Positions 1-64,000 of a stretch of DNA of 64,000 nucleotides are shown one piece after another (the first letter of the stretch is position 1; the number at the start of each line of letters is the position of its first letter). This DNA comes from Xiamenia xianingshaonis (GTDB lineage Bacteria > Actinomycetota > Coriobacteriia > Coriobacteriales > Eggerthellaceae). The notes under the pieces are model-generated. The model searched no databases. It had not been told where the DNA came from and saw nothing but the letters and a program-made list of their open reading frames with translations. A program made the position numbers and the translations under genes. The stretch is from NCBI RefSeq assembly GCF_017945865.1, contig NZ_CP072829.1, positions 1 through 64,000 on the forward strand, read 5' to 3'.

Positions 1-9
1 TGACGACCT

Positions 10-1602
10 ATGGAGCAGCAAAACTATGACGCCATCTGGGCTTCTGTCGTCGAACAGGTCAAAACCCACGCAGACGTGAACCCCTCGCAGGCCGACGCGG
101 TGCTGGCGCGGCTCACGCTGCAGGCTTTCAGCGACGGCTTCTGCATCGTCACCGCCGACAACGCCTTCATGAAGGGGTGGGTGGAAAAGAACTTCCTCGA
201 CCACGTCTACCGGGCGCTCGAAGAGTTGCGCGGCGTGCCGTTCACCGTCGTCCTCGACGTGGACGAATCATCCGCGCCGCAGACGGCCGCCCCCGCGCCC
301 CGGCCGGCGGCGGCCCCCCAGGCCGACCAGGGCGCAACGGACGCCACGGCGGCGCCTGTCAAAGCCGCAGCGCCCGCGCCGCGTGCAACGGGGGCCGCAG
401 AAGGCTTCCTCAACATCCCCAACCCCTTCGCCCGCCAAACGGCCGAGCCCGAGCCGGAGCCGCAACAGGAAGCCGCCCCCGAAGCGATCGCGCCCGAGCC
501 GAACGACGCCGCAGAACCCGAGGCGCCCGTCGCGGCCAGCCCCACGTCGTCCATGACGTTTTCCAACTTCGTCATCGCCGACACGAACCGCATCGCCTAC
601 GAAATGGCAGTCTCGGTGGCTGAAAAACCGGGGCGCGCGCACCTGAATCCCCTGTTCATTTACGGAAAATCAGGGCTTGGCAAGACGCACCTCATGCGAG
701 CCATCCAAAACTACATCCAAGAAACCCAGCCGCACCTCAAGACCGTCTACGTGGACACGAACGAGCTTGTGGCCGGATACGCCGACGCCACCGCCGCCCG
801 CGACACGCAGAAAAGCAGCTACAAGCACTTCAAGGCGCCCTACGAAAGCGCCGACGTGCTGCTGGTGGACGACGTGCAGATCCTTGAGCGCAAGCCCGGC
901 ACGCTCGACATCGTCTTCCAGATTTTCAACAAGCTGACCGACAACGGCAAGCAGATCGTCCTGTCGGCCGACCGCGCCCCGAAAAACATCGACATGGACG
1001 AGCGCTACACGACCCGCTTCAACCGCGGGGGCACGTTCGACATCCAGCCGCCCAACGTCGAGACGAAAGTGGCCATCATCAAAAGCTACATCGACGAGTT
1101 CCGCCTGAACGAGGGCGACGAGACGCTCGATCTGCCCGCTGATGTGCAGGCCTACATCGCCGAAGTGTCCGGGTCGAACATCCGCGAGCTGAAAAGCGCC
1201 GTGACCATCTTGTTCATGCGCATGAAGGGCTTTCACACCGACACCGTCTCGCTCGCCGAGGCAAAAAGCCTGCTTGAAAACCACTTCACGGGAGGCCCGT
1301 CGCGGCGCGTCACGCCCGAAGACATCCAGAAGCAGGTCGAAGGCTACTACCGCATCAGCCATGCCGACATCATCGGCAAGAAGCGCTCGCGCGACATCGT
1401 GTTGCCGAGGCAGGTCGCCATCTACCTCATCCGCGAGATGACCGACCTGTCGCTGCAGGACATCGGGCGGCTGTTCGGCGGGCGCGACCATACGACCGTC
1501 ATGAACTCCATCGAGGCGACCACGAAGCGTCTGCACGAAAACACCCAGTTCAGGGAGGACTTGGACACGCTGAAAGGGCTCGTGCGCGAAGCGCTGTCGT
1601 AA
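10..1602 (+). CDS. dnaA: Chromosomal replication initiator protein DnaA
   Basis: Initiates chromosome replication by binding DnaA boxes at oriC and, with ATP, opening the duplex. The 530-residue product shows the four-domain plan: an N-terminal oligomerisation domain (about 1-95), a long Ala/Pro/Glu-rich linker (about 95-180), an AAA+ domain with Walker A GKSGLGKT (219-226) and Walker B LLVDD (284-288), and a C-terminal DNA-binding domain with the signature GGRDHTTVMNS near residue 490. The linker is longer and more acidic than in Bacillus but usual for high-GC actinobacteria. The ATG lies 9 bases from the window edge, so its promoter is outside. It is followed by a candidate origin and rpmH, the classic bacterial origin order. 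Confidence 0.98.
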   Translation: MEQQNYDAIWASVVEQVKTHADVNPSQADAVLARLTLQAFSDGFCIVTADNAFMKGWVEKNFLDHVYRALEELRGVPFTVVLDVDESSAPQTAAPAPRPAAAPQADQGATDATAAPVKAAAPAPRATGAAEGFLNIPNPFARQTAEPEPEPQQEAAPEAIAPEPNDAAEPEAPVAASPTSSMTFSNFVIADTNRIAYEMAVSVAEKPGRAHLNPLFIYGKSGLGKTHLMRAIQNYIQETQPHLKTVYVDTNELVAGYADATAARDTQKSSYKHFKAPYESADVLLVDDVQILERKPGTLDIVFQIFNKLTDNGKQIVLSADRAPKNIDMDERYTTRFNRGGTFDIQPPNVETKVAIIKSYIDEFRLNEGDETLDLPADVQAYIAEVSGSNIRELKSAVTILFMRMKGFHTDTVSLAEAKSLLENHFTGGPSRRVTPEDIQKQVEGYYRISHADIIGKKRSRDIVLPRQVAIYLIREMTDLSLQDIGRLFGGRDHTTVMNSIEATTKRLHENTQFREDLDTLKGLVREALS

Positions 1603-2081
1603 CCCGCAGCCCCGCTTGGGGAAAACGTGGGGACAACGTCTTGAAAAACGGTATGAAACCCGGCCCCTTCGGTGGAGGTTTCAAAACGCCCGCGGCGGGC
1701 GGTGGAAGGAAGGACCACGTTGTCCCCGGGTGAGCGGCACGGCGTTTCTGCGTCCTGCCTGGGAAGACGCGAGTTTTCCACCTTTCCACCGCCTTTATTA
1801 TGAATGATGAATACCAAACATATATAAAAGAAGGGGAGGGCTGAAAAACCGTCGCAGCACAATCGACACAAGCGCAGACGTCGACCTGCTGCAGGCGAAA
1901 AAGGGCCGAAACACAGAACAAGGACGAAGATCCTCGTCTTCTCAAGCGTTGACCTGATATTATGTATTTGCGATGATCTTCTAAATCCATGGTATTATAC
2001 GAGGGCTTTTGCAATTCTTGATATGCCAACCGACTCGGATTTTGCGCCGAGGGTTGCTCTGGAACGTGGAAGGGAAAAGAA
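1603..2081. other. Candidate oriC between dnaA and rpmH
   Basis: This 479-bp gap has no gene. DnaA-box-like sites are visible: TTTTCCACC (1774-1782), CTTTCCACC (1782-1790) and, on the other strand, GGTGGAAGG (1701-1709) and GGTGGAGG (1671-1678). An 11-bp inverted repeat GGGGACAACGT (1629-1639) / ACGTTGTCCCC (1717-1727) brackets part of the cluster. An AT-rich stretch (about 1796-1830, with ATATATAAAAG) directly follows the boxes and could be the unwinding element. The dnaA-rpmH location is a known origin position in many bacteria. The boxes differ from the TTATCCACA consensus, so the assignment rests on clustering and context. Confidence 0.55.
1990..1998 (+). promoter_or_regulatory. Extended -10 promoter for rpmH
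   Basis: TGG followed by TATTAT (1993-1998) is an extended -10 element about 85 bases upstream of rpmH. A TTGCGA at 1968-1973 is a poor -35 at 19-bp spacing. The same TGn plus TAnnnT layout recurs before several genes in this window. Confidence 0.5.
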
Positions 2082-2216
2082 ATGAAGCGCACGTATCAGC
2101 CGAATAAACGTAAACGAGCCAAGTGCCACGGCTTCCGCGCCCGCATGGCAACGAAGGGTGGACGTCGCGTCCTCGCCCGTCGTCGTGCCAAGGGCCGCAA
2201 GCGTCTTTGCGTGTAG
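2082..2216 (+). CDS. rpmH: 50S ribosomal protein L34
   Basis: Structural protein of the large ribosomal subunit. The product is 44 residues, the usual length, starting [19 protein letters not shown] and ending in the Arg/Lys-rich tail typical of L34. A purine-rich ribosome binding site (ggaagggaaaag) precedes the ATG. It is the first gene of the rpmH-rnpA-yidD-yidC cluster, and its stop is 8 bases before the probable rnpA start, suggesting translational coupling. Confidence 0.97.
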
Positions 2217-2224
2217 CAGATCTC

Positions 2225-2578
2225 TTGGAAACCATCACGTCTTCCCAGGAGATCTCGCAGGCTTTCGCCCAGGGAAAGCGGCTGCACACGCGCTATCTGA
2301 CCCTCATCACGATGCCTGCTCGCCAACACGACCTGCCCGGTCGTGTTGCTTTTATTGCTGGGAAAAAACTTGGCAATGCGGTGTGGCGCAACGGGGCGAA
2401 GCGGCGGATGCGCGAGGTATGCCGAGCCCTCGGTGGGCCGTGCGTTGGCGTTGACGTGATATTTCTTGCGAAAGGAAGCCTGCTTGCGGCTTCTTATAGT
2501 AAAGTACTGAGCGCATGCGACGAAGCGATGAAGCGTGGTGGGCTGCATCATGACACGGAGCCTGAAGGAAGCGATTAA
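2225..2578 (+). CDS. rnpA: Ribonuclease P protein component
   Basis: Protein subunit of RNase P, which with the RNA subunit removes 5' leaders from pre-tRNA. The conserved RNase P motif is seen as [13 protein letters not shown] in the middle of the protein, preceded by the LHTRYLTL strand. The open frame runs upstream through rpmH in another frame, so the start must be internal. A TTG at 2225 gives 117 residues, the usual family size, and begins [14 protein letters not shown], matching the normal N-terminus. No strong ribosome binding site is visible, consistent with coupling to rpmH. The 3' end overlaps yidD. Confidence 0.93.
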
Positions 2579-2795
2579 ACACATCCCCTGCGGTACGGCC
2601 ATCCTCTGCATTCGGTTCTACCAGATGGCCATTTCGCCGCTGTTTCCTTCCTGCTGCCGTTTCGTTCCCACCTGCTCGGCGTATGGGTTGCAAGCGCTAC
2701 GAAAATACGGGTTTCTGAAAGGCATGAAGCTGACGGTCAAGCGGATTCTCCGCTGTCGGCCGGGCGGGCCTCACGGTTTCGATCCCGTTCCTTAA
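2550..2795 (+). CDS. yidD: Membrane protein insertion efficiency factor YidD
   Basis: Small membrane-associated protein thought to help YidC-dependent insertion. The ATG at 2550 gives 81 residues; an upstream in-frame GTG (2535) would add five. The family signature is clear: an amphipathic [14 protein letters not shown] segment, a [15 protein letters not shown] motif with the conserved cysteines, and the C-terminal [14 protein letters not shown]. It overlaps rnpA by 29 bases and precedes yidC by 42, so these genes probably form one operon. Confidence 0.95.
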
Positions 2796-2837
2796 GACGA
2801 CGCGCGCCAACAGTGCGTGGCGGGAAGGTAAGACGCT

Positions 2838-3623
2838 ATGTGGGACGTTTTCAAGGACTGGATATTCCAGGTCATCCAGTTCTTCTATAACTTCTGCGGT
2901 GACTGGGGCATGTCCATCATCATCGTCACCGTGATTTTCCGTCTGCTCATCAGCCCGCTTATGCACAAGCAGACGAAGTCGTCGTACGACATGCAGAAGG
3001 TCCAGCCCCTCATGGCTGAGATCCAGTCAAAGTACGCGAACGATCCGCAGCGCATGCAGGAAGAGATGCAGAAGCTCTACGCCGAAGTGCATTTCAACCC
3101 GCTCGCCGGCTGCCTGCCGATGCTGCTGCAGATGCCCATCTTCATCGCGCTGTTCCAGGTGCTCAACGAGATGGGCCAGCGCACCCAAGGGTCCACCTAC
3201 GAGTTCTACAACCTCGTTCCCGACCTGGTCATGCGTCCGAGCGAGGCGTTCGCGATGGGCTTCGGCACGTTTTTGCCGTACCTGATTCTGCTCGTCGTCT
3301 TCGCCGGCGCCACGTTCCTCCCCATGGTTTTGATGCAGCGCGGGCAGAAGGACAACCCGCAGCGCAACCAAACGCTCATCATGTCCGGCGTCATGAGCTT
3401 GTTCATGCTGTGGGTCGGCTGGGGCTCTCCCGGCGGCGTGCTGCTGTTCTGGGGTGCTTCGTCGCTCATCGCCATCGCCCAGCAGCAGATCACGCGCACG
3501 ATGCTCAAGCGCAAGGACGAAGAAGCCGCGGCGACCATCGAGGTCAAGCCGATCGAGGTGGACGTGACCCGCAAGGCCAAAAAGCCGAAGCCGAAGAAGA
3601 AGGGCACGTCGAAAAAGCACTAG
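2838..3623 (+). CDS. yidC: Membrane protein insertase YidC/Oxa1 family
   Basis: Inserts membrane proteins into the cytoplasmic membrane, alone or with SecYEG. The 261-residue product is the short Gram-positive type without the large periplasmic domain. The hydrophilic-groove arginine is present in the first core helix (VTVIFRLLISPL), followed by the charged hairpin (KVQPLMAEIQSKYANDPQRM), the FNPLAGCLPMLLQMPIFIALF segment and three further hydrophobic segments. The tail is Lys-rich (KAKKPKPKKKGTSKKH), as expected for ribosome contact. No lipobox cysteine or signal peptide is evident at the N-terminus, unlike SpoIIIJ. Confidence 0.96.
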   Translation: MWDVFKDWIFQVIQFFYNFCGDWGMSIIIVTVIFRLLISPLMHKQTKSSYDMQKVQPLMAEIQSKYANDPQRMQEEMQKLYAEVHFNPLAGCLPMLLQMPIFIALFQVLNEMGQRTQGSTYEFYNLVPDLVMRPSEAFAMGFGTFLPYLILLVVFAGATFLPMVLMQRGQKDNPQRNQTLIMSGVMSLFMLWVGWGSPGGVLLFWGASSLIAIAQQQITRTMLKRKDEEAAATIEVKPIEVDVTRKAKKPKPKKKGTSKKH

Positions 3624-3651
3624 TCGGTCATCCGATGCCCCCTGACTTCCA

Positions 3652-3667
3652 TGTTTCACGTGAAACA
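3652..3667. promoter_or_regulatory. parS centromere-like site (perfect)
   Basis: TGTTTCACGTGAAACA exactly matches the consensus parS site bound by ParB (Spo0J). It sits in a larger perfect 30-bp palindrome (3645-3674) between yidC and khpB, about 2 kb from parA-parB. Confidence 0.95.
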
Positions 3668-3699
3668 TGGAAGTTTTTGTCGACTGTAAGGAGTGAACC

Positions 3700-4281
3700 A
3701 TGGAAGAGGAGTTGGGATACGTCGACGCAGGTCTCGACGACGCCGAAGCCGCTGAAGAGGTCGTTGACGAAGCCGTCGAGGCTGTTGAAGAAGACGTCGA
3801 AGGGGACGAGATCACCGAAGAGGACCTCGACCACATCGCCGACGTGGCGATCGGCGTACTTCAGTCGGTCCTTGAGTACTTCAGCGTGGGCGAGATTACC
3901 ATCGACGAATACGAGGGCGACGAAGGCGAGCTGATCCTCGACATCACAGGCGACGACCTGGCCATCCTCATCGGCCGCCACGGCAAGACGCTCGACGCGC
4001 TGCAGTTCCTCGTGTCGGCCATCACGGTGCGCACCATCGGCTACCGCTATCCGGTCGTCGTCGACGTGGAAGGCTACAAGGCCCGTCAGCGCGAGAAGCT
4101 TGAGTCTATCGCGCGGTCTTCCGCGAACCGCGCCGTGCACCAGCACCGCAGCGTGAAGATGCGCCCGATGACGCCATACGAGCGCCGCATCATCCACATT
4201 GCGCTGCGCGACGACCCGCGCGTCGAAACGGCGTCGGAAGGCGAGGGGTCCAGCCGCCACGTCGTCGTGGTCCCGCTGTAG
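3700..4281 (+). CDS. khpB: RNA-binding protein KhpB (Jag/SpoIIIJ-associated)
   Basis: KH-R3H RNA-binding protein that in other bacteria partners with KhpA and affects cell elongation and division. The 193-residue product starts with a strongly acidic stretch (about 1-45, Glu/Asp/Val repeats) in place of a standard Jag_N domain. A KH domain follows with the GRHGKTLDALQFL loop at about 88-100, then an R3H domain with ERRIIHIAL and a conserved ASEGEGSSRHVVVVP end. It lies downstream of yidC, the classic neighbour, and upstream of rsmG. A terminator follows it. Confidence 0.93.
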   Translation: MEEELGYVDAGLDDAEAAEEVVDEAVEAVEEDVEGDEITEEDLDHIADVAIGVLQSVLEYFSVGEITIDEYEGDEGELILDITGDDLAILIGRHGKTLDALQFLVSAITVRTIGYRYPVVVDVEGYKARQREKLESIARSSANRAVHQHRSVKMRPMTPYERRIIHIALRDDPRVETASEGEGSSRHVVVVPL

Positions 4282-4307
4282 CGACCCGTTGAAAACCCGT
4301 CAACACC

Positions 4308-4332
4308 CGGCCGGATTCGTCCGGCCGTTTTT
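4308..4332 (+). terminator. Intrinsic terminator after khpB
   Basis: Stem CGGCCGGA (4308-4315), loop TTCG, stem TCCGGCCG (4320-4327), then five T. It ends only 16 bases before the rsmG start, so rsmG lacks room for its own promoter after it. Confidence 0.85.
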
Positions 4333-4348
4333 ATGGAAAGGGTGTCCT

Positions 4349-4993
4349 ATGAACGCCGACGAGCTGTTGAAACGCCATTTGGAGCTGGTTTTAGAAGCGA
4401 ACAAGACCACTAACATCACTGCCATCGACAGCTGGGACGACGGCATGAAGCTGCACGTCGAAGACTCGCTCGTCGGCCTTCCTGAGCTTGAAGCCGCCCC
4501 TGCCGGCCCGTTTGCCGACATCGGGTCGGGCGCGGGCTATCCCGGCATCCCGCTCGCCGTCATGACCGGACGGGAAGCCTTGTTGGTGGACTCGGTGAAG
4601 AAGAAGGCGCGCCTGCTCGAGTCGTTCGTGCAGGAGCTGGGCCTTGAAAACGTGGCCATCAGCGACGAGCGCATCGAAGACGCCAGCCGGCAGTTCCGCG
4701 GCAGATTTTCCGCCGTGACGGCTCGCGCCCTCTCGAAGCTTTCGGTCCTGATGGAGCTCGCCCAGCCGCTGCTGGCGCCCGGCGGCCACCTTATCTGCTA
4801 CAAAGCCCGCATGGAGGAAGAAGAGCTTGTGCACGCCCTCAGCCTGCAAAAACGCCTAGGGTATAGGGTGAAGTCCGACCGCACCATTGACGCTGATGAC
4901 CGGATACGCCGCATAATAGTCTTGGAGAAAGTGGGAGAACCCGCGCTGAAGCTGCCGCGCCACGTGGGATATGCGCAGAAGCGGCCTCTGTAG
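4349..4993 (+). CDS. rsmG: 16S rRNA (guanine527-N7)-methyltransferase RsmG (GidB)
   Basis: Methylates G527 of 16S rRNA with S-adenosylmethionine. The SAM-binding motif FADIGSGAGYPGIPLAV is at about residues 53-69. The family start MNADELLKRHLELVLEANKTTNITA and the later VTARALSKLSVLMELAQPLL are typical. An upstream in-frame extension exists, but the ATG at 4349 has a good ribosome binding site (ggaaagg) and gives 214 residues, the normal length. The gene sits immediately after the khpB terminator. Its last codons abut the palindrome-rich block that separates it from parA. Confidence 0.95.
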   Translation: MNADELLKRHLELVLEANKTTNITAIDSWDDGMKLHVEDSLVGLPELEAAPAGPFADIGSGAGYPGIPLAVMTGREALLVDSVKKKARLLESFVQELGLENVAISDERIEDASRQFRGRFSAVTARALSKLSVLMELAQPLLAPGGHLICYKARMEEEELVHALSLQKRLGYRVKSDRTIDADDRIRRIIVLEKVGEPALKLPRHVGYAQKRPL

Positions 4994-5008
4994 CTTCGGT
5001 CGTGGGAC

Positions 5009-5114
5009 GGCGGTTGTGGCGGCAGGACTCCGCTTTGACGCGTCGTCGCGCCGAGCCAAGGTCTCGGCACTCCTTTGGCTGGGACCAAAGCTCCGTCCTG
5101 CCGCCACAACCGCC
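5009..5114. repeat. Long inverted repeat, copy 1, in rsmG-parA gap
   Basis: A 20-bp perfect inverted repeat (GGCGGTTGTGGCGGCAGGAC at 5009-5028 and its complement at 5095-5114) encloses two smaller hairpins: GCCGAG/CTCGGC (about 5051-5069) and CTTTGG/CCAAAG (about 5073-5090). The RNA or single strand could form a multi-branched structure. It shares GGACTCCGC, GACGCGTCG and GGGACC blocks with the larger palindrome at 5389-5663, so the two look like diverged members of one family. No open reading frame of interest lies here. Confidence 0.8.
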
Positions 5115-5388
5115 TGCCGAAAGGTTGCCGGAGTTGCGCCGTCGTGGCGGAACCGCCTGCCGCGGGGTTACCAGGGGTCGCATAGATGGGGGTGCCCTGC
5201 GCTTGAAACCGCCTCTCGAAAGATGGTGGTACGGCGGCCTCTGAAAAAAGAAACCCTCTCGCATGCCCTAGTGGCGCCGGCTTCCTGGCGGCGACGGGGT
5301 GGGCCTCCTAGGTTGAGACGGCGAAACAGGCTCCCTCCGGGCATGCGCCCGAGCTTCCCCTAATGGCCCGATCTCTTCGTTTTCCAAC

Positions 5389-5663
5389 TGCGAATCCCTC
5401 TCGGCAGGCGATTTCGTCCGGAAGGACGGAGCCTGGGTCCGTTGCGTTTTCTGCTGCGATGAGGGTCGAAAGGGGCGGGGAGGGGTCCACGCGCAGTTCC
5501 GCAGCGACTGGAAATGTCCAGTGGACATTTCCACCAAGCGAGGACTGTTTGAGCATGGACTCCTCCCCGCCGGTTTCGATCCCGCCCACGGGACCGAAAC
5601 GACGCGTCGAGGCGGAGTCCTTCCGGACGAAATCGCCGTCCCACGACAAAAGAGGGATTCGCA
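5389..5663. repeat. 275-bp nested palindrome upstream of parA
   Basis: Paired arms are visible in three layers around one centre near 5522: TGCGAATCCCTC (5389-5400) with GAGGGATTCGCA (5652-5663); a 21-bp arm at 5407-5427 (GGCGATTTCGTCCGGAAGG...) with its exact complement at 5617-5637; and GGAAATGTCCA (5510-5520) with TGGACATTTCC (5522-5532). A further hairpin GTTTCG...CGAAAC lies at about 5576-5602. The block ends 32 bases before the parA -10. The 5115-5388 stretch holds a weaker inverted repeat using GCATGCCC/GGGCATGC and no gene. Confidence 0.85.
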
Positions 5664-5694
5664 GAATTGTCGGAGGCCGAAGAAGAGATCGGGG

Positions 5695-5700
5695 TATACT
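5695..5700 (+). promoter_or_regulatory. -10 element for parA
   Basis: TATACT is flanked by GGGG and, seven bases downstream of its start, GATCCCC, so the -10 sits inside a short inverted repeat (GGGG...CCCC, 5691-5707) that could be an operator. It is 28 bases before the parA GTG. Confidence 0.4.
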
Positions 5701-5727
5701 GATCCCCATTGACGAAAGGAGGCCTGC

Positions 5728-6579
5728 GTGGGATTTCTTGATGGTCTTAAACGTGGCGAAATCGAAGCTGAGACTGTCGTAGGTTCCAGCGAGCAGCTGG
5801 CGGCCGAACCTGCGCGCAACGCGAGAATCGTTGCCATTATCAATCAGAAGGGCGGCGTGGGGAAGTCGACGACCGCCATCAACCTGTCGGCGTCGCTCGG
5901 CGTGCTGGGCAAGAAGGTGCTGCTGGTCGACCTTGATCCGCAGGGCAATTCTTCGAGCGGCCTCGGCATCGAGAAGAGCCGGGTTGAAAACTGCATCTAC
6001 AACGTGCTGCTTGACGACGTGGCGCTTTCCGACGTCATCATCGCCGACGTGTGCAACGGCGTTGACGTGGCACCTGCCACCATCAATCTGGCCGGCGCCG
6101 AAGTGGAGCTGGTGAGCGAGATAGCGCGGGAAAACCGCCTGAAAGACGCGCTCAAGAGTGCTCGCGGCACGTACGACTACGTCTTCGTGGACTGTCCGCC
6201 GTCGCTGGGGCTGCTCACGGTCAACGCGCTTGTGGCGGCCGATTCGCTGCTCATCCCCATTCAATGCGAGTTCTACGCCCTGGAAGGTGTGACAAAACTC
6301 ATCGATTCGATGAAACGTGTCAAAAGCCGCCTGAATCCGTCGCTCGACATCTTCGGCGTGCTGCTGACCATGTACGACGGCCGCACGACGCTGGCGCGGC
6401 AAGTGGCCGACGAGGTGCGTTCGTTCTTTGGCGAGACGGTGTTCGACACGCTCATCCCGCGTACGGTGAAGTTGTCCGAGGCGCCGAGCTTCGGGCTTCC
6501 CATCACGGAATACGATCCCTCTGGCAAGGGCGCCTTGGCGTATGGGGCGCTGGCGAAGGAAGTGGTGCAACGTGGCTAA
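5728..6579 (+). CDS. parA: Chromosome partitioning ATPase ParA (Soj)
   Basis: Nucleoid-binding ATPase that works with ParB-parS to segregate origins. The deviant Walker A KGGVGKST is at residues 41-48, with the signature lysine K41; the switch region LVDLDPQGNSSSGLG and the VFVDCPPSLGLLTVNAL Walker B region follow. The start is GTG (5728) with a strong AAAGGAGG ribosome binding site at 5715-5722. Length 283 is slightly longer than Soj because of a 35-residue N-terminal extension. The 3' end overlaps parB by 8 bases. Confidence 0.96.
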   Translation: MGFLDGLKRGEIEAETVVGSSEQLAAEPARNARIVAIINQKGGVGKSTTAINLSASLGVLGKKVLLVDLDPQGNSSSGLGIEKSRVENCIYNVLLDDVALSDVIIADVCNGVDVAPATINLAGAEVELVSEIARENRLKDALKSARGTYDYVFVDCPPSLGLLTVNALVAADSLLIPIQCEFYALEGVTKLIDSMKRVKSRLNPSLDIFGVLLTMYDGRTTLARQVADEVRSFFGETVFDTLIPRTVKLSEAPSFGLPITEYDPSGKGALAYGALAKEVVQRG

Positions 6580-7582
6580 AGCGAAAGGCAAAGGCGGCTT
6601 GGGCCGCGGACTGAATTCCTTGTTGGGAGGGTCGTTCGACGAGGGAGCGCCGATGGAAGGCCGGTCTGCCGGCTCGTCGGAAACCGTCGTCATCGATCCG
6701 CTGGCCGCCGAAGAGGGCATCGTGGTGCCGCGAGACCCCGGCCATCCGGCGCAGGCGCGAGAGAAAGAGCTTTTTACCGGCCGCGTCGGCGAGGTGTACG
6801 CCCGCGAGACCGACGAAGTGCCGCTGGCTTCCATCGTGCCCAACCCTGATCAGCCGCGCACGAACTTCAAGGTTGAAGAGTTGCGCGAGCTGGCCGACTC
6901 CATCCGCAAAGAAGGCCTGCTGCAGCCTATCTTGGTGCGCGAGATGGGCGACGGCACGTACCAGATCATCGCCGGCGAGCGTCGCTGGAAGGCGTCGCAG
7001 ATGGCGGGCCTTTCGATGGTGCCGGTGCGCTTGAAGGCTGCCGACGACGAAACGGCGCTCGAGCTTGCCATGATCGAGAACATCCAGCGGTCCGACCTCA
7101 ACCCCATTGAAGAGGCGTACGGGTACCGCCGCATGATGGAGCGCCGGGGCATGACGCAGGCCGAAGTGGCCCAGACGGTGTCGAAGGGCCGCTCGACCAT
7201 CGCGAACGCGCTGCGGCTGCTGGAACTGCCGCAGGAGGCCCAGCAGCTGTTGTTTGAAGAAAAGATCACCGCAGGCCACGCCCGTGCCATCCTGTCGATT
7301 CCCACGCCGGAGGGCCGCCAGAAGCTCACCGACAAGCTGAAGGTCGAAAAGCTGAGCGTGCGCGAGGCCGAGGCGATCGCGCGGCTGTTGAGCGGCAAGA
7401 AGGCAGATACGCCGCCGCGCCCCGAAACGCCGCCGTCGTTCAAGAAGGTGGCGCGGGCTTTGAAGGATTCCCTGCACACGAACGTGAAAGTGCGCACGTC
7501 GGGGGGCAAGAACCGCATTGAGATCGAGTTCGCCGACGAAGAGGACCTTGAGCGGCTGTTCGCCCTGCTCGGTCAGGAGTGA
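6572..7582 (+). CDS. parB: Chromosome partitioning protein ParB (Spo0J)
   Basis: CTP-dependent DNA clamp that loads at parS sites. The N-terminal GLGRGLNSLLGG motif contacts ParA; the CTP-binding domain has VPNPDQPRTNF and GERRWKAS (about residues 134-141); a helix-turn-helix follows (MTQAEVAQTVSKGRSTIANALRLL). The open frame extends upstream inside parA, but GTG 6572 overlapping the parA stop gives the family's usual N-terminus (VAKAKGKGGLGRGL) and 336 residues. Four matching or near-matching parS sites occur in this window. Confidence 0.96.
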   Translation: MAKAKGKGGLGRGLNSLLGGSFDEGAPMEGRSAGSSETVVIDPLAAEEGIVVPRDPGHPAQAREKELFTGRVGEVYARETDEVPLASIVPNPDQPRTNFKVEELRELADSIRKEGLLQPILVREMGDGTYQIIAGERRWKASQMAGLSMVPVRLKAADDETALELAMIENIQRSDLNPIEEAYGYRRMMERRGMTQAEVAQTVSKGRSTIANALRLLELPQEAQQLLFEEKITAGHARAILSIPTPEGRQKLTDKLKVEKLSVREAEAIARLLSGKKADTPPRPETPPSFKKVARALKDSLHTNVKVRTSGGKNRIEIEFADEEDLERLFALLGQE

Positions 7583-7626
7583 TAAAACGCCTCAAACCGA
7601 AGCTTTCGCCGATTAACGCCATGCTG

Positions 7627-7653
7627 AGAGCCGCGCACCCCGCGGCTCTTTTT
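7627..7653 (+). terminator. Intrinsic terminator after parB
   Basis: Stem AGAGCCGCG, loop CACCC, stem CGCGGCTCT followed by TTTT. It lies between the convergent parB and the GGDEF gene. Confidence 0.9.
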
Positions 7654-7669
7654 GCGTTCGGGCGTGCGT

Positions 7670-9493
7670 TTATTGGCCGGCCGACATGTCGTAGACGATG
7701 GAGTTGCTCTTTCCTTGGCGTTTCACCTGGTACAGCGCGTGATCGGCACAGGTATACAGCTCTTCGAACGTCGCCCCCGCCTTCTCGGTGCACGCGACGC
7801 CGATGGACAGCGTTAGCGTGTCGCTGGGGTTCGCTATCTGGTCGCAGGGGAAGTCGGCGTAAGCTTCGTGCGAGATGCTTTCGATGATGCGCTCCAGCTT
7901 TTCGCCGTGTCCCACGCCTTGCAAGAACATGGCGAACTCGTCTCCGCCGAACCGCACCACGACGTCTCCTTCTCGGGCGGTTTTTTTCAGATGGCTTGAA
8001 ACCTGGGAAAGCGCCAGGTCGCCGACGGGGTGTCCGTAAGTGTCGTTGATGGCCTTGAAGTCGTCTAAGTCTATGAACAGCAGCGAGAACGGGCCGTTGC
8101 CCTCATCAAGGATCTCGGATATTTTGGCGATGCCCGCTTCTCGGTTGTATGCCCCGGTCATCGCGTCGCGTTCCGCCTTCGTTTGATAGAGGAGCTGCCG
8201 CATCATCATTTCGTGGGTGTCGAGCAGACGCCCGATGAACCGCTTGTCGCCGTCGTCCGGGCCGTCGGAGAACGCGACCGACTGGAAACGGCACCAGATG
8301 GGATCGCCTTCCGCGTTGGGAATGGTCATGTCCGTGTCCAAGGATTCTCGCCCGGTCGCCGCCGGCTTGTGCGCGGCTATGTCGATTGTGTCTTCCGTTT
8401 TCGTCTCAAGGCCGGCCAGCTCAGCGAGGCGTTTGATGTCGGCGGCGCGCACTTCGCGGCCGAACCGGCCGTTGAAGTCACCGAACACCTCGGCCGTTTT
8501 CGCGTCGACGTCCACGTCGAACATCAAGTCGTGGGACATTTCCGAAAGGACGCGCAGGCGGTTGTTTGACCGCATGAGCTCGTTTTGGTACCGGATCTTT
8601 TCGGTGATGTCGAGCACCACGACGTAGAACCACGCCTGTCCCGACGGATCGACGATGTAGCGGCCCCAGTCTTCGACCCAGCGAATTTCGCCGTCCTTGC
8701 GGCGTATGCGGTATGAGAGCTTGTCGCATCCCGGCTCGGGCCCCATGTGGATCTGGCGCCAGATCTCATGTTCGGCGGCCTCGAGGTCTTCGGCGAGCAC
8801 GATGCCGCGAAACGAGTTGTGCGTGTATTCCCGGAGGTCGGCCTCGTCGTCGCAGCCGAACATCTTGACCAGTCCTTCGTTGACGATGTCGAGCTCTTCG
8901 TCGCCGTCCGCCTTGTAACGGAACAGCCCGCCCGGCATGCGCCTGATGAACTGCTCTGAAACGTAGCGGGCGTCTTCGGCCTCTTTTCGGGCCGCTTCGG
9001 CTTCCCGCCGCGCCTGCTCTGCCTGTTTCAAGGCTTGCCGCGCCACGTCTTGCTGCTGCACGGCCTCAGCGTGCGCCTGTTCCGTTTCTGCCAGCGACGC
9101 TTGCAGTTGAAGGCGGGCCTCGTGCAGGCGAATGGCCTCCGTGATGCGGCGGAGCGCGAACTTCGTGTAGGGCCGCTCGATGGTGTCGGTGGCGCCTGCG
9201 TCGTATCCTGCCTCAATCGCGTCGTCTTCCAGATCGTCGACGACCAGAAACGCCGGGAGCTCTTCTTGAGTGTACCGGTTTCGGACCAGTCTCAGCGCTG
9301 TGAAGCCGTCTGTTCGGGAATGGGTGAAGTCGATGATGACGGCGCTGAGCCGCTCTGGCCTGCCGTTGAGAAGCGTTTCGAAGGTTTCCAGCGTGTCCGC
9401 CTGCACTACGTCGTATTGATCGTGGAAATACTCGGCCAGCTCGGCGCGGCATGTCGCGTTCGAGCTGCCGATGATGACGGTGTAGCCAGCCAT
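7670..9493 (-). CDS. Response-regulator/PAS diguanylate cyclase (GGDEF)
   Basis: Predicted to make c-di-GMP from two GTP. Domains in order: a receiver-like domain (about 1-125, VIIDFTHSRTDGF and PYTKFALRRI), a coiled coil rich in Glu/Ala/Gln (about 125-175), a PAS domain (about 180-305, ending YVVVLDITEKI), a second, weaker PAS-like region (about 315-430), and a GGDEF domain with intact RFGGDEF. An RxxD inhibitory site (REGD) lies five residues before GGDEF, so product feedback is likely. The ATG at 9493 has an excellent ribosome binding site (ggaggggg); an upstream start would add 29 residues. The only other c-di-GMP gene in the window is the HD-GYP protein at 49.5 kb. Confidence 0.93.
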   Translation of the reverse strand: MAGYTVIIGSSNATCRAELAEYFHDQYDVVQADTLETFETLLNGRPERLSAVIIDFTHSRTDGFTALRLVRNRYTQEELPAFLVVDDLEDDAIEAGYDAGATDTIERPYTKFALRRITEAIRLHEARLQLQASLAETEQAHAEAVQQQDVARQALKQAEQARREAEAARKEAEDARYVSEQFIRRMPGGLFRYKADGDEELDIVNEGLVKMFGCDDEADLREYTHNSFRGIVLAEDLEAAEHEIWRQIHMGPEPGCDKLSYRIRRKDGEIRWVEDWGRYIVDPSGQAWFYVVVLDITEKIRYQNELMRSNNRLRVLSEMSHDLMFDVDVDAKTAEVFGDFNGRFGREVRAADIKRLAELAGLETKTEDTIDIAAHKPAATGRESLDTDMTIPNAEGDPIWCRFQSVAFSDGPDDGDKRFIGRLLDTHEMMMRQLLYQTKAERDAMTGAYNREAGIAKISEILDEGNGPFSLLFIDLDDFKAINDTYGHPVGDLALSQVSSHLKKTAREGDVVVRFGGDEFAMFLQGVGHGEKLERIIESISHEAYADFPCDQIANPSDTLTLSIGVACTEKAGATFEELYTCADHALYQVKRQGKSNSIVYDMSAGQ

Positions 9494-9595
9494 AAGGACC
9501 CCCTCCAGAAAGGCCGTGCAGGGCAACGCCTGCAGGCGTACATTCCAGTATAAACGACAAGAGTCCTTTCTTTGGGACAAACATCCATATCGCCG

Positions 9596-9629
9596 GAGAA
9601 AAAAGAAGCGCCGCCCGTACGGACGGCGC
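9596..9629 (-). terminator. Intrinsic terminator after rlmN
   Basis: On the minus strand GCGCCGTCC, loop GTAC, GGGCGGCGC, then TTCTTTTTT. It separates rlmN from the downstream GGDEF gene. Confidence 0.88.
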
Positions 9630-9649
9630 CTGCTCGCGGGCGGAATTCC

Positions 9650-10687
9650 TTACCTGGCGGCTCGCGTGTTTTTCAGCTGGCCGCAGGCGCCGGCGATGTC
9701 TTGGCCGCGGCTTTCGCGCACGGTGGTTTCCACGCCGGCCTCGCGCAGCGTCTTTTCCCACCGGGCGAACGTGTCTTTCGGGCTGGGCTGGAACGCCGAG
9801 TCGGGCACGGCGTTGACGGGGATGAGGTTCACGTGGCACAGCAGCCCCCGGGTGAACGCGACGAGCTCGGCCAGGTCTTCCGGGGAATCGTTGACTTCGT
9901 GGATCATAATATATTCGAGCGTGACGCGGCGGTTTGTCTTTTTTTGGTAGGCCGCCAGCGCCGTCTTCAGTTCCGTCAGCTTCTGGTGGCGCACCTTCGG
10001 CATGAGCGAGTCGCGGATCTTCTGGCCGGCCGCGTGCAGCGACACCGCCAGGCCGAACTGCTCGGGCACGTTGGCAAGCGCTTCGATGCCGCTGATGATG
10101 CCGCACGTGGAAACCGTCATCGCCCGCGCCCCGATGCCGACGGCGTCCGGGTCGTTCAGAATGCGCAGCGCCTTCAAGACGCTGTCGAAGTTGAGAAACG
10201 GCTCGCCTTGGCCCATGAACACGACGTTGCTCACGCGCCGGCCGCAGTCGGCCTGGGCCAGCAAGACCTGCTCGACGATTTCTCCCGCGGCGAGGTTGCG
10301 CGCAAGTCCTGCCAGCCCGGTCGCGCAGAACACGCAGCCCATCGCACAGCCCGCCTGGGTGGACACGCACACGGTCAGCCGCTTTTCGTCGTCGGAGGGG
10401 ATGGCCACCGTCTCTACGACCACGTCGTCGGAAAACGCGACGAGGTACTTCCGCGTGCCGTCGGCCGAAACCTGCGTTTCTTCGATGCGGGCGGCGCGGT
10501 AGGGCCACGTCTCGGCCAGGCTTTCTCGCAGCGCGGCCGGCAGGTTCGTCATGGCGTCGTAGTCGGCGGCGTGGTGTTTGTACAGCCACTGATACAGCTG
10601 CTTGGCGCGGAATTTCGGCTGGCCAAGATCGGCCACGAGGCCTTGCAGTTCAGCAAACGACAGGTTTTGTATGACGTTGGAGGTCAT
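9650..10687 (-). CDS. rlmN: 23S rRNA (A2503-C2)/tRNA (A37-C2) methyltransferase RlmN
   Basis: Radical SAM enzyme that methylates C2 of adenine 2503 in 23S rRNA and A37 in some tRNAs. The 4Fe-4S/SAM motif is CAMGCVFC, and LMPKVRHQKL, YEMI-like LEYIMIHEVND and HVNLIPVN blocks match the family. The chosen start (MTSNVIQNLSFAELQ, 345 residues) fits the normal N-terminus; an upstream ATG at 10744 would add 19 residues but lies beside a TAATAT -10-like box, leaving almost no leader. It is divergent from ddl. Confidence 0.93.
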   Translation of the reverse strand: MTSNVIQNLSFAELQGLVADLGQPKFRAKQLYQWLYKHHAADYDAMTNLPAALRESLAETWPYRAARIEETQVSADGTRKYLVAFSDDVVVETVAIPSDDEKRLTVCVSTQAGCAMGCVFCATGLAGLARNLAAGEIVEQVLLAQADCGRRVSNVVFMGQGEPFLNFDSVLKALRILNDPDAVGIGARAMTVSTCGIISGIEALANVPEQFGLAVSLHAAGQKIRDSLMPKVRHQKLTELKTALAAYQKKTNRRVTLEYIMIHEVNDSPEDLAELVAFTRGLLCHVNLIPVNAVPDSAFQPSPKDTFARWEKTLREAGVETTVRESRGQDIAGACGQLKNTRAAR

Positions 10688-10789
10688 GGATTCATCCGTT
10701 CTGTTCGGGTGGTCGGTTTTCAAGTGGTCGGCAAATTCGTCCATTGGCTTTCATATTACCCTGACAAAACGCGGTGCAGATGACGGATT

Positions 10790-10798
10790 TGCTATACT
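10790..10798 (+). promoter_or_regulatory. Extended -10 promoter for ddl
   Basis: TGCTATACT (TATACT at 10793-10798 with the TGn extension) lies 35 bases before the ddl ATG. No good -35 is visible, as usual for extended -10 promoters. The identical nonamer precedes the shikimate-kinase-like gene at 30 kb. Confidence 0.6.
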
Positions 10799-10833
10799 TC
10801 GGTCGCACAACCTCATGAGGAAGGAAAAGGCGC

Positions 10834-11802
10834 ATGGCTCTCCCCGTTATTCCCGAAAAATGCTCCGTCGCGGTGATCGCCGGAGGCAAAAGCGGTGAAC
10901 GCGAAATTTCGCTGAAGTCGGGCGAGGGCGCGTCTGGTGCGCTGCGCGAGGCGGGGTTCAACGTGACCGTGCTCGACCCGGCGCGGAAGGAAGACTTGGT
11001 CACGCTGGTGGAACAGCCGTTTGACGTGGCGTTCCTATGCCTGCACGGCAAAGGCGGCGAAGACGGCGTGATGCAGGGCTTCCTGGAAGCCATCGGCCTG
11101 CCTTACACGGGGTCGGGCGTGTGGGCCAGCGCGCTTGCCATGGACAAGGCGAAGACCAAGCGCGTGTACGGCCGCCACGGCGTGCCGACGCCGCCGTCGG
11201 TGACCATTTACCGCGGCAAGCCGTATGATCTGGATGCCATTTTAGAAGAAGTCGGCCCTGACTGCGTCGTGAAAGTCACGAACGAGGGCAGCACGTTGGG
11301 CCTGTTCATGACACACACGCCCGATTACACTGAAGCGGCCATCCAAGAGGCGCTGGCGCTCGGCAACAGCGTGTTGGTGGAGAAGTTCATCGCGGGCAAC
11401 GAATACACGGTGGCGGTGGTCGGCAACGAGCATCCGCACGCGCTGCCGGTCATCCAAATCATTCCGCAGAACGACTTTTACGACTTCGAATCGAAGTATG
11501 CCCCCGGCGGATCGACGCATTTGTGCCCGGCGCCCATCGACGAGGCGCTGACCGCAAAGCTGCAGTCGCTCGCAGAAGCGGCGCACGAGTGCCTGGAGTG
11601 CCGCGGCATGTCGCGGACCGACTTCATCGTGGAAGAAGACGGCACGGCCTGGGCGCTGGAGACGAACACGATTCCCGGCATGACGGGCACGTCGCTTTTG
11701 CCCGACGCCGCCCGCGCCGCGGGCATCACGTTTCCCGAGCTGTGCACGAAGTTGGTGAACTACGCGCTCGACCTGCCGCAGGAGCGCCAGACGGACCGTT
11801 AG
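10834..11802 (+). CDS. ddl: D-alanine--D-alanine ligase
   Basis: ATP-grasp enzyme that joins two D-alanines for peptidoglycan precursors in the cytoplasm. Seen in the 322 residues: N-terminal VAVIAGGKSGEREISLKSG, the LHGKGGEDGVMQGFLE loop, YTGSGVWASALAMDK, the ATP-grasp segment VVKVTNEGSTLG, and the C-terminal metal/substrate residues ALETNTIPGMTGTSLLPDAA. Ribosome binding site aggaag precedes the ATG. It appears to be a single-gene unit; a convergent membrane gene follows. Confidence 0.96.
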   Translation: MALPVIPEKCSVAVIAGGKSGEREISLKSGEGASGALREAGFNVTVLDPARKEDLVTLVEQPFDVAFLCLHGKGGEDGVMQGFLEAIGLPYTGSGVWASALAMDKAKTKRVYGRHGVPTPPSVTIYRGKPYDLDAILEEVGPDCVVKVTNEGSTLGLFMTHTPDYTEAAIQEALALGNSVLVEKFIAGNEYTVAVVGNEHPHALPVIQIIPQNDFYDFESKYAPGGSTHLCPAPIDEALTAKLQSLAEAAHECLECRGMSRTDFIVEEDGTAWALETNTIPGMTGTSLLPDAARAAGITFPELCTKLVNYALDLPQERQTDR

Positions 11803-11966
11803 TGGAAGCGGCGGCGGTCCTGGCCAAGGCCGAAGGTCGAGCGAGCGGGCCTGCAGATGTGAGGACAGGGCTTGTGAGCAGGGGCTGGCACTGCTTGGCG
11901 GTTACACTTTGCCCTGCTTGGCTGCGCCCTGCCCTTGTAAAGCTGACCAAATAAGTCAACATTCCC

Positions 11967-12623
11967 TTACAGCACGCCGCAGCTGCGCAGCGTGAACGCG
12001 AACGCGGCAACGACGACGGCGACCAGAAGCGTGTTGAAGAGCCAGCCGGCGGCCAGACAGCCCTTGTTGCCGGCGCGGCCTTGTTCGATGAAGTTCTCGG
12101 ACGCCTTGCGGCGCTGCTTCATGATGACGGTGCCCTCTTCGCGTTCGGGCATGGGCACGCGTTCGGCCGGCGTCCAGTCGCCCTGGTGCTCAAGCATGGT
12201 TTCGACGCCTTGTTTTCCCAGGTCGACGGCTGGTCGTATGCCTTCTTGCAGCAAATCGCCCACGCGGTCGACGAACGTTTCCATAGCCTCTTCGTCGGCC
12301 GGGTCGAACGCGATGATGACGGCTTGGCCCCAATAAAAGCCCGGATCGGGCCGGTCGGTGAACGCGACGAACGACAGCAGGGCCACCAGCTCCCATTCCC
12401 GCGCCTGCAGCAGTTGCAGCTGGCGCGAGACGTGTTCATCGAAGCGGCCTGTCAGCGCCCCGAATCTGTTCTTCATCCAAGCCCGGGTGACTCCGTCCTC
12501 GGTCTCGAATACAATAGAGAATCGATCGCCAACGAGGTTGTCGGCACCCAACAAGGCGCCGGCGTCCTTTTTGGAGCGCGTCTCGAAACGGGCGTAGGTT
12601 CCGAAATAACGATCTGCAGCCAT
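11967..12623 (-). CDS. Uncharacterised tail-anchored membrane protein
   Basis: I do not recognise a named family. The 218-residue product starts at an ATG with gaggag ribosome binding site (12623); longer readings of the frame run antisense into dinG and are not credible. Most of the protein is soluble and mildly acidic, with a YWGQAVIIAFDPADEEAMETF segment, followed by a basic KQRRKASENFIEQGRAG stretch. One hydrophobic helix near the C-terminus (WLFNTLLVAVVVAAFAF) leaves only about six residues outside, suggesting tail anchoring with the bulk in the cytoplasm. It is divergent from the exonuclease-helicase gene, sharing a 120-bp promoter region. Confidence 0.75.
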   Translation of the reverse strand: MAADRYFGTYARFETRSKKDAGALLGADNLVGDRFSIVFETEDGVTRAWMKNRFGALTGRFDEHVSRQLQLLQAREWELVALLSFVAFTDRPDPGFYWGQAVIIAFDPADEEAMETFVDRVGDLLQEGIRPAVDLGKQGVETMLEHQGDWTPAERVPMPEREEGTVIMKQRRKASENFIEQGRAGNKGCLAAGWLFNTLLVAVVVAAFAFTLRSCGVL

Positions 12624-12743
12624 AGGTGCTCCTCTGGGAAATCTGCTCCGGCGCGTCGCGTCGGAATGAATCAGTGCTTCCTTAAAGTACCGCGTTTGGC
12701 TGGAAAACGATGAAACAGATGCGACGGATGGCAGAAGCAATCT

Positions 12744-15700
12744 ATGGATAACAAACCCGCGCCGATCCCTTCGGCTTTGATGGAATTTATCAGCGACGGC
12801 ACGCCGCAAGCGGTATGCGAGCGGTACGCGTCGTTGAAAAGCGTGGCCGAACTTTCGGATTTTGGCGAGCTGGACCGCAACCTGGTGGTCATCGACACGG
12901 AAACGACGGGCTTTTCGTTCAACCACGACGAACTGACGCAGATCGCCGCCGCACGTTTGGAATGCGGCCAGATCACCGACTGGTTCGTGACGTTCGTGAA
13001 CCCGGGCCAACCTATTCCTGAAGACGTGGCCTATCTGACGAACATCCACGACGAGGACGTGGCAGACGCGCCGACGCCGCAACAAGCCCTTGCCGACCTG
13101 GTGGAATTCGTGGGCGATGCGAAGCTGGTCGCGCACAACGCCGACTTCGACCGCACGTTCGTGACGCGCCATCCGGAAGGCTATCCGCTGTTGGAGAACG
13201 TGTGGATCGACTCGCTGGATTTGGCGCGCATCACGCTGCCGCGCCTGCGGTCGCACCGCCTGCTCGATTTGGTGCGGGCGTTCGAATGCCCGCTGTCGAC
13301 GCATCGCGCCGATGCCGACGTCGAGGCCACGTGCGCCATCTTCCGCATCTTGCTGGCCGCCATCGCGTCGATGCCGCCAGCGCTGACGTGCGAGATCGCT
13401 CGCATGGCGCCGGCCGACCAATGGCCGACAGTCATGGTGTTTCAAGCGTTTGAGCAGGCCTATCGCGAAGAAGCCCAAGCGAATGCGGCGCCCGCGCCGG
13501 GCGATGGCCCCGCTGCGGCGGAACATGCCGCCGACAACGACGTGTGGGGTGAAGATGCCGCCGGCAGTGAAACGTTCGACGATGTTTCACGTGAAACGTT
13601 GTCGTCGGACGTCGAGGGTGCTGCCAGCGCCGGCGACTCCGCGGGCGATGCTGCAACCGCCGACGGGTCTGCCAGCGACGAAGCTGCCGCCCCGCCCGCG
13701 CTGCGTCCCGCCGACCTGCGCTTTTCGATGCGCTCGCTGCGAGCCGCCCGTTTGAAGGGCGTGGACTTTCATCCCAAGGTCGCCGATCTGGTGGACGCGG
13801 GAGGACCGGACGCGACGCTTGAGTTCCCCTCTTCCGAGGACTTGGACGAGGCGTTCTCGAAAGAAGGCCTCGTCGGCGCCATGTATCCCGACTTTGAGGC
13901 GCGCAGCGAGCAGCTGGCGATGGCCCAGGCGGTCCGCCGCGCCTTCGAGCTGAGCGAAAACCTTGCGGTCGAGGCGGGGACCGGCGTGGGCAAGTCGATG
14001 GCCTATCTGGTGCCGGCAGCGCTGACGGCGCGCAACAACGACATCACCGTCGGTGTTGCGACCAAGACGAACGCCCTGCTCGACCAGCTGGTCTACCACG
14101 AGCTTCCTGCTCTCTCCGACGCCTTCGCCGAGCTCGACCCCGAGGGTGGCCCGCTCACGTTCGCGCCGCTGAAGGGGTTCACGAACTATCCGTGCATCCG
14201 CAAGATCGAAAACCTCGTGCGCGACGGGGTGGGCGTGCGTGTCGTGCAGAAAAAAGAGGTGTCGCAAGCTCCCGCGCTCGCGGCGCTGCTGTCGTTCGTT
14301 GAACAGACGGCTTACGACGACATCCATTCGCTCAAGATCGACTACCGGGCGCTGCCGCGCTACCTCATCACCACGAAAAGCCAGGACTGCCTGCGCCACA
14401 AGTGCCCGTTCTACGGGGCGCCGTGCTTCGTGTTCGGGTCGCGGCTGCAAGCGGAATCGGCCGACATCGTCGTCACGAACCACAGCCTGCTGTTCCGCGA
14501 TGTCGCAGCTGACGGCGGCCTGCTTCCTCCCATCCGCTACTGGATCATCGACGAGGCCCACAACGCCGAAGCCGAGGCGCGCGGGGCCCTGTCGCTCGAG
14601 CTGGACGCCGAGGCCATCTCCGGCATCGCACGGCGCGTCGCTTCAGACGAGGCGACGCGCAACGTGTTCGTCCGCGCCGAGCGCAAGGCCGCTTCGGATG
14701 CGCAGGGCGGCATGACGCCGGTCGTCGGGCTGGCGGAAAAGGCCCGTTCAATCGGGCGAGACTACGCCGAGAAGGCGGCGCGGTTCTGCGAAGCGCTGAA
14801 GATGCTGCTGTTCTTCGACGATGCGAAGCATGGCCGCAACTACGAGACCGTCGAGCTGTGGATCAATCCCGACCTTCGCACGACGGCGACGTTTGCCCAT
14901 GTAAGAGCCACCGGCGCCGAGCTCATGGCGGAATCCGAGCGGCTTGTCCACGCATGCCAGGAGCTGGTCGGCTGCTTGGAGGACGTCTCGGGCATGGCGG
15001 CCGTCCAGCGCGAGATCGCCTCGCTTGCCCTGACGCTGAAAGACCACGTGACGTCGGCGGACCTCATTCTGAACCAGGCGCCCGAAGGCTATGCGTACGC
15101 CGCCGTGCTGAACCGCAAGAAGGACAAGGTGGTCGACAAGCTGCAAGCGCTGCTGCTCGACGTGGGCGACAAGATGAACGAGACGTTCTTCTCGCGCACG
15201 AATTCGGTGGTCATGACGTCGGCGACGCTGACGGTCGACAACAGCTTCGAGACGTTCGGCCAGGCCGTCGGGTGCAACCGCGGCGACGCGTCGCGCACGC
15301 GCACGCTGCAGCTGGAATCGAGCTACGACTTCGACCGCGCCATGACCATCTACGTGGTCGAGGACATGCCCGAACCGACGCAACGTCCCTATATGAAGGC
15401 GCTCGAAGAGCTGGTCGTGCTGCTTCATCGGGCGCAGCAAGGGTCGATGCTCACGCTGTTCACGAACCGCCGCGAAATGGAGCAGTGTTACGAGGCCGTG
15501 CAGCCGGTTTTGAAGCAAGACGACCTGCGGCTCGTGTGCCAAAAATGGAACGTGTCGGTGAAAGGACTGCGCGACGACTTCATGTGCGACGAGCGGCTGT
15601 CGCTGTTTGCGTTGAAGAGCTTCTGGGAGGGATTCGACGCGCCAGGATCGACGCTCAAGGGCGTCATCGTGCCGAAGCTGCCGTTTTCGAAGCCGTCCGA

Positions 15701-15962
15701 CCCGCTGTCGTGCGAGCGAGCGGCCCGCGACGACCAGGCATGGCGCCATTACGTGCTGCCGGCGGCCGTGCTTGAGACGAAACAGGCGGCAGGTCGGCTC
15801 ATTCGCAAAGCCGACGACGAGGGCATTTTGGTGCTCGCCGACAAGCGCCTGCTGACAAAAAGCTACGGGAAGGTGTTTTTGCGGTCGATGCCGAGCCGTA
15901 CGGTGAAAGTGCTGCCCATGCGCAAGATCGCCGAAGAAGTGGCTCGCAAGCTGGCAGAATAG
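12744..15962 (+). CDS. dinG: Exonuclease-DinG-type helicase fusion
   Basis: Predicted 3'-5' exonuclease joined to an XPD/DinG superfamily 2 helicase. The DEDD exonuclease domain (about 45-215) has D51 and E53 in VIDTETTGF, the HNADFDRTF motif and SHRADADVEAT. A disordered Ala/Asp/Glu linker (about 245-330) follows. The helicase has EAGTGVGKS (Walker A, about 410-418), DEAH near 602, and four cysteines that fit an Fe-S cluster (YPCIRK, DCLRHKCPFYGAPC). QAAGRLIRK motif VI is near the C-terminus. The 1072-residue length reflects the fusion, which is also known in Firmicutes DinG. A near-consensus parS lies in the linker-coding part. Confidence 0.92.
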   Translation: MDNKPAPIPSALMEFISDGTPQAVCERYASLKSVAELSDFGELDRNLVVIDTETTGFSFNHDELTQIAAARLECGQITDWFVTFVNPGQPIPEDVAYLTNIHDEDVADAPTPQQALADLVEFVGDAKLVAHNADFDRTFVTRHPEGYPLLENVWIDSLDLARITLPRLRSHRLLDLVRAFECPLSTHRADADVEATCAIFRILLAAIASMPPALTCEIARMAPADQWPTVMVFQAFEQAYREEAQANAAPAPGDGPAAAEHAADNDVWGEDAAGSETFDDVSRETLSSDVEGAASAGDSAGDAATADGSASDEAAAPPALRPADLRFSMRSLRAARLKGVDFHPKVADLVDAGGPDATLEFPSSEDLDEAFSKEGLVGAMYPDFEARSEQLAMAQAVRRAFELSENLAVEAGTGVGKSMAYLVPAALTARNNDITVGVATKTNALLDQLVYHELPALSDAFAELDPEGGPLTFAPLKGFTNYPCIRKIENLVRDGVGVRVVQKKEVSQAPALAALLSFVEQTAYDDIHSLKIDYRALPRYLITTKSQDCLRHKCPFYGAPCFVFGSRLQAESADIVVTNHSLLFRDVAADGGLLPPIRYWIIDEAHNAEAEARGALSLELDAEAISGIARRVASDEATRNVFVRAERKAASDAQGGMTPVVGLAEKARSIGRDYAEKAARFCEALKMLLFFDDAKHGRNYETVELWINPDLRTTATFAHVRATGAELMAESERLVHACQELVGCLEDVSGMAAVQREIASLALTLKDHVTSADLILNQAPEGYAYAAVLNRKKDKVVDKLQALLLDVGDKMNETFFSRTNSVVMTSATLTVDNSFETFGQAVGCNRGDASRTRTLQLESSYDFDRAMTIYVVEDMPEPTQRPYMKALEELVVLLHRAQQGSMLTLFTNRREMEQCYEAVQPVLKQDDLRLVCQKWNVSVKGLRDDFMCDERLSLFALKSFWEGFDAPGSTLKGVIVPKLPFSKPSDPLSCERAARDDQAWRHYVLPAAVLETKQAAGRLIRKADDEGILVLADKRLLTKSYGKVFLRSMPSRTVKVLPMRKIAEEVARKLAE
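13583..13598. promoter_or_regulatory. parS-like site inside the dinG-type gene
   Basis: TGTTTCACGTGAAACG differs from the consensus only at the last base. It encodes residues DVSRETL in the disordered linker, a place that tolerates any sequence. Confidence 0.8.
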
Positions 15963-15978
15963 CGAGCTGGACACGCCG

Positions 15979-17223
15979 ATGGACCGTCGCCGGAACATGC
16001 CGACAGGTGCCGCGCACGTCAAGCGGCACACGAAAGGAACCTCCAACGAGATTTCTTTGAGCGTGCTTGACGCAGCGAAAAACGCGGTGCGCCCCGGTCG
16101 GCACAAGGACGACCCGAAGGTGGGGACCGTCTCGCTGTTCACCGTGCCGGGGTTTCGGAAAAAGCCCAAGGGCGCCCCGAAAAAGGACGAAAGCCTGCTC
16201 TACGACACCGGCATCGGGCGGCGCAAGCGCGCTCGCGGCACGTGGAAAAGCCGGCCTGCCCACGCAAGCGACGCGGCGGCGCCGACCGAACGCGGCGGCG
16301 CGCTTCGCTGGCTGGCCAGCTTCGGCGCGGTCGCGTTCGTCGTTGCTGCAAGCATCGGGCTGGTTGCGCTGGGAGCGAGCTTTGTGAGCAAGGACGTTTC
16401 GCATCAGTCGTACCAGTCCGACCGGCTCGATACGGCCATTGCCGGCCTGCAGGAGACCGACGAGGTGTTCGAATCGCTCGACGTGCTGGTCAACGACCCG
16501 TTCGGCTCACATCCCGAAGAGGAAGAGCTGGTGTACGCCCGCCGTTCGGCGGTTGGGGACAGCCTGGCCGAAGCCGACGCCGCCGCGCGGGAGGCATCGG
16601 AGAACCTGCGCGACAACCGGGAAAAGGAAGTGGCCGCCAACGCCGTGGCCACCGCAGCGTCCCGCACGAACCTGTGGAACGTCGGGCTGTCCGTGGTCGA
16701 TGAGGCGCGGGCGGCGCGGGCGGCGCGCGAGTGCGTGGAGGAAGGCTGGCAAGCCGTGCTCGACGCCGACATTCATCTGAAAAAAGCCGCGTCGCTCGTG
16801 TCCGACACCACCGACGAGAATATCCGCCGTGCCAACGAAGAGACGAACGCGGCTTCCGCCTCGCTGCAGCAGGCCGTCTCCTTGTTCATGGAGGCCCAAA
16901 ACGCCTATCCTTCTTATGATGTGGCCCTTTTTCTGGACTACCTTCAGAAGCGCATCGAGTCGTGCGGGTATGCCCTGGCGTCGAACCAAGCGCTGCTCGA
17001 CCGCGACAAGGAAACGGCCCAAGCGCAAAACGACGCGTACAACCAGGCTGATCAGGAGGCCGTCGAGCTGGCCGAAGGCCTTCCGAACAATCCGGTCGCC
17101 AGCGTGAAGGACGTTTTCGAGGCGTCGGTGGCCGACAAGATGAAGGATTACGAGACGGCTCGTTCTCAAACGGGCAACGCGGACGCTTTTATTCGTGATT
17201 ATTTGGGCGAACAAGGCAAATAG
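15979..17223 (+). CDS. Uncharacterised single-pass membrane protein
   Basis: No family recognised. The 414 residues begin with a basic, Lys/Arg/Pro-rich cytoplasmic segment (about 1-110), then one transmembrane helix (FGAVAFVVAASIGLVALGASFV, about 115-136), and an extracytoplasmic region predicted as long helices rich in Ala/Glu/Asp with heptad-like spacing. It starts 16 bases after the dinG-type stop and ends 60 bases before the next membrane gene, so it probably lies in an operon with both. The start could also be the ATG at 15997; neither has a strong ribosome binding site. The bitopic, coiled-coil design resembles envelope scaffold proteins, but that is only a resemblance. Confidence 0.72.
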   Translation: MDRRRNMPTGAAHVKRHTKGTSNEISLSVLDAAKNAVRPGRHKDDPKVGTVSLFTVPGFRKKPKGAPKKDESLLYDTGIGRRKRARGTWKSRPAHASDAAAPTERGGALRWLASFGAVAFVVAASIGLVALGASFVSKDVSHQSYQSDRLDTAIAGLQETDEVFESLDVLVNDPFGSHPEEEELVYARRSAVGDSLAEADAAAREASENLRDNREKEVAANAVATAASRTNLWNVGLSVVDEARAARAARECVEEGWQAVLDADIHLKKAASLVSDTTDENIRRANEETNAASASLQQAVSLFMEAQNAYPSYDVALFLDYLQKRIESCGYALASNQALLDRDKETAQAQNDAYNQADQEAVELAEGLPNNPVASVKDVFEASVADKMKDYETARSQTGNADAFIRDYLGEQGK

Positions 17224-17283
17224 CGTATACTTTCCTTTTATATGCCTTGTAACTATTTTCTGCCTGGCACGAAAGGTGTCGCT

Positions 17284-20200
17284 ATGTCGGACATGATAGA
17301 TTCGGTAACGTACCTCGCTCAAGAAATCGGGCCGCGACCTGCAGGGACCGAGGAAGAGCAGCAAGCTGCGCTCTATATCACGGAATCCATGCAGAAAGAA
17401 GCGCGGTTGTCGACGGTCATTGAGGATTTCCGCGGGCTTTCATCCACTGAACTGCTGCTGGCCGTGCTGTGCCTGTGTTCGGTCGTCATGGCCGTGCTTG
17501 CGACGGCGCTGCCGGTCGTGGACGTGGCGGCCGTCGTTGTGACGGCGCTGGTCGCGGCGGTGTTTGCCAGCGAATCGCTTGGAAAGCCCGTTGTGTCGCG
17601 TCTGCTCGGGCGCGGCGTGAGCCAAAACGTCGTGGCGAAGTACGACCCCGAGCTGCCTTCCGAAGCAGGATCGGCCCATCATCGCAAGGTGGTGCTCGTG
17701 GCCCGCTATGACAGCGGGAAGGTGACGCGCGAGACGGCTGGCTCGCTCGTGCGCCTGCTGCCGGCGCTGCAGTGGTTCACGCTCGGGTCGGTCGTGCTGC
17801 TGCCGGTGTTGCTTTTGCTGCGCGCCGTGTTCTTCCCGGCGGGCGGCGGACTGATGTCGTCCATCGTGAACATCCTGATCATCGTGGCGCTCATCGGCAC
17901 GGCGCTGCCGTGCGTCCAGTGGGTTTTGCACAAGACGGCGCCGTATAACGAGGGCGCGAACTGCAACGGTGCCGGCGTGGCCATGCTGCTCGAGGTGGCG
18001 AAGCGCGTGGGCCAAGGTCGCGTGACCGAAGCCGAGATCGCCGAGCGCGAGGAAGCCGTCATCCATGGCAAGGAAGAGGCGCTGGCCGCCGGCGTGGTGC
18101 CCGAGGGTGCCGAGCTGGTGTATGAAACAGATGCGCCCGCACCTGCAGGGGCTCCCGCAAGCCACCAGGCTGCGGCGGAAGCGTCGCCCGATGGCGGCTT
18201 GGCTGCGGCGAAGGCAGCCATTGCGGCCATGACCGGCCGCCCGGTCGCCGGCGCGGCCGATTCATACGACGCAGACGTTCCGGCAGACGTTCCGGCAGAC
18301 GGGCATTCGGTGGTGGTCGACCAGGTCGCCCAAGCCGCGCCAGAGCTTGAAGCGGCCCCGCAGGCCAGCGAAAGCCCTGTTCAGCAAGTGGAGGCGGCAC
18401 CGGCCATGTTCTATGCGCCTCATCTGGAGACTCGTCAGAAGCAGGCGTCGTCGGTGCCCGACTGGTATGTGAAGGCGCAAGAAAAGGCGAAGCGCCCGCG
18501 CGGGGGAGACAAGCCGGCCCAGCGGTCGCGGTATGCAAGCGCCTTGGACGCCGCCGTGCGTGAAAGCGCGGGGCATTTCGCAGAAGCGAACCGGATCGTG
18601 GGCTATCGCCTCGAAGAAACCTTGTCGGCCGGCAAGGAAGTCATTCGCGAGGTTGAGCCGCCCGCGGCCGCCACGGCACGGGCGGCAGCCGGCGTTGCTG
18701 CTGGAACCGGCGCAGGGTTTGCCGGCCAGCAGGCTGCCGCTGCGGCAGCGCCAGCACAGCCGCGGCGTGACGTGCAGCCGATGCGCGAGGCGCCGGTACG
18801 GGCAGTGCCCGCACAGGCGGCCGCCGTACGAGAAATTGCCGCACAGGCAGCGCCGGTGAGGGATGCAGCGCCCGCGCAGGCAGCGCAGACGATGCGGGAA
18901 GAGATCGTCGCACCTCAAGCGGCGCCCCAGGCAGCACCGGCGCCGGCATCTGTGCCCGAGCAAGCGCCGTCCGCCGGCGAGTCTTTGGACATGGGCACGA
19001 TGGCCATGCCGCCCATCGATGTGTCGCAGCTCGTCTTTGAAGAGCCCCCGGCCACGCCCGAACCTGCCATGCCGTCGTTCTTGGATCCGGCAAAAGTCCA
19101 GGCGGCAGCACAGGCGAGCCGGCGCATGGAGGACCGCTCGTCCGACCGCGTGGTCGCGGCGAAAGCCTCCGTCGACGCAAGCGGCACCATCGCCGTGGTG
19201 ACCGACGAGGCGAGCTTCGACGCTCCCGCCGAGGCTTCGGAAGGACCGGCGCCCGCCCGCACCGAAACCCCGCGCCGCCCCGAGCCGCGCGGCGAGCAAG
19301 AACATCAGGTGACCATGCGCGACGCCGACAGCGAGCGGCCGCAGCAGGAAAGCTACGTGCAAGAAGCCACCCAGACGTTCGCCGACCGCGTGATGCAGCG
19401 CCGCCGCGCCCGTCGTCCGGTCGTGCTTCCCGAGGTGGACGAGTCGGCCAAGCTCGCCCCGGTGCGCGAGGTGGCCAAACAGCGGGCGCCGCTGGCAGAG
19501 GCCGCCGAATCGGGTCAAGCCGCCGCTAAAAGCCTGCTGTCGATGCTTCCCGCCATCACCGCCGACGACATCGTCGCGAGCCACGGCGGCGTCGAAGAGG
19601 CCAAGGCCGACCCGTTGCTGGCTGCGCTGCCTTCGCTTTCCGGGTCGTTTGCCCGCGTGGGCGATTCTTCCAAGGCGACGGTCGGCGCTGCGGGTTCGTT
19701 CGCCCCGGCCAGCTCGACAAGCTCCTTCGCTCCCATCGGCGACGAGTTCGTCGAGGAAATGGACCCCGAGGACATCTATGTCGACGACGCCGACGATTCC
19801 GCCTACAACGAGACGTTCGCCGAGTCGGGCGCCATTGCGTCGGGCGAATATCTCGACATGCCGAAATCGCGCCTGCAGCGCCTGTTCGGCCGCTTCCGCA
19901 AGGAAAAGAAGGCACCTGAGCCTGAGGTCAGCACGCAGGAATGGCTGGACGTCGATGAGGATTTCGACGCGCGCGAAGTAGGCGCTCAGCGCGGCGGTTG
20001 GGAAAGCTTCCGCACCGCCAACGACGATGTCGCCGACCAGACGACGGCCTTCTCGCCGCTTGACGCGGACGACGACATCGACGACGGGTTTGACGACTAC
20101 GACGATTCCGACAACGGTCGCGCTTCCTGGCACGGCGGCGGTTATTCTGGCGAGCGCTTGATGGAAAGCAGCGATCTGAATTCCGAGGAGATCGCTGAAG

Positions 20201-20715
20201 AAGCCGCCGTCGCCGCAGCTCAGCCGGTCGAAGTCGACGAGGAGTTGAAGCAGATCTACGCCTTCCGCAACCCCGACGTGAACGCAGAGGTGTGGTTCGT
20301 CGCGCTCGGCGCCGAGCTTTCCACCCACGACGGCATGCGGGCCTTCCTTGACGAGCACGCGCACGAGCTTCGCGGCGCCATCGTGGTCGATCTGGACGCG
20401 CTTGGTGCGGGCGACATCACGATGATCGAGGAAGAAGGCCTGTTCCGTCCCGTGAAGACGTCGTCGCGCATGAAGCGGTACGTGAAGAAGGCGTCCCAAG
20501 CGTCCGGCGTTTCGGTGCGCTCGGCGAAGCTTCGGTGGATGGACAGCGCGGCGTCGTACGCGACGCGTCGCGGCATCCAGTCGATGCACCTCGTCGGCCT
20601 GCGCGATGGCAAGCCCGCCTATTACGGCCAGGACGACGACACCGTTGAGCACGTGAGCGAAGAGAAGTTGAACAACAATGCGAAGTTCGTCATGGAGATG
20701 ATCAAAAATATTTAA
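17284..20715 (+). CDS. Degenerate M28-type peptidase membrane protein with giant low-complexity insert
   Basis: The 1143-residue product begins like an M28 aminopeptidase (VTYLAQEIGPRPAGTEEEQQAA). At the metal sites the usual AHYDS reads ARYDS (R141), and the usual GAxDDxSG reads GANCNGAG (N226, C227, N228), so two ligand positions are lost and activity is unlikely. Two pairs of hydrophobic helices (about 54-95 and 165-212) interrupt the fold. Residues about 255-985 are Ala/Pro/Gln/Glu-rich and look disordered. The fold then resumes (WFVALGAELSTHDGMRAFL to the end). The ATG at 17284 has a gaaagg ribosome binding site. A role as a scaffold or receptor is inference. It follows the single-pass membrane gene by 60 bases. 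Confidence 0.8.
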   Translation: MSDMIDSVTYLAQEIGPRPAGTEEEQQAALYITESMQKEARLSTVIEDFRGLSSTELLLAVLCLCSVVMAVLATALPVVDVAAVVVTALVAAVFASESLGKPVVSRLLGRGVSQNVVAKYDPELPSEAGSAHHRKVVLVARYDSGKVTRETAGSLVRLLPALQWFTLGSVVLLPVLLLLRAVFFPAGGGLMSSIVNILIIVALIGTALPCVQWVLHKTAPYNEGANCNGAGVAMLLEVAKRVGQGRVTEAEIAEREEAVIHGKEEALAAGVVPEGAELVYETDAPAPAGAPASHQAAAEASPDGGLAAAKAAIAAMTGRPVAGAADSYDADVPADVPADGHSVVVDQVAQAAPELEAAPQASESPVQQVEAAPAMFYAPHLETRQKQASSVPDWYVKAQEKAKRPRGGDKPAQRSRYASALDAAVRESAGHFAEANRIVGYRLEETLSAGKEVIREVEPPAAATARAAAGVAAGTGAGFAGQQAAAAAAPAQPRRDVQPMREAPVRAVPAQAAAVREIAAQAAPVRDAAPAQAAQTMREEIVAPQAAPQAAPAPASVPEQAPSAGESLDMGTMAMPPIDVSQLVFEEPPATPEPAMPSFLDPAKVQAAAQASRRMEDRSSDRVVAAKASVDASGTIAVVTDEASFDAPAEASEGPAPARTETPRRPEPRGEQEHQVTMRDADSERPQQESYVQEATQTFADRVMQRRRARRPVVLPEVDESAKLAPVREVAKQRAPLAEAAESGQAAAKSLLSMLPAITADDIVASHGGVEEAKADPLLAALPSLSGSFARVGDSSKATVGAAGSFAPASSTSSFAPIGDEFVEEMDPEDIYVDDADDSAYNETFAESGAIASGEYLDMPKSRLQRLFGRFRKEKKAPEPEVSTQEWLDVDEDFDAREVGAQRGGWESFRTANDDVADQTTAFSPLDADDDIDDGFDDYDDSDNGRASWHGGGYSGERLMESSDLNSEEIAEEAAVAAAQPVEVDEELKQIYAFRNPDVNAEVWFVALGAELSTHDGMRAFLDEHAHELRGAIVVDLDALGAGDITMIEEEGLFRPVKTSSRMKRYVKKASQASGVSVRSAKLRWMDSAASYATRRGIQSMHLVGLRDGKPAYYGQDDDTVEHVSEEKLNNNAKFVMEMIKNI

Positions 20716-20763
20716 TACCTGCATAAAAAACAAGGCTCTTTAACCCCGTAGAGCGATTTCTTC

Positions 20764-20795
20764 TAACCCCCTGAACGTCAGGGGGTTATTATTTG
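20764..20795. terminator. Intrinsic terminator, possibly bidirectional
   Basis: Stem TAACCCCCTGA (20764-20774), loop ACG, stem TCAGGGGGTTA (20778-20788), then TTATTTG. It lies 48 bases after the M28-like gene. Confidence 0.8.
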
Positions 20796-20854
20796 TAAGC
20801 GCGTCACTATTACAACAATCGAGTCGTTCTACACGAGAGAGAGTACGAATTCCC

Positions 20855-21013
20855 ATGTCAATCGAAGCATATTGTGTCAAGTGCAAGGCCAAGAAAGTGA
20901 TGTTGAACCCCGTTGCGGGAACAACGAAAAACGGCAAACCGCTGCTGAAAGGAACGTGTCCCGACTGTAAAACGACGCTTTGTCGCATCGGCGCGGTGAA
21001 GGAAAGCAAGTAG
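20855..21013 (+). CDS. Small zinc-binding protein (DUF5679-like)
   Basis: A 52-residue protein with two CxxC knuckles: C7/C10 (YCVKCKAKK) and C35/C38 (TCPDCKT). Spacing and the KxMxNPV and GKPxLKGTCPxC pattern match the DUF5679 zinc-ribbon domain, which is found alone or on topoisomerases. The function is unknown; nucleic-acid contact is plausible. It is framed by two intrinsic terminators, so it is likely its own transcript. A gagagag stretch about 10 bases upstream may be the ribosome binding site. Confidence 0.85.
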   Translation: MSIEAYCVKCKAKKVMLNPVAGTTKNGKPLLKGTCPDCKTTLCRIGAVKESK

Positions 21014-21048
21014 CTTTCGCCTGCCGTCCACGACGTCCCTGTTTCTTC

Positions 21049-21072
21049 AAAATACCCTTCGGGGTATTTTTT
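21049..21072 (+). terminator. Intrinsic terminator after the small zinc protein
   Basis: AAAATACCC, loop TTCG, GGGTATTTT and more T; a textbook stem and U-tract. The rest of 21073-21216 holds only the leader of the citrate synthase gene. Confidence 0.93.
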
Positions 21073-21216
21073 GTGGGGTCTTTACCAGGGGTTTCATCTG
21101 TGAGACACTGTTTCGATCATCCATCGATCTTCTAGCGATTCTTTACTCCATTTTCGAAGATTCATGTTGCCGAGCCGTCATGCTGCGTCGTGTCGGCTTT
21201 CGCGGGAAGGGTGTCC

Positions 21217-22563
21217 ATGGGAACCGAAAAACGCCTCGATTTGTACGAGAACTTCAATGCGATCAACACCATTGCTCCGGAAAACTACGACACGTACAGC
21301 GTGAAGCGCGGGCTTCGCAATCCTGACGGCACGGGCGTGGTCGCCGGTGTGACGAACATTTCGAGCGTGCATGGCTATCTGCTGTCTGACGGCGTGAAAA
21401 TCCCTGATGACGGGCGCTTGAGCTATCGCGGCTACGACTTGTACGACCTGCTGTCCGACGAGTCGGGCGACCGCCGCTTCGCGTACGAGGAAATATCGTA
21501 TCTGCTGATCATGGGCAAGCTGCCGACGCGGGCCGAGCTTGACGGCTACATCGCGTCCATCGACGCCGCTCGCGAGCTGCCCGACGGCTTCACCGCGTCG
21601 AAGATCATGCGCGACACGCCGCGCGACGTCATGAACCTGCTGTCGCGGTCCATCCTGCAACTTTACGTTGACGACCCCGACGCGGAGGACCGTTCGGCAA
21701 AGCACGAGATCACGACCGCCATTTCGCTTATTTCGCGGCTGCCGCGCATCATGGTGCTGAGCTATTATGCCGTGCGTGCGCGTTATTTCGGCGAGTCGAT
21801 GATTCTGCATCGCTTCACGCCGGGTGAATCGACGGCCGAGACTATTCTGTCGATGCTGCGCCCGGACCGCTCGTACACGCAGCAGGAAGCGCGAATGCTC
21901 GACATCATGCTGTGTCTGCACGCCGAACACGGCGGCGGCAACAACTCTACGTTCACGACGCGCGTGCTGACCTCGGCAGACACCGATCCGTACTCGACGT
22001 ACGCGGCGGCCATCGGTTCGCTGAAGGGCCGCAAGCACGGCGGCGCGAACCACCAGATCATCGCGATGCAGAACGAGCTGATGGAAAACGTGGCCGACTG
22101 GGAAGACGACGGCCAGGTGGCCGATTACCTGGCGAAGATCGTGAACCGCGAGGCGTACGACCGATCGGGGCTTGTGTACGGCATCGGACATGCAGTGTAC
22201 ACGAAGTCCGACCCGCGGGCGGTCATCCTGAAGCGATTCGCACGTGACCTGGCCGAAGGGACGGAATTCGAGGCGAAGTTCCGCCTGCTGGAATCTATCG
22301 AGCGCCTGGCGCCCGAGGTCATCTTGGCCGAGAAGGGCACGAAGAAGGACATGTGCGCGAACGTGGACATGTATTCCGGGTTCGTGTATTCCATGCTGGG
22401 GATCCCGGAAGACCTGTTCACGCCGTTGTTCGCCTGTGCCCGCATGTCGGGCTGGGCGGCACATCGCTTCGAGGAGATCGTGTCCGGCAAGCGCATCATC
22501 CGCCCGGCATACAAGAGCGCCCACCAGGGCCTTCGCCAGTGGAAGCCCATGGGCGAGCGGTAG
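21217..22563 (+). CDS. gltA: Citrate synthase
   Basis: Condenses acetyl-CoA and oxaloacetate to citrate, here most likely to supply 2-oxoglutarate for glutamate in an anaerobe. The 448-residue product shows LSYRGYDLYDLL, the catalytic-histidine motif HAEHGGGNNSTFTTRVL, the GSLKGRKHGGANHQ block and the C-terminal SGKRIIRPAYKSA. The ATG at 21217 has a gggaaggg ribosome binding site; a GTG 27 bases upstream is an alternative. The catalytic aspartate lies in the FSGFVYSMLGIP region. The gene is monocistronic, with a terminator upstream and a long repeat region downstream. Confidence 0.95.
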   Translation: MGTEKRLDLYENFNAINTIAPENYDTYSVKRGLRNPDGTGVVAGVTNISSVHGYLLSDGVKIPDDGRLSYRGYDLYDLLSDESGDRRFAYEEISYLLIMGKLPTRAELDGYIASIDAARELPDGFTASKIMRDTPRDVMNLLSRSILQLYVDDPDAEDRSAKHEITTAISLISRLPRIMVLSYYAVRARYFGESMILHRFTPGESTAETILSMLRPDRSYTQQEARMLDIMLCLHAEHGGGNNSTFTTRVLTSADTDPYSTYAAAIGSLKGRKHGGANHQIIAMQNELMENVADWEDDGQVADYLAKIVNREAYDRSGLVYGIGHAVYTKSDPRAVILKRFARDLAEGTEFEAKFRLLESIERLAPEVILAEKGTKKDMCANVDMYSGFVYSMLGIPEDLFTPLFACARMSGWAAHRFEEIVSGKRIIRPAYKSAHQGLRQWKPMGER

Positions 22564-22589
22564 GCTGGGGAGAATTCGACCGCGCTGGC

Positions 22590-23065
22590 CCTGGTGGGGA
22601 GGTAGTCGGTCGAGGCTTGCATCAGGTTGGTTAGTAGCTGGTGAAAGCTGTCAACTAGATAGGTTAGCACTTGGCCGGGGCTAGCTGTTGTTGGTTGGTG
22701 CTTGCAGGTGGCTGGCATTGGATCGGTCAGTACCTGGACGAAGCTTGCACCAGGCCGGTCAGCACCTGGTCAAGGCCGACATTAGACAAGCCGGCACCTG
22801 GCTGGGGCTAGCGGCAGGGCGGATAGCACCTGGTTGGAGTGAGTTAATTAAGGCTAACACTCTACGGAGGCTGGCTGTTGTCAGTTAACGCTTGTTCGAG
22901 GTTAGAGTCAAATAGGGCAGCGCTTGGACGAAGCCGGCATTAGACAAGCCGGCACCTGGTTGGGGTTTGCCCTGGTCGGTTAGTAGCCGGTTGAAGCCAG
23001 CGCCAGGCCGGTTGGAACCTGGTTGGGGCTGGCGGTGTTGGCTAGCAGCCGCTCGACACTGCAAG
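22590..23065. repeat. Degenerate G-rich minisatellite after gltA
   Basis: No gene is seen between gltA and the tRNA array (22564-23903). This part holds many imperfect copies of a roughly 35-40 base phrase built from CGGTCAGCACCTGG, CGAAGC, GGCATTAGACAAGCCGG and TGGTTGGGGCT. GACATTAGACAAGCCGGCAC or a one-base variant occurs twice (near 22780 and 22945). All copies are on the same strand. No protein-like reading is preserved across copies. Confidence 0.7.
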
Positions 23066-23077
23066 GTAGAGTTTATA

Positions 23078-23330
23078 TATGAAGAAAATGTGTGCTAGAG
23101 ATTTTAGAGGCAATATTCAGTAACTCGTGCATCATTTTCTGACAGACGTGAAGAATATGCAGTTCCGCTTGCGGCAAAACATCTCTTTTAAGGGTGTTTT
23201 GCTGTGTTCAGCAGGGGTTTTGCCGGCGCCTGTCTGTTAAACTTGCTTTTCAAGATGTATTGGATGATAAAATGATGCGCGAATTGTCGGTTTTGTAGCA
23301 AATTGCATCACATACATAAAACCATCATAT
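23078..23330. repeat. Terminal-inverted-repeat element, copy A (degenerate)
   Basis: The left end TATGAAGAAAATGTGTGCTA matches the left ends of the other four copies. The inner motif GCATCATTTT (23129) is 51 bases in, and its complement AAAATGATGC ends at 23278, 52 bases from the right end. The right terminal repeat is eroded. Length 253 bp. The 23331-23455 remainder is AT-rich with no gene. Confidence 0.72.
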
Positions 23331-23455
23331 TTAGAAGTGTATATAATCGACTAAAAACTGCATAAAGCGGCATAAATCAATAACCTGATGGAATGCTCTC
23401 GGTTGAAGTGTCTCTCAATAGGCAAACACCGACGGACTGAGGCATTTTCACCTGC

Positions 23456-23903
23456 CGCGAATTCCCCTCTCGGGTTCGAATCCCTGCGAACGAAAGCGCC
23501 CTCAAGCTGCAAGCAACTGGGGGCGCAAGTACGTCTGGCGGAGGAAGTAGGATTCGGGAAACCTTCCTTCGGAAGATTTCCAGGCCTCGTCGCAAGCTCC
23601 TCGGCCGAATTCGCTACGAAAGCTTCGCTTTCGCTTTACGCGAATTCCCCTCTCGGGTTCGAATCCACGGAAACGAAAAACATCCCCGGCAGAAAGTCTA
23701 CCGAGGATGCGAATATACCTGGCGGAGGAAGTAGGATTCGGGAAATCTGCTTCGCAGATTTCCAGGGTTCGTCGCAAGCTCCTCACCCGAATTCGCTACG
23801 AAAGCTTCGCTTTCGCTTCACGCGAATTCCCCTCGCGGGTTCGAATCCTTTCGTCATGAAAAACATCCCCGGCAGAAAGTCTACCGGGGATGCAAGAACA
23901 ACC
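23456..23903. repeat. Tandem array of interrupted tRNA-Ser(UGA) 3' ends
   Basis: Read on the minus strand, the tRNA-Ser gene is followed by units of 184 bp (23717-23900 and about 23533-23716) plus a partial third (23456-about 23532). Each unit repeats the last bases of the tRNA, including CCA (TGGCGGAGGAAGTAGGATTCG on the plus strand), then a 115-bp insert bounded by GGATTCG and CGAATCC (for example 23734-23848), then a copy of the terminator hairpin. The insert contains hairpins GGAAATCTG/CAGATTTCC and CGAAAGC/GCTTTCG within GAATTCGC/GCGAATTC. The same insert occurs in the tRNA-Ser(GCU) array at 26.3-26.9 kb. Confidence 0.9.
23859..23892 (-). terminator. Terminator of tRNA-Ser(UGA)
   Basis: Minus strand CATCCCCGG, 11-base loop, CCGGGGATG, then TTTTT. 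A second copy with one stem mismatch is at 23676-23709 inside the next repeat unit, and a different hairpin (GCGCCC...GGGCGC, 23496-23526) takes its place in the outermost unit. Confidence 0.88.
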
Positions 23904-23991
23904 TGGCGGAGGAAGTAGGATTCGAACCCACGGAACCTTGCGGCTCAACAGTTTTCAAGACTGCCGCCTTCAACCACTCGGCCATTCCTCC
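23904..23991 (-). tRNA. tRNA-Ser (anticodon UGA)
   Basis: An 88-base minus-strand gene with acceptor GGAGGAA/TTCCTCC, discriminator G and encoded CCA. The anticodon loop CTTGAAA gives TGA. A long variable arm, typical of class II tRNA-Ser, and the T-arm with GGTTCGAATCC are present. The intact copy is the first of a tandem series of 3' ends. Confidence 0.95.
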
Positions 23992-24025
23992 TGGGGTGCA
24001 GGGATGCTGCTCGAACAGGATACCA

Positions 24026-24031
24026 TATAAT
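24026..24031 (+). promoter_or_regulatory. -10 element abutting tadA
   Basis: A perfect TATAAT ends seven bases before the tadA ATG (24038), which would place transcription start at or next to the ATG. No -35 is obvious. On the minus strand the same bases give TATTAT, which may serve the divergent tRNA-Ser. Confidence 0.45.
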
Positions 24032-24037
24032 AGGCGT

Positions 24038-24544
24038 ATGGATGACGATTACTACATGGGGCTGGCTGTCGAGCAGGCGCGGCGTGCGGCTCGGGAGGGC
24101 GAGGTGCCGATCGGCGCTGTGGTCGTGTATGCGCCCGTCGACCCGGCGACGCGGCGTCCGCTGGCGGAACCGCAGGTCATTGCAACGGGTCGCAACCAGC
24201 GCGAAACCACGCAAGACCCTGCCGGCCATGCCGAGTTTCTGGCGCTGAAAGAAGCTTCGTCCAAGCTCGGCGTGTGGCGGCTGACGGGCTGCCAGGTGTA
24301 TGTCACGCTGGAGCCTTGCATCATGTGTGCCGGCCTCATGCATCAGTCGCGCATCGACCGTTGCGTCTTTGCCGCGCCTGATCCGAAGGCGGGGGCGCTG
24401 GGCACGTTGTATGCCATTCATGCAGACGAGCGCTTGAACCACCGCTTTCAGGTAGAATCGGGCGTGCGGGAAAAGGAATGCGTCGCGATGCTTCGGGATT
24501 TCTTTCGGCAGCGCCGCGACGACAAAAAGCGTGCGCGGTCGTGA
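24038..24544 (+). CDS. tadA: tRNA adenosine(34) deaminase TadA
   Basis: Deaminates A34 to inosine in tRNA-Arg(ACG). Zinc and catalytic residues are all present: HAE (H64, E66) and PCIMC (C94, C97). The start MDDDYYMGLAVEQARRAAREGEVPIGAVVV matches the family; an upstream in-frame ATG lies in the tRNA leader and is unlikely. A 14-residue insertion (APVDPATRRPLAEP) separates the first two strands. Length is 168. No ribosome binding site is visible before the ATG and a TATAAT lies just upstream, so the mRNA may be leaderless. Confidence 0.95.
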   Translation: MDDDYYMGLAVEQARRAAREGEVPIGAVVVYAPVDPATRRPLAEPQVIATGRNQRETTQDPAGHAEFLALKEASSKLGVWRLTGCQVYVTLEPCIMCAGLMHQSRIDRCVFAAPDPKAGALGTLYAIHADERLNHRFQVESGVREKECVAMLRDFFRQRRDDKKRARS

Positions 24545-24601
24545 CACCTTTCTCTTCCGGTCTTCTGTAATCCTCTCTGACTCCTGAGACAAGGGGCCTC
24601 A

Positions 24602-25660
24602 ATGATAGACAGGCTTTCGTCGGTTGACATGATGGCGCTTGCGCGTGACGCACAAGACGCCGATGCGCGGAAATTTCGTCGGCCCGGCGCGGTGCGCGTC
24701 ATGGCGCCCGCGAAGGTGAACCTGTTTCTGGCGGTCGGCGACAAGCTGCCCGACGGCTATCATGCTGCAACGAGCATAATGCACTCATTGCTGCTCCATG
24801 ACGTCCTGTGGATGAAAACGGAGCCACAGAATGCGTTCTGGGACGAGAATTGGGCCACCCTTGATGGAAATGTCGTTGAAACCGAAAACAATGCCTTAGC
24901 GAACGAATCGTTGCGTATAAGCCTTTCGGTGCGGAATTTTGACGGTTTGGAGCCGCTTGCCGTGGCTCCCGAGGACAACATCGTCGTGCGGGCGGTGCGC
25001 ATGCTGCACCGCGAGCTTGGCCGTCCGGCGGGGGATCGTCTGGCGATGCACCTTGAGAAGCGCATTCCCGTGCAGGCTGGTTTGGGCGGCGGGTCGTCGG
25101 ATGCGGCGGCGGCGCTCGTGGGAGCGGCGCGGTTGTGGGGCGTTGATCAGGACGATCCGCGGCTTGAGGCGGTCGCGCAGCGTCTTGGCGCCGATGTGCC
25201 GTTTTTCCTGCGCGGCGGGTGCGCGTGCCTGACGGGGAAGGGCGATGTGTTCGACCACGCGTTGAAGCCGATGAAGAAGCCGGTGGTGCTGGTGAAGCCG
25301 TCGACGGGCGTGTCGACGGCTGCTGCGTATCGCGCGTTCGATGCCGCGCCTTGCCCGATTGACGCCGCCGTGAAGGAACGCGCCGTTTCTGCTGCGGCGG
25401 CCGAGGACGTGCCGCTTGCCAACAACCTTATGTCAGCTTCGGAAGGGCTGCTTCCCGAATTGGCGGCCGTGGCCGAGTGGCTGGGCTCACAGTCGGGGGT
25501 CGAGTCGGTCTTGATGTCGGGCAGCGGGTCTGCCTTCTTCGGCGTGTGCCGCACGTTTGCCGCAGCTGCTGCCGCGGCGGGCGCGGCCAAGGCGGCTGGC
25601 TGGTGGGCGCGTGCGACGACGTTCAGCTCGGCCGCTGCGATGCTCGTACCTCTTCGGTAG
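24602..25660 (+). CDS. ispE: 4-diphosphocytidyl-2-C-methyl-D-erythritol kinase
   Basis: GHMP kinase of the non-mevalonate isoprenoid pathway, phosphorylating the 2-hydroxyl of CDP-methylerythritol. The substrate motif APAKVNLFLAVGDKLPDGYH (about 37-56), the ATP loop PVQAGLGGGSSDAAAAL and a C-terminal VLMSGSGSAFFG are intact. At 352 residues it is longer than the usual 280-300: about 33 extra residues at the N-terminus and an acidic insertion (WDENWATLDGNVVETENN) after the first motif. An aaggggcctca leader precedes the ATG. It lies 57 bases after tadA and is likely cotranscribed with it and the next gene. Confidence 0.95.
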   Translation: MIDRLSSVDMMALARDAQDADARKFRRPGAVRVMAPAKVNLFLAVGDKLPDGYHAATSIMHSLLLHDVLWMKTEPQNAFWDENWATLDGNVVETENNALANESLRISLSVRNFDGLEPLAVAPEDNIVVRAVRMLHRELGRPAGDRLAMHLEKRIPVQAGLGGGSSDAAAALVGAARLWGVDQDDPRLEAVAQRLGADVPFFLRGGCACLTGKGDVFDHALKPMKKPVVLVKPSTGVSTAAAYRAFDAAPCPIDAAVKERAVSAAAAEDVPLANNLMSASEGLLPELAAVAEWLGSQSGVESVLMSGSGSAFFGVCRTFAAAAAAAGAAKAAGWWARATTFSSAAAMLVPLR

Positions 25661-25681
25661 TTCGGCGCGAAAGGATTCCCT

Positions 25682-26077
25682 ATGGCCGTTCGTCTCGTGC
25701 GCATGATCCCGGTGCTGGTGGTTTTGGCTTTGCTTGCAGCGGGCGTGTACCTCTACATTTCATACCGTCATTCGCCGTTGCGGGCGAAAGAGGTGCTTAT
25801 CAAGATGTTTCTCGTGCTGACGATCGCGCTGTCGGCGTTTTTCGGCATCGTGACGCTGTATGCGCTCTTCGAGGCGAACGCCGGCGTGTTCGACCTGTTC
25901 TTCAGCTTCATGTTGGCCGCGCTCGTAGGGCTGGGCATCACGTTCGTGTGCCGTTGGCGTTTCCTGAAACATCACCCCGCGTTCAAAGACAAGGCCTTCC
26001 GCGCGAAAATCATCCCAAAAGAACCCGCATGGCTGCAGCTGCTGAAGCAGATACTCGGCATGATGGGGAAGCGGTAG
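25682..26077 (+). CDS. Small polytopic membrane protein, unknown
   Basis: The 131-residue product has three strongly hydrophobic segments (about 7-27, 40-64 and 70-92) and a basic C-terminal tail (KHHPAFKDKAFRAKIIPKEP), so it probably lies in the cytoplasmic membrane with the tail inside. No family was recognised. It begins 21 bases after ispE with a gaaagga ribosome binding site, so it belongs to that transcript. From 26078 to the repeat array at 26323 no gene was seen; CCCTCGCAAGGG followed by a T-run near 26250 could be a weak terminator. Confidence 0.8.
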   Translation: MAVRLVRMIPVLVVLALLAAGVYLYISYRHSPLRAKEVLIKMFLVLTIALSAFFGIVTLYALFEANAGVFDLFFSFMLAALVGLGITFVCRWRFLKHHPAFKDKAFRAKIIPKEPAWLQLLKQILGMMGKR

Positions 26078-26322
26078 AAGAAGTTTATGCGCGCATATGT
26101 CCTGGTCAAGGGTGGTAGTGCGAATATTGGGATCAGGTGAGCAAGAGCGTACGCATTGTACGGATCGGCCTTATATAGCGCCAGAGCCGGGGCCCATGAT
26201 TGCACGGGTGAACCCGACTCCGACTTCCATAACCCTCGCAAGGGCGGCATTGCTTTTTATTATATACTTGAAATGAATAATTGATGATAGGAACAAAGAA
26301 AACTGGAAAGTCTTCACGGGGG

Positions 26323-26872
26323 AATGGCGGAGAGCTGGGGATTCGGAAAATCTGCTTCGCAGATTTTCAGGGTTCGGCGCAAGCGCCTCACCCGAATTCG
26401 CTAAAAACGCTTCGCGTTTTCTTGACGCGAATTCCCCTCTCGGGTTCGAATCCTCTGAAATGGCCTTGGCAATGCGAAGGTATCGGTTGTAGCAAAGAAT
26501 AATTAGAATGGCGGAGAGCTGGGGATTCGGAAAATCTGCTTCGCAGATTTTCAGGGTTCGTCGCAAGCTCCTCACCCGAATTCGCTACGAAAGCTTCGCT
26601 TTCGCTTGACGCGAATTCCCCTTGCGGGTTCGAATCCATGAAATGGCCTTGGCAATGCGAAGGTATCGGTTGTAGCAAAGAATAATTAGAATGGCGGAGA
26701 GCTGGGGATTCGGAAAATCTGCTTCGCAGATTTTCAGGGTTCGTCGCAAGCTCCTCACCCGAATTCGCTACGAAAGCTTCGCTTTCGCTTGACGCGAATT
26801 CCCCTTGCGGGTTCGAATCCATGAAATGGCCTTGGCAATGCGAAGGTATCGGTTGTAGCAAAGAATAATTAG
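26323..26872. repeat. Tandem array of interrupted tRNA-Ser(GCU) 3' ends
   Basis: Three units of 184, 183 and 183 bp begin at 26323, 26507 and 26690 with AATGGCGGAGAGCTGGGGAT, the 3' end of the adjacent tRNA-Ser on the minus strand. Units 2 and 3 appear identical throughout. In each the T-arm is interrupted after GGATTCG by a 115-bp insert (for example 26523-26637) almost identical to that in the tRNA-Ser(UGA) array. The outer 68 bp of each unit (ending with AATAATTAG) is specific to this locus and also flanks the real tRNA. Unit 1 differs from the others in the hairpin bases, with paired changes (AAAACGC/GCGTTTT in place of CGAAAGC/GCTTTCG). Confidence 0.95.
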
Positions 26873-26874
26873 AA

Positions 26875-26965
26875 TGGCGGAGAGCTGGGGATTCGAACCC
26901 CAGATACCCTTGTGGGGTATACTCGCTTAGCAGGCGAGCACCTTCGGCCTCTCGGTCAGCTCTCC
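26875..26965 (-). tRNA. tRNA-Ser (anticodon GCU)
   Basis: A 91-base minus-strand gene: acceptor GGAGAGC/GCTCTCC, discriminator G, encoded CCA; anticodon loop CTGCTAA gives GCT; long variable arm TACCCCACAAGGGTA; T-arm CTGGG GTTCGAATC CCCAG. It is the intact copy at the head of the 26.3-26.9 kb array. Confidence 0.95.
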
Positions 26966-27035
26966 GCAGTAAATCATGCAGTTTGCTATGATACCGCGAG
27001 TGGAAAAAAGTTGCAAGGAAAAGGATCAGCGAAAC

Positions 27036-29084
27036 ATGGGCGCTCTTCAATTTCTCTTAAAAACACTACAGCGTGACGATGTTGGCGGTCGATGCGGCAT
27101 GGGACGGGCGGCGTTTGGGGTTGGGCGGCTGGCTTTTGTCTTCGCGGTTCTTGCGGTGGCGGTCGGCGTGTTGGCATTTCCGCAGGCGGCGTGGGCGAAA
27201 TCGTACAGCATGCCGCGCGTGGACATGGAGGCTCAGGTGGAGCCGAACGGAGACCTGCGGGTGACCGAGCGGCGCACGTTTGATTTCGACGGCGAATTCA
27301 CGGCGGTGTGGTGGGATTTTGGGAAGCTTCCCGACGGATCCGACCTGGTCGTTGACTCGGTGACGTACGAGGACGGCGCGCAAGGCTCGCAGGCGCGTGC
27401 CGTGGCCGAGGTGCCGTTCGACTTCGAGTGGCGCGAAGAGGGCGGTCCGGGCGGCGAGGCGTTCTCGTACGACGAGGCGCAGACGACGCTGTATGCCTTC
27501 TTCGAGGTCGAGGACGAGGATCTGACTGTCGGCTTGTCGTACACGATCACGAACTTCGCGCGGGTCTACGACGACGTGGCCGAGGTGTACTGGCAGTTTG
27601 TCGGGCCGGGTTGGGGCGAAGACTCCGACAACGTGTCTTTGACGGTTTCGCTGCCGGAACAGGCGGGCGGCGAAACCGGGCCGGTCGAAGAGCTGGTGAA
27701 GGCATGGGCGCATGGGCCGTTGGATGGAACGGTGTCTATCGGGCCAGGTCAAAAGGTTGTTTTTAAAGTTCCGCACCTTCCGGCGGGCGATTTCGCCGAA
27801 GCTCGCATCCTGTTTCCGCCCGCCTGGCTGACGGCTCTTCCCGAGGACAGCCCGGCTCGGCTGACCGGTCGTGCGGCCTTGCCGCGCATTTTGGCGGAAG
27901 AGCAGCGGTGGGCCGATGCCGCCAACCAGCAACGCCTGATGGCGGTGGGGTTGCTAGGCGGTTTGACGGCGGCGTGCGTGCTGCTGTTGGCGTGGGCGCT
28001 CGTGGCGTTTTTGCGCCATGGCCGCGAATATACGCCGGATTTTACCGGCGAGTTCACGTCGCAGCTGCCGGATGCTCGCGTGCCGGTGGCAGCGATTGGC
28101 CGGCTGTGGCGCTGGAACCGTGAGAGCGCAGACGACTTCGTCGCGTCGGTCATAGCGCTGGGGCGGCGTGGCCTCATCCGGGTCGATGAAGGCGAATACA
28201 ACAAGGAAACCCCAGGTCAGAAGCCTGAAATAATCCGGTCGTACTATGTGACGCGCGTGCAAGACGCCGCTGTGGCGCCCAACGCCGTTGAACAGGCGAC
28301 GCTTGACGTGCTGTTCGGAACCATTGCGCAAGGCTCGCCGTCGTTGTGGCTGGAGACCATTCAATTGTTTGCCGAGAAAAACCCTGAGTCGTTTGATAAG
28401 GAAATGAAGGCATGGCAGAAAACGCTGACCGCCGACGTGGCGGCGCGGGGTTATTTCGAGCCAAAAGGCAAGCGCTACCAGGTGATTTTCGTGACGCTGG
28501 GCATGTTGTCCCTGATGGCGGGCATCTTCGTGCCGCTGGCGCTTGAAAACCTGCTTCCGGCGGCGATCCTTGTGCCTACGGGCATTGCGCTGGTGGTGAT
28601 CGGCAACTACATGCCGCGCCGCAGCAAGGAAGGCAACAACCTGGTGGCGCGGTGCAAGGCGCTGCGGAACTGGCTGCAATCGCTGGCTGACCAGCCGATT
28701 CAGCACGACTTGCCCGAGGACTACTGGCGGCAGTGCATGATGTACGCCTACGTGTTCGGCGTGTCGAAGCAGGCGATGGAAGCGCTGGTATCCACCCGCC
28801 CCGACCTGTTTGCGTCGGGGATTTCAGCGCCGTCGCGCCGGGATGCTGGCGATGCGTACGAGACGATGCCGTGGTGGTGCTGGTATGCAGGTGCGCAGGC
28901 GCATCCCGGATCGTCGCAGGCGTCGCTGCCGTCTGTCGGCGACGCATTCAGCTCGTCGTTGTCGAAGGCCCAGTCCACGGTGTCGGCGGCGCTTTCAAGT
29001 TCGTCCAGCGGCAGCGGCGGGGGCGGCGGCTTTTCGGGCGGCGGCGGAGGCGGCTTCGGCGGCGGGGGCGGTGGCGCCCGGTAA
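27036..29084 (+). CDS. DUF2207-family membrane protein
   Basis: A 682-residue surface/membrane protein. A signal peptide is clear (RLAFVFAVLAVAVGVLAFPQAAWA, cleavage before KS). The extracytoplasmic domain (MEAQVEPNGDLRVTERRTFDFDGEFTAVWWDFG) is the DUF2207 hallmark. Transmembrane helices lie near residues 300-325 and 480-530, with a cytoplasmic domain between them. The C-terminal tail is almost all Gly (SGSGGGGGFSGGGGGGFGG), also typical of the family. Function is unknown. The start could be the ATG at 27036 (aaggaaaagga ribosome binding site) or 27099. It is divergent from the tRNA-Ser gene. Confidence 0.9.
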   Translation: MGALQFLLKTLQRDDVGGRCGMGRAAFGVGRLAFVFAVLAVAVGVLAFPQAAWAKSYSMPRVDMEAQVEPNGDLRVTERRTFDFDGEFTAVWWDFGKLPDGSDLVVDSVTYEDGAQGSQARAVAEVPFDFEWREEGGPGGEAFSYDEAQTTLYAFFEVEDEDLTVGLSYTITNFARVYDDVAEVYWQFVGPGWGEDSDNVSLTVSLPEQAGGETGPVEELVKAWAHGPLDGTVSIGPGQKVVFKVPHLPAGDFAEARILFPPAWLTALPEDSPARLTGRAALPRILAEEQRWADAANQQRLMAVGLLGGLTAACVLLLAWALVAFLRHGREYTPDFTGEFTSQLPDARVPVAAIGRLWRWNRESADDFVASVIALGRRGLIRVDEGEYNKETPGQKPEIIRSYYVTRVQDAAVAPNAVEQATLDVLFGTIAQGSPSLWLETIQLFAEKNPESFDKEMKAWQKTLTADVAARGYFEPKGKRYQVIFVTLGMLSLMAGIFVPLALENLLPAAILVPTGIALVVIGNYMPRRSKEGNNLVARCKALRNWLQSLADQPIQHDLPEDYWRQCMMYAYVFGVSKQAMEALVSTRPDLFASGISAPSRRDAGDAYETMPWWCWYAGAQAHPGSSQASLPSVGDAFSSSLSKAQSTVSAALSSSSSGSGGGGGFSGGGGGGFGGGGGGAR

Positions 29085-29175
29085 GGGGCCGGCGGATCGG
29101 CCTGAATCTAGCATCTTCTTCCTCGGCCTGATACACTAAGCGCTTGCGATTTTTTGCGGAAGGAGGCGCCGTTTC

Positions 29176-30135
29176 ATGGCTGCTCGAGCGCTGCCCGCGT
29201 GGGCGTACAAGCTGCTCATTTTGGTGGCGACCGCCATTTGGGGCATGTCGTTCATCGTTATGAAGGACACGGTTGACGTGCTGCCGCCGGCGTTTCTTAT
29301 CGGGTTTCGATTCGTGGCGGCTGGCGTCATCCTGATGCTGGCGTTTTGGAAGCGCTTCCGGGCTTCGCTGACGCGCGGCTGCATCTGGCGCGGTGCGGTG
29401 GTCGGTCTGCTCATCTTTCTGGCGTACTGGATTCAAACCATCGGGCTTACCGGCACGACGCCGGGCAAAAACGCGTTTCTAACGGCGACGTACTGCGTCA
29501 TCGTGCCGTTTGCGTGGTGGGTCGTTGCTCGGAGGCGTCCGAGCGCGTGCAACGTCGTGGCGGCGATTCTGTGCGTTGCGGGCATTGGGCTCGTGTCGCT
29601 GAAAGGCTCGCTGGCCGACTTGACCATGGGCTACGGCGATTTCATGACGCTCGTGAGCGCGTTTTTCTTCGCGTTCCACATCATTGCGGTGTCGCGGTTC
29701 ACGGAAGACTACGACGCCATCGTGCTGACGGTCCACCAATTTCTCTGGGGCGGGCTGTGCGGCATGGTCTTAGGGTTCGCGACCGAAACCCTGCCGCCGC
29801 TCGCCGCTCTGGCAGCTCCCGACTTTTTGTGGAACATGGTGTTTCTCATCGTGTTTTCGTCGTGCGTGACCTATGCCATCCAGAACGTCGCGCTGGCGCA
29901 TGTGCCGCCCGCGCAGGCGTCCATCCTGCTGAGCACCGAGTCGGTGTTTGGGGTGGCGTTCAGCGTGCTGCTGTACGGCGAAGCGCTCAGCCTGCGTCTG
30001 ACCTCGGGTTTCGTGTTGATTTTCGTCGCCATTGTCGTGAGCGAGGCGCTGCCGATATGGCTGGCCTCGCGCAAGAAATCGGCGCTGGCGGGCTCTGTCG
30101 ACGACGACGTCGCGACTGGCGATGCGCAAGCATGA
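29176..30135 (+). CDS. EamA/DMT-family transporter
   Basis: Predicted ten-helix drug/metabolite exporter of the cytoplasmic membrane, 319 residues. Two EamA repeats are seen, each with the family pattern (LVATAIWGMSFIVMKDTV at the first helix; FFFAFHIIAVSRF in the second half) and the terminal LLSTESVFGVAFSVLLYGE, where the second repeat's conserved Glu lies. The substrate cannot be told from sequence. Ribosome binding site ggaaggagg. The N- and C-terminal ends are cytoplasmic by charge. A parS-like site follows 27 bases after the stop. Confidence 0.92.
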   Translation: MAARALPAWAYKLLILVATAIWGMSFIVMKDTVDVLPPAFLIGFRFVAAGVILMLAFWKRFRASLTRGCIWRGAVVGLLIFLAYWIQTIGLTGTTPGKNAFLTATYCVIVPFAWWVVARRRPSACNVVAAILCVAGIGLVSLKGSLADLTMGYGDFMTLVSAFFFAFHIIAVSRFTEDYDAIVLTVHQFLWGGLCGMVLGFATETLPPLAALAAPDFLWNMVFLIVFSSCVTYAIQNVALAHVPPAQASILLSTESVFGVAFSVLLYGEALSLRLTSGFVLIFVAIVVSEALPIWLASRKKSALAGSVDDDVATGDAQA

Positions 30136-30161
30136 CGTTCTTGTTTCATGCGTCGCCCCTG

Positions 30162-30177
30162 CGTTTCACGTGAAACA
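30162..30177. promoter_or_regulatory. parS-like site, intergenic
   Basis: CGTTTCACGTGAAACA has one mismatch to consensus (first base). It lies between the EamA gene and the shikimate-kinase-like gene, immediately upstream of that gene's promoter. Confidence 0.85.
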
Positions 30178-30183
30178 CGCGGT

Positions 30184-30192
30184 TGCTATACT
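30184..30192 (+). promoter_or_regulatory. Extended -10 promoter of the kinase gene
   Basis: TGCTATACT, identical to the ddl promoter core. It starts six bases after the parS-like site, so ParB bound there could overlap RNA polymerase. Confidence 0.6.
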
Positions 30193-30237
30193 GGTTGTTG
30201 AGAAGTTGGGATTTAAGACACGCTTGCAAGGAGCAAT

Positions 30238-30768
30238 ATGGCTAATAAAGACAACATCGTGCTGATCGGTATGCCGGGAGCGGGAAAATCGACGCTCGGC
30301 ATCGTGCTGGCGAAGATCATGAACATGAACTTCGTTGACGCCGACCTGCTGATCCAGGGACAGTGTGACCGCACGCTGCAGAAGATCATCGACGCCTGCG
30401 GCCCGGCCGGGTTCATCGAGGTGGAAAACCAGATCCTGAGCGACATCCAGGAGACGAACACGATCATTTCGACGGGCGGCTCGGCGGTGTATTCCGACGC
30501 GGCCATGCAGCATCTGACGAACATCGGCCTGGTCGTGTACTTGGAAATCACGCTGGACGAACTGAAGGAGCGCTTGTCCGACTTGCAGGGCCGCGGCGTG
30601 GTGCTGAAGGGCGGCATGTCGATGAGCTTGGACGAGCTGTATGCCGAGCGCGAGCCGCTGTACCAGCACTATGCTGAACTGACCGTGGACGTGAACGGGC
30701 TGAGCCTCACCGATGCGGCGCGGAAGGTCGCGGCGGCGATCATCGACCAGCGGGCCGAGAACCTGTAG
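30238..30768 (+). CDS. Shikimate-kinase-like P-loop kinase with altered substrate site
   Basis: The 176-residue fold is that of shikimate kinase: Walker A GMPGAGKST (11-19), DAD (34-36), lid region and R138 in EREPLYQHYAE. But residues that hold shikimate differ: the FRxxE motif reads FIEVE (no arginine at the R58 position), and the GGG motif reads TGGS. A changed substrate or a weak enzyme is therefore likely; annotation pipelines would probably call it aroK. Ribosome binding site caagga. It stands alone between a parS-like site and a convergent symporter. Confidence 0.8.
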   Translation: MANKDNIVLIGMPGAGKSTLGIVLAKIMNMNFVDADLLIQGQCDRTLQKIIDACGPAGFIEVENQILSDIQETNTIISTGGSAVYSDAAMQHLTNIGLVVYLEITLDELKERLSDLQGRGVVLKGGMSMSLDELYAEREPLYQHYAELTVDVNGLSLTDAARKVAAAIIDQRAENL

Positions 30769-30851
30769 CAGCTGTTGGGGCGTCAGCTTGCGGGCTGGCA
30801 GAAGGCGGCGGCTTCAGAGCGCCACAAGGGCTTGCCAGCGAGATGCAAACA

Positions 30852-30902
30852 TGAAAAAGCGGCCGGCAACGGAACCGAGAAAGGTCTCCGTTGCCGGCCG
30901 CT
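30852..30902 (-). terminator. Terminator of the AGCS symporter transcript
   Basis: On the minus strand a 16-bp perfect stem (AGCGGCCGGCAACGGA with its complement, 11-14 base loop) followed by TTTTT. Its stop codon is about 260 bases upstream, so the transcript has a long 3' tail. Confidence 0.85.
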
Positions 30903-31159
30903 GTGGTGCAAGGGCGGTTGCCTTGCGGGTGGGGCTGGCAGGATGTTGCGGCTTTCGCAGCGCGTCTGCCGCCGAAGCTTCTGTCGCCCGCGGCTTCTGA
31001 TTTCGAAGCTTCTGGCGTCCGCGGCTTCCGCCTTTGCTGCGACTTCCGCTTCCGCCTCCGAAGCCTCTGCCGCCTGTGGCTTCTGGTTCCGCTTCCGCTT
31101 CTGCTTCCGAACCTTCTGCCCTCGTCGCAGCTCTTACTCCCCGCAGCCTTCCGCCTGCG
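30903..31159 (-). other. Low-complexity 3' tail of the symporter transcript
   Basis: No gene here (nor in 30769-30851). On the plus strand the sequence is C/T-rich with imperfect phrases such as GCTTCTG, CCGCGGCTTC and TTCCGCTTCCG; the symporter transcript would be purine-rich. The minus-strand reading would be Glu/Ala then Gly/Ser-rich and is judged non-coding. Confidence 0.5.
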
Positions 31160-32650
31160 CTACGCCAGGTTCGGCTCCTGGTCACGCCAGTCTTCTTTGA
31201 CGGTGCGCGGGGCCATGGCGTCTTCGGTGCCGGCGGCTTTCAGGCGGGCGAAGTAGTCGTTCGTCTCCTTCACGACTACGCCCGACAGCGCCACCAGCGC
31301 GATGATGTTCGGCAGCGCCATGAGGCCGTTGAAGATGTCGGCGATGGTCCACACGGCCGCGACGGTCATGTAGGGGCCGATGAACACGGCGGCAATGTAG
31401 AGCCAGCGGTACGCCTTCACCGCGCCCTGCGAGCCGTTGCTGAAGTACTCCAGGCAGCGCTCGCCGTAGTAGTCCCAGCCGAGAATGGTCGTGAAGCCGA
31501 ACAGCACCAGGCACACCATCAGGATGAACGCCACCATGCCCGGCGGCAGGAAGGGCAGGCCCGCTTGGAAGGCCGCCGTGGTGACGGCCGCGCCTTCAAG
31601 CCCTTCGATCTGGTAGGCGCCGGTCATGACGAGTGCGAGGCCGGTCATGGAGCACACGATGATGGTGTCCAAAAACGTGCCGGTCATGGACACGAGGCCT
31701 TGGCGCACTGGCTCCTTCGTCTGCGCGGCCGCGGCGGCGATGGGGGCGGAGCCCAGGCCGGCCTCGTTGGAGAAGATGCCGCGTGCGATGCCCATTTGCA
31801 TGGCGATCAGGATGGAGCCGAGCATGCCGCCGCCGAATGCCTGCAGGCCGAACGCGCCTTCGAAGATGGCGACGAATGCGCCGGGGATCTTGTCGATGTT
31901 CGTCAGCAGCAAGATGACCGAAAAGCCCACGTAGATGACGACCATAGCGGGTATGACGCGCTCGGACACCTTCGCAATGCGCTTCAGCCCGCCGATGACC
32001 ACCAGGCCCACGAGCACGGCCAGCACGAGCGACGAGATGACCGTGACGATCGAGTAATCCATGCCCAAAATGTTGACGCTCATGGTCATAGAAGGGTCAA
32101 AGAAGCCCTTGACGGCGCCGGTGATGGAGTTGACCTGCGTAAACGTGCCGATGCCGAACAGGCCGACGCACATGCCGAAGAAGGCGAACATCTTCGCGAG
32201 CCAGCGCCACTGCGGACCCATGCCGCGCTCGATGTAATAGAACGGGCCGCCGAGCACGTGTCCGTCTTTGCCGACGCTGCGGAATTTGACGGCCAGCAGG
32301 CCTTCGGCGTACTTCGTGGCCATGCCGAACAGCGCGGCGAGCCACATCCAGAACATGGCGCCCGGACCGCCCGCTACGATGGCCGTGCCGACGCCGACGA
32401 TGTTGCCGGTGCCGATCGTGGCCGACAGCGCCGTGCACAGCGCGCCGAAGCTGGTCACTTCGCCGGTTCCGTCTTTCTCATTGCGCGCCATGTAGCGCAG
32501 CGCCTGCCCCAGATGGCGGAACTGCAGGCCGCGCAATCGCACCGTCAACAGGATGCCGCCGAACAAGATGAGCACCATGAGGGGAACGCCCCAGATGAAG
32601 CCGTCGATTGCGACGAGAATCTCGTCGACGGTCGCAAAGAACTCTTCCAT
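31160..32650 (-). CDS. Sodium:alanine/glycine symporter (AGCS family)
   Basis: Imports alanine or glycine with sodium across the cytoplasmic membrane. The 496 residues have about eleven hydrophobic helices and the AGCS signatures: VTSFGALCTALSATIGTGNIVGVGTAI, GPGAMFWMWLAALFGMATKYAE, GGPFYYIERG and NEAGLGSAPIAAAAAQT. The ATG at 32650 has a long purine-rich ribosome binding site (aaggagaaggaag); an upstream start would add 14 residues. A glycine riboswitch aptamer is encoded in its leader, so glycine is the likely sensed and possibly transported substrate. Confidence 0.95.
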   Translation of the reverse strand: MEEFFATVDEILVAIDGFIWGVPLMVLILFGGILLTVRLRGLQFRHLGQALRYMARNEKDGTGEVTSFGALCTALSATIGTGNIVGVGTAIVAGGPGAMFWMWLAALFGMATKYAEGLLAVKFRSVGKDGHVLGGPFYYIERGMGPQWRWLAKMFAFFGMCVGLFGIGTFTQVNSITGAVKGFFDPSMTMSVNILGMDYSIVTVISSLVLAVLVGLVVIGGLKRIAKVSERVIPAMVVIYVGFSVILLLTNIDKIPGAFVAIFEGAFGLQAFGGGMLGSILIAMQMGIARGIFSNEAGLGSAPIAAAAAQTKEPVRQGLVSMTGTFLDTIIVCSMTGLALVMTGAYQIEGLEGAAVTTAAFQAGLPFLPPGMVAFILMVCLVLFGFTTILGWDYYGERCLEYFSNGSQGAVKAYRWLYIAAVFIGPYMTVAAVWTIADIFNGLMALPNIIALVALSGVVVKETNDYFARLKAAGTEDAMAPRTVKEDWRDQEPNLA

Positions 32651-32781
32651 GTCTTCCTTCTCCTTCGTCGTGTCGCAACGCGCGGGACGCACGACGACGA
32701 AAGGGAGAAGCCGGGGGAGACGGGACGCGGGCGAAAAGGCGTGAAGGCCGATTTGCTCGTGCGCGAGCCGTTGCGAGACGG

Positions 32782-32872
32782 CTCTGCTCTGTCCTTTTGC
32801 CTGAGAGTTTCAGCGGCCGTGTGCCGCCTTGCCCCTTCGGCACCTGCGCGGGCAGGATTCTCCAGAGGCCCC
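32782..32872 (-). promoter_or_regulatory. Glycine riboswitch (single aptamer)
   Basis: On the minus strand the conserved blocks appear in order: CTCTGGAGAATCC, then GGTGCCGAAGGGGCAAGG, then GCTGAAACTCTCAGGCAAAAG and GACAGAGC. This matches the glycine-aptamer core. Only one aptamer is recognisable, whereas many glycine riboswitches have two. A hairpin GAGCCGT/ACGGCTC (32765-32784) lies just downstream and may be the expression platform or a ghost-aptamer stem. The start of the symporter gene is about 130 bases further on. Confidence 0.93.
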
Positions 32873-33055
32873 TTCCGTGTCCTGTTTTGCCGGGCGTGCC
32901 GAGCAATCCAAGACCCATCATCGGGGTGCGCTGTGCATATGGCGCCCATTGTAGCGCTGGTTTGAGCGTTTGCAAGGCCTAAAAAGCAGAAATTTTTTGC
33001 CCCCGATGCGAGAGTGGCCCGTGCGGCTGCGGCGTGCGGGCTGGCGGGCGCCGTT

Positions 33056-33064
33056 TGCTATAAT
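33056..33064 (+). promoter_or_regulatory. Extended -10 promoter upstream of rlmH
   Basis: TGCTATAAT, a perfect extended -10, about 190 bases before rlmH. The region 32873-33251 holds no convincing gene; an ATG at 33104 opens a frame that runs into rlmH out of frame and is not supported. Confidence 0.6.
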
Positions 33065-33251
33065 CCGTCGCAGCGAGAAGGCTGCCGTGGCGTCTTGGCC
33101 GCCATGACGCGTCTGACGTGGGAAAACGCTTTCGGGATGAAACCTTCTTTCGCGGACGTTTCCGGTGGCGGCGCTTGTGCGGCGCGGCTGCGGGAAGTGT
33201 TGAATACAGCAAACTATAAGTATTTTTGTCATAAAAGAAAGGGCGGGCGTC

Positions 33252-33731
33252 ATGCGATTCACTGTTGTCGCCGTGGGGAAGCTGAAGGAGCGCTTCTGGA
33301 CCGAGGCGTGCGCGGAATACTTGAAGCGGTTGCAGCCCTATGGCCGCACCGAGGTGCGCGAGATCCCCGACATCGACCCCCGCCGCGCCGGGGGCGAGGC
33401 TGCGGCGTGCGAGCGCGAGGGAGAGGCGATTCTGGCTGCGCTCGATGGGCTGCCGGCGCAGACGCGCGTGGTGCTGCTGGCCATCGACGGCAAGGAGCGA
33501 TCGAGCGTCGGCTTCTCAAAACACCTTGATGACCTGGCCTTGCAGGGGACAAGTGACGTGGCGTTCGTTATCGGCGGCTCGACCGGCGCAAGTCCGCAGG
33601 TCCGCGCCCGCGCCGACGAGACGCTGTCGTTCGGCCCCATCACGCTGCCGCACAACCTCGCTCGCGTCGTGCTGCTCGAACAGCTCTACCGGGCCCAGCG
33701 CATCTCGCGCGGCGAGCCTTACCACAAGTGA
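33252..33731 (+). CDS. rlmH: 23S rRNA (pseudouridine1915-N3)-methyltransferase RlmH
   Basis: SPOUT-class enzyme that methylates pseudouridine 1915 of 23S rRNA. The 159-residue length, the start MRFTVVAVGKLKERFW, the knotted SAM site FVIGGSTGAS and the invariant C-terminus RAQRISRGEPYHK are diagnostic. An aaagaaaggg ribosome binding site lies upstream. Neighbours do not include the usual yycJ/htrA genes. The 33732-33974 gap carries only the promoter region of exoA (GGGTAGAAT near 33928). Confidence 0.97.
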   Translation: MRFTVVAVGKLKERFWTEACAEYLKRLQPYGRTEVREIPDIDPRRAGGEAAACEREGEAILAALDGLPAQTRVVLLAIDGKERSSVGFSKHLDDLALQGTSDVAFVIGGSTGASPQVRARADETLSFGPITLPHNLARVVLLEQLYRAQRISRGEPYHK

Positions 33732-33974
33732 GGCGGCGCCCGCCGTCGGAGCCGAGTTGAAGTTGACTTGCTAGGTCATCGTATGATCCTGCGCCGCGCC
33801 GTCGTGCCGGCTGGCAGGCCCCGCCGGCCCGCGCCACTGCAAGTCCGGCCTGGGCTGCCGCCCCTTCCGCCCCACCGATTTCTCGTGGAACAGCTGCGTG
33901 ACGATTGCGTGGGGGCTTTGTCGGGCGGGTAGAATGGTCCCTCAAGCAAGCGACGAGAGTGAAAGGTGCGCCCC

Positions 33975-34829
33975 ATGCGCTTTGTTTCGTGGAACGTCAA
34001 CGGTTTGCGGGCCGTGCAGAAGAAGGGGTTCGAGGACATCGTGAGCCAGTTCGGCGCCGATGTGATCGCACTGCAGGAGACGAAGCTGCAGGCGGGGCAG
34101 GCGACCGTTGATCTGCCGGAATACCGCGAATATTGGAGCTATGCGGAAAAGAAGGGCTATTCGGGCACGGCGGTGTTCTCGCGCGAAGAGCCGCTGCAGG
34201 TGCTGCACGGCCTGGGCAACGACTACCTTGACACGGAAGGCCGCGTGACGGCGCTGGAGTTTCCCGATCTTTGGCTCGTGGACGTGTACACGCCGAACTC
34301 GCAGGACCAGCTGGCGCGGATCGCGCACCGCCTGGAATGGGACGAGGCGTTCCGGGATTTCTGCAAAGGGCTGGAAATCGGGGTTTTGCCTGGTGGCGTG
34401 CCGTTTGAAAAGCCGGCGCCGGGCGAGGGGCATCCGGATGTGGCCGCGCTGCCGCGCACAGAAGGCGGGCCGGCGTGCGACCCGAAGCCGGTGGTGATGT
34501 GCGGCGACTTCAACGTGGCGCACCAGGAGATCGACCTGAAGAACCCCAAGCCCAACGTGGGAAATCCCGGGTTTTCGGCCGAAGAGCGCGACAGCTTCCA
34601 GGCGCTGCTCGACGCGGGGTTCGTCGACACGTTCCGCAGCCTGCACCCGGACGTGACGGGCGCTTACACGTGGTGGAGCTACCGGTTCAAGGCGCGGCAG
34701 AACAACGCCGGGTGGCGCATCGACTATTTCCTGGTCAGCGAGGCGTTGCGCGACCGCGTGACGAGCGCGTGCATCTACGACGAAGTGATGGGCAGCGACC
34801 ATTGTCCCGTCGCTCTTGAGCTGGACTGA
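33975..34829 (+). CDS. exoA: Exodeoxyribonuclease III / AP endonuclease
   Basis: Repairs abasic DNA by cutting 5' to the lesion. Active-site motifs are present: FVSWNVNGLRA, ALQETKLQ (metal Glu), WLVDVYTPNSQ, MCGDFNVAH (Asp/Asn), TWWSYRFKARQNNAGWRIDYFLVS and the last catalytic GSDHCPVALEL. A 25-residue Pro/Gly-rich loop (GVLPGGVPFEKPAPGEGHPD) interrupts the middle, which is longer than usual. ATG 33975 with gaaagg ribosome binding site; a GTG nine bases upstream is in frame. Length 284. Confidence 0.95.
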   Translation: MRFVSWNVNGLRAVQKKGFEDIVSQFGADVIALQETKLQAGQATVDLPEYREYWSYAEKKGYSGTAVFSREEPLQVLHGLGNDYLDTEGRVTALEFPDLWLVDVYTPNSQDQLARIAHRLEWDEAFRDFCKGLEIGVLPGGVPFEKPAPGEGHPDVAALPRTEGGPACDPKPVVMCGDFNVAHQEIDLKNPKPNVGNPGFSAEERDSFQALLDAGFVDTFRSLHPDVTGAYTWWSYRFKARQNNAGWRIDYFLVSEALRDRVTSACIYDEVMGSDHCPVALELD

Positions 34830-34875
34830 GCGAAACGCTGATCAATTCAGTCAGCTTTAAGCAGACGAGCTGGCG
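34830..34875. repeat. Short dispersed repeat, copy 1
   Basis: Begins GCGAAACGCTGATCAATTC right after the exoA stop and continues with matching GyCAGC, CAGaCGAGC and TGGC blocks. A diverged copy begins one base after the stop of the ACT gene at 35867. Confidence 0.65.
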
Positions 34876-34960
34876 TCGTTTCGCCTCGGCGGCAGTTGGC
34901 AGGTCGTTGCAGCAACGCCGCGTGCCGCCCGTCGCCCGCGCCGTTGCCGCTTCTGCGCAT

Positions 34961-34969
34961 GTGCTAGAA
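34961..34969 (+). promoter_or_regulatory. Extended -10 promoter of folE
   Basis: TGCTAGAAT with the TGn extension, about 42 bases before the folE start. The same nonamer precedes menF (37173-37181). Confidence 0.6.
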
Positions 34970-35010
34970 TGAAGCGCATTTCATCTGCTCGCAACGCTAG
35001 AAAGATCGCT

Positions 35011-35580
35011 ATGGACAAAGAGAAAATCGAGCAAGGCGTGCGCCTCATCCTGGAAGGCATTGGCGAGGATCCGACGCGAGAAGGCCTGGTCAAAACGCCG
35101 GAGCGCGTGGCTCGCATGTACGAGGAAATTTTTGCGGGCATGACCGAGGACCCCGCGGTGCACTTCGAGACCACGTTTGACGAAGGACACGAGGAAATGG
35201 TCATCGTCAGCGACATTCCGTTCTATTCGATGTGCGAGCATCATCTGGTGCCGTTTTTCGGGAAGGCGCACGTGGCCTACATCCCCGCCCGCGACGGGCG
35301 CATTTGCGGGCTGTCGAAGCTGGCGCGGCTTGTGGACGCGTATGCGAAGCGTCCGCAGGTGCAAGAGCGGCTGACGTCGCAGGTGGCGGACATGCTGATC
35401 GACCAGCTGCATCCGCAGGGCGTCTTGGTGGTGCTTGAGGCCGAGCACATGTGCATGTCGATGCGCGGCATCAAGAAGCCGGGGTCGAAAACGACGACGA
35501 GCGCAGTCCGCGGCATTTTCGAGCGCAACCAGGCCACCCGCTCAGAGGCGCTGTCGCTTATTTTCGCGCCGCAACATTAA
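35011..35580 (+). CDS. folE: GTP cyclohydrolase I
   Basis: Converts GTP to dihydroneopterin triphosphate, the first step of folate synthesis, in the cytoplasm. The 189-residue product has the zinc ligands in [19 protein letters not shown] and [13 protein letters not shown], and VRGIFERN near the end. The upstream ATG at 34969 falls within the promoter, so the ATG at 35011 (agaaag ribosome binding site) is preferred. It is 16 bases upstream of an ACT-domain gene and probably cotranscribed with it. Confidence 0.96.
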
Positions 35581-35596
35581 AGAAAGGACATCCCTT

Positions 35597-35866
35597 ATGA
35601 AGTGCGTAGTTTCCGTTTTAGGCAAAGACCGCAAGTTCATCGTGGCGAAGGTGTCGAGCGTGCTGGCCGAGTGCGGCGCGAACATCGACGACATCAGCCA
35701 AACCATCATGGGCGGCATCTTCTCCATGACGATGCTGACGACGCTCGACGCCGACGTGGCCGACTTCAACACGGTGCAGGAACGCCTGGTCGCGACCGGC
35801 GAAGAGCTGAACGTGCAGATCGTCATTCAGCGCGAGGACGTGTTCAACTACATGTACAAGATCTAG
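35597..35866 (+). CDS. ACT-domain protein (UPF0237)
   Basis: An 89-residue stand-alone ACT domain starting MKCVVSVLGKDRKFIVAKVSSVLAECGANIDDIS, the usual length and pattern of UPF0237 proteins. It presumably binds a small ligand, perhaps an amino acid. In many Firmicutes the next gene is the UPF0210 glycyl-radical-like protein; that partner is absent here. It has an agaaagga ribosome binding site and follows folE closely. Confidence 0.92.
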   Translation: MKCVVSVLGKDRKFIVAKVSSVLAECGANIDDISQTIMGGIFSMTMLTTLDADVADFNTVQERLVATGEELNVQIVIQREDVFNYMYKI

Positions 35867-35910
35867 GGAAACACTGATCAATTCCGCCAGCCCTGCACAG
35901 GCGAGCCGGC
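35867..35910. repeat. Short dispersed repeat, copy 2
   Basis: GGAAACACTGATCAATTC then CGCCAGC, CACAGGCGAGCCGGC; about 75-80 percent like the copy at 34830. Both start at a stop codon on the same strand. Confidence 0.65.
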
Positions 35911-36062
35911 CCTCATCGGCGGTTTTCTTGGGAATCGGTCGGCTCCTTCCGCCGGCCCCGAACCTGCGGGGCGGCGCCTGGCGGCAGAGTTCCCAGGGCC
36001 TTGACGGGCTCGTGGCGTTTTCCAGCCTGTTGCCGAAACGGCGCATTGGGGCGAGCTTTATA

Positions 36063-36071
36063 TGCTACTAT
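36063..36071 (+). promoter_or_regulatory. Extended -10 promoter of the NrdD-like gene
   Basis: TGCTACTAT, TGn plus TACTAT, about 36 bases before the start codon. Confidence 0.5.
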
Positions 36072-36106
36072 TTCGGCAGCATTTAGCGAAGAGAAAGGCT
36101 GCTTCC

Positions 36107-36463
36107 ATGGCAACTGATACTGTGCTTGAGCCGGTCGCTTCCGTCGTCGATGGCGTGGCGGTGACGGTGAATTATAGGACTGAAAACGGCATCCCTGTGT
36201 CTGATCAGGAGATTCGTGCTTATATCGACCGTGGCAACTGCCATCATCCAGGCTGCACCGTGCGCGGGCTCGACCTGACGGTCGACGGCGACGACATCGA
36301 CATTCGCTACGACCTGTCGCCGATGCCGTTCGAGCGCATCCGCCGCATCACGGGATACCTGGTAGGCACGATGGACCGCTGGAACGACGCGAAAACCGCC
36401 GAAGAAGCCGACCGCGTGAAGCACTCTGTGCCGGCCAACTGCGGCTGTTTCGAAGGGAAGTAG
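36107..36463 (+). CDS. Small NrdD C-terminus-like protein
   Basis: A 118-residue protein. Its middle (ERIRRITGYLVGTMDRWNDAKTAEEADRVKHS) matches the conserved block near the end of anaerobic ribonucleotide reductase NrdD and of small stand-alone relatives annotated as anaerobic reductase peptides. It lacks the NrdD barrel and glycyl-radical site. The N-terminal part (DQEIRAYIDRGNCHHPGCTVRGLDLTVDGDDIDIRYDLSPMPF) has a CHHPGC pair and the C-terminus has CGC; together these could bind a metal. Function is unknown. Start chosen at ATG 36107 after an aagagaaaggc leader; the ATG at 36062 overlaps the promoter. Confidence 0.6.
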   Translation: MATDTVLEPVASVVDGVAVTVNYRTENGIPVSDQEIRAYIDRGNCHHPGCTVRGLDLTVDGDDIDIRYDLSPMPFERIRRITGYLVGTMDRWNDAKTAEEADRVKHSVPANCGCFEGK

Positions 36464-36524
36464 GCGCCCGCGCCCCGCTTGCCAGCACGCGCGAGCGGCA
36501 GGCCGCACACAAGCGATTGCAACA

Positions 36525-36550
36525 AGAAAGCCCGGGTGACCGGGCTTTCT
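36525..36550. terminator. Hairpin between convergent genes
   Basis: AGAAAGCCCGG, loop GTGA, CCGGGCTTTCT. The U-tract is poor on both strands, but placement between the convergent NrdD-like gene and mscL suggests a bidirectional terminator. Confidence 0.6.
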
Positions 36551-36657
36551 GTGGTGTTGGGGACGAGCAAAGGCCTGATGGCGGCAGGCATCGTCCTTGG
36601 CTTCGGGGCCTTTCGGCACTCCGGCTTTCGGCAGCGACTCGCCGCCGCTCTTGCGCC

Positions 36658-37119
36658 TTAGGCTTTCGGCGCGGGCTTTGTGGTCTTGCGGGCCGGCTCG
36701 GAGAACGCGGCGGCGCAATGGGGGCAGCGCGTGGCGCCGTCCTTCACTTCTTCCAGGCAGAACGGGCACGTCGGCGGCGTTTCGACCACCTCTTCGCCGG
36801 CCTTGTTCCGCTTCAGCAGGCCGCTGCCGGCATTCTGCACCTTGTTGATGCCTTTGACCAGCAAAAACACCACGAACGCAATGATCAGGAAGTTGATGCA
36901 GGCGCTGATGAACGCACCGAAGTCGATGGCCGTTCCAGGGACGACGAGGCCGTCGATCGATCCGCCGCCGAAGATGAACGTGATGAGCGGATTGATGATG
37001 TTGTCAGTCAGCGATGTGACGATGCCGGTGAACGCGCCGCCGACGATGACGGCGACAGCCAGATCCATGACATTGCCGCGGTTGATAAATTCTTTGAATT
37101 CGTTCAAAAAGTTCTTCAT
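36658..37119 (-). CDS. mscL: Large-conductance mechanosensitive channel with C-terminal zinc ribbon
   Basis: Opens a wide pore under membrane tension to release solutes in hypo-osmotic shock. The N-terminal helix MKNFLNEFKEFINRGNVMDLAVAVIVGGAFTGIVTSL and second helix (FLIIAFVVFLLVKGINKV) are standard MscL. The tail is not: after about residue 105 it carries a zinc-ribbon-like motif with C118, C121, C132 and C135 (CPFC...CPHC) and a basic Pro/Lys end. The 153-residue length is therefore about 20 above the common form. ATG 37119 has a gaggaag ribosome binding site. Confidence 0.95.
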   Translation of the reverse strand: MKNFLNEFKEFINRGNVMDLAVAVIVGGAFTGIVTSLTDNIINPLITFIFGGGSIDGLVVPGTAIDFGAFISACINFLIIAFVVFLLVKGINKVQNAGSGLLKRNKAGEEVVETPPTCPFCLEEVKDGATRCPHCAAAFSEPARKTTKPAPKA

Positions 37120-37172
37120 GGTCGTCTTCCTCGTTTCGATGAGCTTTGCCGTCATCAGTATAAGAAAGGCCG

Positions 37173-37181
37173 TGCTAGAAT
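37173..37181 (+). promoter_or_regulatory. Extended -10 promoter of menF
   Basis: TGCTAGAAT, identical to the folE promoter core, about 70 bases before the menF GTG. Confidence 0.6.
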
Positions 37182-37252
37182 GCCAGATGCGACATACGTA
37201 CGCCACGATGCTCGCGTGGCGACACGGTTGAAGGCAAGCGAAAGGCCAGCTC

Positions 37253-38497
37253 GTGACCAGGATTTATTCTCGCACGGTGCCGCTTGGTGCCGATATTGTC
37301 GACGCGTTCTGTACGCTGCAGAAGGGATTTACCGACCAGTTCGTGTATTACCGGAAGGATCGTCCGGTGCGCTTCATGGGGTTGGGGCGCTGCATCGCGC
37401 TGCCGACGCTTGAGGGCGTCAGCGTCGATCTGGACGGCGAGGCGGCGCACCAGCCGGTCTTTTTTTCGTTCAACCGGTTTGACGAAAGCAATCCCAAGCC
37501 GACCGACGAGCTGTTCGCGGCGTTTCCGCGGCTGCGGCTCATGCTGCCGGAAGTGGTGTTGATCGAAGACGAGCAAGGCGCGTTTCTGCAGGTCAACTCG
37601 CTGGGTCCGGTGTATGAGGGGCGCGTGGCGCGGTTTGCGCGGCAGGCTGCGGCCGCGCCGGCGCGGGCGGCGCGGAAGGTGGGCTATGCGCTGTGCCCCG
37701 ATTCGCGCGAGCAGTGGTTTTCGATGATGGACGAGGCGCTTGCGGCGATAGCGGCAGGCCGCGTGCGGAAAGTCGTGCTGTCGCGGCGGCAAGAACTCGT
37801 TGCTGACCAGCCGTTTTCATCGAAAGACGTGCTGGTGAACCTCATCGACGGCCCGTCGATAGGCACGGTGCTGCTCTACCGCTACGCCGACGTGTTCTTC
37901 TGCGGCTGCACGCCGGAGCTGCTGGTGCGCAAGCGCGGCTGTCGGGTGGAGTCGATGGCGCTGGCGGGGACGGCGCCGGTCGGCAGCTCGGAGGAGGAGC
38001 GGCAGGCGCTGGCAGCCGCGCTCATGGCCGACGAGAAGAACCGCGTGGAGCACGACTACGTGGCGCGGTTCGTGCGCGAGGTGTTCGACCGCACGTGCTA
38101 CGACGTCGACGTGCCTGGTCAGCCGCAGGTTTTGCCGCTTGCGCACGTGCAGCACCTCTACACGCCGGCCCGCGCCCGCATGCTTGAAGGCGTGGACCTG
38201 CTGACGATGGCGGGAGACCTGCACCCCACGCCGGCGGTGTCGGGCACGCCGGTGGGCGAGGCCCGCATGCTGCTGCGCGAGGTCGAGCCGTACAACCGTG
38301 GCTTCTTCGCCGGGGCCTGCGGGTATGTGGACGCCGCCGGTGACGGCGAGTTTTCCGTGGCGCTGCGCACGGGCGTGTTCGACGGCGAGGTGGGCTGGGT
38401 GTACGCCGGCTGCGGCATCGTGGCTGGCAGCGACGCACAGGCCGAGTTCGACGAGATCGACTTGAAGCTGAAGACGATCCTGACGGCGTTCGGGTAG
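37253..38497 (+). CDS. menF: Isochorismate synthase (menaquinone pathway)
   Basis: Converts chorismate to isochorismate, the first committed menaquinone step. The C-terminal chorismate-binding fold is clear: KVVLSRRQELVA, FCGCTPELLVRKRGCRVESMALAGTAP, HLYTPARARMLEGVDLLTMAGDLHPTPAVSGTPVGEA and the closing YAGCGIVAGSDAQAEFDE. Length 414. GTG start with gaaagg ribosome binding site. A siderophore-type EntC is the other possibility, but menD, menH, menB and menE-menC lie directly downstream, so the menaquinone role is well supported. Confidence 0.93.
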   Translation: MTRIYSRTVPLGADIVDAFCTLQKGFTDQFVYYRKDRPVRFMGLGRCIALPTLEGVSVDLDGEAAHQPVFFSFNRFDESNPKPTDELFAAFPRLRLMLPEVVLIEDEQGAFLQVNSLGPVYEGRVARFARQAAAAPARAARKVGYALCPDSREQWFSMMDEALAAIAAGRVRKVVLSRRQELVADQPFSSKDVLVNLIDGPSIGTVLLYRYADVFFCGCTPELLVRKRGCRVESMALAGTAPVGSSEEERQALAAALMADEKNRVEHDYVARFVREVFDRTCYDVDVPGQPQVLPLAHVQHLYTPARARMLEGVDLLTMAGDLHPTPAVSGTPVGEARMLLREVEPYNRGFFAGACGYVDAAGDGEFSVALRTGVFDGEVGWVYAGCGIVAGSDAQAEFDEIDLKLKTILTAFG

Positions 38498-38566
38498 GAG
38501 CAGGCCGGCGGTTCGTCGCCGAGGCGGTCTGGTGCTTGTTTTTGCGCGGTTCAGCGCCAGCTTCAG

Positions 38567-38822
38567 TATGAAGAATTTGTGGAGTTGAGACTTTCGGCCG
38601 CGTTTTGATGGGTTCACGCATCAAATACCGGAGAAAAAGGCCTGTTTCGGGCTGATCTTCAGCTGTTTGCGGCTGAAAAGGGCGTTCGACGGGGCTAAAC
38701 TACGGTATATATCCAGAAATTTGAGCAGCCGCCGAGTGAAATTACAGGGCGAAAGCGGCAATTTGATGCGTAAAAGCTGAAATTGAGCATCTAAAATCTC
38801 CAGTACACAATTTCTTCACATG
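38567..38822. repeat. Terminal-inverted-repeat element, copy B
   Basis: 256 bp between menF and menD. The left end is TATGAAGAATTTGTG and the right end AAAATCTCCAGTACACAATT, then TCTTCACATG. Inner pair GCATCAAAT (38618) and ATTTGATGC (ends 38769) are 51 and 53 bases from the ends. CTACGGTATATAT lies in the core. The rest of 38498-39034 has no gene. Confidence 0.88.
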
Positions 38823-39034
38823 TAACAGCCGACAAACGAGGCGCTGCTGCGCTGTCGGCCGCGTCTCAGGCGCTTTTGGTGCGGGCAACCCTGGGGAATG
38901 CGCGCTTTAGGTCCGCGTGCGCTCATGGATGGCGTGTCCCGAGTTGATGCGGTTGCGTTGAATTGTGGCCCTGCACAGGAGGGAAAGGGTACCATTGACG
39001 AGGCCGTGACAGCGCCGACTGAAGGAGCATCGGA

Positions 39035-40909
39035 ATGCCACAAGCAAATCCCCAGGCCGTAGGCTTGTTTCTGGAATCGTTTTTTGACGAGCTGTGTGCG
39101 TGCGGCGTGCGCAACGTGGTGGTGTGCCCCGGCTCGCGATCGACCCCGCTGGCGATGACGGCGTTCGAGCTGTCCCAGCGCGATCCGAAGCGGCTGCGCG
39201 TGCTGGTCGACGTCGACGAGCGCGGCGCGGCGTTTGTGGCGTTGGGAATGGGGAAGGCGACCGGCGTTCCTGCGGCGGTGGTCTGCACGTCGGGGTCTGC
39301 CGTGGCTAACTTTTATCCGGCGGTGCTGGAGGCGGAGTCGTCCGGCGTGCCGCTGCTGCTGCTGACCGGCGACCGCCCGCCGCAGCTGCAGGGCCTCGGC
39401 GCTCCGCAAACGTGCGACCAGCTGCACCTGTTCGGCTCGCACGTCCGCGCGTTTCGCCAGATGCCGGTGCCGGCCGCCACGGAAGACATGCTGGTTTTCG
39501 CACGTCAGGCGGCAAAAGAGGCGGTCATCGCCTGTGCGCCGCGCCGAGGTTTGGGCAGCTTGTCGGTGCCGGTGGCTGGTGCGAGCACGGGCGGCGCGGT
39601 GCATCTTAACTTCCCATTCGACGAGCCGCTCAAACCGGACTTCTCGGAGCATTTGCCCGCCGAAGCCCTCGGCAACCCTTCGCTGGTGGCGAAGATCAAG
39701 GCGCTGCGGTCCAAGGAGATCCAGGGCTGCATTGCGCCGGTGTCGTGCGAGCCGAGCGACGAGGCCATTGAAAGCCTTGTGCACACGCTGCGCAAAAAGC
39801 GCGTGCTGATGGTGGCCGGCGACGGTGCCGCGTTTTCAGAGCGGGACGCCCGCGCCGTGCTTGACCTGGCCGATTATGCGTCCATTCCCGTTTTGGCCGA
39901 TCCGCTTTCAGGCTTGCGCTGTCGTGGCTACGGCGTTTCCATCGAGAGCTACGACGCTGTTTTGGGTTCGCCGCAGGGCGTGCCCGAAGCGCTGCGCCCC
40001 GACGCCGTCATCCGTTTCGGCCGCTATCCGGTGTCGAAGCGCTTGACGCAGTGGCTGCGGAAGCTGTCGGCGGAAGGCATGTTCTCCGTGGTGGTCGATC
40101 CGTGCGAGACACGCGACTTCAATGCGGCGACAGACATCTATCTTCCCTGTTCAGCGGCTTGTTTTGCCAGCGCGATCACCGGCAACTGGATCGGGCGGTC
40201 CAAGCATATCATCGGCGTGACGCCGACGCAGCGGTCGTTTCTGAGCGCGTGGATGCAGGCGAACGAAAACGTCGCCGCCGTGCTTGGCCAGGTCGAGAGC
40301 GCTGAAGGGGCGGACGCGTTCGAGGGCGCCTACGTGCACGCGCTCATGGACGAGCTGCCGCCCGACGCATGCCTGTTCGTGGGAAATTCCATGAGCATCC
40401 GCGCGGTCGACACGTTTTGCCGCTGTCAGAGCTCGACGATCCAGATTCTCGGAAACCGCGGGCTGAACGGCATCGACGGCACCGTGTCGACGATGTTCGG
40501 GGCGTCGTGGGCCCAGCCGATGCGCCCGGTGACGCTGCTGGTGGGCGATCTGGCTTTGCTGCACGATCTGAACGCGCTGGCGCTGCAACGCGAGCTGTTC
40601 GCGCTCGGCCTGCCCGCGCCGAGCATCACCATCGTCTTGCTCAACAACAACGGCGGTGCCATTTTCGACATGCTGCCGCAGCAGTCCGACGAGCCGTATT
40701 TCGAGCGGCTGTTCCTCACGCCGCAAGACGTCGACTTCGAGTCGGCCGCGCGGGCGTTTTCGGTCCCGTACCAGCGCGTCGGTTCGGTCGCGGAGTTTCG
40801 CGAGGCGTATCAGGCGCAGGTGGGCAAGCCCGGGTTTCACCTGATAGAGATAAACGTTCCGCTCAGGGGCGTGAAGGATCGCTATGCGCCGTATTGGGAG
40901 CTTGCGTGA
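39035..40909 (+). CDS. menD: 2-succinyl-5-enolpyruvyl-6-hydroxy-3-cyclohexene-1-carboxylate synthase
   Basis: Thiamine-diphosphate enzyme that joins isochorismate and 2-oxoglutarate. Family motifs include VVVCPGSRSTPLAMTA near the start, VDVDERGAAFVALGMGKATG with the catalytic Glu in the first domain, CTSGSAVANFYPAVLEA, LTGDRPPQLQGLGAPQTCDQ, and the cofactor-binding LVGDLALLHDLNAL...NNNGGAIFDMLP. Length is 624. Ribosome binding site gaaggag. Its stop overlaps a possible GTG start of menH, so the two are coupled. Confidence 0.96.
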   Translation: MPQANPQAVGLFLESFFDELCACGVRNVVVCPGSRSTPLAMTAFELSQRDPKRLRVLVDVDERGAAFVALGMGKATGVPAAVVCTSGSAVANFYPAVLEAESSGVPLLLLTGDRPPQLQGLGAPQTCDQLHLFGSHVRAFRQMPVPAATEDMLVFARQAAKEAVIACAPRRGLGSLSVPVAGASTGGAVHLNFPFDEPLKPDFSEHLPAEALGNPSLVAKIKALRSKEIQGCIAPVSCEPSDEAIESLVHTLRKKRVLMVAGDGAAFSERDARAVLDLADYASIPVLADPLSGLRCRGYGVSIESYDAVLGSPQGVPEALRPDAVIRFGRYPVSKRLTQWLRKLSAEGMFSVVVDPCETRDFNAATDIYLPCSAACFASAITGNWIGRSKHIIGVTPTQRSFLSAWMQANENVAAVLGQVESAEGADAFEGAYVHALMDELPPDACLFVGNSMSIRAVDTFCRCQSSTIQILGNRGLNGIDGTVSTMFGASWAQPMRPVTLLVGDLALLHDLNALALQRELFALGLPAPSITIVLLNNNGGAIFDMLPQQSDEPYFERLFLTPQDVDFESAARAFSVPYQRVGSVAEFREAYQAQVGKPGFHLIEINVPLRGVKDRYAPYWELA

Positions 40910-40926
40910 GAGAAGGCCGCGCCCAC

Positions 40927-41790
40927 ATGAACGTCGAAGGCGTTTGCTACGGGTATCGGTGGTGGGCGCCTGTAGCGGGGCGGGGGTCTTTGCCGCCGGT
41001 CGTGCTGGTGCATGGGTTCGCACAGAGCGCCGCGTCGTGGGAAGCGGTCGCCCGGCGTCTGGCCGAAGACCGGGCGGTATACGCGCTCGACCTGCTGGGA
41101 TGCGGCGGTTCTGACTGCCCGGAAGATCCAGAAGCCTACAGCCTGACGGCTCAAGGGCAGGCGCTGGCAGCATTCGTGCGGCTCGTGTGCGGCCAGGCCG
41201 AAGGTGCGGGGGCTGCGATGTTTCACGTGAAACCTTGGGTGGTCGGGTATTCGATGGGCGGGCGCGTCGTGCTGGCCGCCGCAGCTACCGACAAGGCGTT
41301 TTCCCAGCTCGTCGGTGGCATCGTGCTGGAATCGGCCGGATTGGGCCCCGCCACGAAGTCGGACCGCGCCGCAGCTGCCAGTGCCGATGCTCGCCACGCA
41401 GCGATGTTGCGCACCGCGGGCGTTGAGGCGTTCTTCGCATACTGGGAGGACCTGCCGCTGTTCGCAACCCAGCGCGATCTGCCCGACGACGTCCGCCGGT
41501 CTGTTGCTGCCGAGCGGCTGGCGCACGACGCCGAAGCGCTCGCCCGCGCCTTCGATTGCGCCGGCCAGCACTGCATGCCCGCCCGCGACCGCACGCTCGA
41601 AACCCTGCAGCGCCTGGTCGCCGCCAAAATCCCGGTATGCTACCTCGCTGGTCAGCTCGACCGCAAATACGCCGCCGTTGCCGCGGACCTGAAAGCCGCC
41701 CTTCCTGCAGTGGCCGTGCGGATCATCCCCGACGCCGGCCACAACACGCACCTGGAAAACCCCGAAGGCTTCCTGTCGGCGTGGGTATGA
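40927..41790 (+). CDS. menH: MenH-type alpha/beta hydrolase (SHCHC synthase)
   Basis: Predicted to eliminate pyruvate from SEPHCHC to give SHCHC in menaquinone synthesis. The 287 residues show the oxyanion strand [14 protein letters not shown], the nucleophile elbow [12 protein letters not shown] (Ser), and the C-terminal [11 protein letters not shown] (His). ATG 40927 has agaagg upstream; a GTG at 40906 overlapping the menD stop would add seven residues. The MenH assignment rests on position after menD plus the fold; a generic hydrolase is possible. A parS-like site lies inside the gene, encoding MFHVKP. Confidence 0.88.
41219..41234. promoter_or_regulatory. parS-like site inside menH
   Basis: TGTTTCACGTGAAACC, one mismatch to consensus (last base), within the menH coding region at a loop before the nucleophile elbow. 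Confidence 0.78.
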
Positions 41791-41945
41791 CGCCGCCGCC
41801 CGCCGCCGCGCTTCGCTGCCATGCCGTCATCGCATCTGCCAGCACATCTCCCTCCGGTTTTCTTCCCGCTCTTCACCTTCTGGCACGGCAAAAGTGTTAC
41901 CATTCAAACCGTCTGCGCACTGAACGAACACAGGAGGGAGCGTCG

Positions 41946-42785
41946 ATGAGCCAGGTCGAATGGCAGCCGGGCAAGGCCTATCGCGAAATCGTGTACGAAA
42001 CGGCGGAAGGCATCGCGAAAATCACGATCAATCGGCCCGAATGCCGCAACGCTTTCACGCCGCTGACCGTTAGCGAGCTGTTCGACGCGTTTTCCGAGGC
42101 GCGCGACGACGCGAGCGTGGGCGTCATCATCCTGACGGGCAAAAACCATGATGGCCGCCCCGAGGACCAGGCGTTTTGTTCGGGCGGCGACCAAAAGAAG
42201 CGCGGCAACGGCGGGTATGTGGGCGAGGACAACATCCCGCGCCTCAACGTGCTCGACGTGCAACGGCTCATCCGCGTGGTGCCCAAGCCCGTGATCGCCA
42301 TGGTGAACGGCTACGCCATCGGCGGCGGGCACGTGCTGTCCATCCTGTGCGACCTGACGATCGCGGCCGACACGGCGAAATTCGGGCAGACCGGCCCGAA
42401 GGTTGGCTCGTTCGACGCGGGGTATGGCGCGGGCTATCTGGCGGCCATCGTCGGCCAGAAGAAGGCCCGCGAGATCTGGTACCTGTGCCGTCAGTACACG
42501 GCCGCCGAAGCGCTGGAGATGGGCCTGGTCAACAAGGTGGTTCCGTTCGACCAGCTCGAAGACGAGTGCGTGTCGTGGGCGCGCGAAATGATGCAGTTCA
42601 GCCCCACGGCGCTGCGTTTCATGAAGGCGTCGTTCAACGCGGCCACCGACGGGCTTGCGGGCCTGCAGCAGCTCGCCGGCGACGCGACGCTTTTGTATTA
42701 CACCACCGACGAGGCGAAGGAGGGCCGCGACGCCTTCAAAGAGAAGCGCTCGCCCGACTTCAGCCGGTTCCCGAAGTTCCCGTAA
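41946..42785 (+). CDS. menB: 1,4-dihydroxy-2-naphthoyl-CoA synthase
   Basis: Crotonase-fold enzyme that closes the naphthoquinone ring of o-succinylbenzoyl-CoA. Seen in the 279 residues: [34 protein letters not shown] (oxyanion hole and MenB-specific loop), [51 protein letters not shown] and the C-terminal [16 protein letters not shown] typical of MenB. Strong ribosome binding site ggagggag. The open frame extends 390 bases upstream inside menH, but the ATG at 41946 fits the family. The gap of 287 bases to the next gene holds nothing recognised. Confidence 0.96.
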
Positions 42786-43072
42786 GAAACCAGGCGCCGC
42801 ATGCGTCGGGCACGCTGCGACCGTTGTACGGTTCGTAAAAAGAAGCAAGTACGGAAAGACAACACACCACGAACCATCACTCCGACGCTGCCAACCCGAC
42901 GATGCCAACCCGACGCTTGGCGGCAGCTCCCGATTCCGCTTCCGCCGGCGCTTCTTCAGCCTGACGCGCCGGCGCAACACGTTCCAACGCAGGTTCAACC
43001 TCTTGGCAGCCCTCGACCGCATCGTTGCCGCTCCCGGCGGCGAAACCATTCGAAAGCGAGCAAAACACCCTC

Positions 43073-45988
43073 ATGATCAGCGCATTTGAGACCTCGGTGC
43101 GGCTGCACCCTCAGAAGACGTGCTTTCTGTACGTCAACGAGGCTGGCGAAGAAGAGGCGTATTCCTATCGCGAAGTGCGCATGATCAGTGCGGCTTTGGC
43201 CCGCATTCTGCGGCGGCGCGGCGTGCGGCAGGGCGATTGCGTGTCGGTTGACCTGGCCAACACGCCGGCGTTCGCGTTCCTGCTGCTGGCGGCGGCGTAC
43301 GGCGGGTTTGTGCTCGTGGCGCTCAACCATCGGCTCACGGCGAGCGAAAAGCTGTCGCGCGTCATGGAGATCGACCGCAGGCACGGCCTGCGCGTGGCGG
43401 CCACCGTTGACGATTCTACCGTAACGGACCTGATCAACAGCGCAATGGCCCACCTTTCCGGCGACGACGTCCCAGCGGTTGTGCTGGAACGTCCGTCGCG
43501 CTCGGTCGTGAAGACCCGGGTCGAGCGGTCCCGCAAAGAACGCGCCCGCACGCTGTTCGGGGGTCGCATCGCCGCCATGGAGGCCCGTCCTCGCAGCACC
43601 CGCGCCAACGTCCGCGCCGCCACTGGCCAAGGCCTGCAGCGCCGCCGCGACGAGACCGCCCGCCAGGACGCCGTCGAAGGCGTCATCCATTTTGCCGAGC
43701 ATGCGGCGTCGGTGTTCGACCGGTCGTCCCGCGCGTTGGTCATGTTCACGTCGGGCACGACGGGCCACCCAAAAGCCGTTGCGCTCACCTGGGAAAACAT
43801 CATCGACGCGGCGCTTGTTTCCAACCGGGTCCTCAACAAGCAGGGCGAGGGCCTGTGGCAGGCGGCCCTTCCGCTGTACCACATTGGCGGCTTTCAGGTG
43901 GTCGTGCGCAGCATCCTCAACGGCTCGCCGTTCGCGCTCTACCACAGCTTCGACGCGAAGCAGCTGATCGCGCACGGGAAACGCATCGGCGCCACCCATG
44001 TGTCGGTCGTCGACAAAATGCTGCAGGACCTGCTGGCCCACGGGTCGCGCGAAACGCTTGCCCGCTACGAATGCATGCTGCTCGGCGGCGGCCCGCTGAA
44101 TCCGTCGACGCTTGCGCGGGCCTGTGCGAGCGGCGTGCGCGTGTATGCCAGCTACGGCATGACCGAGACGTCGTCGCAGATAGCGTGCGCCCTGGTCACG
44201 CCGTCGTTTCAGGGAGGCCTGCACCTGCTGGAAGGCTACGAGGCGCAGATCGTCGACCCCGACGCGCAGGGTGTGGGCCGTTTGGCCGTCAAGGGTCCCG
44301 GCATCTTCAACGGCTACTTGAACGCCCGTGCGGCCTTCACGGTGGACGGGTTTTTCCTCACGGGCGACTCGGCCGCGCTGCTCGGCGGCCGGCTGTACGT
44401 GAAGGAGCGCACCGAGGACATGTTCGTGTCGGGCGGCGAGAACGTCTACCCGGCCGAAATCTGCCAGCGGCTGCTGCAAATCCCGTCGGTCAGCGACGCG
44501 TACGTGTTCGGTGCCCACGACGCCAGGTGGGGCCGCCGCCCCATCGCGTTCGTGGAGCGCGACCGCCGCGTCGCGACCGCCGCCGGGGCTCAAGCATCGG
44601 GCCAGCAAGCCCTGCCGCCGACGAATCATCTGGTCAAGCTCGGCATCGAAGAGCAGCTGCAGGCGCGGCTTTCCAAGCTCTACCAGCCCAAGCACGTGTT
44701 CGTGGTCGATCAGTTTCCCCGCAGCGGCATCGGAAAAGTAAACCGCGGCTTACTTCAGGAGAGCTACCAGCAGCGCATCCAGGTGGAAAAGGTGATGCTG
44801 TACCGCATCAGCATGCCGTTCAAAAAGCCGTTCCACACGCCGAAAGAAACGCTGCGGCACCGCGAGGTGATCATCGTCGAAGTGACCGACTACGCAGGCC
44901 GCACGGGGCTGGGCGAGTGCTCGACGTTCACGACCGACTGGTATCTGCCCGAAATCCTCGACGACGACGAGCGCGTGTTGCGCGAGCGTTTGGCGCCGGT
45001 GGTGCTCGAAACGCCGATGCTGCACCCGACCGACGCAGAAGGCGTGTTTGCGAGCTACCCCGAACTCGAGGACTTCCCGTTTGCGCGGGCAGCCATTGAG
45101 CAGGCGTTATGGGACTTGTACGGCAAGATCGTGCAGAAGCCGCTGTGGCAGCTGATCGGCGGGGAGGCCCAAGGGCTGACAAAGCCGCCGACGCCTGCGC
45201 AGCTTCCGGCCGACCAGACGGCGCCGGAGACCATTCTCGCTCCGGCGGGCGTCGTCTTGGGCGTCGGGCCGGTGGGCGAGACGGTCGCCCTGGCGCGCCA
45301 GTGCGTGGAGGCGGGCTATTCGCGGCTGAAGCTGAAAGTGGTGCCGGGTTCGGCCTTCGCGTGCGCCTCCGCCGTGAGGGAGGCGTTTCCGCAGATCATG
45401 CTTTCGGTTGACGCAAACCAGAGCTTCACGTTCCGCTCGATGGACGAACTGGTGGGGCTCGACTCGCTGCGGCTTTCCTGGATCGAGGAGCCGCTGGCAC
45501 TCGATGACCCCAGCGCCCCGCCGTCGACGGACATCTTCGCGCGGCTGTCGAAGCTGCAAAGCGCCATGAAAACGCCCATCTGCGTCGACGAGTCCATCGA
45601 GTACCCGCGCGACCTGGCCCGCGCGCTCAGGTATCCGAACCTGACGTGCTTCGCCGTGAAGCTGTCGAAGTTCGGCGGCGTGGAGCCGACCATCGAGTTC
45701 ATGCGGCTGGCGAAGGCTCGCGGCATGAAGGTGTGGATGAGCGGCATGTACGAGACCGGCATCGGGCGGCGGTTCAGCGCGGCGTTCGAGTCGGTGGCGG
45801 CGGTGTCGATGCCTGGTGACGTCGGGGCCACGTCGCGCTACTTCGCGACCGACATCACGAACCCCCCGTACGAGACGGTGCAGGGCTCCATCCCCCTGAA
45901 CACGGCCGGCCATCCCTACGGAATCGGCTGTGAGCTGGACCGTCAGGCCCTGCAGTCAGTCCTGATCAGTCGCACTGCCATCGGGTAG
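43073..45988 (+). CDS. menE-menC: Fused o-succinylbenzoate-CoA ligase / o-succinylbenzoate synthase (MenE-MenC)
   Basis: One 971-residue frame encodes two menaquinone enzymes. Residues about 1-575 are an acyl-CoA ligase: MFTSGTTGHPKAVALTWEN, YASYGMTETSSQ, LTGDSAALLGGRLYVKERTED and the catalytic-Lys region PRSGIGKVNRG. From about 585 an enolase-superfamily MenC follows: LKLK (catalytic Lys pair), metal ligands in SVDANQSF, WIEEPL and CVDESI, and the opposite Lys in FAVKLSKFGG. All key residues of both halves are present, with no intervening stop. An Arg-rich insertion (about 140-200) interrupts the ligase N-terminal half. Ribosome binding site cgaaagcgag is moderate; a GTG upstream would add 16 residues. 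Confidence 0.93.
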   Translation: MISAFETSVRLHPQKTCFLYVNEAGEEEAYSYREVRMISAALARILRRRGVRQGDCVSVDLANTPAFAFLLLAAAYGGFVLVALNHRLTASEKLSRVMEIDRRHGLRVAATVDDSTVTDLINSAMAHLSGDDVPAVVLERPSRSVVKTRVERSRKERARTLFGGRIAAMEARPRSTRANVRAATGQGLQRRRDETARQDAVEGVIHFAEHAASVFDRSSRALVMFTSGTTGHPKAVALTWENIIDAALVSNRVLNKQGEGLWQAALPLYHIGGFQVVVRSILNGSPFALYHSFDAKQLIAHGKRIGATHVSVVDKMLQDLLAHGSRETLARYECMLLGGGPLNPSTLARACASGVRVYASYGMTETSSQIACALVTPSFQGGLHLLEGYEAQIVDPDAQGVGRLAVKGPGIFNGYLNARAAFTVDGFFLTGDSAALLGGRLYVKERTEDMFVSGGENVYPAEICQRLLQIPSVSDAYVFGAHDARWGRRPIAFVERDRRVATAAGAQASGQQALPPTNHLVKLGIEEQLQARLSKLYQPKHVFVVDQFPRSGIGKVNRGLLQESYQQRIQVEKVMLYRISMPFKKPFHTPKETLRHREVIIVEVTDYAGRTGLGECSTFTTDWYLPEILDDDERVLRERLAPVVLETPMLHPTDAEGVFASYPELEDFPFARAAIEQALWDLYGKIVQKPLWQLIGGEAQGLTKPPTPAQLPADQTAPETILAPAGVVLGVGPVGETVALARQCVEAGYSRLKLKVVPGSAFACASAVREAFPQIMLSVDANQSFTFRSMDELVGLDSLRLSWIEEPLALDDPSAPPSTDIFARLSKLQSAMKTPICVDESIEYPRDLARALRYPNLTCFAVKLSKFGGVEPTIEFMRLAKARGMKVWMSGMYETGIGRRFSAAFESVAAVSMPGDVGATSRYFATDITNPPYETVQGSIPLNTAGHPYGIGCELDRQALQSVLISRTAIG

Positions 45989-46103
45989 GGCTTGGTTTTG
46001 CCCGCGTGCGGCGGGCAGGGTTCGGCCTTGCCTGCGCGGCGGGTCGAGTTCGGCTTCGCTGGCGCACGGCGGGCGCTTGCAGGGCGGTGCGTCGACGATT
46101 TCA

Positions 46104-46358
46104 TATGAAGAAATTGTGTGTTGGAGATTTTAGGGCTCGATATTCCGACTTGCCGCATCATTCTGGCGAAAAAGGCGTGCAAATGAGGCGGAAAAGGGCC
46201 GAAAAACGCGAAAAACGGGCCGCCTGGAGTGCGGAAGCGTCTCAAACTACGGTATATATGCGGTAGAAAGCCAGTCGCTCGGCCGACGACGGACCCAAAA
46301 AGATGCAACAAGCTGCCAATATCGTGCTAAAAATCTCCAGTACACAAATTCTACACAT
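46104..46358. repeat. Terminal-inverted-repeat element, copy C
   Basis: 255 bp between menE-menC and the antiporter gene. Left TATGAAGAAATTGTGTGTTG then GAGATTTT; right AAAATCTCCAGTACACAAAT then TCTACACAT. Inner GCATCATT (46155) and GATGC (ends 46306) are 51 and 52 bases from the ends. CTACGGTATATATGCGG is in the core, as in copy B. Nothing else is seen in 45989-46498 except a TAAGAT -10-like box at 46459. Confidence 0.88.
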
Positions 46359-46498
46359 CACACGCCCCACTCCTTCCGCCGACTGCCGCCGACCGCACCT
46401 GTTTGTAACGGGATGAAAAAAACGGGGCCTGTCCTGCGGGGGGTTTGCATGATTACGGTAAGATATGCAGAATTGCACAAAGGAGAAACGAGGTAATC

Positions 46499-48028
46499 AT
46501 GAGATCTTCAGGCTCGTCAGGCGTTACAAAAGTGACCGGCCTGTCAACCACCCCTGGCGGAGAACCGGGCCTTCCTGGCATCGATGCGAACGCCGGACAC
46601 GGCAATCTGGGCCTGTTTCGCCTGGTCACGACAGTTATCACGCTCATCATCGGCGCGGGCGTGTTTTCGCTCTCCGGCGACCAGGCTGCCGGCGGCGCAA
46701 GCGGCTGGGCCATTATCACGGCGTGGAGCATTTCGGCCATCGGCGTGTTGTGCCTGGTGCTGTGCTTTTTCGCCCTGTCGCGTGTGAAGCCGAATCTCAA
46801 AGGCGGTATTTACAGTTATGCAAGTACCGGCTTCGGTGATTTTCTGGGCTTCAACAGCGCCTGGGGCTACTGGATCTCGGCCCTGCTCTGCACGGTCAGC
46901 TTCTCGGCCCTGCTGTTCAGCGCGATGTCGTACTTCTTCCCGGTGTTCGGCGCCGGCAACAACCTGGCGTCCGTCATCGGAGCGAGCGTCATCTTGTGGT
47001 TCTACATCTTCTTGGTGTCGCGCGGCATCAAGGAGGTGACCGGCATAAACGCTGTCATCACCATTTCGAAGATCGTGCCCATCTTCGTGGCCATCATGTC
47101 CATCATCTTTTTGGCGAAGTTCGATCCGGCCATCTTCATGGAGAACCTCTCTCACGGCGCCGACCCCAGCCTGTCGTTCTTTGACCAGGTCAGCAGCACG
47201 ATGATGGTGACCATCTGGGTGTTCGTCGGCATCGAGGGTGCCGTGGCCATTTCGGGCCGCGCCAAGAAGGACTCCGACGTCGGCAAGGCGACCATTATCG
47301 CGTTCGCGTGTGTGCTGACCATCTACCTGCTGGTTTCCATGCTTTCGATGGGCGTCATGCCGCTGTCGCAGCTGGCCGAGCTGTCCAACCCGCCGCTGGC
47401 CGGCGTCATGGAGTACGCGGTCGGCGAGTGGGGCGCCATCCTTATCAACTTCGGCGTCATCTTGTCGCTCATCGGCGCCATGCTCGGCTACACCGTGCTG
47501 TGGAGCGAGTCGCCGTACGAGGCGGCTTCGCAAGGCGTGTTCATCAAGGAGTTCGAGAAAACCAACGACAAGGGCGCTCCGGTCGTCACGCTGGTCGCAA
47601 GCGGCGTGGTCATCGAGATCTTCCTGATCACCATGTTGTTCGGCGAGCAGACCTACCAGTTCTTCTATACGCTGTCCGCCGGCATGATCCTGCTGCCGTA
47701 TCTGCTGTCGGCCGCCTATTTTGCGAAGATCACGTTTACCGAGCCGCAGGCGTTCAAGGGGCGTCTGGGCGGGTCGATCGTGGCATGGCGCATCTTCGGC
47801 ATCTTCGGCGTCGTGTATTCGTTCTTCCTGGCGTGGGCGTCGGGTGCTGTCGGGCTGACTATTATGTCGCTTCTGTATTTGCCGGGCATCTTCGTGTACA
47901 TCAGGGGCAAGAAGGAACGCAACCAGCCCTATCTGGCAACCATGGTGGACAAGGTGGTCGTGGGGATCATCGTCGTTGCGTCCGTCGTGTCGCTCGTGTT
48001 GATCGTGACGGGCGTCGTCACGTTCTAG
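46499..48028 (+). CDS. Amino-acid antiporter of the APC superfamily (arginine/ornithine type)
   Basis: A 509-residue cytoplasmic membrane protein with twelve hydrophobic helices. The first core helix LVTTVITLIIGAGVFSLSGDQAAGGASGWAIITAW and KPNLKGGIYSYASTGFGDFLGF match the basic amino-acid/polyamine antiporter (APA) group that includes ArcD; IWVFVGIEGAVAISGRAKKDSDVGKAT is also characteristic. Arginine/ornithine exchange is the best guess, in keeping with arginine deiminase metabolism known in Eggerthellaceae, but no arc genes lie nearby. ATG 46499 follows aaggagaaacgagg. Confidence 0.88.
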   Translation: MRSSGSSGVTKVTGLSTTPGGEPGLPGIDANAGHGNLGLFRLVTTVITLIIGAGVFSLSGDQAAGGASGWAIITAWSISAIGVLCLVLCFFALSRVKPNLKGGIYSYASTGFGDFLGFNSAWGYWISALLCTVSFSALLFSAMSYFFPVFGAGNNLASVIGASVILWFYIFLVSRGIKEVTGINAVITISKIVPIFVAIMSIIFLAKFDPAIFMENLSHGADPSLSFFDQVSSTMMVTIWVFVGIEGAVAISGRAKKDSDVGKATIIAFACVLTIYLLVSMLSMGVMPLSQLAELSNPPLAGVMEYAVGEWGAILINFGVILSLIGAMLGYTVLWSESPYEAASQGVFIKEFEKTNDKGAPVVTLVASGVVIEIFLITMLFGEQTYQFFYTLSAGMILLPYLLSAAYFAKITFTEPQAFKGRLGGSIVAWRIFGIFGVVYSFFLAWASGAVGLTIMSLLYLPGIFVYIRGKKERNQPYLATMVDKVVVGIIVVASVVSLVLIVTGVVTF

Positions 48029-48036
48029 CAGGTGGC

Positions 48037-48081
48037 GGGCCGGGTGGCGATGCTGGCCGTGCCAGCGCTGCCGCCCGGCCC
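48037..48081. terminator. Large GC-rich hairpin between convergent genes
   Basis: GGGCCGGG (48037-48044) pairs with CCCGGCCC (48074-48081), with an inner GCTGGC/GCCAGC hairpin. No U-tract follows, so termination by this hairpin alone is uncertain. Confidence 0.5.
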
Positions 48082-48208
48082 GCATGCTTGCCAGTGTGCT
48101 GGCGGGGCCGGTAGGCATGCCAGACCGGCGTGCCGGCGCTTCCGGGCTGGCTCCGTTGGGCGCTCTGCGACGTCGGCGGGCTGACCGTCCGGTCCGCATG
48201 TCGGCGAG

Positions 48209-49015
48209 TTAGCCGACCGACACCCCGATGAAGCGCTCGGCGTTGTGCCACAGAATGTTCTCCAGCTCGTCGTCGGTGAAGCCGGCGTGTGCGATGGTGG
48301 CGTATTCGTCGGCCGGGTCCCACATGGGATAATCGCTGCCGAACATGACGCGGTCGGTGCCCCACAGGCGGGCCAGTTCGCGCATGCGTCGCGCCCCCAG
48401 CATGAACGACGAGCTCGACGTGTCGATGAACAGGTTGTCGTTGCGCGCCGCTTCGTCGTGCAGCACGTCGTAGCCCACCTCGAACCGCGACCAGCTGCCG
48501 TAGTGCGCCGCGTCTACGCGCAGGTTGGGGAAGGCGCGCAGCACTTTTTTCAGCCGCACGGGGTTGGAGTGGTCGTAGCGGTAGTCGCCCGTGTGGATGA
48601 CGATGGGAAGCCGCCCTTCGATAATCTCGTAAAACGCCATGAGCCGCGGGTCGTCCAGGTCGACGTGCTGGCTGTCGGGGTGGATTTTCGCGCCCTTCAG
48701 GCCGAGGTCGATGGCGCGCTGCACCTCGCGCTCAGGATCTTCGTAGTCCTGGTGCATGGTCATGAACCCGATGAATTCGGGGTGGTCGGAGCAGGCCTGC
48801 GCGATGAACGTGTTGATCGATTCGACGGCTCGGGGCGACGTGGCGACCGAATGCACGAGAAAATGCGTGATGGGAGCCGTTTTCTGGCATGACAGCAAAT
48901 GTTCGATCGTGCCCTCCCCGTACATTCCGACCGAGTAGAAGTCGCAAACGGCTTCGACGGCGCGGTGGGCGATCTTTTCCGGATAAATATGAGCGTGGGC
49001 ATCAACAATTGCCAT
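48209..49015 (-). CDS. Amidohydrolase-2 family metal-dependent hydrolase
   Basis: TIM-barrel hydrolase or decarboxylase-like enzyme of 268 residues. The metal motifs are in place: N-terminal DAHAHIYP (HxH), GAKIHPDSQHVD, IVIHTGDYRYDH, AAHYGSW and the last metal Asp in MFGSDYPMWDP. The substrate is unknown; the family includes acid decarboxylases and lactonases. An agaaggag ribosome binding site precedes the ATG. It is convergent with the antiporter and divergent from the HD-GYP gene. Confidence 0.9.
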   Translation of the reverse strand: MAIVDAHAHIYPEKIAHRAVEAVCDFYSVGMYGEGTIEHLLSCQKTAPITHFLVHSVATSPRAVESINTFIAQACSDHPEFIGFMTMHQDYEDPEREVQRAIDLGLKGAKIHPDSQHVDLDDPRLMAFYEIIEGRLPIVIHTGDYRYDHSNPVRLKKVLRAFPNLRVDAAHYGSWSRFEVGYDVLHDEAARNDNLFIDTSSSSFMLGARRMRELARLWGTDRVMFGSDYPMWDPADEYATIAHAGFTDDELENILWHNAERFIGVSVG

Positions 49016-49501
49016 GGGAACGGACTCCTTCTGTCTGCGTACTGACGTATCATAGCGCTGCTTTCGCCGAATTTCCCCAGCAAATGGGCAGTGGCGGGGA
49101 ATGCGTGCGCCCGCACGCGGGCGCGAGCGGGCGCTCCGGGAGGCAGGCGCGTCGGACCGTGAGCGCCCTTGGGGAAGGCAGGCGTTTCGGGAGGCAAGCC
49201 GCCCGCGGTGCGGCCTCTTCCGGGCTTCTGCCCGCCGCCCGCGCCGCCGTTCCTTTTCGCCGCGATAAACATTACAGAACGACGATGCTATTCCTCGCCT
49301 TTCTCAAGGAGAGGCGTATAATGACTGGCACATCTTTGGCGATTGGATATACAATATCGGATCGATCTCATCATCTATGAGACGAAAAACGGCCTGGCTG
49401 AGGAAGCCGGGTCCGTGTTGTGAGACGTTTTGCGAGTGCGGGCGCGTTCGAAGATGGGAGGAACGAAACGCGGCGCACGTCGCCTAGAGGAGGAACGGGT
49501 C
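49016..49501. other. Divergent promoter region, amidohydrolase / HD-GYP
   Basis: No gene seen. The left part (49090-49260) is GC-rich with repeated GGGAGGCA(G/A)GC phrases. The right part is AT-rich: TATAAT at 49317-49322 is the best -10 for the HD-GYP gene, leaving a leader of roughly 170 bases. The leader has an imperfect hairpin (CGG.CTGGCT...AGCCGGG.CCG, about 49391-49414). It does not match the c-di-GMP riboswitch core as far as I can see. Confidence 0.45.
49317..49322 (+). promoter_or_regulatory. -10 element of the HD-GYP gene
   Basis: A perfect TATAAT after GGAGAGGCG; no convincing -35. Confidence 0.4.
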
Positions 49502-51058
49502 GTGACAAGCAGCAAAACGAAGAAGCCGACGATCCTGATTGCAGACGACGCGCTCATGAACCGGGTCATGTTGAAGGACATGCTCGGCGACGGCTATGAC
49601 GTGATCGAGGTGTCGGACGGCGAGCAGGCGATTGCGGCGGTGCAGCGCTACGGCACTGCCATCTCGCTCATCCTGCTCGACATCGTCATGCCTCGCATGG
49701 ACGGTTTCGACGTTTTGGCCGTCCTGAACAAGCGCGGCTGGATCTACGAGATTCCCGTCATCATGGTCACGTCGGAAGAATCGCCCGTCTACGTTGACCG
49801 CGCCTTTGCGCTGGGCGTCACCGACTTCTTGACGCGGCCTTACAACGAAGCCGTCGTCCGCCAGCGCGTTCACAACACGCTCGTGCTGGATGCGAAGCAC
49901 AAGATGCTGACCGAAGCCGTGTCGAACGAGATCTACAAGCGCGAGAAGAACACGAACCTTTTGGTGGGCATCCTCAGCCATATCGTCGAATTCCGCAACG
50001 GCGAAAGCGGCCTGCACGTGCTGCACGTCAACACCATGACCGAGCTTTTGCTCAACCAGGTGGTCTCCATGACGGACAAGTACAATCTGTCGTCCGAGGA
50101 CATCGAGCTCATCACGACGGCGTCGAGCTTGCACGACATCGGCAAGATCGCCATCGACGACGCCGTTCTCAACAAGCCGGGGCGCCTGACCGCCGAGGAA
50201 TTCGAGCACATGAAGCAGCACACGGTCATCGGCGCGCAGATGCTCGACGAGCTGCCCTACGACCGCCGCAACAACCCGCTGATCGACCGCGCCTACGAGA
50301 TTTGCCGCTGGCACCACGAGCGCTTCGACGGACGAGGCTATCCCGACGGCTTGAAAGGCGACGAGATTCCCATATCGGCCCAGGTCGTCGCGTTGGCAGA
50401 CGTGTACGACGCCCTCACGAGCGAGCGCGTGTACAAAGAGGCGTTCTCGCACGAGAAGTCCATCGACATGATCCTCAACGGGGAATGCGGCGTGTTCAAC
50501 CCGCTGCTGCTCGAATGCTTGGAGCAGGCCTCCGAGGGCATCCGCAAGCTGTTGTCCATCACGTCGTTCGGCGACCGCACTGGCGACGGCATTCGCGACG
50601 CCATCGACAACACCATCGGGCTTGACGAGGGCATTTCCCTTCGCAAGTCGCAGGAATTGCTCAACTTCGAGCGCATGAAGTACCAGTTTTTCGCGGCGAA
50701 ATCCAACGAGCTGCAGTTCGAGTATCTGGCTGACACCGACATGGTCACCATCGACGACTGGAGCGAAAAAGGCCTGAACCTGCCTCCGGCCGTGCAAAAC
50801 CCCCTGGAGAACGAGTGGTTGAACGCGGTCTTTGGCGAAGGGCGCCTGAAGTCCCTCTGTGAGCGGATGCGGGCAACCACGCCCGAAGCGCCCGTTGTCG
50901 AAGAGGATTTCACGGTCGAGGTGGAAGGCGAGCCGCGCTGGTTCCACATTGCGGCGCGGGCTCTTTGGACCGAAGACGACCAGCCCCAGTTCGCGGGGGT
51001 CTTTGGCAAGCTGGCCGACGTGCACGAGCACCACCAGGCGCTGAAGGGCTTGGCATAA
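49502..51058 (+). CDS. Response regulator with HD-GYP c-di-GMP phosphodiesterase domain
   Basis: Predicted to degrade c-di-GMP. The receiver domain (about 8-125) has the phospho-acceptor in LILLDIVMPRMDG, Thr in IMVTSEES and Lys replaced by Arg in LTRPYNEA at the usual Lys site. The HD-GYP domain (about 150-345) is intact: SLHDIGKIAIDD, HERFDGRGYPDGLKGDEIP and LADVYDALTSERVYK. A C-terminal domain of about 140 residues is PAS-like (EPRWFHIAARALWTEDDQP). GTG 49502 with gaggaggaac is the best start; an upstream ATG would add 24 residues. Length 518. Confidence 0.93.
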   Translation: MTSSKTKKPTILIADDALMNRVMLKDMLGDGYDVIEVSDGEQAIAAVQRYGTAISLILLDIVMPRMDGFDVLAVLNKRGWIYEIPVIMVTSEESPVYVDRAFALGVTDFLTRPYNEAVVRQRVHNTLVLDAKHKMLTEAVSNEIYKREKNTNLLVGILSHIVEFRNGESGLHVLHVNTMTELLLNQVVSMTDKYNLSSEDIELITTASSLHDIGKIAIDDAVLNKPGRLTAEEFEHMKQHTVIGAQMLDELPYDRRNNPLIDRAYEICRWHHERFDGRGYPDGLKGDEIPISAQVVALADVYDALTSERVYKEAFSHEKSIDMILNGECGVFNPLLLECLEQASEGIRKLLSITSFGDRTGDGIRDAIDNTIGLDEGISLRKSQELLNFERMKYQFFAAKSNELQFEYLADTDMVTIDDWSEKGLNLPPAVQNPLENEWLNAVFGEGRLKSLCERMRATTPEAPVVEEDFTVEVEGEPRWFHIAARALWTEDDQPQFAGVFGKLADVHEHHQALKGLA

Positions 51059-51256
51059 GGGGCCTGAGGTAGGTCCGGCGGCAGACAGCAGGCGTTGGCG
51101 GTTGGCCGCGGCTGGCAGCAGGTCGGTGGGGCAGCAGATTGGCAGGCCCGCAGCGGCAGGACGTGGGCGCGGCAGTAGATGCGGCAGTAAAACGTACGGT
51201 GAGTGGTAGGTTCGGCGGGTTTGCTGGCTGGCGAGCGGGTGGAGTGGCCTTCGAAA
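51059..51256. other. G-rich low-complexity tail after the HD-GYP gene
   Basis: Imperfect repeats of GGCAG, GGCAGCAGGT and GCGGCAGTA on the sense strand; no gene. It runs straight into the terminal-inverted-repeat element copy D. Confidence 0.45.
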
Positions 51257-51499
51257 TGTGAAAAACTTGTGTATTGGAGATTTCTAGGCCTTAGATACCG
51301 GGTTCACGCATCATTTTCGCGGATTTCGCTCGTTTTTGGGGTGCATATATGCCGAAATCAGCCTCTTGAGAACCTTTTTTTGTTAGAAATTCGGTATATA
51401 TACAGAAAATAGAGGTCGCTGAAAGCACCCTTTTCGGCAAAATGATGCGAGAGTCGTGTTTTTGGCGCTCTAAAATCTCCAATACACAAGTTTTTCACA
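51257..51499. repeat. Terminal-inverted-repeat element, copy D (best preserved)
   Basis: 243 bp. The terminal repeats match perfectly over 27 bp: TGTGAAAAACTTGTGTATTG plus GAGATTT on the left, and the exact complement ending at 51499. The inner GCATCATTTTCGC starts at 51308 (51 bp in) and its partner AAAATGATGC ends at 51448 (51 bp from the right). The core has TCGGTATATATACAG. Confidence 0.93.
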
Positions 51500-51529
51500 A
51501 AAGGAGAGACCCCCATCGGGGGTCTCTCC
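51497..51529 (-). terminator. Terminator of the usp transcript
   Basis: Minus strand GGAGAGACCCCC, loop GAT, GGGGGTCTCTCC, followed by TTTTG. The T-run is the first bases of element copy D, so the element abuts or supplies the terminator. About 240 bases of C/T-rich tail (51530-51767, plus strand) separate it from the usp stop. Confidence 0.85.
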
Positions 51530-51767
51530 TCAACAGATTGGAGCGGGACGCAAATTCGCGGCTTTTGGCATGCTTTGGCGTGGCTTTCGCCTGCTCGGTC
51601 GCAGTTCGGAGGCTTCGGCATGCTGTCGGTCGTGGCGTTTTCGGCTTTCGGCCGACCAGCTGCGGCGTTGCTGCCTTATTCGGTCTCTGTCGCCTCCGCC
51701 AGTTCTGCCGCTTTGCGGCTTCATGGCCTTGTCGGCCACCGCCGTTTGCCGCTCTGCCGCCGCTCGG

Positions 51768-52211
51768 CTAGTCTTCCTTCACGACGAGCACGTCGCAGCG
51801 CATGTTGCGGATCAGGTAGGTGGAAACGCTGCCCACGAAGGCGTACTTGATGTTTGACAGGCCGCGCTCGCCGCATACGACCAGGTCGGGGTCCATCGGC
51901 TCGACCAGCTGCGTGGCCAGCGTGTCGGTGATTCTGCCGGCGCGAACCACCAGCTCTACTGACGGGATGTTGGCGTTGCCGCGCGCCTGGCCAAGCAGTT
52001 CGGCGAGGTCTTCCTCGATGCGCTTGGCGCCTTCTGCGCACAGCGCCTCGAAGTCGACGCCGGACGCCTCGTAAGGCACCGAGTCGATGACGTGGCCGAA
52101 CACCAGCTCGGCGCGGTTGCTCGCAGCAAGGGCGATGGCGCGCTCGGCCACGGCTTTCTGCGTGGAGGATCCGTCGAGTGCGGCAAAAATGCGCATGTAT
52201 CGTTGGGCCAT
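51768..52211 (-). CDS. Universal stress protein (UspA family)
   Basis: A 147-residue nucleotide-binding stress protein. The fold starts MRIFAALDGSSTQKAVAERAIALA, and the ATP-binding G-2x-G-9x-G-S motif is present as GERGLSNIKYAFVGSVS. Ribosome binding site aaaggag. The role is not predictable beyond stress or stasis. It is transcribed in the same direction as the dehydrogenase upstream (180-base gap), so cotranscription is possible. Confidence 0.93.
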   Translation of the reverse strand: MAQRYMRIFAALDGSSTQKAVAERAIALAASNRAELVFGHVIDSVPYEASGVDFEALCAEGAKRIEEDLAELLGQARGNANIPSVELVVRAGRITDTLATQLVEPMDPDLVVCGERGLSNIKYAFVGSVSTYLIRNMRCDVLVVKED

Positions 52212-52391
52212 GATGACTCCTTTCCTTGGTGCGATGATGTTCTATTGTACCAGATCGCCGGCTGCTTCTGACGACCTCGGGCTTGCCGTGGGCGAAGCGG
52301 GTGACGCCAGCACGACCGACGGGCGCGTGCGGCTAGCGAGCCGCCGCGGCCGACGTGCTGCCACGGCCACCGCTGCAGCACCCGGCCACCC

Positions 52392-53360
52392 CTACCGCTT
52401 GCACGCTTGCGGGTTCAGGCAGTCGTGCGGGACCAGGCCCTGCAGCACCTCGATGGGCGCTTGGGTGGCGCGGCGTATCAGCTCGGCACCGGACTGCTCC
52501 GACCAAAAGGCGGCGTGCGGCGTCAGGACGGTGTGCGGGGCCGCAAGCAGCGGGTCGTCCGGCGAGATGGGCTCGCCCTCGAACACGTCCAGCCCCGCGC
52601 CGAACAGCCTTCCCTCCACGAGCGCTTCGGCCAGGGCCTTCGTGTCGATGATCGGCCCGCGCGACGTGTTCACCACGACGGCGTCGGGCTTCATGAGCGC
52701 GATGGCGTCGGCGTCAAGCAGGTGGCGCGTTTCGGGCAGAAGCGCGGTGTGGAAGCTGACGACGTCGGCCTGGCGCAGCACGTCTTCGTAGGCCAGCACG
52801 GGAAAGCCTTCGGGGGTGTGGTCGCCTGGCTGCAGGGAATGCGACGTGCACACCACGCGAAAGCCCAGGCCACGAGCCTTTTCCGCGACGGCTCGCCCGA
52901 TGTTGCCCATGCCGACGACGCCGAACGTGCGGCCGTACACCTGCCCGAACGGTCGGGCGACCAAAAAGTCCCACTGCCCTTTGCGCAGGTTGGCGTCCAG
53001 CTCGGTGATGCGCCGCAGCACGGCCAGCGCGAGCGTGACGGCGTGGTCGGACACCACGTCGGTGGCGTAGCCGGGCACGTTGCACACCGCGATGCCGCGG
53101 GCAGTTGCGGCGGGGATGTCCACGTTGTCCACGCCCACGCCGGTGCGCGAGATGACCCGGCATTTCGGCAGCGCGTCGATGACCCGCTTCGTGAACTGGC
53201 CGTACGACGTGATGATGCCGTCGGCGTCGGCGGCGTTTTTGATGATGCCGTCCTCTGAAGGGTCGTGGAACACGGCGAGTTCCATGCCGGCTTGCCTGAC
53301 GAGGTCTTCGCAGATGCGCAGGTCGTCGAAGCTCGTGTCGACGATGACGATTTTTGGCAT
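52392..53360 (-). CDS. D-2-hydroxyacid dehydrogenase (SerA-like)
   Basis: NAD-dependent oxidoreductase of 322 residues, cytoplasmic. The Rossmann motif GVVGMGNIGRAVAEKA, the substrate Arg in VVNTSRGPIID, the Glu in LDVFEGEP and the catalytic His in LTPHAAFWSEQ are all present. Phosphoglycerate dehydrogenase, hydroxypyruvate reductase and C-terminal binding protein families share these; the short form without an ACT domain and the AAFWSE motif point to the CtBP/glyoxylate-reductase-like group. Ribosome binding site agaagga. It follows rsgA by 66 bases. Confidence 0.9.
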   Translation of the reverse strand: MPKIVIVDTSFDDLRICEDLVRQAGMELAVFHDPSEDGIIKNAADADGIITSYGQFTKRVIDALPKCRVISRTGVGVDNVDIPAATARGIAVCNVPGYATDVVSDHAVTLALAVLRRITELDANLRKGQWDFLVARPFGQVYGRTFGVVGMGNIGRAVAEKARGLGFRVVCTSHSLQPGDHTPEGFPVLAYEDVLRQADVVSFHTALLPETRHLLDADAIALMKPDAVVVNTSRGPIIDTKALAEALVEGRLFGAGLDVFEGEPISPDDPLLAAPHTVLTPHAAFWSEQSGAELIRRATQAPIEVLQGLVPHDCLNPQACKR

Positions 53361-53426
53361 AGGTCCTTCTTTCGTGAAAGCTGGGAAAGCGCCGACTGAA
53401 GCCGTCTGCGCTGGGCTGCACCGCGG

Positions 53427-54530
53427 TCAGTTGCGGCGTTTTTTGGTGCGGCGGCGGTGGGCGTTCGTGACGCCCTTTTTCGCGTCGGACGCCTTCTCGC
53501 CGCGCAGGCGTCGGGCTTCTTCTCGGCGTTCTCGCAGGTCAAACGTCTCGTGGCGCAGCGTCTGGTACGATTCGAAGCGCTCGGGCGCAAGCTGGCCCGC
53601 TTCCACGGCGGCCCGCACGGCGCAGCCGGGCTCGTCTTTGTGGCGGCAGTCGCGGAACCGGCAGCTCGCGGCCAGCGCCTCGACGTCGGCGAAGGCGGCC
53701 TCGATGCCCGTGTCGGCCTCCCACAGCCCCAGCCCTCGCACGCCGGGCATGTCCACGACGTTTCCACCGCCGGGGATGTGCACCATTTCGCGGTTGACCG
53801 TGGTGTGGCGCCCCTTCCCGTCTTCGCGCACGGGGGTGGTCTCTTGCAGATTGAAGCCAACCAGCATGTTGACCAGGCTCGACTTGCCCACGCCGCTTTT
53901 GCCGATCAGCACGGCGGTGGTGTCTGGCGCGATCAGCTCGCGCACGGCCTCGATGCTGGCCGGGTCGTTTTCCGACACCACGAGCGTCGCCACGTCGGGG
54001 CCGGTCAGCGCTTCCACGCGCTCGCGCATCTCCTGCACGTGTCGCTCGCTTTCGGCCAGGTCGGCCTTTGTGAGCACGACCGTCACGGCCGCGCCCGTTT
54101 CGTAGGCGAGCACCAGTTCGCGCTCGAGCCGGCGCACGTTCACGTCGGCGAGCGGCTGGGCGACGATGACGCGGTCGAAATTCGCGGCCAGGACCTGGGG
54201 CAACGCTCGGTCGGTCGGGTCTTTGCGCACGAAGGCCCGCACGCGCGGCTCCACGGCGGAGATGATGCCCTTGTCGTGGCCGCGCGGCACTTCGACCGTC
54301 ACGCGGTCGCCGATGACGGCCCGCACGTCTTCGCCCTTTACGAGCGCGATGGCGTGCTCGCAGCGAATCTCGCGGCCGCTCGCGGTTCTCACCAAGGGAA
54401 ACCCGCGGTCGAGCTTCACCACCTGGCCGGCGACGGTGCAGGGATCGCCGGCCGTGACCTCGTCGTTCACGTCTGCTTCGTCGCTTGCCGGCACGCTCTG
54501 TCCGGCGGTCTCGTTGATTTCGTTGCGCAC
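53427..54530 (-). CDS. rsgA: Small ribosomal subunit biogenesis GTPase RsgA
   Basis: Circularly permuted GTPase acting late in 30S assembly. The OB-fold precedes the permuted G domain: G4 (TKADL) comes before G1 (LIGKSGVGKSSLVNML) and G3 (DMPGVRGLGL). The zinc finger CRFRDCRHKDEPGCAVRAAV follows, then a basic tail (KKGVTNAHRRRTKKRRN). Length 367, with an acidic 25-residue N-terminal extension. It starts three bases after the stop of the secreted-protein gene, so it is in the trkH operon. Confidence 0.96.
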   Translation of the reverse strand: MRNEINETAGQSVPASDEADVNDEVTAGDPCTVAGQVVKLDRGFPLVRTASGREIRCEHAIALVKGEDVRAVIGDRVTVEVPRGHDKGIISAVEPRVRAFVRKDPTDRALPQVLAANFDRVIVAQPLADVNVRRLERELVLAYETGAAVTVVLTKADLAESERHVQEMRERVEALTGPDVATLVVSENDPASIEAVRELIAPDTTAVLIGKSGVGKSSLVNMLVGFNLQETTPVREDGKGRHTTVNREMVHIPGGGNVVDMPGVRGLGLWEADTGIEAAFADVEALAASCRFRDCRHKDEPGCAVRAAVEAGQLAPERFESYQTLRHETFDLRERREEARRLRGEKASDAKKGVTNAHRRRTKKRRN

Positions 54531-54533
54531 TGC

Positions 54534-55562
54534 TTACCGCCGCCTTTCGGACAGGAGATAGAACACCATCATCATCGCCAGACCGACCGACACCAGCACC
54601 GCGCCTGGAATGAATGCGTGGGGGTCGAACGTCTCGTGGACGGTTTCGCCGGGGCTGACCACCGCCACGTCCTCAGCATGCAGGTCGGACGCGCCGTCGT
54701 GCTGTGCGCACGCCAAGTGGAACGTCCCGCGCACCTTGAGGGTGGTGCCGCGCACGCCGTAGCGCCCGAACTGGTCGATCTTCGCGGCGGATTCTTCGGA
54801 CAGGTAGACGGAGATGGTCGACGAGTCGGCGGCGGACGACAGCACGATCCACCGGTAGCGCCCACGCAGCGTCGCACGGATGCTGTCGCCGACAACCTCG
54901 CCGGTGACCTGGACCGTTTGGTTGTCGAAGTAGGGGTCGGCCGCGCTGAGGTCTTGGATGGACGTGTCGTAGATGAACGAGCTGTCGGGAAGCTGCTGCG
55001 GCATGACGGCGTTGTTGTCGGAAAGCCAGTCGTCCTTGGGGGCCTCTTCGTTCGTGCTCGGCGCGGTCGGCTCGTTGGATTTCGGCTGTTCTTCCACGTC
55101 TGGCTCTTCGACGCCGCCGAACAGCGGGCTTTCGGCGGGCAGGCCGAAGTCGTCGACGGAATTGCCGTCGGCGGCCGGGTCGTCGGGGCCGAGCTTGCGG
55201 TCTTCGGGGCCGGGGGCGGCGTCGGTGCCGCTGGGCGCCTGGTCGCTTGGGCCGGCGGCGTCGGTGCCGCCTTCGTCCGTGCCGGCTTCTGCGTCGGTGC
55301 CGTTCAAGGGGCCTTTGTCGGCAGCGTCGTCGGGCAGCGTCGCGCCTGCGTTCGCCGGGTCGGGCTGGGGGTCGTCTTCGGCCCAGGCCAGCCAGGGGCT
55401 TGCCGCCCGCGATGCGGCTTCGCCCGGCGCCGCCGCCTCTCGTGACGCCGCCCCGCCGTCCACGGCCGCCGACGTGCTTGCCGTCAGCGGCGCTCCCAGC
55501 GCAACGCCTGCGGCAAGGATGACGGCGACCGCCGTTCGTGCGATGTTCGCGGGCCACCTCAT
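54534..55562 (-). CDS. Exported OB-fold membrane-anchored protein of the trkH operon
   Basis: A 342-residue protein of unknown function. A signal peptide (RTAVAVILAAGVALGAPLTASTSA) is followed by about 150 residues rich in Asp/Pro/Ala/Gly, which look like an extended spacer. A compact domain (about 200-305, DNQTVQVTGEVVGDSIRATL...RWIVLSSAADSSTISVYLSEE...VRGTFHLACAQH) resembles a nucleic-acid-type OB fold used in other exported proteins. One C-terminal helix (GAVLVSVGLAMMMVFYLLSERRR) anchors it. The ATG overlaps the trkH stop as ATGA, so translation is coupled. A longer reading from 55652 lies inside trkH and is not supported. Confidence 0.8.
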   Translation of the reverse strand: MRWPANIARTAVAVILAAGVALGAPLTASTSAAVDGGAASREAAAPGEAASRAASPWLAWAEDDPQPDPANAGATLPDDAADKGPLNGTDAEAGTDEGGTDAAGPSDQAPSGTDAAPGPEDRKLGPDDPAADGNSVDDFGLPAESPLFGGVEEPDVEEQPKSNEPTAPSTNEEAPKDDWLSDNNAVMPQQLPDSSFIYDTSIQDLSAADPYFDNQTVQVTGEVVGDSIRATLRGRYRWIVLSSAADSSTISVYLSEESAAKIDQFGRYGVRGTTLKVRGTFHLACAQHDGASDLHAEDVAVVSPGETVHETFDPHAFIPGAVLVSVGLAMMMVFYLLSERRR

Positions 55563-57079
55563 GAGCGCCGGCCCCAGCGCCTCGGGTTGAGCGACACGAC
55601 GACTTCCACGATAAGCGCGATGAGCGTCACGAATTCCAGACGTCCGGCCCACATTTGGAAGATGTAGAACGCCTCGAGCGTCAAGGGCATGCCCGCCGAC
55701 GCAATGCTTGACGACAGGCCGCCGTTAGACGCCATGGCGACCGATTCGAAGATGGCCTGGGTCGCCTCGTAGCCGTGCGCGATGCCCACGAGCGCCCCGA
55801 CAAGGTAGGTGACGATGTACAGCACGAATACCGTCATGGCCTCTTTTACCAGTTCAGGCGAGAGAATGCGGTGGCCGACGTGAAAATACGACACCACCAC
55901 GCGGGCCGAATCGGGCGCGAGCGCTTCTTTCACGGTGGACACGAGGGACTTCAAGATGATACCGACGCGGCTGAATTTTATGCCGCCGGTGGTCGATCCC
56001 GCGCTGCCGCCGACGGCCATGAGCAGCGCCACGACCAAAAACGAGCCGGACGTGAACACCGTGGTCAGCTGGTTGGTCGTAATGTTGAGCAAACCGGTCG
56101 TCGAAAACGACGCGATGATCGTGAACAGCCCGCGGCGCAGCAGCACCGGCAGGCTGGAGAATTCGGCGCTTCCGATGAGCGATGCGGTGAAGACCAGGGT
56201 CATGATGGACAGCCACAGGATCATCGTGCGGATCTCGATGTCGCGGAAAAACGCGTCCAGCCGGCCCTTCCACACTTCGGCGAACAGCACGAAGTTGATG
56301 GAGCCGCCCAGCATGAGGATCATCAGCAGAAACTCGATGGGCACGGAATGGTAGTACAGGATGCTTTGGCTCATGGGCGCGAATCCGCCGGTCAGAAACG
56401 CGGTGATGGACAGCCACAGCCCCTGCAAAAACGCGCGCGCGGGCTCCATGCCGATGAAGATGCACAGGAGCGTGAGCGCAGCCGTCGCCAGAATGATGAC
56501 CCCGACGGCGATCTTTGCGATGAACTGGGCCGTTTGCACCACGTTGGGCACCACGTGCTCGCTGCGGCCTTCCGACACGTACAGGCTGGCGCCCGCGCCG
56601 CGTCCGAACAGGCCGAACGACAGCGCCACCACGATGAGTCCCAAGCCGCCGATCAGGTGCAGCATGAAGCGCCACATGTTGTCGGCGTAAGACAGGTGGT
56701 CGAGGTCTTGGATGATGGATGCGCCGGTGGTGGTGATGCCGGACACGCCGTCGAACAGCGCGTCGGTGTAGGTGGCGAAGTGGCCCGACAGATACAACGG
56801 CAGCGAGGCCAGCACGGCCAGCACGATCCAGGACAGGCCGGTGACGACGATGGCTTGCTGGCGGTTGAGCCGGCCGGGATCGATGTGCAGGAAGCGCAGC
56901 GCCGTGCCCGCGATGAGCGACACGCCGATGGTGAGCAGGTAGTGGCCGGCGGGCGTCCATTCCTGAAACACCAGCGCCGTCAGAAACGGCACGAGCAGCG
57001 CCAGCGACGAGAACGAGACGAGCACGCCGAGGTAGTGTCCGACGACCCGCAGGTCATAGAGCGTAAACCGCTGCCACAT
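55559..57079 (-). CDS. trkH: Trk-type potassium uptake protein TrkH
   Basis: Membrane pore subunit of potassium uptake, 506 residues. The four filter-loop repeats are visible: FDGVSGITTTGASI, LWLSITAFLTGGFAPMSQS, FTIIASFSTTGLLNI and FESVAMASNGGLSS. Its usual cytoplasmic regulator TrkA is not in the window. It lies between a tiny one-helix gene and the OB-fold exported protein in a tight operon with rsgA. No ribosome binding site is strong, in line with coupling to the tiny gene three bases upstream. Confidence 0.95.
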   Translation of the reverse strand: MWQRFTLYDLRVVGHYLGVLVSFSSLALLVPFLTALVFQEWTPAGHYLLTIGVSLIAGTALRFLHIDPGRLNRQQAIVVTGLSWIVLAVLASLPLYLSGHFATYTDALFDGVSGITTTGASIIQDLDHLSYADNMWRFMLHLIGGLGLIVVALSFGLFGRGAGASLYVSEGRSEHVVPNVVQTAQFIAKIAVGVIILATAALTLLCIFIGMEPARAFLQGLWLSITAFLTGGFAPMSQSILYYHSVPIEFLLMILMLGGSINFVLFAEVWKGRLDAFFRDIEIRTMILWLSIMTLVFTASLIGSAEFSSLPVLLRRGLFTIIASFSTTGLLNITTNQLTTVFTSGSFLVVALLMAVGGSAGSTTGGIKFSRVGIILKSLVSTVKEALAPDSARVVVSYFHVGHRILSPELVKEAMTVFVLYIVTYLVGALVGIAHGYEATQAIFESVAMASNGGLSSSIASAGMPLTLEAFYIFQMWAGRLEFVTLIALIVEVVVSLNPRRWGRRS

Positions 57080-57082
57080 GGC

Positions 57083-57220
57083 TTATCCGTACACGAGGCG
57101 GACAAGCACGATGATGATCCACAGGAACAGCAGCATGCACACCAAAAACGCGAGCACCACGCCGACGCTTAGCGCCGGCACCTGAAAAGCGGTTCGTGTG
57201 TCGCGTTTCCTACGGGCCAT
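57083..57220 (-). CDS. 45-residue single-helix membrane peptide ahead of trkH
   Basis: The product has a basic N-terminus (MARRKRDTRT) and one long hydrophobic helix (VGVVLAFLVCMLLFLWIIIVLV), ending RLVYG. It stops three bases before the trkH ATG and is preceded by TAGAAT (57230-57235), so it is the first gene of the operon. By analogy to KdpF and other small subunits it may stabilise or regulate TrkH; this is inference from position. It is not a family I recognise. The -10 leaves only about three bases of leader, so the mRNA may be leaderless. Confidence 0.75.
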   Translation of the reverse strand: MARRKRDTRTAFQVPALSVGVVLAFLVCMLLFLWIIIVLVRLVYG

Positions 57221-57229
57221 AGTCCCGCT

Positions 57230-57235
57230 ATTCTA
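57230..57235 (-). promoter_or_regulatory. -10 element of the trkH operon
   Basis: TAGAAT on the minus strand, ending ten bases before the ATG of the 45-residue gene. No -35 is clear. Confidence 0.45.
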
Positions 57236-57297
57236 GTACAAGAACCCCAGCCCACAGCCGCGAATTCGCATCTGTGGGCAAAGGGGCACACGGAGGT

Positions 57298-57445
57298 GCC
57301 AGCAGGGTGGGGGGAGACAGCACCGCGGCGGGCAACACGGCGGTGCTGGTGGCACGGCGGCGGCAGCACGGCGGCGGCAGCACGGCGGCGCAGGCAGCAC
57401 GACGGCGGCTGGTGGCACGGCGGCGCTGGTGGGCAACGGCCGTGT
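57298..57445. repeat. GGCGGCAGCAC-type minisatellite
   Basis: Between trkH-operon promoter and rubrerythrin (57221-57567, no gene). Imperfect tandem repeats of GGTGGCACGGCGGCGGCAGC and shorter CACGGCGGCGGCAG units; strongly purine/G-rich on the plus strand. Translations give Gly/Arg/Ala repeats in all frames and are not credible as protein. Confidence 0.7.
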
Positions 57446-57567
57446 TACCTTCTGGTCGCAGCGGCTTTTCAATGGCTTGTTTCCGCAGATCGCGGCATGA
57501 AACCTCGGTATAACTAACGGTGCGAGATCCAGTCATCCTTGTAATTCCAGAGAAAGGATCGCGAATT

Positions 57568-58116
57568 ATGAGCACCGAACTCAAGAAAAACTCTCAGTCC
57601 TGGAAAAACCTCGAACACGCGCTGGGGCTGGAATGCCGGGCCTATTGCGAGTACACGTTCTACAGCCAGCAGGCCGCCAAAGACGGCTACACGCAGATCA
57701 GCGAGATTTTCGCCGAGACGGCCGACAACGAGCTGCGCCACGCGAAGCTGCTGTTCAAGAAGATGCACGACGACGCGATTCCGCACACGCTCGACAATTT
57801 GGAGGCCGCGCGTCACGACGAAGAGGTCGAAGGCGTCGAGACGTACCAGAAGGCCGCGCAGGACGCCCGCGACGAAGGCTTGGATGACCTGGGCGAATGG
57901 TTCGACATGCTCGCGGACATCGAGCTGCACCACAAGGAGCGCTTCGAAACGCTGATCGGCCGCATCAACGCCGACGAGGTGTTCCATCGTGAAGAGCCGA
58001 AGGTGTGGTACTGCACCGTGTGCGGCCACATCCACGTCGGCACCGAGCCGCCGGAGTGCTGTCCGGTGTGCGACCATCCGCGCGGCCATTTCGAGATCAA
58101 GGCCGAAAACTATTAG
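57568..58116 (+). CDS. Rubrerythrin
   Basis: Non-haem diiron peroxidase that protects anaerobes against hydrogen peroxide. The ferritin-like domain has the diiron ligands (EHALGLECRAYCEY, AETADNELRHAKLL, DIELHHKERF). The C-terminal rubredoxin domain has YCTVCGHIHVG and CPVCDHPRGHFE with the four Cys ligands. Length 182, standard order. Ribosome binding site agaaagga. An in-frame upstream start lies in the leader and is not needed. Confidence 0.96.
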   Translation: MSTELKKNSQSWKNLEHALGLECRAYCEYTFYSQQAAKDGYTQISEIFAETADNELRHAKLLFKKMHDDAIPHTLDNLEAARHDEEVEGVETYQKAAQDARDEGLDDLGEWFDMLADIELHHKERFETLIGRINADEVFHREEPKVWYCTVCGHIHVGTEPPECCPVCDHPRGHFEIKAENY

Positions 58117-58537
58117 GCAGTCGCCGGTCGGCCGCCTTGCCCGCCTGCGCTTGACGGCGGCGTTTTGCCGACAAAAGAGAGCAGCGCCCTTGCTGAAGGG
58201 GCGCTGCCTCAACACCCAATCGCCAGAATCTCGCTGCGATTCGCGATCATGAAGAACGTTGTTTTCGCCGAAGGAGAAGCCCGAAGGCACGGCGCGTTCC
58301 TTTCGAGTGTACGGCCATGATAGGTCCTGTGCATTCAATTATCAATATCGCAAATACTAATATGTAAATCTTTCACATAAGATAGTTACAAAAGTGGATA
58401 GCGATAGCCACTTGCGGGATAATGACTTCCGAAAACGCGCCGCTTCAACGGCCGTGCTTCAACAAGGAGGTAAAACACCAGGTCACGTGCGAGCAAGCTT
58501 CGCAGTTGCGTGAACGGACGATGCGATAGGACAGGTC
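58117..58537. other. Intergenic region after rubrerythrin
   Basis: No gene. A GC-rich hairpin (GCAGCGCCC 58181-58189 with GGGCGCTGC 58199-58207) may terminate rubrerythrin but lacks a U-tract. From 58325 to 58420 it is AT-rich, with AAGTGG/CCACTT flanking a 10-base spacer (58392-58413) and GATAAT (58419-58424) as a possible -10 for the next gene. A very purine-rich ribosome-binding-like AACAAGGAGG occurs at 58458, about 70 bases before the called start. Confidence 0.4.
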
Positions 58538-59824
58538 ATGGCAGTACAGAGCATGGACGACATAGTTGCGCTGCTCAGCGACGACTTCTTTTACCGCGTC
58601 CGCACGATGGCCGACTGCGATTTTGTGTTGTACGAGGACTTGAACGGCTGGGAATTCCCCGGCGGCATGACGCAGGACGAGGCGTGGCGGCTGATCACGG
58701 CGGTGCGCAAGCAGGCGGCCATCTTCTCGCCGGACGATCCGTACCGCACGGTCGACAGCTGGTTCGTGACCACCACCGTCATGGCGCGGGACACCAAAGA
58801 CCTCGAGCTGCGCTGCATGGCGGGCTTCCCGCTGGACAGCGCGCTGGAAACGCTGCAAGGGTCGCCGTACGTGACGAGCTTCATCGAACGCACGCTTTTG
58901 CAGGGCATGGAGGCCGACCGTGCGCCCATCACCGCCGAGCGCGTCCACGAGATCTTCACCGGCGCCCCGGTGGAAAACGACATAGAGCGCGTGGTGAGCA
59001 ACTACTTTGAAATCAGCCACGACGCAGACGACCTGGCGCGTCGCGACATCACGTATGGCCTGATAGAAACGTTGTACTACCGACTGGTGGAAGGCACCGA
59101 CGCAGAAGCGCTCCCCGAGCGCGGCGAGGTGCCGCCGGTCGATCCGCGCGTGTTGCCGCCGTCGACGCGCGAGTGCATCGACGCGATCCTGCGCCGCACC
59201 GACCTCGAAGGCGACAACGAGCAGCGCATGGGGCCGTTTTTGCGCATCGTGACCGTCACCTGGTATTTCTGGAACTTCGACGTGTTCCCGCGGTTCAACA
59301 CGCTGGTGGGGCTGCTGCTGCGCAACGTGCTGGCCATCAAGTGGGGGCTGCCGGTGCTCAGCTGGCTGCCGGTGACGTATTACCCGTTTGGCGACATGAA
59401 CACGCCGCGCATGGAGCAGGTTTACCGGAGCTGGGCGGTTGACCAGGGGTTTGGCCTGGATTTCACGTCGTATTACACCGTGTACGCCAAGCAGTACCTG
59501 CGTGAGCTCGACCAGCTGTCGGAAGCGGTGCGACGTCTGTGGGACCTCAACCGGCGCGTGGGCGAGACCGTCTCGGGCGATTTGAACGAGCGGCAGAAGT
59601 CCATCGTGCTGGCGGTGAGCGTCGATCCGGACGCGGTGCTGCGCATCGACCCGCACCGGCGCACGTTCCGCGTGGCATACGCGACGGCCCGCAGGGACTT
59701 CCTGGACCTGGAACAGCAGGGATACTTGGTCCGCGAGCAGCAAGGACGCGCCTTCGTCTTCCGCGCGACGCCAGAGCTGCGCCGGGTGCTGGACCGCCTG
59801 CACGAGCAGGCGGAGGCCAAGTAG
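58538..59824 (+). CDS. Fic-like protein with C-terminal winged helix, catalytic motif degenerate
   Basis: A 428-residue cytoplasmic protein. The helix FLRIVTVTWYFWNFDVFPRFNTLVGLLLRNVL followed by IKWGLPVLSWLPVTYYP has the shape of the Fic core, but the catalytic HPFxxGNGR is replaced by FDVFPRFNT, so AMP transfer is unlikely. The last 90 residues (LNERQKSIVLAVSV...RVAYATARRDFLDLEQQGYLVREQQGRAFVF) look like the winged helix often fused to Fic proteins. The N-terminal 150 residues are unrecognised. Weak ribosome binding site; an alternative start further upstream is possible. Assignment by pattern only. Confidence 0.6.
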   Translation: MAVQSMDDIVALLSDDFFYRVRTMADCDFVLYEDLNGWEFPGGMTQDEAWRLITAVRKQAAIFSPDDPYRTVDSWFVTTTVMARDTKDLELRCMAGFPLDSALETLQGSPYVTSFIERTLLQGMEADRAPITAERVHEIFTGAPVENDIERVVSNYFEISHDADDLARRDITYGLIETLYYRLVEGTDAEALPERGEVPPVDPRVLPPSTRECIDAILRRTDLEGDNEQRMGPFLRIVTVTWYFWNFDVFPRFNTLVGLLLRNVLAIKWGLPVLSWLPVTYYPFGDMNTPRMEQVYRSWAVDQGFGLDFTSYYTVYAKQYLRELDQLSEAVRRLWDLNRRVGETVSGDLNERQKSIVLAVSVDPDAVLRIDPHRRTFRVAYATARRDFLDLEQQGYLVREQQGRAFVFRATPELRRVLDRLHEQAEAK

Positions 59825-60043
59825 TCGGGGTGCTGAGCTGGGATTTCGGCGGGGCGGTAGGGAGTTTGGCGCTGGAACTCCGGCTAGGTCGGCGGGCGCG
59901 GCTGGCAGTGCGGGTGCGGCCCGGCAACGCCGGGGAGGCCGGCGCTGCCGGGCCGGTCGAGCCGCCGGGGCTAGGGTTCCGGGGTGCTAAAAGGCCGGCG
60001 CGGCGGGCTGGGGTGCTGGATTTTGGTTCGGGTGGGCTTCTAA

Positions 60044-60286
60044 TATGAAGAATATGTGTACTGGAGATTATGAGCCGCATTTCGGCATTCCGCGCATCAT
60101 TTCCCCCAATTTGAAGGTCGTCCGAAGCGAAAAACGGCCGAATTCTGCCCCTTGGAAGCCGAAGTGCCCCCAAAACTGATGTATATATACCTATTATAAG
60201 CGTCCTGTCGGTGACAATACGTCGAAAATGATGCGCAAGGAGGCAGATACCGCCATCAAAATCTCCAGTACACATATTCTTCACAT
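60044..60286. repeat. Terminal-inverted-repeat element, copy E
   Basis: 243 bp. Left TATGAAGAATATGTGTACTG then GAGATTAT; right AAAATCTCCAGTACACATAT then TCTTCACAT, matching over about 27 bp with one or two mismatches. Inner GCATCATTT (60094) and AAAATGATGC (ends 60234) are 50 and 52 bases from the ends. The core has GTATATATACC and CTATTATAAG. The preceding 59825-60043 is G-rich low-complexity sequence with no gene. Confidence 0.9.
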
Positions 60287-60728
60287 TTGTCGGGAGACTT
60301 GAGGGGCTTACCAGGAGCCTTGGGCCGGCAAACTCGGTCAAATGAGGCAGAGGTTGCTATTCCCGGCCTTCTCCCTTCTAGCGTGCTTTCCCGTGCTGCC
60401 TGCCCGTCCTCTGCTGCTTGCGGTTCTGCCGCTTCCGCCTTCTCTCCAGCCTGTTTCCCCTGCTGCCTGCAGTTTCCCTGCTTTCCCCCGCTGCCTGCGT
60501 TTTCTCCGCCTTCTTCTCAGCTTGCTTGTTCCCCTGCGGCTTGCTCGCTCCCCCCCTTGCCGCCTGCGGTTCTCGCGCTTTCCCCTGCGACCTGCTTCCC
60601 CTCCCGCTCCGCCTTCCTCCGTGCGCGGATTCTCTGGCCCCGTCGATTTTGCAGCTGCCGACTGCTGCTGCGCGTTGTGCTACCCTGAACCGCGAGAAAA
60701 ATAGAACGCCCCGCGACCAGGAGGAACG
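60287..60728. other. Pyrimidine-rich low-complexity region before the aminotransferase
   Basis: No gene. 60360-60640 is strongly C/T-rich on the plus strand, with imperfect phrases CTGCCTGCGGTTTTC, CTTTCCC and CTCCGCCTTC. An antisense frame gives a Lys/Arg/Gln/Glu-rich reading without family features and is rejected. Downstream, CAGGAGGAACG supplies the ribosome binding site for the aminotransferase. Confidence 0.5.
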
Positions 60729-61910
60729 ATGATCAACGAGAAGATGTACGAGCTTGGTGCCGAGCCGAGCGCCATCCGCGAGCTGTTTGCCTACGGCATG
60801 CAGCGCAAGGCAGCCATCGGCGATGACAAGGTGTTCGACTTCAGCATCGGCAACCCCAGCGTGCCGGCGCCGGAGAAGGTGCGCCAGGTCATGCTGGACA
60901 TGCTCGACACCGATCCGGTCGCGCTGCACGGCTATTCTCCCGCGTCCGGCATTCCCAGCGTGCGCGAAACCGTGGCGCGCCACATCCGCGACACGTACGG
61001 CGTGCCTGCGCAGGCCAACCAGGTGTACATGACCGCTGGCGCGGCGGCCGCTATCGCCATTTCGCTTGCGGCGGTGACCCATCCCGGCGACGAGGTCATC
61101 GTGATCAGCCCGTTCTTCCCCGAATACTCCACCTGGATCGGCGCGTCGGGCTGCACGCGCGTCGAGGTGCCCGCGCAAGTGCCCAGCTTCCAGCTTGACG
61201 TGCCTGCCATCGAGGCCGCCATCACGCAAAAGACGAGCGTAATCATCATCAATTCGCCGAACAACCCGGTCGGCGCGGTGTATACGCGCGAGAACCTGGA
61301 AGAGCTGGCGGCCATGCTCGCCCGCAAGGAAGAAGAGCTGGGCCGTCCGTTGTTCCTGCTCAGCGACGAGCCGTACCGCGCCATCACCTACGGCGTCGAG
61401 GTGCCTTACGTGCCGGCCATCTATCCGCGTACCATCGTGTGCTACTCGTATTCCAAGGCGTTGTCGCTGCCGGGCGAGCGCATCGGGTATGTGTACGTGT
61501 CCGACCTGATGGACAATGCGGCCGAGGTGTCGACGGCCGTTGCGGGCGCGGGACGGGCGCTCGGCTACATTTGCGCGCCGGTGCTGCTGCAGCACGTGGC
61601 GGCGGCGTGCGTCGACGAGCCGTCCGACGTGGAAGCCTATGCGACGAACCGTGCGCTTCTGACCGAGGGGCTGTCGGCGCTTGGGTATGAGTACGTCGAG
61701 CCTGATGGGGCGTTTTATCTGTGGGTGCGGGCGCTCGAGCCGGACGCCCAGGCGTTCAGCGACCGCGCGAAGCAGTTCGAGCTGTTGCTGGTGCCCTCCG
61801 ACAGCTTCGGCGTCGGCGGCTGGGTGCGCGTGAGCTATTGCGTGGCCCGCGAAACCATCGAAAACGCGATGCCGGCCTTCAAGGCGCTGGCAGAAAGCTA
61901 CGCAGAATAG
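60729..61910 (+). CDS. Pyridoxal-phosphate aminotransferase, class I/II
   Basis: Transfers amino groups between an amino acid and a 2-oxoacid. The fold-type I features are present in 393 residues: FSIGNPSVPAPEKV, LHGYSPASGIPSVRETVA, MTAGAAAAI, INSPNNPVGAVYT, LLSDEPYRAITY and the Schiff-base Lys in SYSKALSLPGERIGY; the substrate-binding Arg is in VRVSYC. This subgroup is often annotated as aspartate or aromatic aminotransferase; the substrate cannot be fixed from sequence. Ribosome binding site ccaggagg. Confidence 0.93.
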   Translation: MINEKMYELGAEPSAIRELFAYGMQRKAAIGDDKVFDFSIGNPSVPAPEKVRQVMLDMLDTDPVALHGYSPASGIPSVRETVARHIRDTYGVPAQANQVYMTAGAAAAIAISLAAVTHPGDEVIVISPFFPEYSTWIGASGCTRVEVPAQVPSFQLDVPAIEAAITQKTSVIIINSPNNPVGAVYTRENLEELAAMLARKEEELGRPLFLLSDEPYRAITYGVEVPYVPAIYPRTIVCYSYSKALSLPGERIGYVYVSDLMDNAAEVSTAVAGAGRALGYICAPVLLQHVAAACVDEPSDVEAYATNRALLTEGLSALGYEYVEPDGAFYLWVRALEPDAQAFSDRAKQFELLLVPSDSFGVGGWVRVSYCVARETIENAMPAFKALAESYAE

Positions 61911-62234
61911 CGGAAGCGGAAGAAGGGCGGTCCGGGCAGGCGGGCGTCGGCGCGGCTTCCCGGACCGGGTTCTTGCCTGGTGACGGCTGTCTGCTGGGTT
62001 GAGGCTTCGGTCCGGTTCGCGCCCTCGCCGGTTCGCCCTCCTGCTGGCCAACGCTTACCACCAAGCTCAACGTTCGCCCGCGTCTTTCCTCTACCAGTCC
62101 TCTTTCTGCTCACTCGCGCTTGTCGGCTGCGCCCTTCTCTGCCAGCCTACCCCTTCTGCCCATTCGCTCTTTCCGTCCGCGTCCCCCTTCTGCTTGCGCC
62201 CCTTCTGCCCATTCGCGCTTCTGCCCGTCCCTCG
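61911..62234. other. 3' tail region between convergent genes
   Basis: No gene. 61911-61980 is G/A-rich and 62000-62230 C/T-rich, with phrases CCTTCTGCCCATTCGC repeated near 62155 and 62207. On the strand of the LuxR gene the sequence is purine-rich. Confidence 0.45.
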
Positions 62235-64000
62235 TTAAGACGCATACTTCTCCATGTAGTCGATGATTTCCTGCCGCGAGTGGAGGCCGGTTTTCGCGTA
62301 GATGCGCTTGATGTGCGCGTGCGCGGTGCCGGGGCTGATGTAGAGCTCTTCGGCGACGCGCTTCTGCGTCAAGCCGCGTGCGTACAGTGCCAGGACTTCG
62401 ATCTCGCGTTCTGACAGCATGAACTGGCTGCCTATTTCCTGGGCGTTGTGCTCGAGGGTCGCCTGTCGCATGTCCGTGAGGCTTTCTTGCTGGTCAAGGC
62501 CCATGATGCGGGCGAGGATGCTCTCTTTGGCGGCCCCTTGCGCGAGGGTCCCTTGCGGCGTCGTGCCGCCCTCGCCGGCCTTCGTGGCGCTGCCGTCTGC
62601 GTTCGCTGTGTCCCTTGCGGCGTCGGCTGCGCGTCGCTCGGCCGCGGCGGCCGCCTGTTCGCGGATCGTCTGCGCCCGATTGTGTGCGACGACCTGCGAA
62701 ATCCCCAGGAACTGTACGAACACGACCTGCGTCGACAGCACGATGAGCGACCCCATGACGGCGCACAGCACGAGCGTGTCGGCGTGCAGCGGGTATATCT
62801 CCAGCAGCGCCACGCGGGCGACGGCGCGGCTTCCCAGCCATACGATCCAGCCGGACATCGCGTAATAGTACGGGTCGCGCCAGCCCGCGCTCATGAACGC
62901 GATGGTGATGTACCACACGAAGCTGACCATGAGCGCGTTCAGGGTCGTCGCGAGCACGGCGCCGATGTCGAGGCTGTGCGGGAACGCCGAAAAGAGGATG
63001 AGCGCCAGGCATGCGACGGCTTCGAGCAGGATGAAGAAGCCGACGGTCATGACGCTTTCGAACCGTTTGAGCACGAGCGCGATGACCACGGCGCTGACAA
63101 CGATGACCAAAAGCCCGTATGCCACGCGCGTGACCGGGGAAAACGGGATGGGCAGTCCGTCGGGGTAGCCGCGAAGCAGCCCCGTGACCGCTCCCATGCA
63201 CGCGATGCCGATCGCGGTCGCCGACAGGAACTTCTTGTTGGCCAGCACGTCGCCCGAGACGCTGAAATAGTCCGACTCGGGCGTGAGCGCGTCGATGGCG
63301 TGGGCCTTCTCGCGGCTGCGCGCCCACAGCGTGCAGGGGTATTGCAACAGCACGAGGGCGGCGGCGAAGCCGTGCTCGACGATCGGCGGCAGCAGGGTGC
63401 ATGCGTACACGACGACCTCGCTGACGATGAGCGCCGAAAACACGAACACCGCCGCCGTGGCCGAGGCGCAGCCGCGCATGCGCCGCAGCCAGTAGAACAT
63501 GGCGCCCGACGCGGTGAGCGTGCATGCGACGCACAGAACGAAACGCCAGGTCGAAAGCGGCGCATCCGTCAGTTCGAGGGCGGCCAGGCCGGCCAGCGTG
63601 AGGAACTCGACGAAGACGCACGCCCGCATGAGGCGATTCGTCGTCGCCTTTGCAAGCGTCTTTTTGCGGAGGGCGATCCATGCCAGCAGGATGCCGAAAA
63701 CCGTCAGCGCCACCAGCATGGACCCGTCGGTGAAGATGCCCTCGTCGCTGGCCGCGTAACTGCCGTATGCCCCGGTCAGAACGCCGATGCGCGAAAACGC
63801 CAGCCCCAAGACGCACGGCCACAGGCACCCGTAGGCGTCCAGGCTGTGCAGGCCCAAGCGAGCGGTGCCGGGCGCGGCGGCGTCGTCGGGGACGGGGCGG
63901 AAGATGGCGGGCGAAAACGGGGCGCTTGCCGGGTCGGCGGCGTTTTTCGCGCGCCCGCCCGGGCCGACGCTGCCTGTCGGGAAAGCGGCGGCGTTGTTGT
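62235..64000 (-). CDS. Membrane-anchored LuxR-type regulator (5' end outside window)
   Basis: The frame stays open to the window edge, with no ATG visible, so the N-terminus is missing; a TTG at 63857 is the only near start and is unlikely. The visible part starts with a Pro/Ala/Gly-rich segment, then twelve or so hydrophobic helices, a cytoplasmic Ala/Arg-rich linker (AAAAAERRAADAARD), and a C-terminal LuxR helix-turn-helix (LSEREIEVLALYARGLTQKRVAEELYISPGTAHAHIKRIYAKTGLHSRQE). This polytopic LuxR design is a known feature of Eggerthellaceae genomes, where many such genes occur beside the enzymes they control. Here the nearest gene is the convergent aminotransferase. Confidence 0.9.
   Translation of the reverse strand, partial: NNAAAFPTGSVGPGGRAKNAADPASAPFSPAIFRPVPDDAAAPGTARLGLHSLDAYGCLWPCVLGLAFSRIGVLTGAYGSYAASDEGIFTDGSMLVALTVFGILLAWIALRKKTLAKATTNRLMRACVFVEFLTLAGLAALELTDAPLSTWRFVLCVACTLTASGAMFYWLRRMRGCASATAAVFVFSALIVSEVVVYACTLLPPIVEHGFAAALVLLQYPCTLWARSREKAHAIDALTPESDYFSVSGDVLANKKFLSATAIGIACMGAVTGLLRGYPDGLPIPFSPVTRVAYGLLVIVVSAVVIALVLKRFESVMTVGFFILLEAVACLALILFSAFPHSLDIGAVLATTLNALMVSFVWYITIAFMSAGWRDPYYYAMSGWIVWLGSRAVARVALLEIYPLHADTLVLCAVMGSLIVLSTQVVFVQFLGISQVVAHNRAQTIREQAAAAAERRAADAARDTANADGSATKAGEGGTTPQGTLAQGAAKESILARIMGLDQQESLTDMRQATLEHNAQEIGSQFMLSEREIEVLALYARGLTQKRVAEELYISPGTAHAHIKRIYAKTGLHSRQEIIDYMEKYAS

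Follow-up and report, generated by a model that had tools for sequence, protein, structure and literature searches.

What kind of element is the ~115-bp insert that recurs behind two serine tRNA genes of Xiamenia xianingshaonis (Eggerthellaceae, Coriobacteriia), and what determines its target? In the 64,000-nt stretch of DNA analysed (the window; NZ_CP072829.1, positions 1 to 64,000), two full elements and a truncated one lie behind tRNA-Ser(UGA), each separated from the next by a repeated tRNA 3′ end (TRF period 182 bp, 2.1 copies, score 615), and a second array, with a TRF period of 183 bp, follows tRNA-Ser(GCU) (Table 1). That the units behind tRNA-Ser(UGA) repeat its 3′ end and terminator, as recorded in the first-pass annotation, is borne out by the 21-nt repeats and by a terminator hairpin present in two copies. 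The near-identity of the insert between the arrays was likewise recovered: the Ser(UGA) elements are 96% (E 9e-47) and 88% (E 5e-32) identical to a Ser(GCU) element, values that exclude chance. The two genes, described there as unlinked, are close neighbours, ~2.9 kb apart on the same strand. Left arm GGATTCGAACCC of Ser(UGA) element 1 is the reverse complement of the T-arm, and helices P4 and P5 of element 2 carry compensatory changes. The ~183-bp repeat unit of the Ser arrays contains no integrase gene, and a phage source was rejected as the window array has no match in phage records.

Table 1 Features of the two tRNA-Ser arrays in the window.
Feature	Position	Strand	Basis
tRNA-Ser(GCU), host gene of first array	26875-26965	-	ARAGORN
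Ser(GCU) element 1	26705-26821	-	covariance model
Ser(GCU) element 2	26522-26638	-	covariance model
Ser(GCU) element 3	26338-26454	-	covariance model
Ser(GCU) tRNA 3′ end repeats, 21 nt	26692-26712, 26509-26529, 26325-26345	-	sequence
tRNA-Ser(UGA), host gene of second array	23904-23991	-	ARAGORN; Rfam tRNA
Terminator-like hairpin and T-run, between tRNA-Ser(UGA) and element 1	23863-23893	-	sequence
Ser(UGA) element 1, ~117 nt, five-helix fold	23733-23849	-	covariance model, 142.8 bits; folding
Ser(UGA) tRNA 3′ end, first repeat, last 21 nt, CGAATCCTACTTCCTCCGCCA	23720-23740	-	sequence
Terminator-like hairpin, second copy, diverged	23680-23710	-	sequence
Ser(UGA) element 2	23549-23667	-	covariance model, 134.2 bits
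Ser(UGA) tRNA 3′ end, second repeat, 21 nt	23536-23556	-	sequence
Ser(UGA) element 3, truncated at ~30 nt (left arm, first hairpin and P3 start only)	~23456-23484	-	sequence; BLAST

Elsewhere in the window, an AT-rich stretch (TATGCAG...TGATGCAATTT...; 23080-23400) resembles one lying 3′ of the Ala-UGC array (L012); occurring 3′ of two different arrays, these stretches possibly constitute another repeat family. An ordinary glycine riboswitch aptamer (32779-32875, minus strand, 58.6 bits) lies just 5′ of a minus-strand ORF (31160-32692) whose product resembles a sodium:alanine/glycine symporter.

Each unit consists of the tRNA 3′ end with trailer/terminator, then a left arm and multi-hairpin core, then the tRNA 3′ end again, and as this end is repeated after each core the host gene stays intact. 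The window element is predicted to fold into five helices round one junction (MFE -53 kcal/mol, z -3.9). P1 forms between left arm GGATTCG and its partner in the repeated tRNA end, CGAATCC; next come a small CCC-GNRA-GGG hairpin and a long one, then a helix whose GA-rich loop is symmetric (GAGGA/GACGA), and finally one more hairpin. In a 32-copy alignment 96.2% of cells are paired, 34 of 42 pairs show double changes and none of 500 shuffles reaches the score, figures that lean towards structure, the alignment having been fitted to the covariance model. Loops of the first hairpin are GNRA or GAUGA. Most loci have a clear terminator between tRNA and element, and arrays decay from the distal end, several finishing in a truncated left half.

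Restriction to class II tRNA-Ser, proposed at first pass as the target rule, is rejected by the other hosts in the same genome. In this 2.26-Mb single-contig genome copies follow Ser-UGA, Ser-GCU, Ser-CGA, Lys-UUU, Lys-CUU, Ala-UGC, Ala-CGC, Ala-GGC, Arg-ACG and Gly-CCC, while Gly-UCC has a left-arm remnant only; at least ten tRNA loci and one remnant are thus involved, with one to three units each (14 covariance-model matches). The dispersed copies found by BLAST all lie 3′ of tRNAs in one orientation, the lone exception without a tRNA being an 18-nt match (E 0.44). Among 40 sampled genomes of the family, hosts comprise 11 amino-acid types and tmRNA. There, 109/115 copies follow a same-strand tRNA, with the first unit usually 45-72 nt 3′ of it, and the last 17 nt of the host tRNA are repeated with 0-1 mismatch in 103 of the 109 tRNA-linked copies. 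tmRNA hosts account for two of the 115 copies (L112, L081) and for five from other families (L284, L286, L287, L298, L294); in Collinsella-type genomes the tmRNA-linked left arm is, for example, GAGAATCGAACTC. A target rule does exist, with the same core at the same T-arm position in tRNAs with different flanks. The first-pass annotation had weighed against it the prospect of copies behind many tRNA types at varying positions: the types are indeed many, but the position is constant. Given so many tRNA types plus tmRNA as hosts, it is the T-arm/acceptor 3′ end in its own right that serves as target, and to it the left end of the element is fitted. The earlier reading of the Ser arrays is therefore partly supported, in that a real pattern was correctly seen and too narrowly read.

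At two loci of the window’s genome, the Ala-CGC array (L008) and the Ser-CGA array (L010), elements are adjoined by the same sequence (GGCATATAGGCAAAAAAGTGTGTAAGGCTCAGTCCGTCGC...), at one of them inside palindromic P3; it is probably an IS end, and the elements may attract insertion sequences. At another locus (L066; G002:C37), element and repeat stand behind an apparent tRNA 3′ half with AT-rich DNA on its 5′ side, an arrangement that may mark the far end of an integrated element.

The covariance model finds the family in 66/138 genomes of Eggerthellaceae and in 135/396 genomes of class Coriobacteriia; of 396 genomes sampled from the phylum, only nine were positive, all of the same order as the window’s genome. 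Matches in an exact consensus-pattern scan of genomes are mostly from Eggerthellaceae (including Slackia, Hugonella and Enterorhabdus), besides a few scattered MAG matches that may be due to chance.

In these genomes the left arm is the host’s own T-arm in reverse complement, in many cases extending into the acceptor stem, and it pairs with the repeated tRNA end, closing the five-helix junction. Examples are GAGACTTGAACTC behind Asp, GGACTCGAACCT behind Lys-CUU and GGGATCGAACCC behind Ala-UGC. Mismatches to the own T-arm average 0.36 in 10, compared with 1.34 when tRNAs are shuffled (0/2000 shuffles as low), and for 38 tRNAs with unusual T-arms the values are 0.37 to the own and 1.66 to the common arm. 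The longest exact complement has a median of 12 nt and a maximum of 20 nt, reaching the acceptor stem.

Arms that track T-arms almost perfectly, double changes that far outnumber single ones in the helices, and copy numbers that vary between close species (close congeners of Collinsella type have either one or two units at Gly-CCC) are consistent with a passive product, in which recombination and quasi-palindrome (fold-back) repair together amplify the units and keep the arms complementary, with no function and no selection on RNA. However, repair of a double-strand palindrome predicts as many A-C as G-U cells, and two model-fitted alignments contain 14 A-C and 171 G-U cells. The excess favours a sense-strand fold as the form that is kept and argues against a pure DNA palindrome, which was rejected. 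Class-wide conservation of the core, including the non-helical motifs GNRA and GAGGA/GACGA, also speaks against a passive origin, which we consider decidedly improbable.

A different consequence of the fitted arm emerged from equilibrium folding of the read-through transcript, where the left arm pairs with the upstream T-arm and not with the repeat. The T-stem pairs with the left arm in 70/87 loci, and T-stem pairing within the tRNA falls from 0.66 in the tRNA alone to 0.06. The left arm, in effect a T-arm antisense (median 12 nt), might accordingly capture the upstream tRNA, block its folding and so tune tRNA or tmRNA supply. However, the tRNA is synthesised and folded first, whereas the calculation ignores the order of synthesis and its energy model omits modifications and tertiary contacts; the terminator should also make read-through rare, and the repeat mattered little (0.62 with it, 0.52 without). 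Such a switch in tRNA dosage seems very improbable. Folding gave no support to a protective role of the repeat, by which the tRNA would be shielded from the left arm, and this idea was rejected.

Cores group by genome and arms by tRNA. On the core tree, genome labels require 56 changes, compared with 73.4 when shuffled (0/200 as low) and 72.2 when shuffled within anticodons, while anticodon labels require 65 changes, compared with 67.5 (31/200 as low, not significant). The likeness of cores within genomes across different tRNAs points to spread or concerted evolution, and clustering by genome and not by tRNA agrees with the initial suggestion that the insert had moved independently or that the arrays had been seeded in trans. 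Presence is patchy: congeners G001 and G003 have no element at any of 75 retrieved tRNA genes (not quite all of theirs), and the Leu-UAA locus is occupied in 6/12 genomes of one genus. Comparison with empty sites did not resolve a junction to the base, since the flanks have either diverged or retained remnants.

This patchiness among congeners, the homogeneity of cores within genomes and the truncated copies at array ends would also be expected if the element were miniature mobile DNA whose transposase or recombinase recognises folded single strands (as REP/REPIN with TnpA-REP, or attC-like), with insertion into the T-arm duplicating the tRNA end and no role for the RNA. Hairpin loops of the element are mostly triloops, 134/245 of which are of the cGNAg type. 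Triloops of this type are very stable in DNA single strands as well, and the element may therefore have a role at the DNA level, a point against a role for trailer RNA. On the other hand, G-U exceeds A-C twelve to one, the first-hairpin tetraloops are GNRA and not any GNNA, and a linked REP-associated transposase, which the first-pass annotation had suggested looking for, is not supported. The Y1 transposase domain (PF01797) is absent from the window’s genome, for which a TnpA-REP link was rejected, and from element-carrying G067, G108, G078 and G110, and it is present in several genomes with few or no elements. REP/REPIN elements are likewise small palindromic repeats dispersed within a genome, but the Coriobacteriia element is tied to tRNAs in one orientation, and we know of no tRNA-end duplication and no arm rewritten to fit the target in REP/REPIN (TnpA-REP, RAYT). 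Tyrosine-integrase elements in tRNA genes also leave the tRNA 3′ end in duplicate; they differ in being kilobases long, with an integrase and without a conserved folded core. In one such case (L331; G326:C33), an element of ~5 kb lies in tRNA-Gly(CCC) between the tRNA and the array, and its identity block is longer than that of the Coriobacteriia element and begins in the anticodon arm; an origin as a tyrosine-integrase mini-element was rejected on account of this different block, which also counts against the mobile-DNA reading. Overall, a mobile DNA element with no role for its RNA appears unlikely.

The closest architectural counterparts are the ‘tRNA-linked repeats’ (TLRs) of E. coli, for which PMC8144298 was the only source found in a literature search to describe this kind of repeat. 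According to that paper, which cites Egan and Landy 1978 and Rudd 1999, 22 TLRs occur at ten loci, often in tandem, their last 18-19 bp corresponding to the 3′ end of the upstream tRNA or rRNA gene, with no known function in tRNA operons. 5S-linked TLRs (rrA/B/F) are described there as transcribed by read-through, with ends attributed to RNase E cleavage, and as binding Hfq and CsrA in vitro, and processing by the tRNA 3′-processing machinery is proposed for RrB. The defining feature, 3′-end identity with the upstream gene, is present in the Coriobacteriia element, and in the window’s genome several tRNA loci are likewise occupied, each by one to a few units. In contrast, the Coriobacteriia element belongs to another phylum and class, its core sequence and helix order differ, it has 11 amino-acid types and tmRNA as hosts, and the duplication includes the trailer/terminator. 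The fit of left arm to T-arm quantified here does not appear in the available part of the TLR description (PMC8144298). A 5S-linked TLR of E. coli has no strict inverted left arm, and the arm rule may therefore hold only for tRNA and tmRNA hosts.

RtT (RF00391), a subclass of the TLRs, is similar in having ~178-bp units and a left arm that can pair with the repeated tRNA end and so close a multi-hairpin core, but it has the GA-rich helix last and an extra hairpin. In the annotated RtT of E. coli K-12 tyrT/tyrV, left arm GGGGAAGGAT has its pairing partner, ATCCTTCCCC, in the repeated tRNA-Tyr end. RtT-type units also occur in Klebsiella and Salmonella behind Tyr, Pro, Lys, Ser and Arg tRNAs (shorter in Lys), with left arms that match the host (GAGGAT/ATCCTC, GGGGGGAT/ATCCCCCC, GGGAGGAT/ATCCTCCC). 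The existence of the class-wide Coriobacteriia family suggests that RtT exemplifies a broader architecture and is not a peculiarity of tyrT. A 17-mer, GAGGAGCGAAGCGACGA, is common to an E. coli RtT copy (L208 1364-1495, tyrT-tyrV spacer) and the Ser-CGA element, and as a link between the two is suggestive only. Neither covariance model recognises members of the other family, the Coriobacteriia model reaching RtT without significance, and RF00391 has no match at E <= 1 in the window’s genome, the window included. Membership in RF00391 or another Rfam family was rejected for lack of a match, and this counts against the TLR assignment to the extent that the likeness is one of architecture and not of demonstrated common descent. 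Judged from sequence and predicted fold, the Coriobacteriia element is a class-wide TLR-type family, TLR-like in architecture and unmatched by the RF00391 model, and it is filed as such and not as an orphan transposon.

On balance, it is probable that these TLR-type elements give a processed, structured trailer RNA, with the core spreading or being converted within each genome. Beyond the observed architecture, covariation, fitted arm and clustering by genome, we infer the following. Read-through of the tRNA terminator would generate a 3′-trailer RNA that folds on the sense strand, and the tRNA 3′-processing machinery could cleave this RNA at the repeated tRNA end, by analogy with RrB of E. 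coli; any function is putative. Within one genome, the core would pass between tRNA loci by copying or conversion, and the left arm would be re-made at each locus to fit the local T-arm through structural selection and/or fold-back templated repair, and units would multiply by recombination between direct repeats and decay from the distal end. The clear terminator at most loci, the pairing of the left arm with the upstream T-arm in equilibrium folding, and the failure of the search for PF01797 in genomes to reveal an enzyme that moves the core weigh against this reading. It is very improbable that the element is itself mobile by RNA templating, its trailer RNA with the tRNA 3′ end pairing or being copied at T-arms of other tRNA or tmRNA genes so that the target writes the left arm at insertion; if true, both targeting and end formation would follow from pairing with the universal T-arm.

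In E. coli, tandem repeats downstream of tRNA genes have a record that goes back to 1978, and those in tRNA operons are still without a known function; what is new is a class-wide family in another phylum, in gut Coriobacteriia. It comes with a measurable rule, that the left arm copies the host T-arm while the core follows the genome. As a second family with many hosts, and with occupied and empty sites among congeners, it offers natural replicates for distinguishing RNA function, mobility and passive repair. The Coriobacteriia family extends the functionally orphan TLR kind into a new class, with a testable rule.

Follow-up and report, generated by a model that had tools for sequence, protein, structure and literature searches.

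tRNA 3′ ends are favourite docking sites of prokaryotic mobile DNA. In the 64,000 nucleotides of Xiamenia xianingshaonis analysed here (the window), a tRNA-Ser(GCU) gene is followed by further copies of its own 3′ end, and the locus raises the question of whether the sequence interrupting these copies is a mobile element, a structured RNA or the product of a known type of recombination.

Two tRNA-Ser genes in the window are followed by arrays

The tRNA-Ser(GCU) gene (26875-26965; ARAGORN and Rfam tRNA), with its CCA encoded, anchors three head-to-tail units of 183-186 bp that extend on its 3′ side to about position 26324, all features of the array being on the minus strand. Each unit consists of a spacer of about 54 nt, a foldable element of 115 nt and the last 21 nt of the tRNA (C56 to CCA), the final 7 nt of the element being also the first 7 nt of this tail. 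The initial annotation had described tandem tRNA 3′ ends cut by a 115-bp insert, with two of three units identical. Each unit indeed ends in C56-CCA, interrupted as described, and the identical pair is the tRNA-proximal one (26875-26692 and 26691-26509); the distal unit (26508-26325) is 93.5% identical. Spacer 1 (26821-26874) spans the 54 nt from the CCA to the element and, like the other spacers of this array, contains no recognisable terminator. Element copy 1 (26706-26820; 138.9 bits with the covariance model R1, defined below) folds into a closing stem, GGATTCG/CGAATCC, enclosing four hairpins, H1 to H4, of which H1 has the form CCC-GCAA-GGG and H3 contains two tandem G-A/A-G motifs. Tail copy 1 (26692-26712) is identical to the tRNA at 21 of 21 positions and shares its first 7 nt with the closing stem. 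Spacer 2 (26638-26691; repeat family D3) and element copy 2 (26523-26637) are identical to their counterparts in unit 1, and tail copy 2 (26509-26529) again matches at 21 of 21 positions. The distal unit comprises spacer 3 (26454-26508), the diverged element copy 3 (26339-26453; 136.2 bits with R1) and the tail copy that ends the array (26325-26345). Element copy 3 carries paired changes in H2 and, in H3, a change of AGC..GAC to CGC..GCC; the exchange of AAAACGC/GCGTTTT for CGAAAGC/GCTTTCG, previously proposed to preserve the hairpin, is a real paired change among these copies. Beyond what had been described, the same T-arm half recurs, inverted, at the other end of the insert; insert and tail together therefore form a closed multi-hairpin structure. 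Many independent genomes have arrays of this structure, at the same tRNAs and at others, with sequence that differs by species, which makes an assembly artefact, considered earlier, very unlikely.

A second array of this type, diverged in sequence, lies 3′ of tRNA-Ser(UGA) (23904-23991; ARAGORN), also on the minus strand, and covers 23904-23446 with two full units and one truncated unit. Between this tRNA and the first element, the spacer holds an intrinsic-terminator-like hairpin (23863-23893), which has been duplicated along with the unit (23680-23710; repeat family D13). The first element (23734-23848; 139.2 bits with R1) has its tail copy at 23740-23720 and the second (23550-23666; 130.7 bits with R1) at 23556-23536. 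The third is a truncated left end (23446-23483, detected with BLASTN) comprising the inverted T-arm, H1 and the start of H2. The window also contains short degenerate direct repeats with a period of ~32-64 bp (GGTCAGCACCTGG..) at 22600-23050, 3′ of a citrate-synthase-like gene; these are unrelated to the tRNA arrays.

Anatomy of the repeat unit

Across the copies compared, the repeat unit of about 180 bp is made up of a core, a C56-CCA tail, a spacer that usually has a terminator, and an inverted copy of the host T-arm. The core is 90-140 bp long and contains three to five hairpins, usually four. H1 usually has a GNRA-type or GRYRA loop, H2 is long with an asymmetric internal loop (GTYAAG / A), H3 has tandem G-A/A-G mismatches in many copies, and H4 is often capped by GAA or GCA. 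Two subtypes exist besides the usual core, one with a short H2 and one with an extra hairpin.

The closing stem, P0, matches each element to its host. In its 5′ strand, C56-C62 of the adjacent tRNA appears as the reverse complement, and its 3′ strand is the start of the repeated tail; the element accordingly opens with GGATTCG (the C56-C62 reverse complement) and AACC (the complement of G52-T55) and ends with CGAATCC, where the tail starts. Elsewhere in the home genome the 5′ strand tracks the tRNA, reading GGACTCG at Gly(CCC), GGGATCG at Ala(TGC) and GGGTTCG at Lys(TTT) and Ala(GGC). P0 matches its own tRNA at 7/7 positions in 109 of 128 copies; with tRNAs permuted (2000 runs), such matches averaged 49.5 and never exceeded 63. 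Where the host tRNA has a non-consensus T-arm, 36 of 48 copies match it exactly and 0 of 48 carry the consensus stem. Stems are adapted to eight T-arm sequences, and the sampled set includes 20 kinds of host tRNA, with no isotype preference apparent. The C56-CCA repeat is conserved at 21/21 or 20/21 positions in most copies, and the junction is constant, at or no more than one base from C56. A longer inverted copy of the tRNA 3′ end probably existed in the past, because the inverted match reaches 12-15 nt in about one sixth of Eggerthellaceae copies (with stems of 14-15 bp in some) and, in genomes belonging to another Coriobacteriales family (f10), runs almost as far as the CCA end.

Distribution among tRNA genes and genomes

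Two covariance models were used, R1 from eight units and R2 from 33 diverse copies. The home genome (G000; one contig, 2,263,463 bp) yielded 14 BLASTN matches and 14 R2 matches, every one just 3′ of a tRNA and on the same strand, and 10 of the 47 tRNA genes bear elements while 37 do not. The genome-wide BLASTN search suggested in the initial annotation thus placed every copy immediately 3′ of a tRNA. Two further tRNAs in this genome have remnants, a solo inverted T-arm at Gly(TCC) (L296) and a truncated core at Phe (L306), which are likely excision or decay scars. The congener G002 has arrays at the same tRNAs and at additional ones, with copy number varying at orthologous tRNAs (3 vs 2, 2 vs 3, 1 vs 3), and two close relatives of the home genome, G001 and G003, have no copies.

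An insertion sequence encoding a 372-aa Mutator-family transposase (Pfam Transposase_mut), with the end GGCATATAGGCAAAAAAGTGTGTAAGG, was also observed (L279:1501-2834, L277, L283 and L320). Of its four home-genome copies (1712085, 2245779, 2212060 and 1284769), three lie shortly 3′ of tRNAs; the remaining one is about 2 kb beyond the tRNA-Lys(CTT) array. One copy disrupts an array core, and copies in G002 also adjoin arrays; it may be that this insertion sequence targets these tRNA-linked structures.

R1 matches were found in 56 of 138 genomes of the family, representing 25 of 48 genera. A called tRNA lies upstream on the same strand in 128 of the 139 matches examined, the first unit usually beginning 45-77 nt past the CCA; the remaining 11 have no upstream tRNA called, and several of these are near contig ends or have a tRNA-like tail. 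Copies at random sites, which would have spoken against a link to tRNAs, were not seen, as each copy that could be judged is 3′ of a tRNA on the same strand. A pattern search gave a called tRNA no more than 400 nt upstream in 60 of 67 matches, the named organisms including Slackia, Parvibacter, Gordonibacter pamelaeae, Eggerthella sinensis, Hugonella and Collinsella bouchesdurhonensis. A pattern match in Anaerolineaceae (L200) was rejected as a chance match inside coding sequence. R2 matches were found in 132 of 299 genomes sampled from the Coriobacteriales, and beyond this order in one genome only, G520. The two matches in G520 are weak (L332:380-1000 and L369), and L332, on inspection, consists of a tRNA-Ser and a repeated tail without CCA, the spacer not being duplicated; horizontal transfer or a deeper origin may be responsible.

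Covariation and the nature of the structure

The hairpins covary strongly, with a covariation score of 0.395 compared with 0.139 after shuffling (0 of 500 shuffles reach the observed value). Paired cells amount to 91.2% (75.2% shuffled), and double changes occur in 31 of 41 pairs (20.4 shuffled). In the sense strand, with one fixed G-T pair left out, 66 G-T and 34 A-C cells occur among about 4,400, a wobble frequency of about 1.5%. In the H2 stems, whose arms are near-perfect palindromes, G-T and A-C cells are equally rare (8 vs 9). An RNA structure covarying to this degree is expected to show many more G-U intermediates. The near-absence of wobble pairs despite strong covariation therefore suggests that the structure acts as DNA-level palindromes rather than as a processed RNA. 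The paired changes could also stem from template-switch correction of palindromes. The earlier proposal that structure is selected is upheld as far as the covariation it called for is concerned, but covariation alone is no proof of selection, and the rarity of wobble fits DNA palindromes. The accompanying suggestion of a processing-related RNA array is not supported, as terminators, where they are recognisable, separate the tRNA from the element, in the UGA array and at other loci. A search against Rfam 15 gave no match at E<=1 except tRNA; sub-threshold results were plastid matches overlapping tRNA and one DicF match elsewhere.

Gain, loss and spread

At the orthologous tRNA-Ser(GCU) locus in 17 close genomes of one genus of family f10 (g65, probably Collinsella), nine sites are filled and eight are precisely empty, with matching flanks. 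The empty site reads tRNA-CCA-terminator-GCTGGGGATTCGAACCC and then flank; the filled site has this same sequence followed by core, tail, terminator and inverted T-arm before the same flank, an insert of 190-191 bp. In the more distant species inspected (L357, L358, L361 and L362), both the unit and the inverted T-arm are missing from this locus. Across the nine filled genomes, identity is 98.5% in the core, 100% in the tRNA, 90.8% in the next gene and about 80% in the spacers and intergenic sequence, and spacer haplotypes are shuffled between genomes. The combination of frequent absence with conservation above that of the next gene suggests that the core has spread, been homogenised or, where present, come under strong selection. 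Such precise presence and absence in close relatives, together with the exclusive position behind tRNAs, supports the initial annotation's tentative reading of a non-autonomous tRNA-targeting element.

Six g65 genomes have, at this same tRNA-Ser(GCU), an insertion of about 1.3 kb with a TM2-domain gene behind a core-like left end (L363:1970-3300; L350-L355), perhaps a cargo-bearing relative of the element. In G265 (L363:493-1611) the position immediately upstream of this tRNA is occupied by an inserted AAA-ATPase gene, and several other g65 genomes have an insertion of similar size there.

In the home genus, core identity is 0.841 at the same tRNA between species (G000 and G002) and 0.682 between tRNAs of one genome; because cores are thus orthologous by tRNA, movement to new tRNAs is rare there. 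In two other genera, g61 and g13, cores from one genome resemble each other more than they resemble cores at other tRNAs in other genomes (0.826 vs 0.783 and 0.852 vs 0.793). Core subfamilies specific to a tRNA across genera were considered and rejected, as sharing the same tRNA adds no similarity (0.650 vs 0.645). From these two results it would therefore seem that over long times cores switch tRNAs and adopt the new tRNA's ends.

Comparison with known systems

Like the REP/BIME sequences moved by RAYT/Y1 transposases, the element is short, extragenic, palindromic, apparently non-autonomous and sometimes clustered. REP sequences are tagged hairpins of 20-40 bp dispersed intergenically, whereas the present core is 90-140 bp long, with three to five hairpins in about 115 bp, and its copies are confined to tRNA 3′ ends, with a closing stem that copies the host tRNA. 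A RAYT/Y1 partner was rejected: Y1_Tnp (PF01797) is absent from the home genome, and across 138 genomes about 30 element carriers were found among the 71 positive for it, with about 29 expected. A reverse transcriptase partner (retron, group II or DGR) was likewise rejected, PF00078 being absent from G000-G003 and present in 30 of 138 genomes with no association with carriers. No partner enzyme was thus found among the families searched, namely Y1/RAYT transposases and reverse transcriptases.

Small mobile repeats, MITEs among them, have been reviewed (PMC2229807). The element resembles MITEs in being small, non-coding and polymorphic for presence, but its termini change with the host tRNA instead of forming fixed terminal inverted repeats, no autonomous partner transposon was seen among the selected families searched, and in place of a short target-site duplication it duplicates a functional tail and terminator of ~75-90 bp. 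With prophage and ICE attachment sites, classically recognised by direct repeats of the tRNA 3′ end (PMC9897764), it shares the tRNA 3′-end direct repeat bounding an insert and the regeneration of the tRNA in all cases; however, only a hairpin core, plus an inverted T-arm, lies between the repeats, with no integrase-bearing element or relics of one. The likeness to integron attC arrays, in tandem cassettes, a foldable palindromic site and matched outer arms of ~7 bp, is one of geometry only, as the element targets tRNA T-arms, its cassettes are tRNA tails and its arm sequences differ. In Methanopyrus kandleri, a palindromic motif of ~20 bp is found ~10 bp past about half of the tRNA genes (PMC5217627); this too is a palindrome behind many tRNAs, but no repetition of the tRNA tail was reported there.

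Phage and viral collections gave no match to the element, and no prior description was found in the open-access literature, subscription papers and preprints being outside the scope of the search. Because there is no Rfam family, no phage or viral match and no open-access description, and because the defining traits of REP/RAYT, MITEs and attachment-site remnants are lacking, we rate the element, relative to the open-access literature, as a new kind set apart from all three. To our knowledge, no small repeat lives only at tRNA 3′ ends and rewrites its ends for each tRNA.

Discussion

The reading that we favour, with about even confidence, is a previously undescribed family of non-coding, non-autonomous mini-elements, restricted to tRNA 3′ ends in gut bacteria of the Coriobacteriales and recombining at the T-arm. 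The anatomy, the tRNA exclusivity, the host-matched stem, the covariation, the tandem copy-number changes, the precise presence and absence and the conservation of the core above the next gene are direct observations. Site-specific recombination at T-arm halves, recognition at the DNA level and a selfish character are what we infer from them. In the proposed mechanism, a unit would insert at the T-loop (T55/C56), regenerating a complete tRNA and leaving a tail copy behind; the tRNA would always be restored because the unit carries tail and spacer/terminator. Recombination would most likely take place at the T-arm halves, one forward and one inverted, on either side of the core, and a recombinase acting in trans would most likely recognise the hairpin core itself in its folded or cruciform DNA form. 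Arrays could grow and shrink by repeated events or by unequal recombination between tail-plus-spacer repeats, and loss through those repeats would leave a solo inverted T-arm, as at Gly(TCC).

Empty sites can, as a counterpoint, arise by plain direct-repeat recombination and be refilled by strain exchange with no dedicated recombinase. This leads to the least unlikely alternative, in which structured DNA came to lie behind a tRNA by a single capture in each lineage and was then, without dedicated mobility, shaped by homologous recombination or gene conversion of the tail/terminator repeats, strain exchange and template-switch correction. The orthology of G000 and G002 cores at a shared tRNA, flanking repeats of sufficient length for RecA-type loss, the shuffled g65 spacer haplotypes and the near-perfect H2 palindromes, with the 8 vs 9 balance of G-T and A-C that template-switch correction would yield, all agree with such a history, which nevertheless leaves unexplained the 20 kinds of host tRNA with re-matched stems, the likeness of cores between tRNAs within some genomes (0.826 and 0.852, vs 0.783 and 0.793 between genomes) and a core more conserved than the adjacent gene. 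Somewhat less probable again is a functional non-coding RNA or DNA structure maintained for the host, for example a regulatory RNA tied to tRNAs, or a barrier 3′ of strongly transcribed tRNA genes. Strong covariation and core motifs conserved across the order, four-base H1 loops that are nearly all of GNRA type, a core near-invariant in g65 and the mild sense-strand excess of G-T over A-C (66 vs 34, the fixed G-T pair excluded) are consistent with a host function. The structure is often dispensable, however, being missing from 8 of 17 relatives at one locus, from G001 and G003 and from 37 of 47 home tRNAs, and terminators commonly upstream of the element, wobble in only ~1.5% of cells and the lack of an apparent isotype preference argue in the same direction.

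We consider it improbable, by analogy with integrons, that the T-arm would correspond to attI, that inverted T-arm, core and next tail would form an attC-like folded site, and that tail and terminator would be a cassette, which a tyrosine recombinase would mobilise through its action on a folded single strand. Such an arrangement would account for the 7-bp matched outer arms around a variable structured core, the tandem cassettes, the precise gain and loss, the constant C56 junction and the TM2-domain gene behind a core-like left end at the same locus in six genomes, but the cassette content is normally just a tRNA tail and terminator, and the outer arms differ from the integron R-box consensus. 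Debris of tRNA-integrating prophages or ICEs, suggested by the classical direct repeats (PMC9897764), is very improbable given a covarying core of 90-140 bp, a host-matched inverted T-arm, duplicated terminators, near-equal units, occurrence in 132 of 299 genomes and no match in phage or viral collections. A further scheme, about as doubtful in our view as a host function, is a tRNA-anchored cassette system in which a recombinase would act on the folded single-stranded core, exchange strands at any tRNA's T-arm and copy the T-arm half into the termini; it would be integron-like, with the universal T-loop as attachment site and occasional gene cargo (TM2).

The element would account for spurious tRNA fragments and hypothetical ORFs in these genomes, and the filled and empty pairs in close relatives make the question of mobility directly testable. 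Mobility of the element would imply a novel recombination activity able to read both the T-arm and folded DNA; without mobility, the element shows how recombination by itself can copy palindromes and tRNA tails and maintain the match between them.
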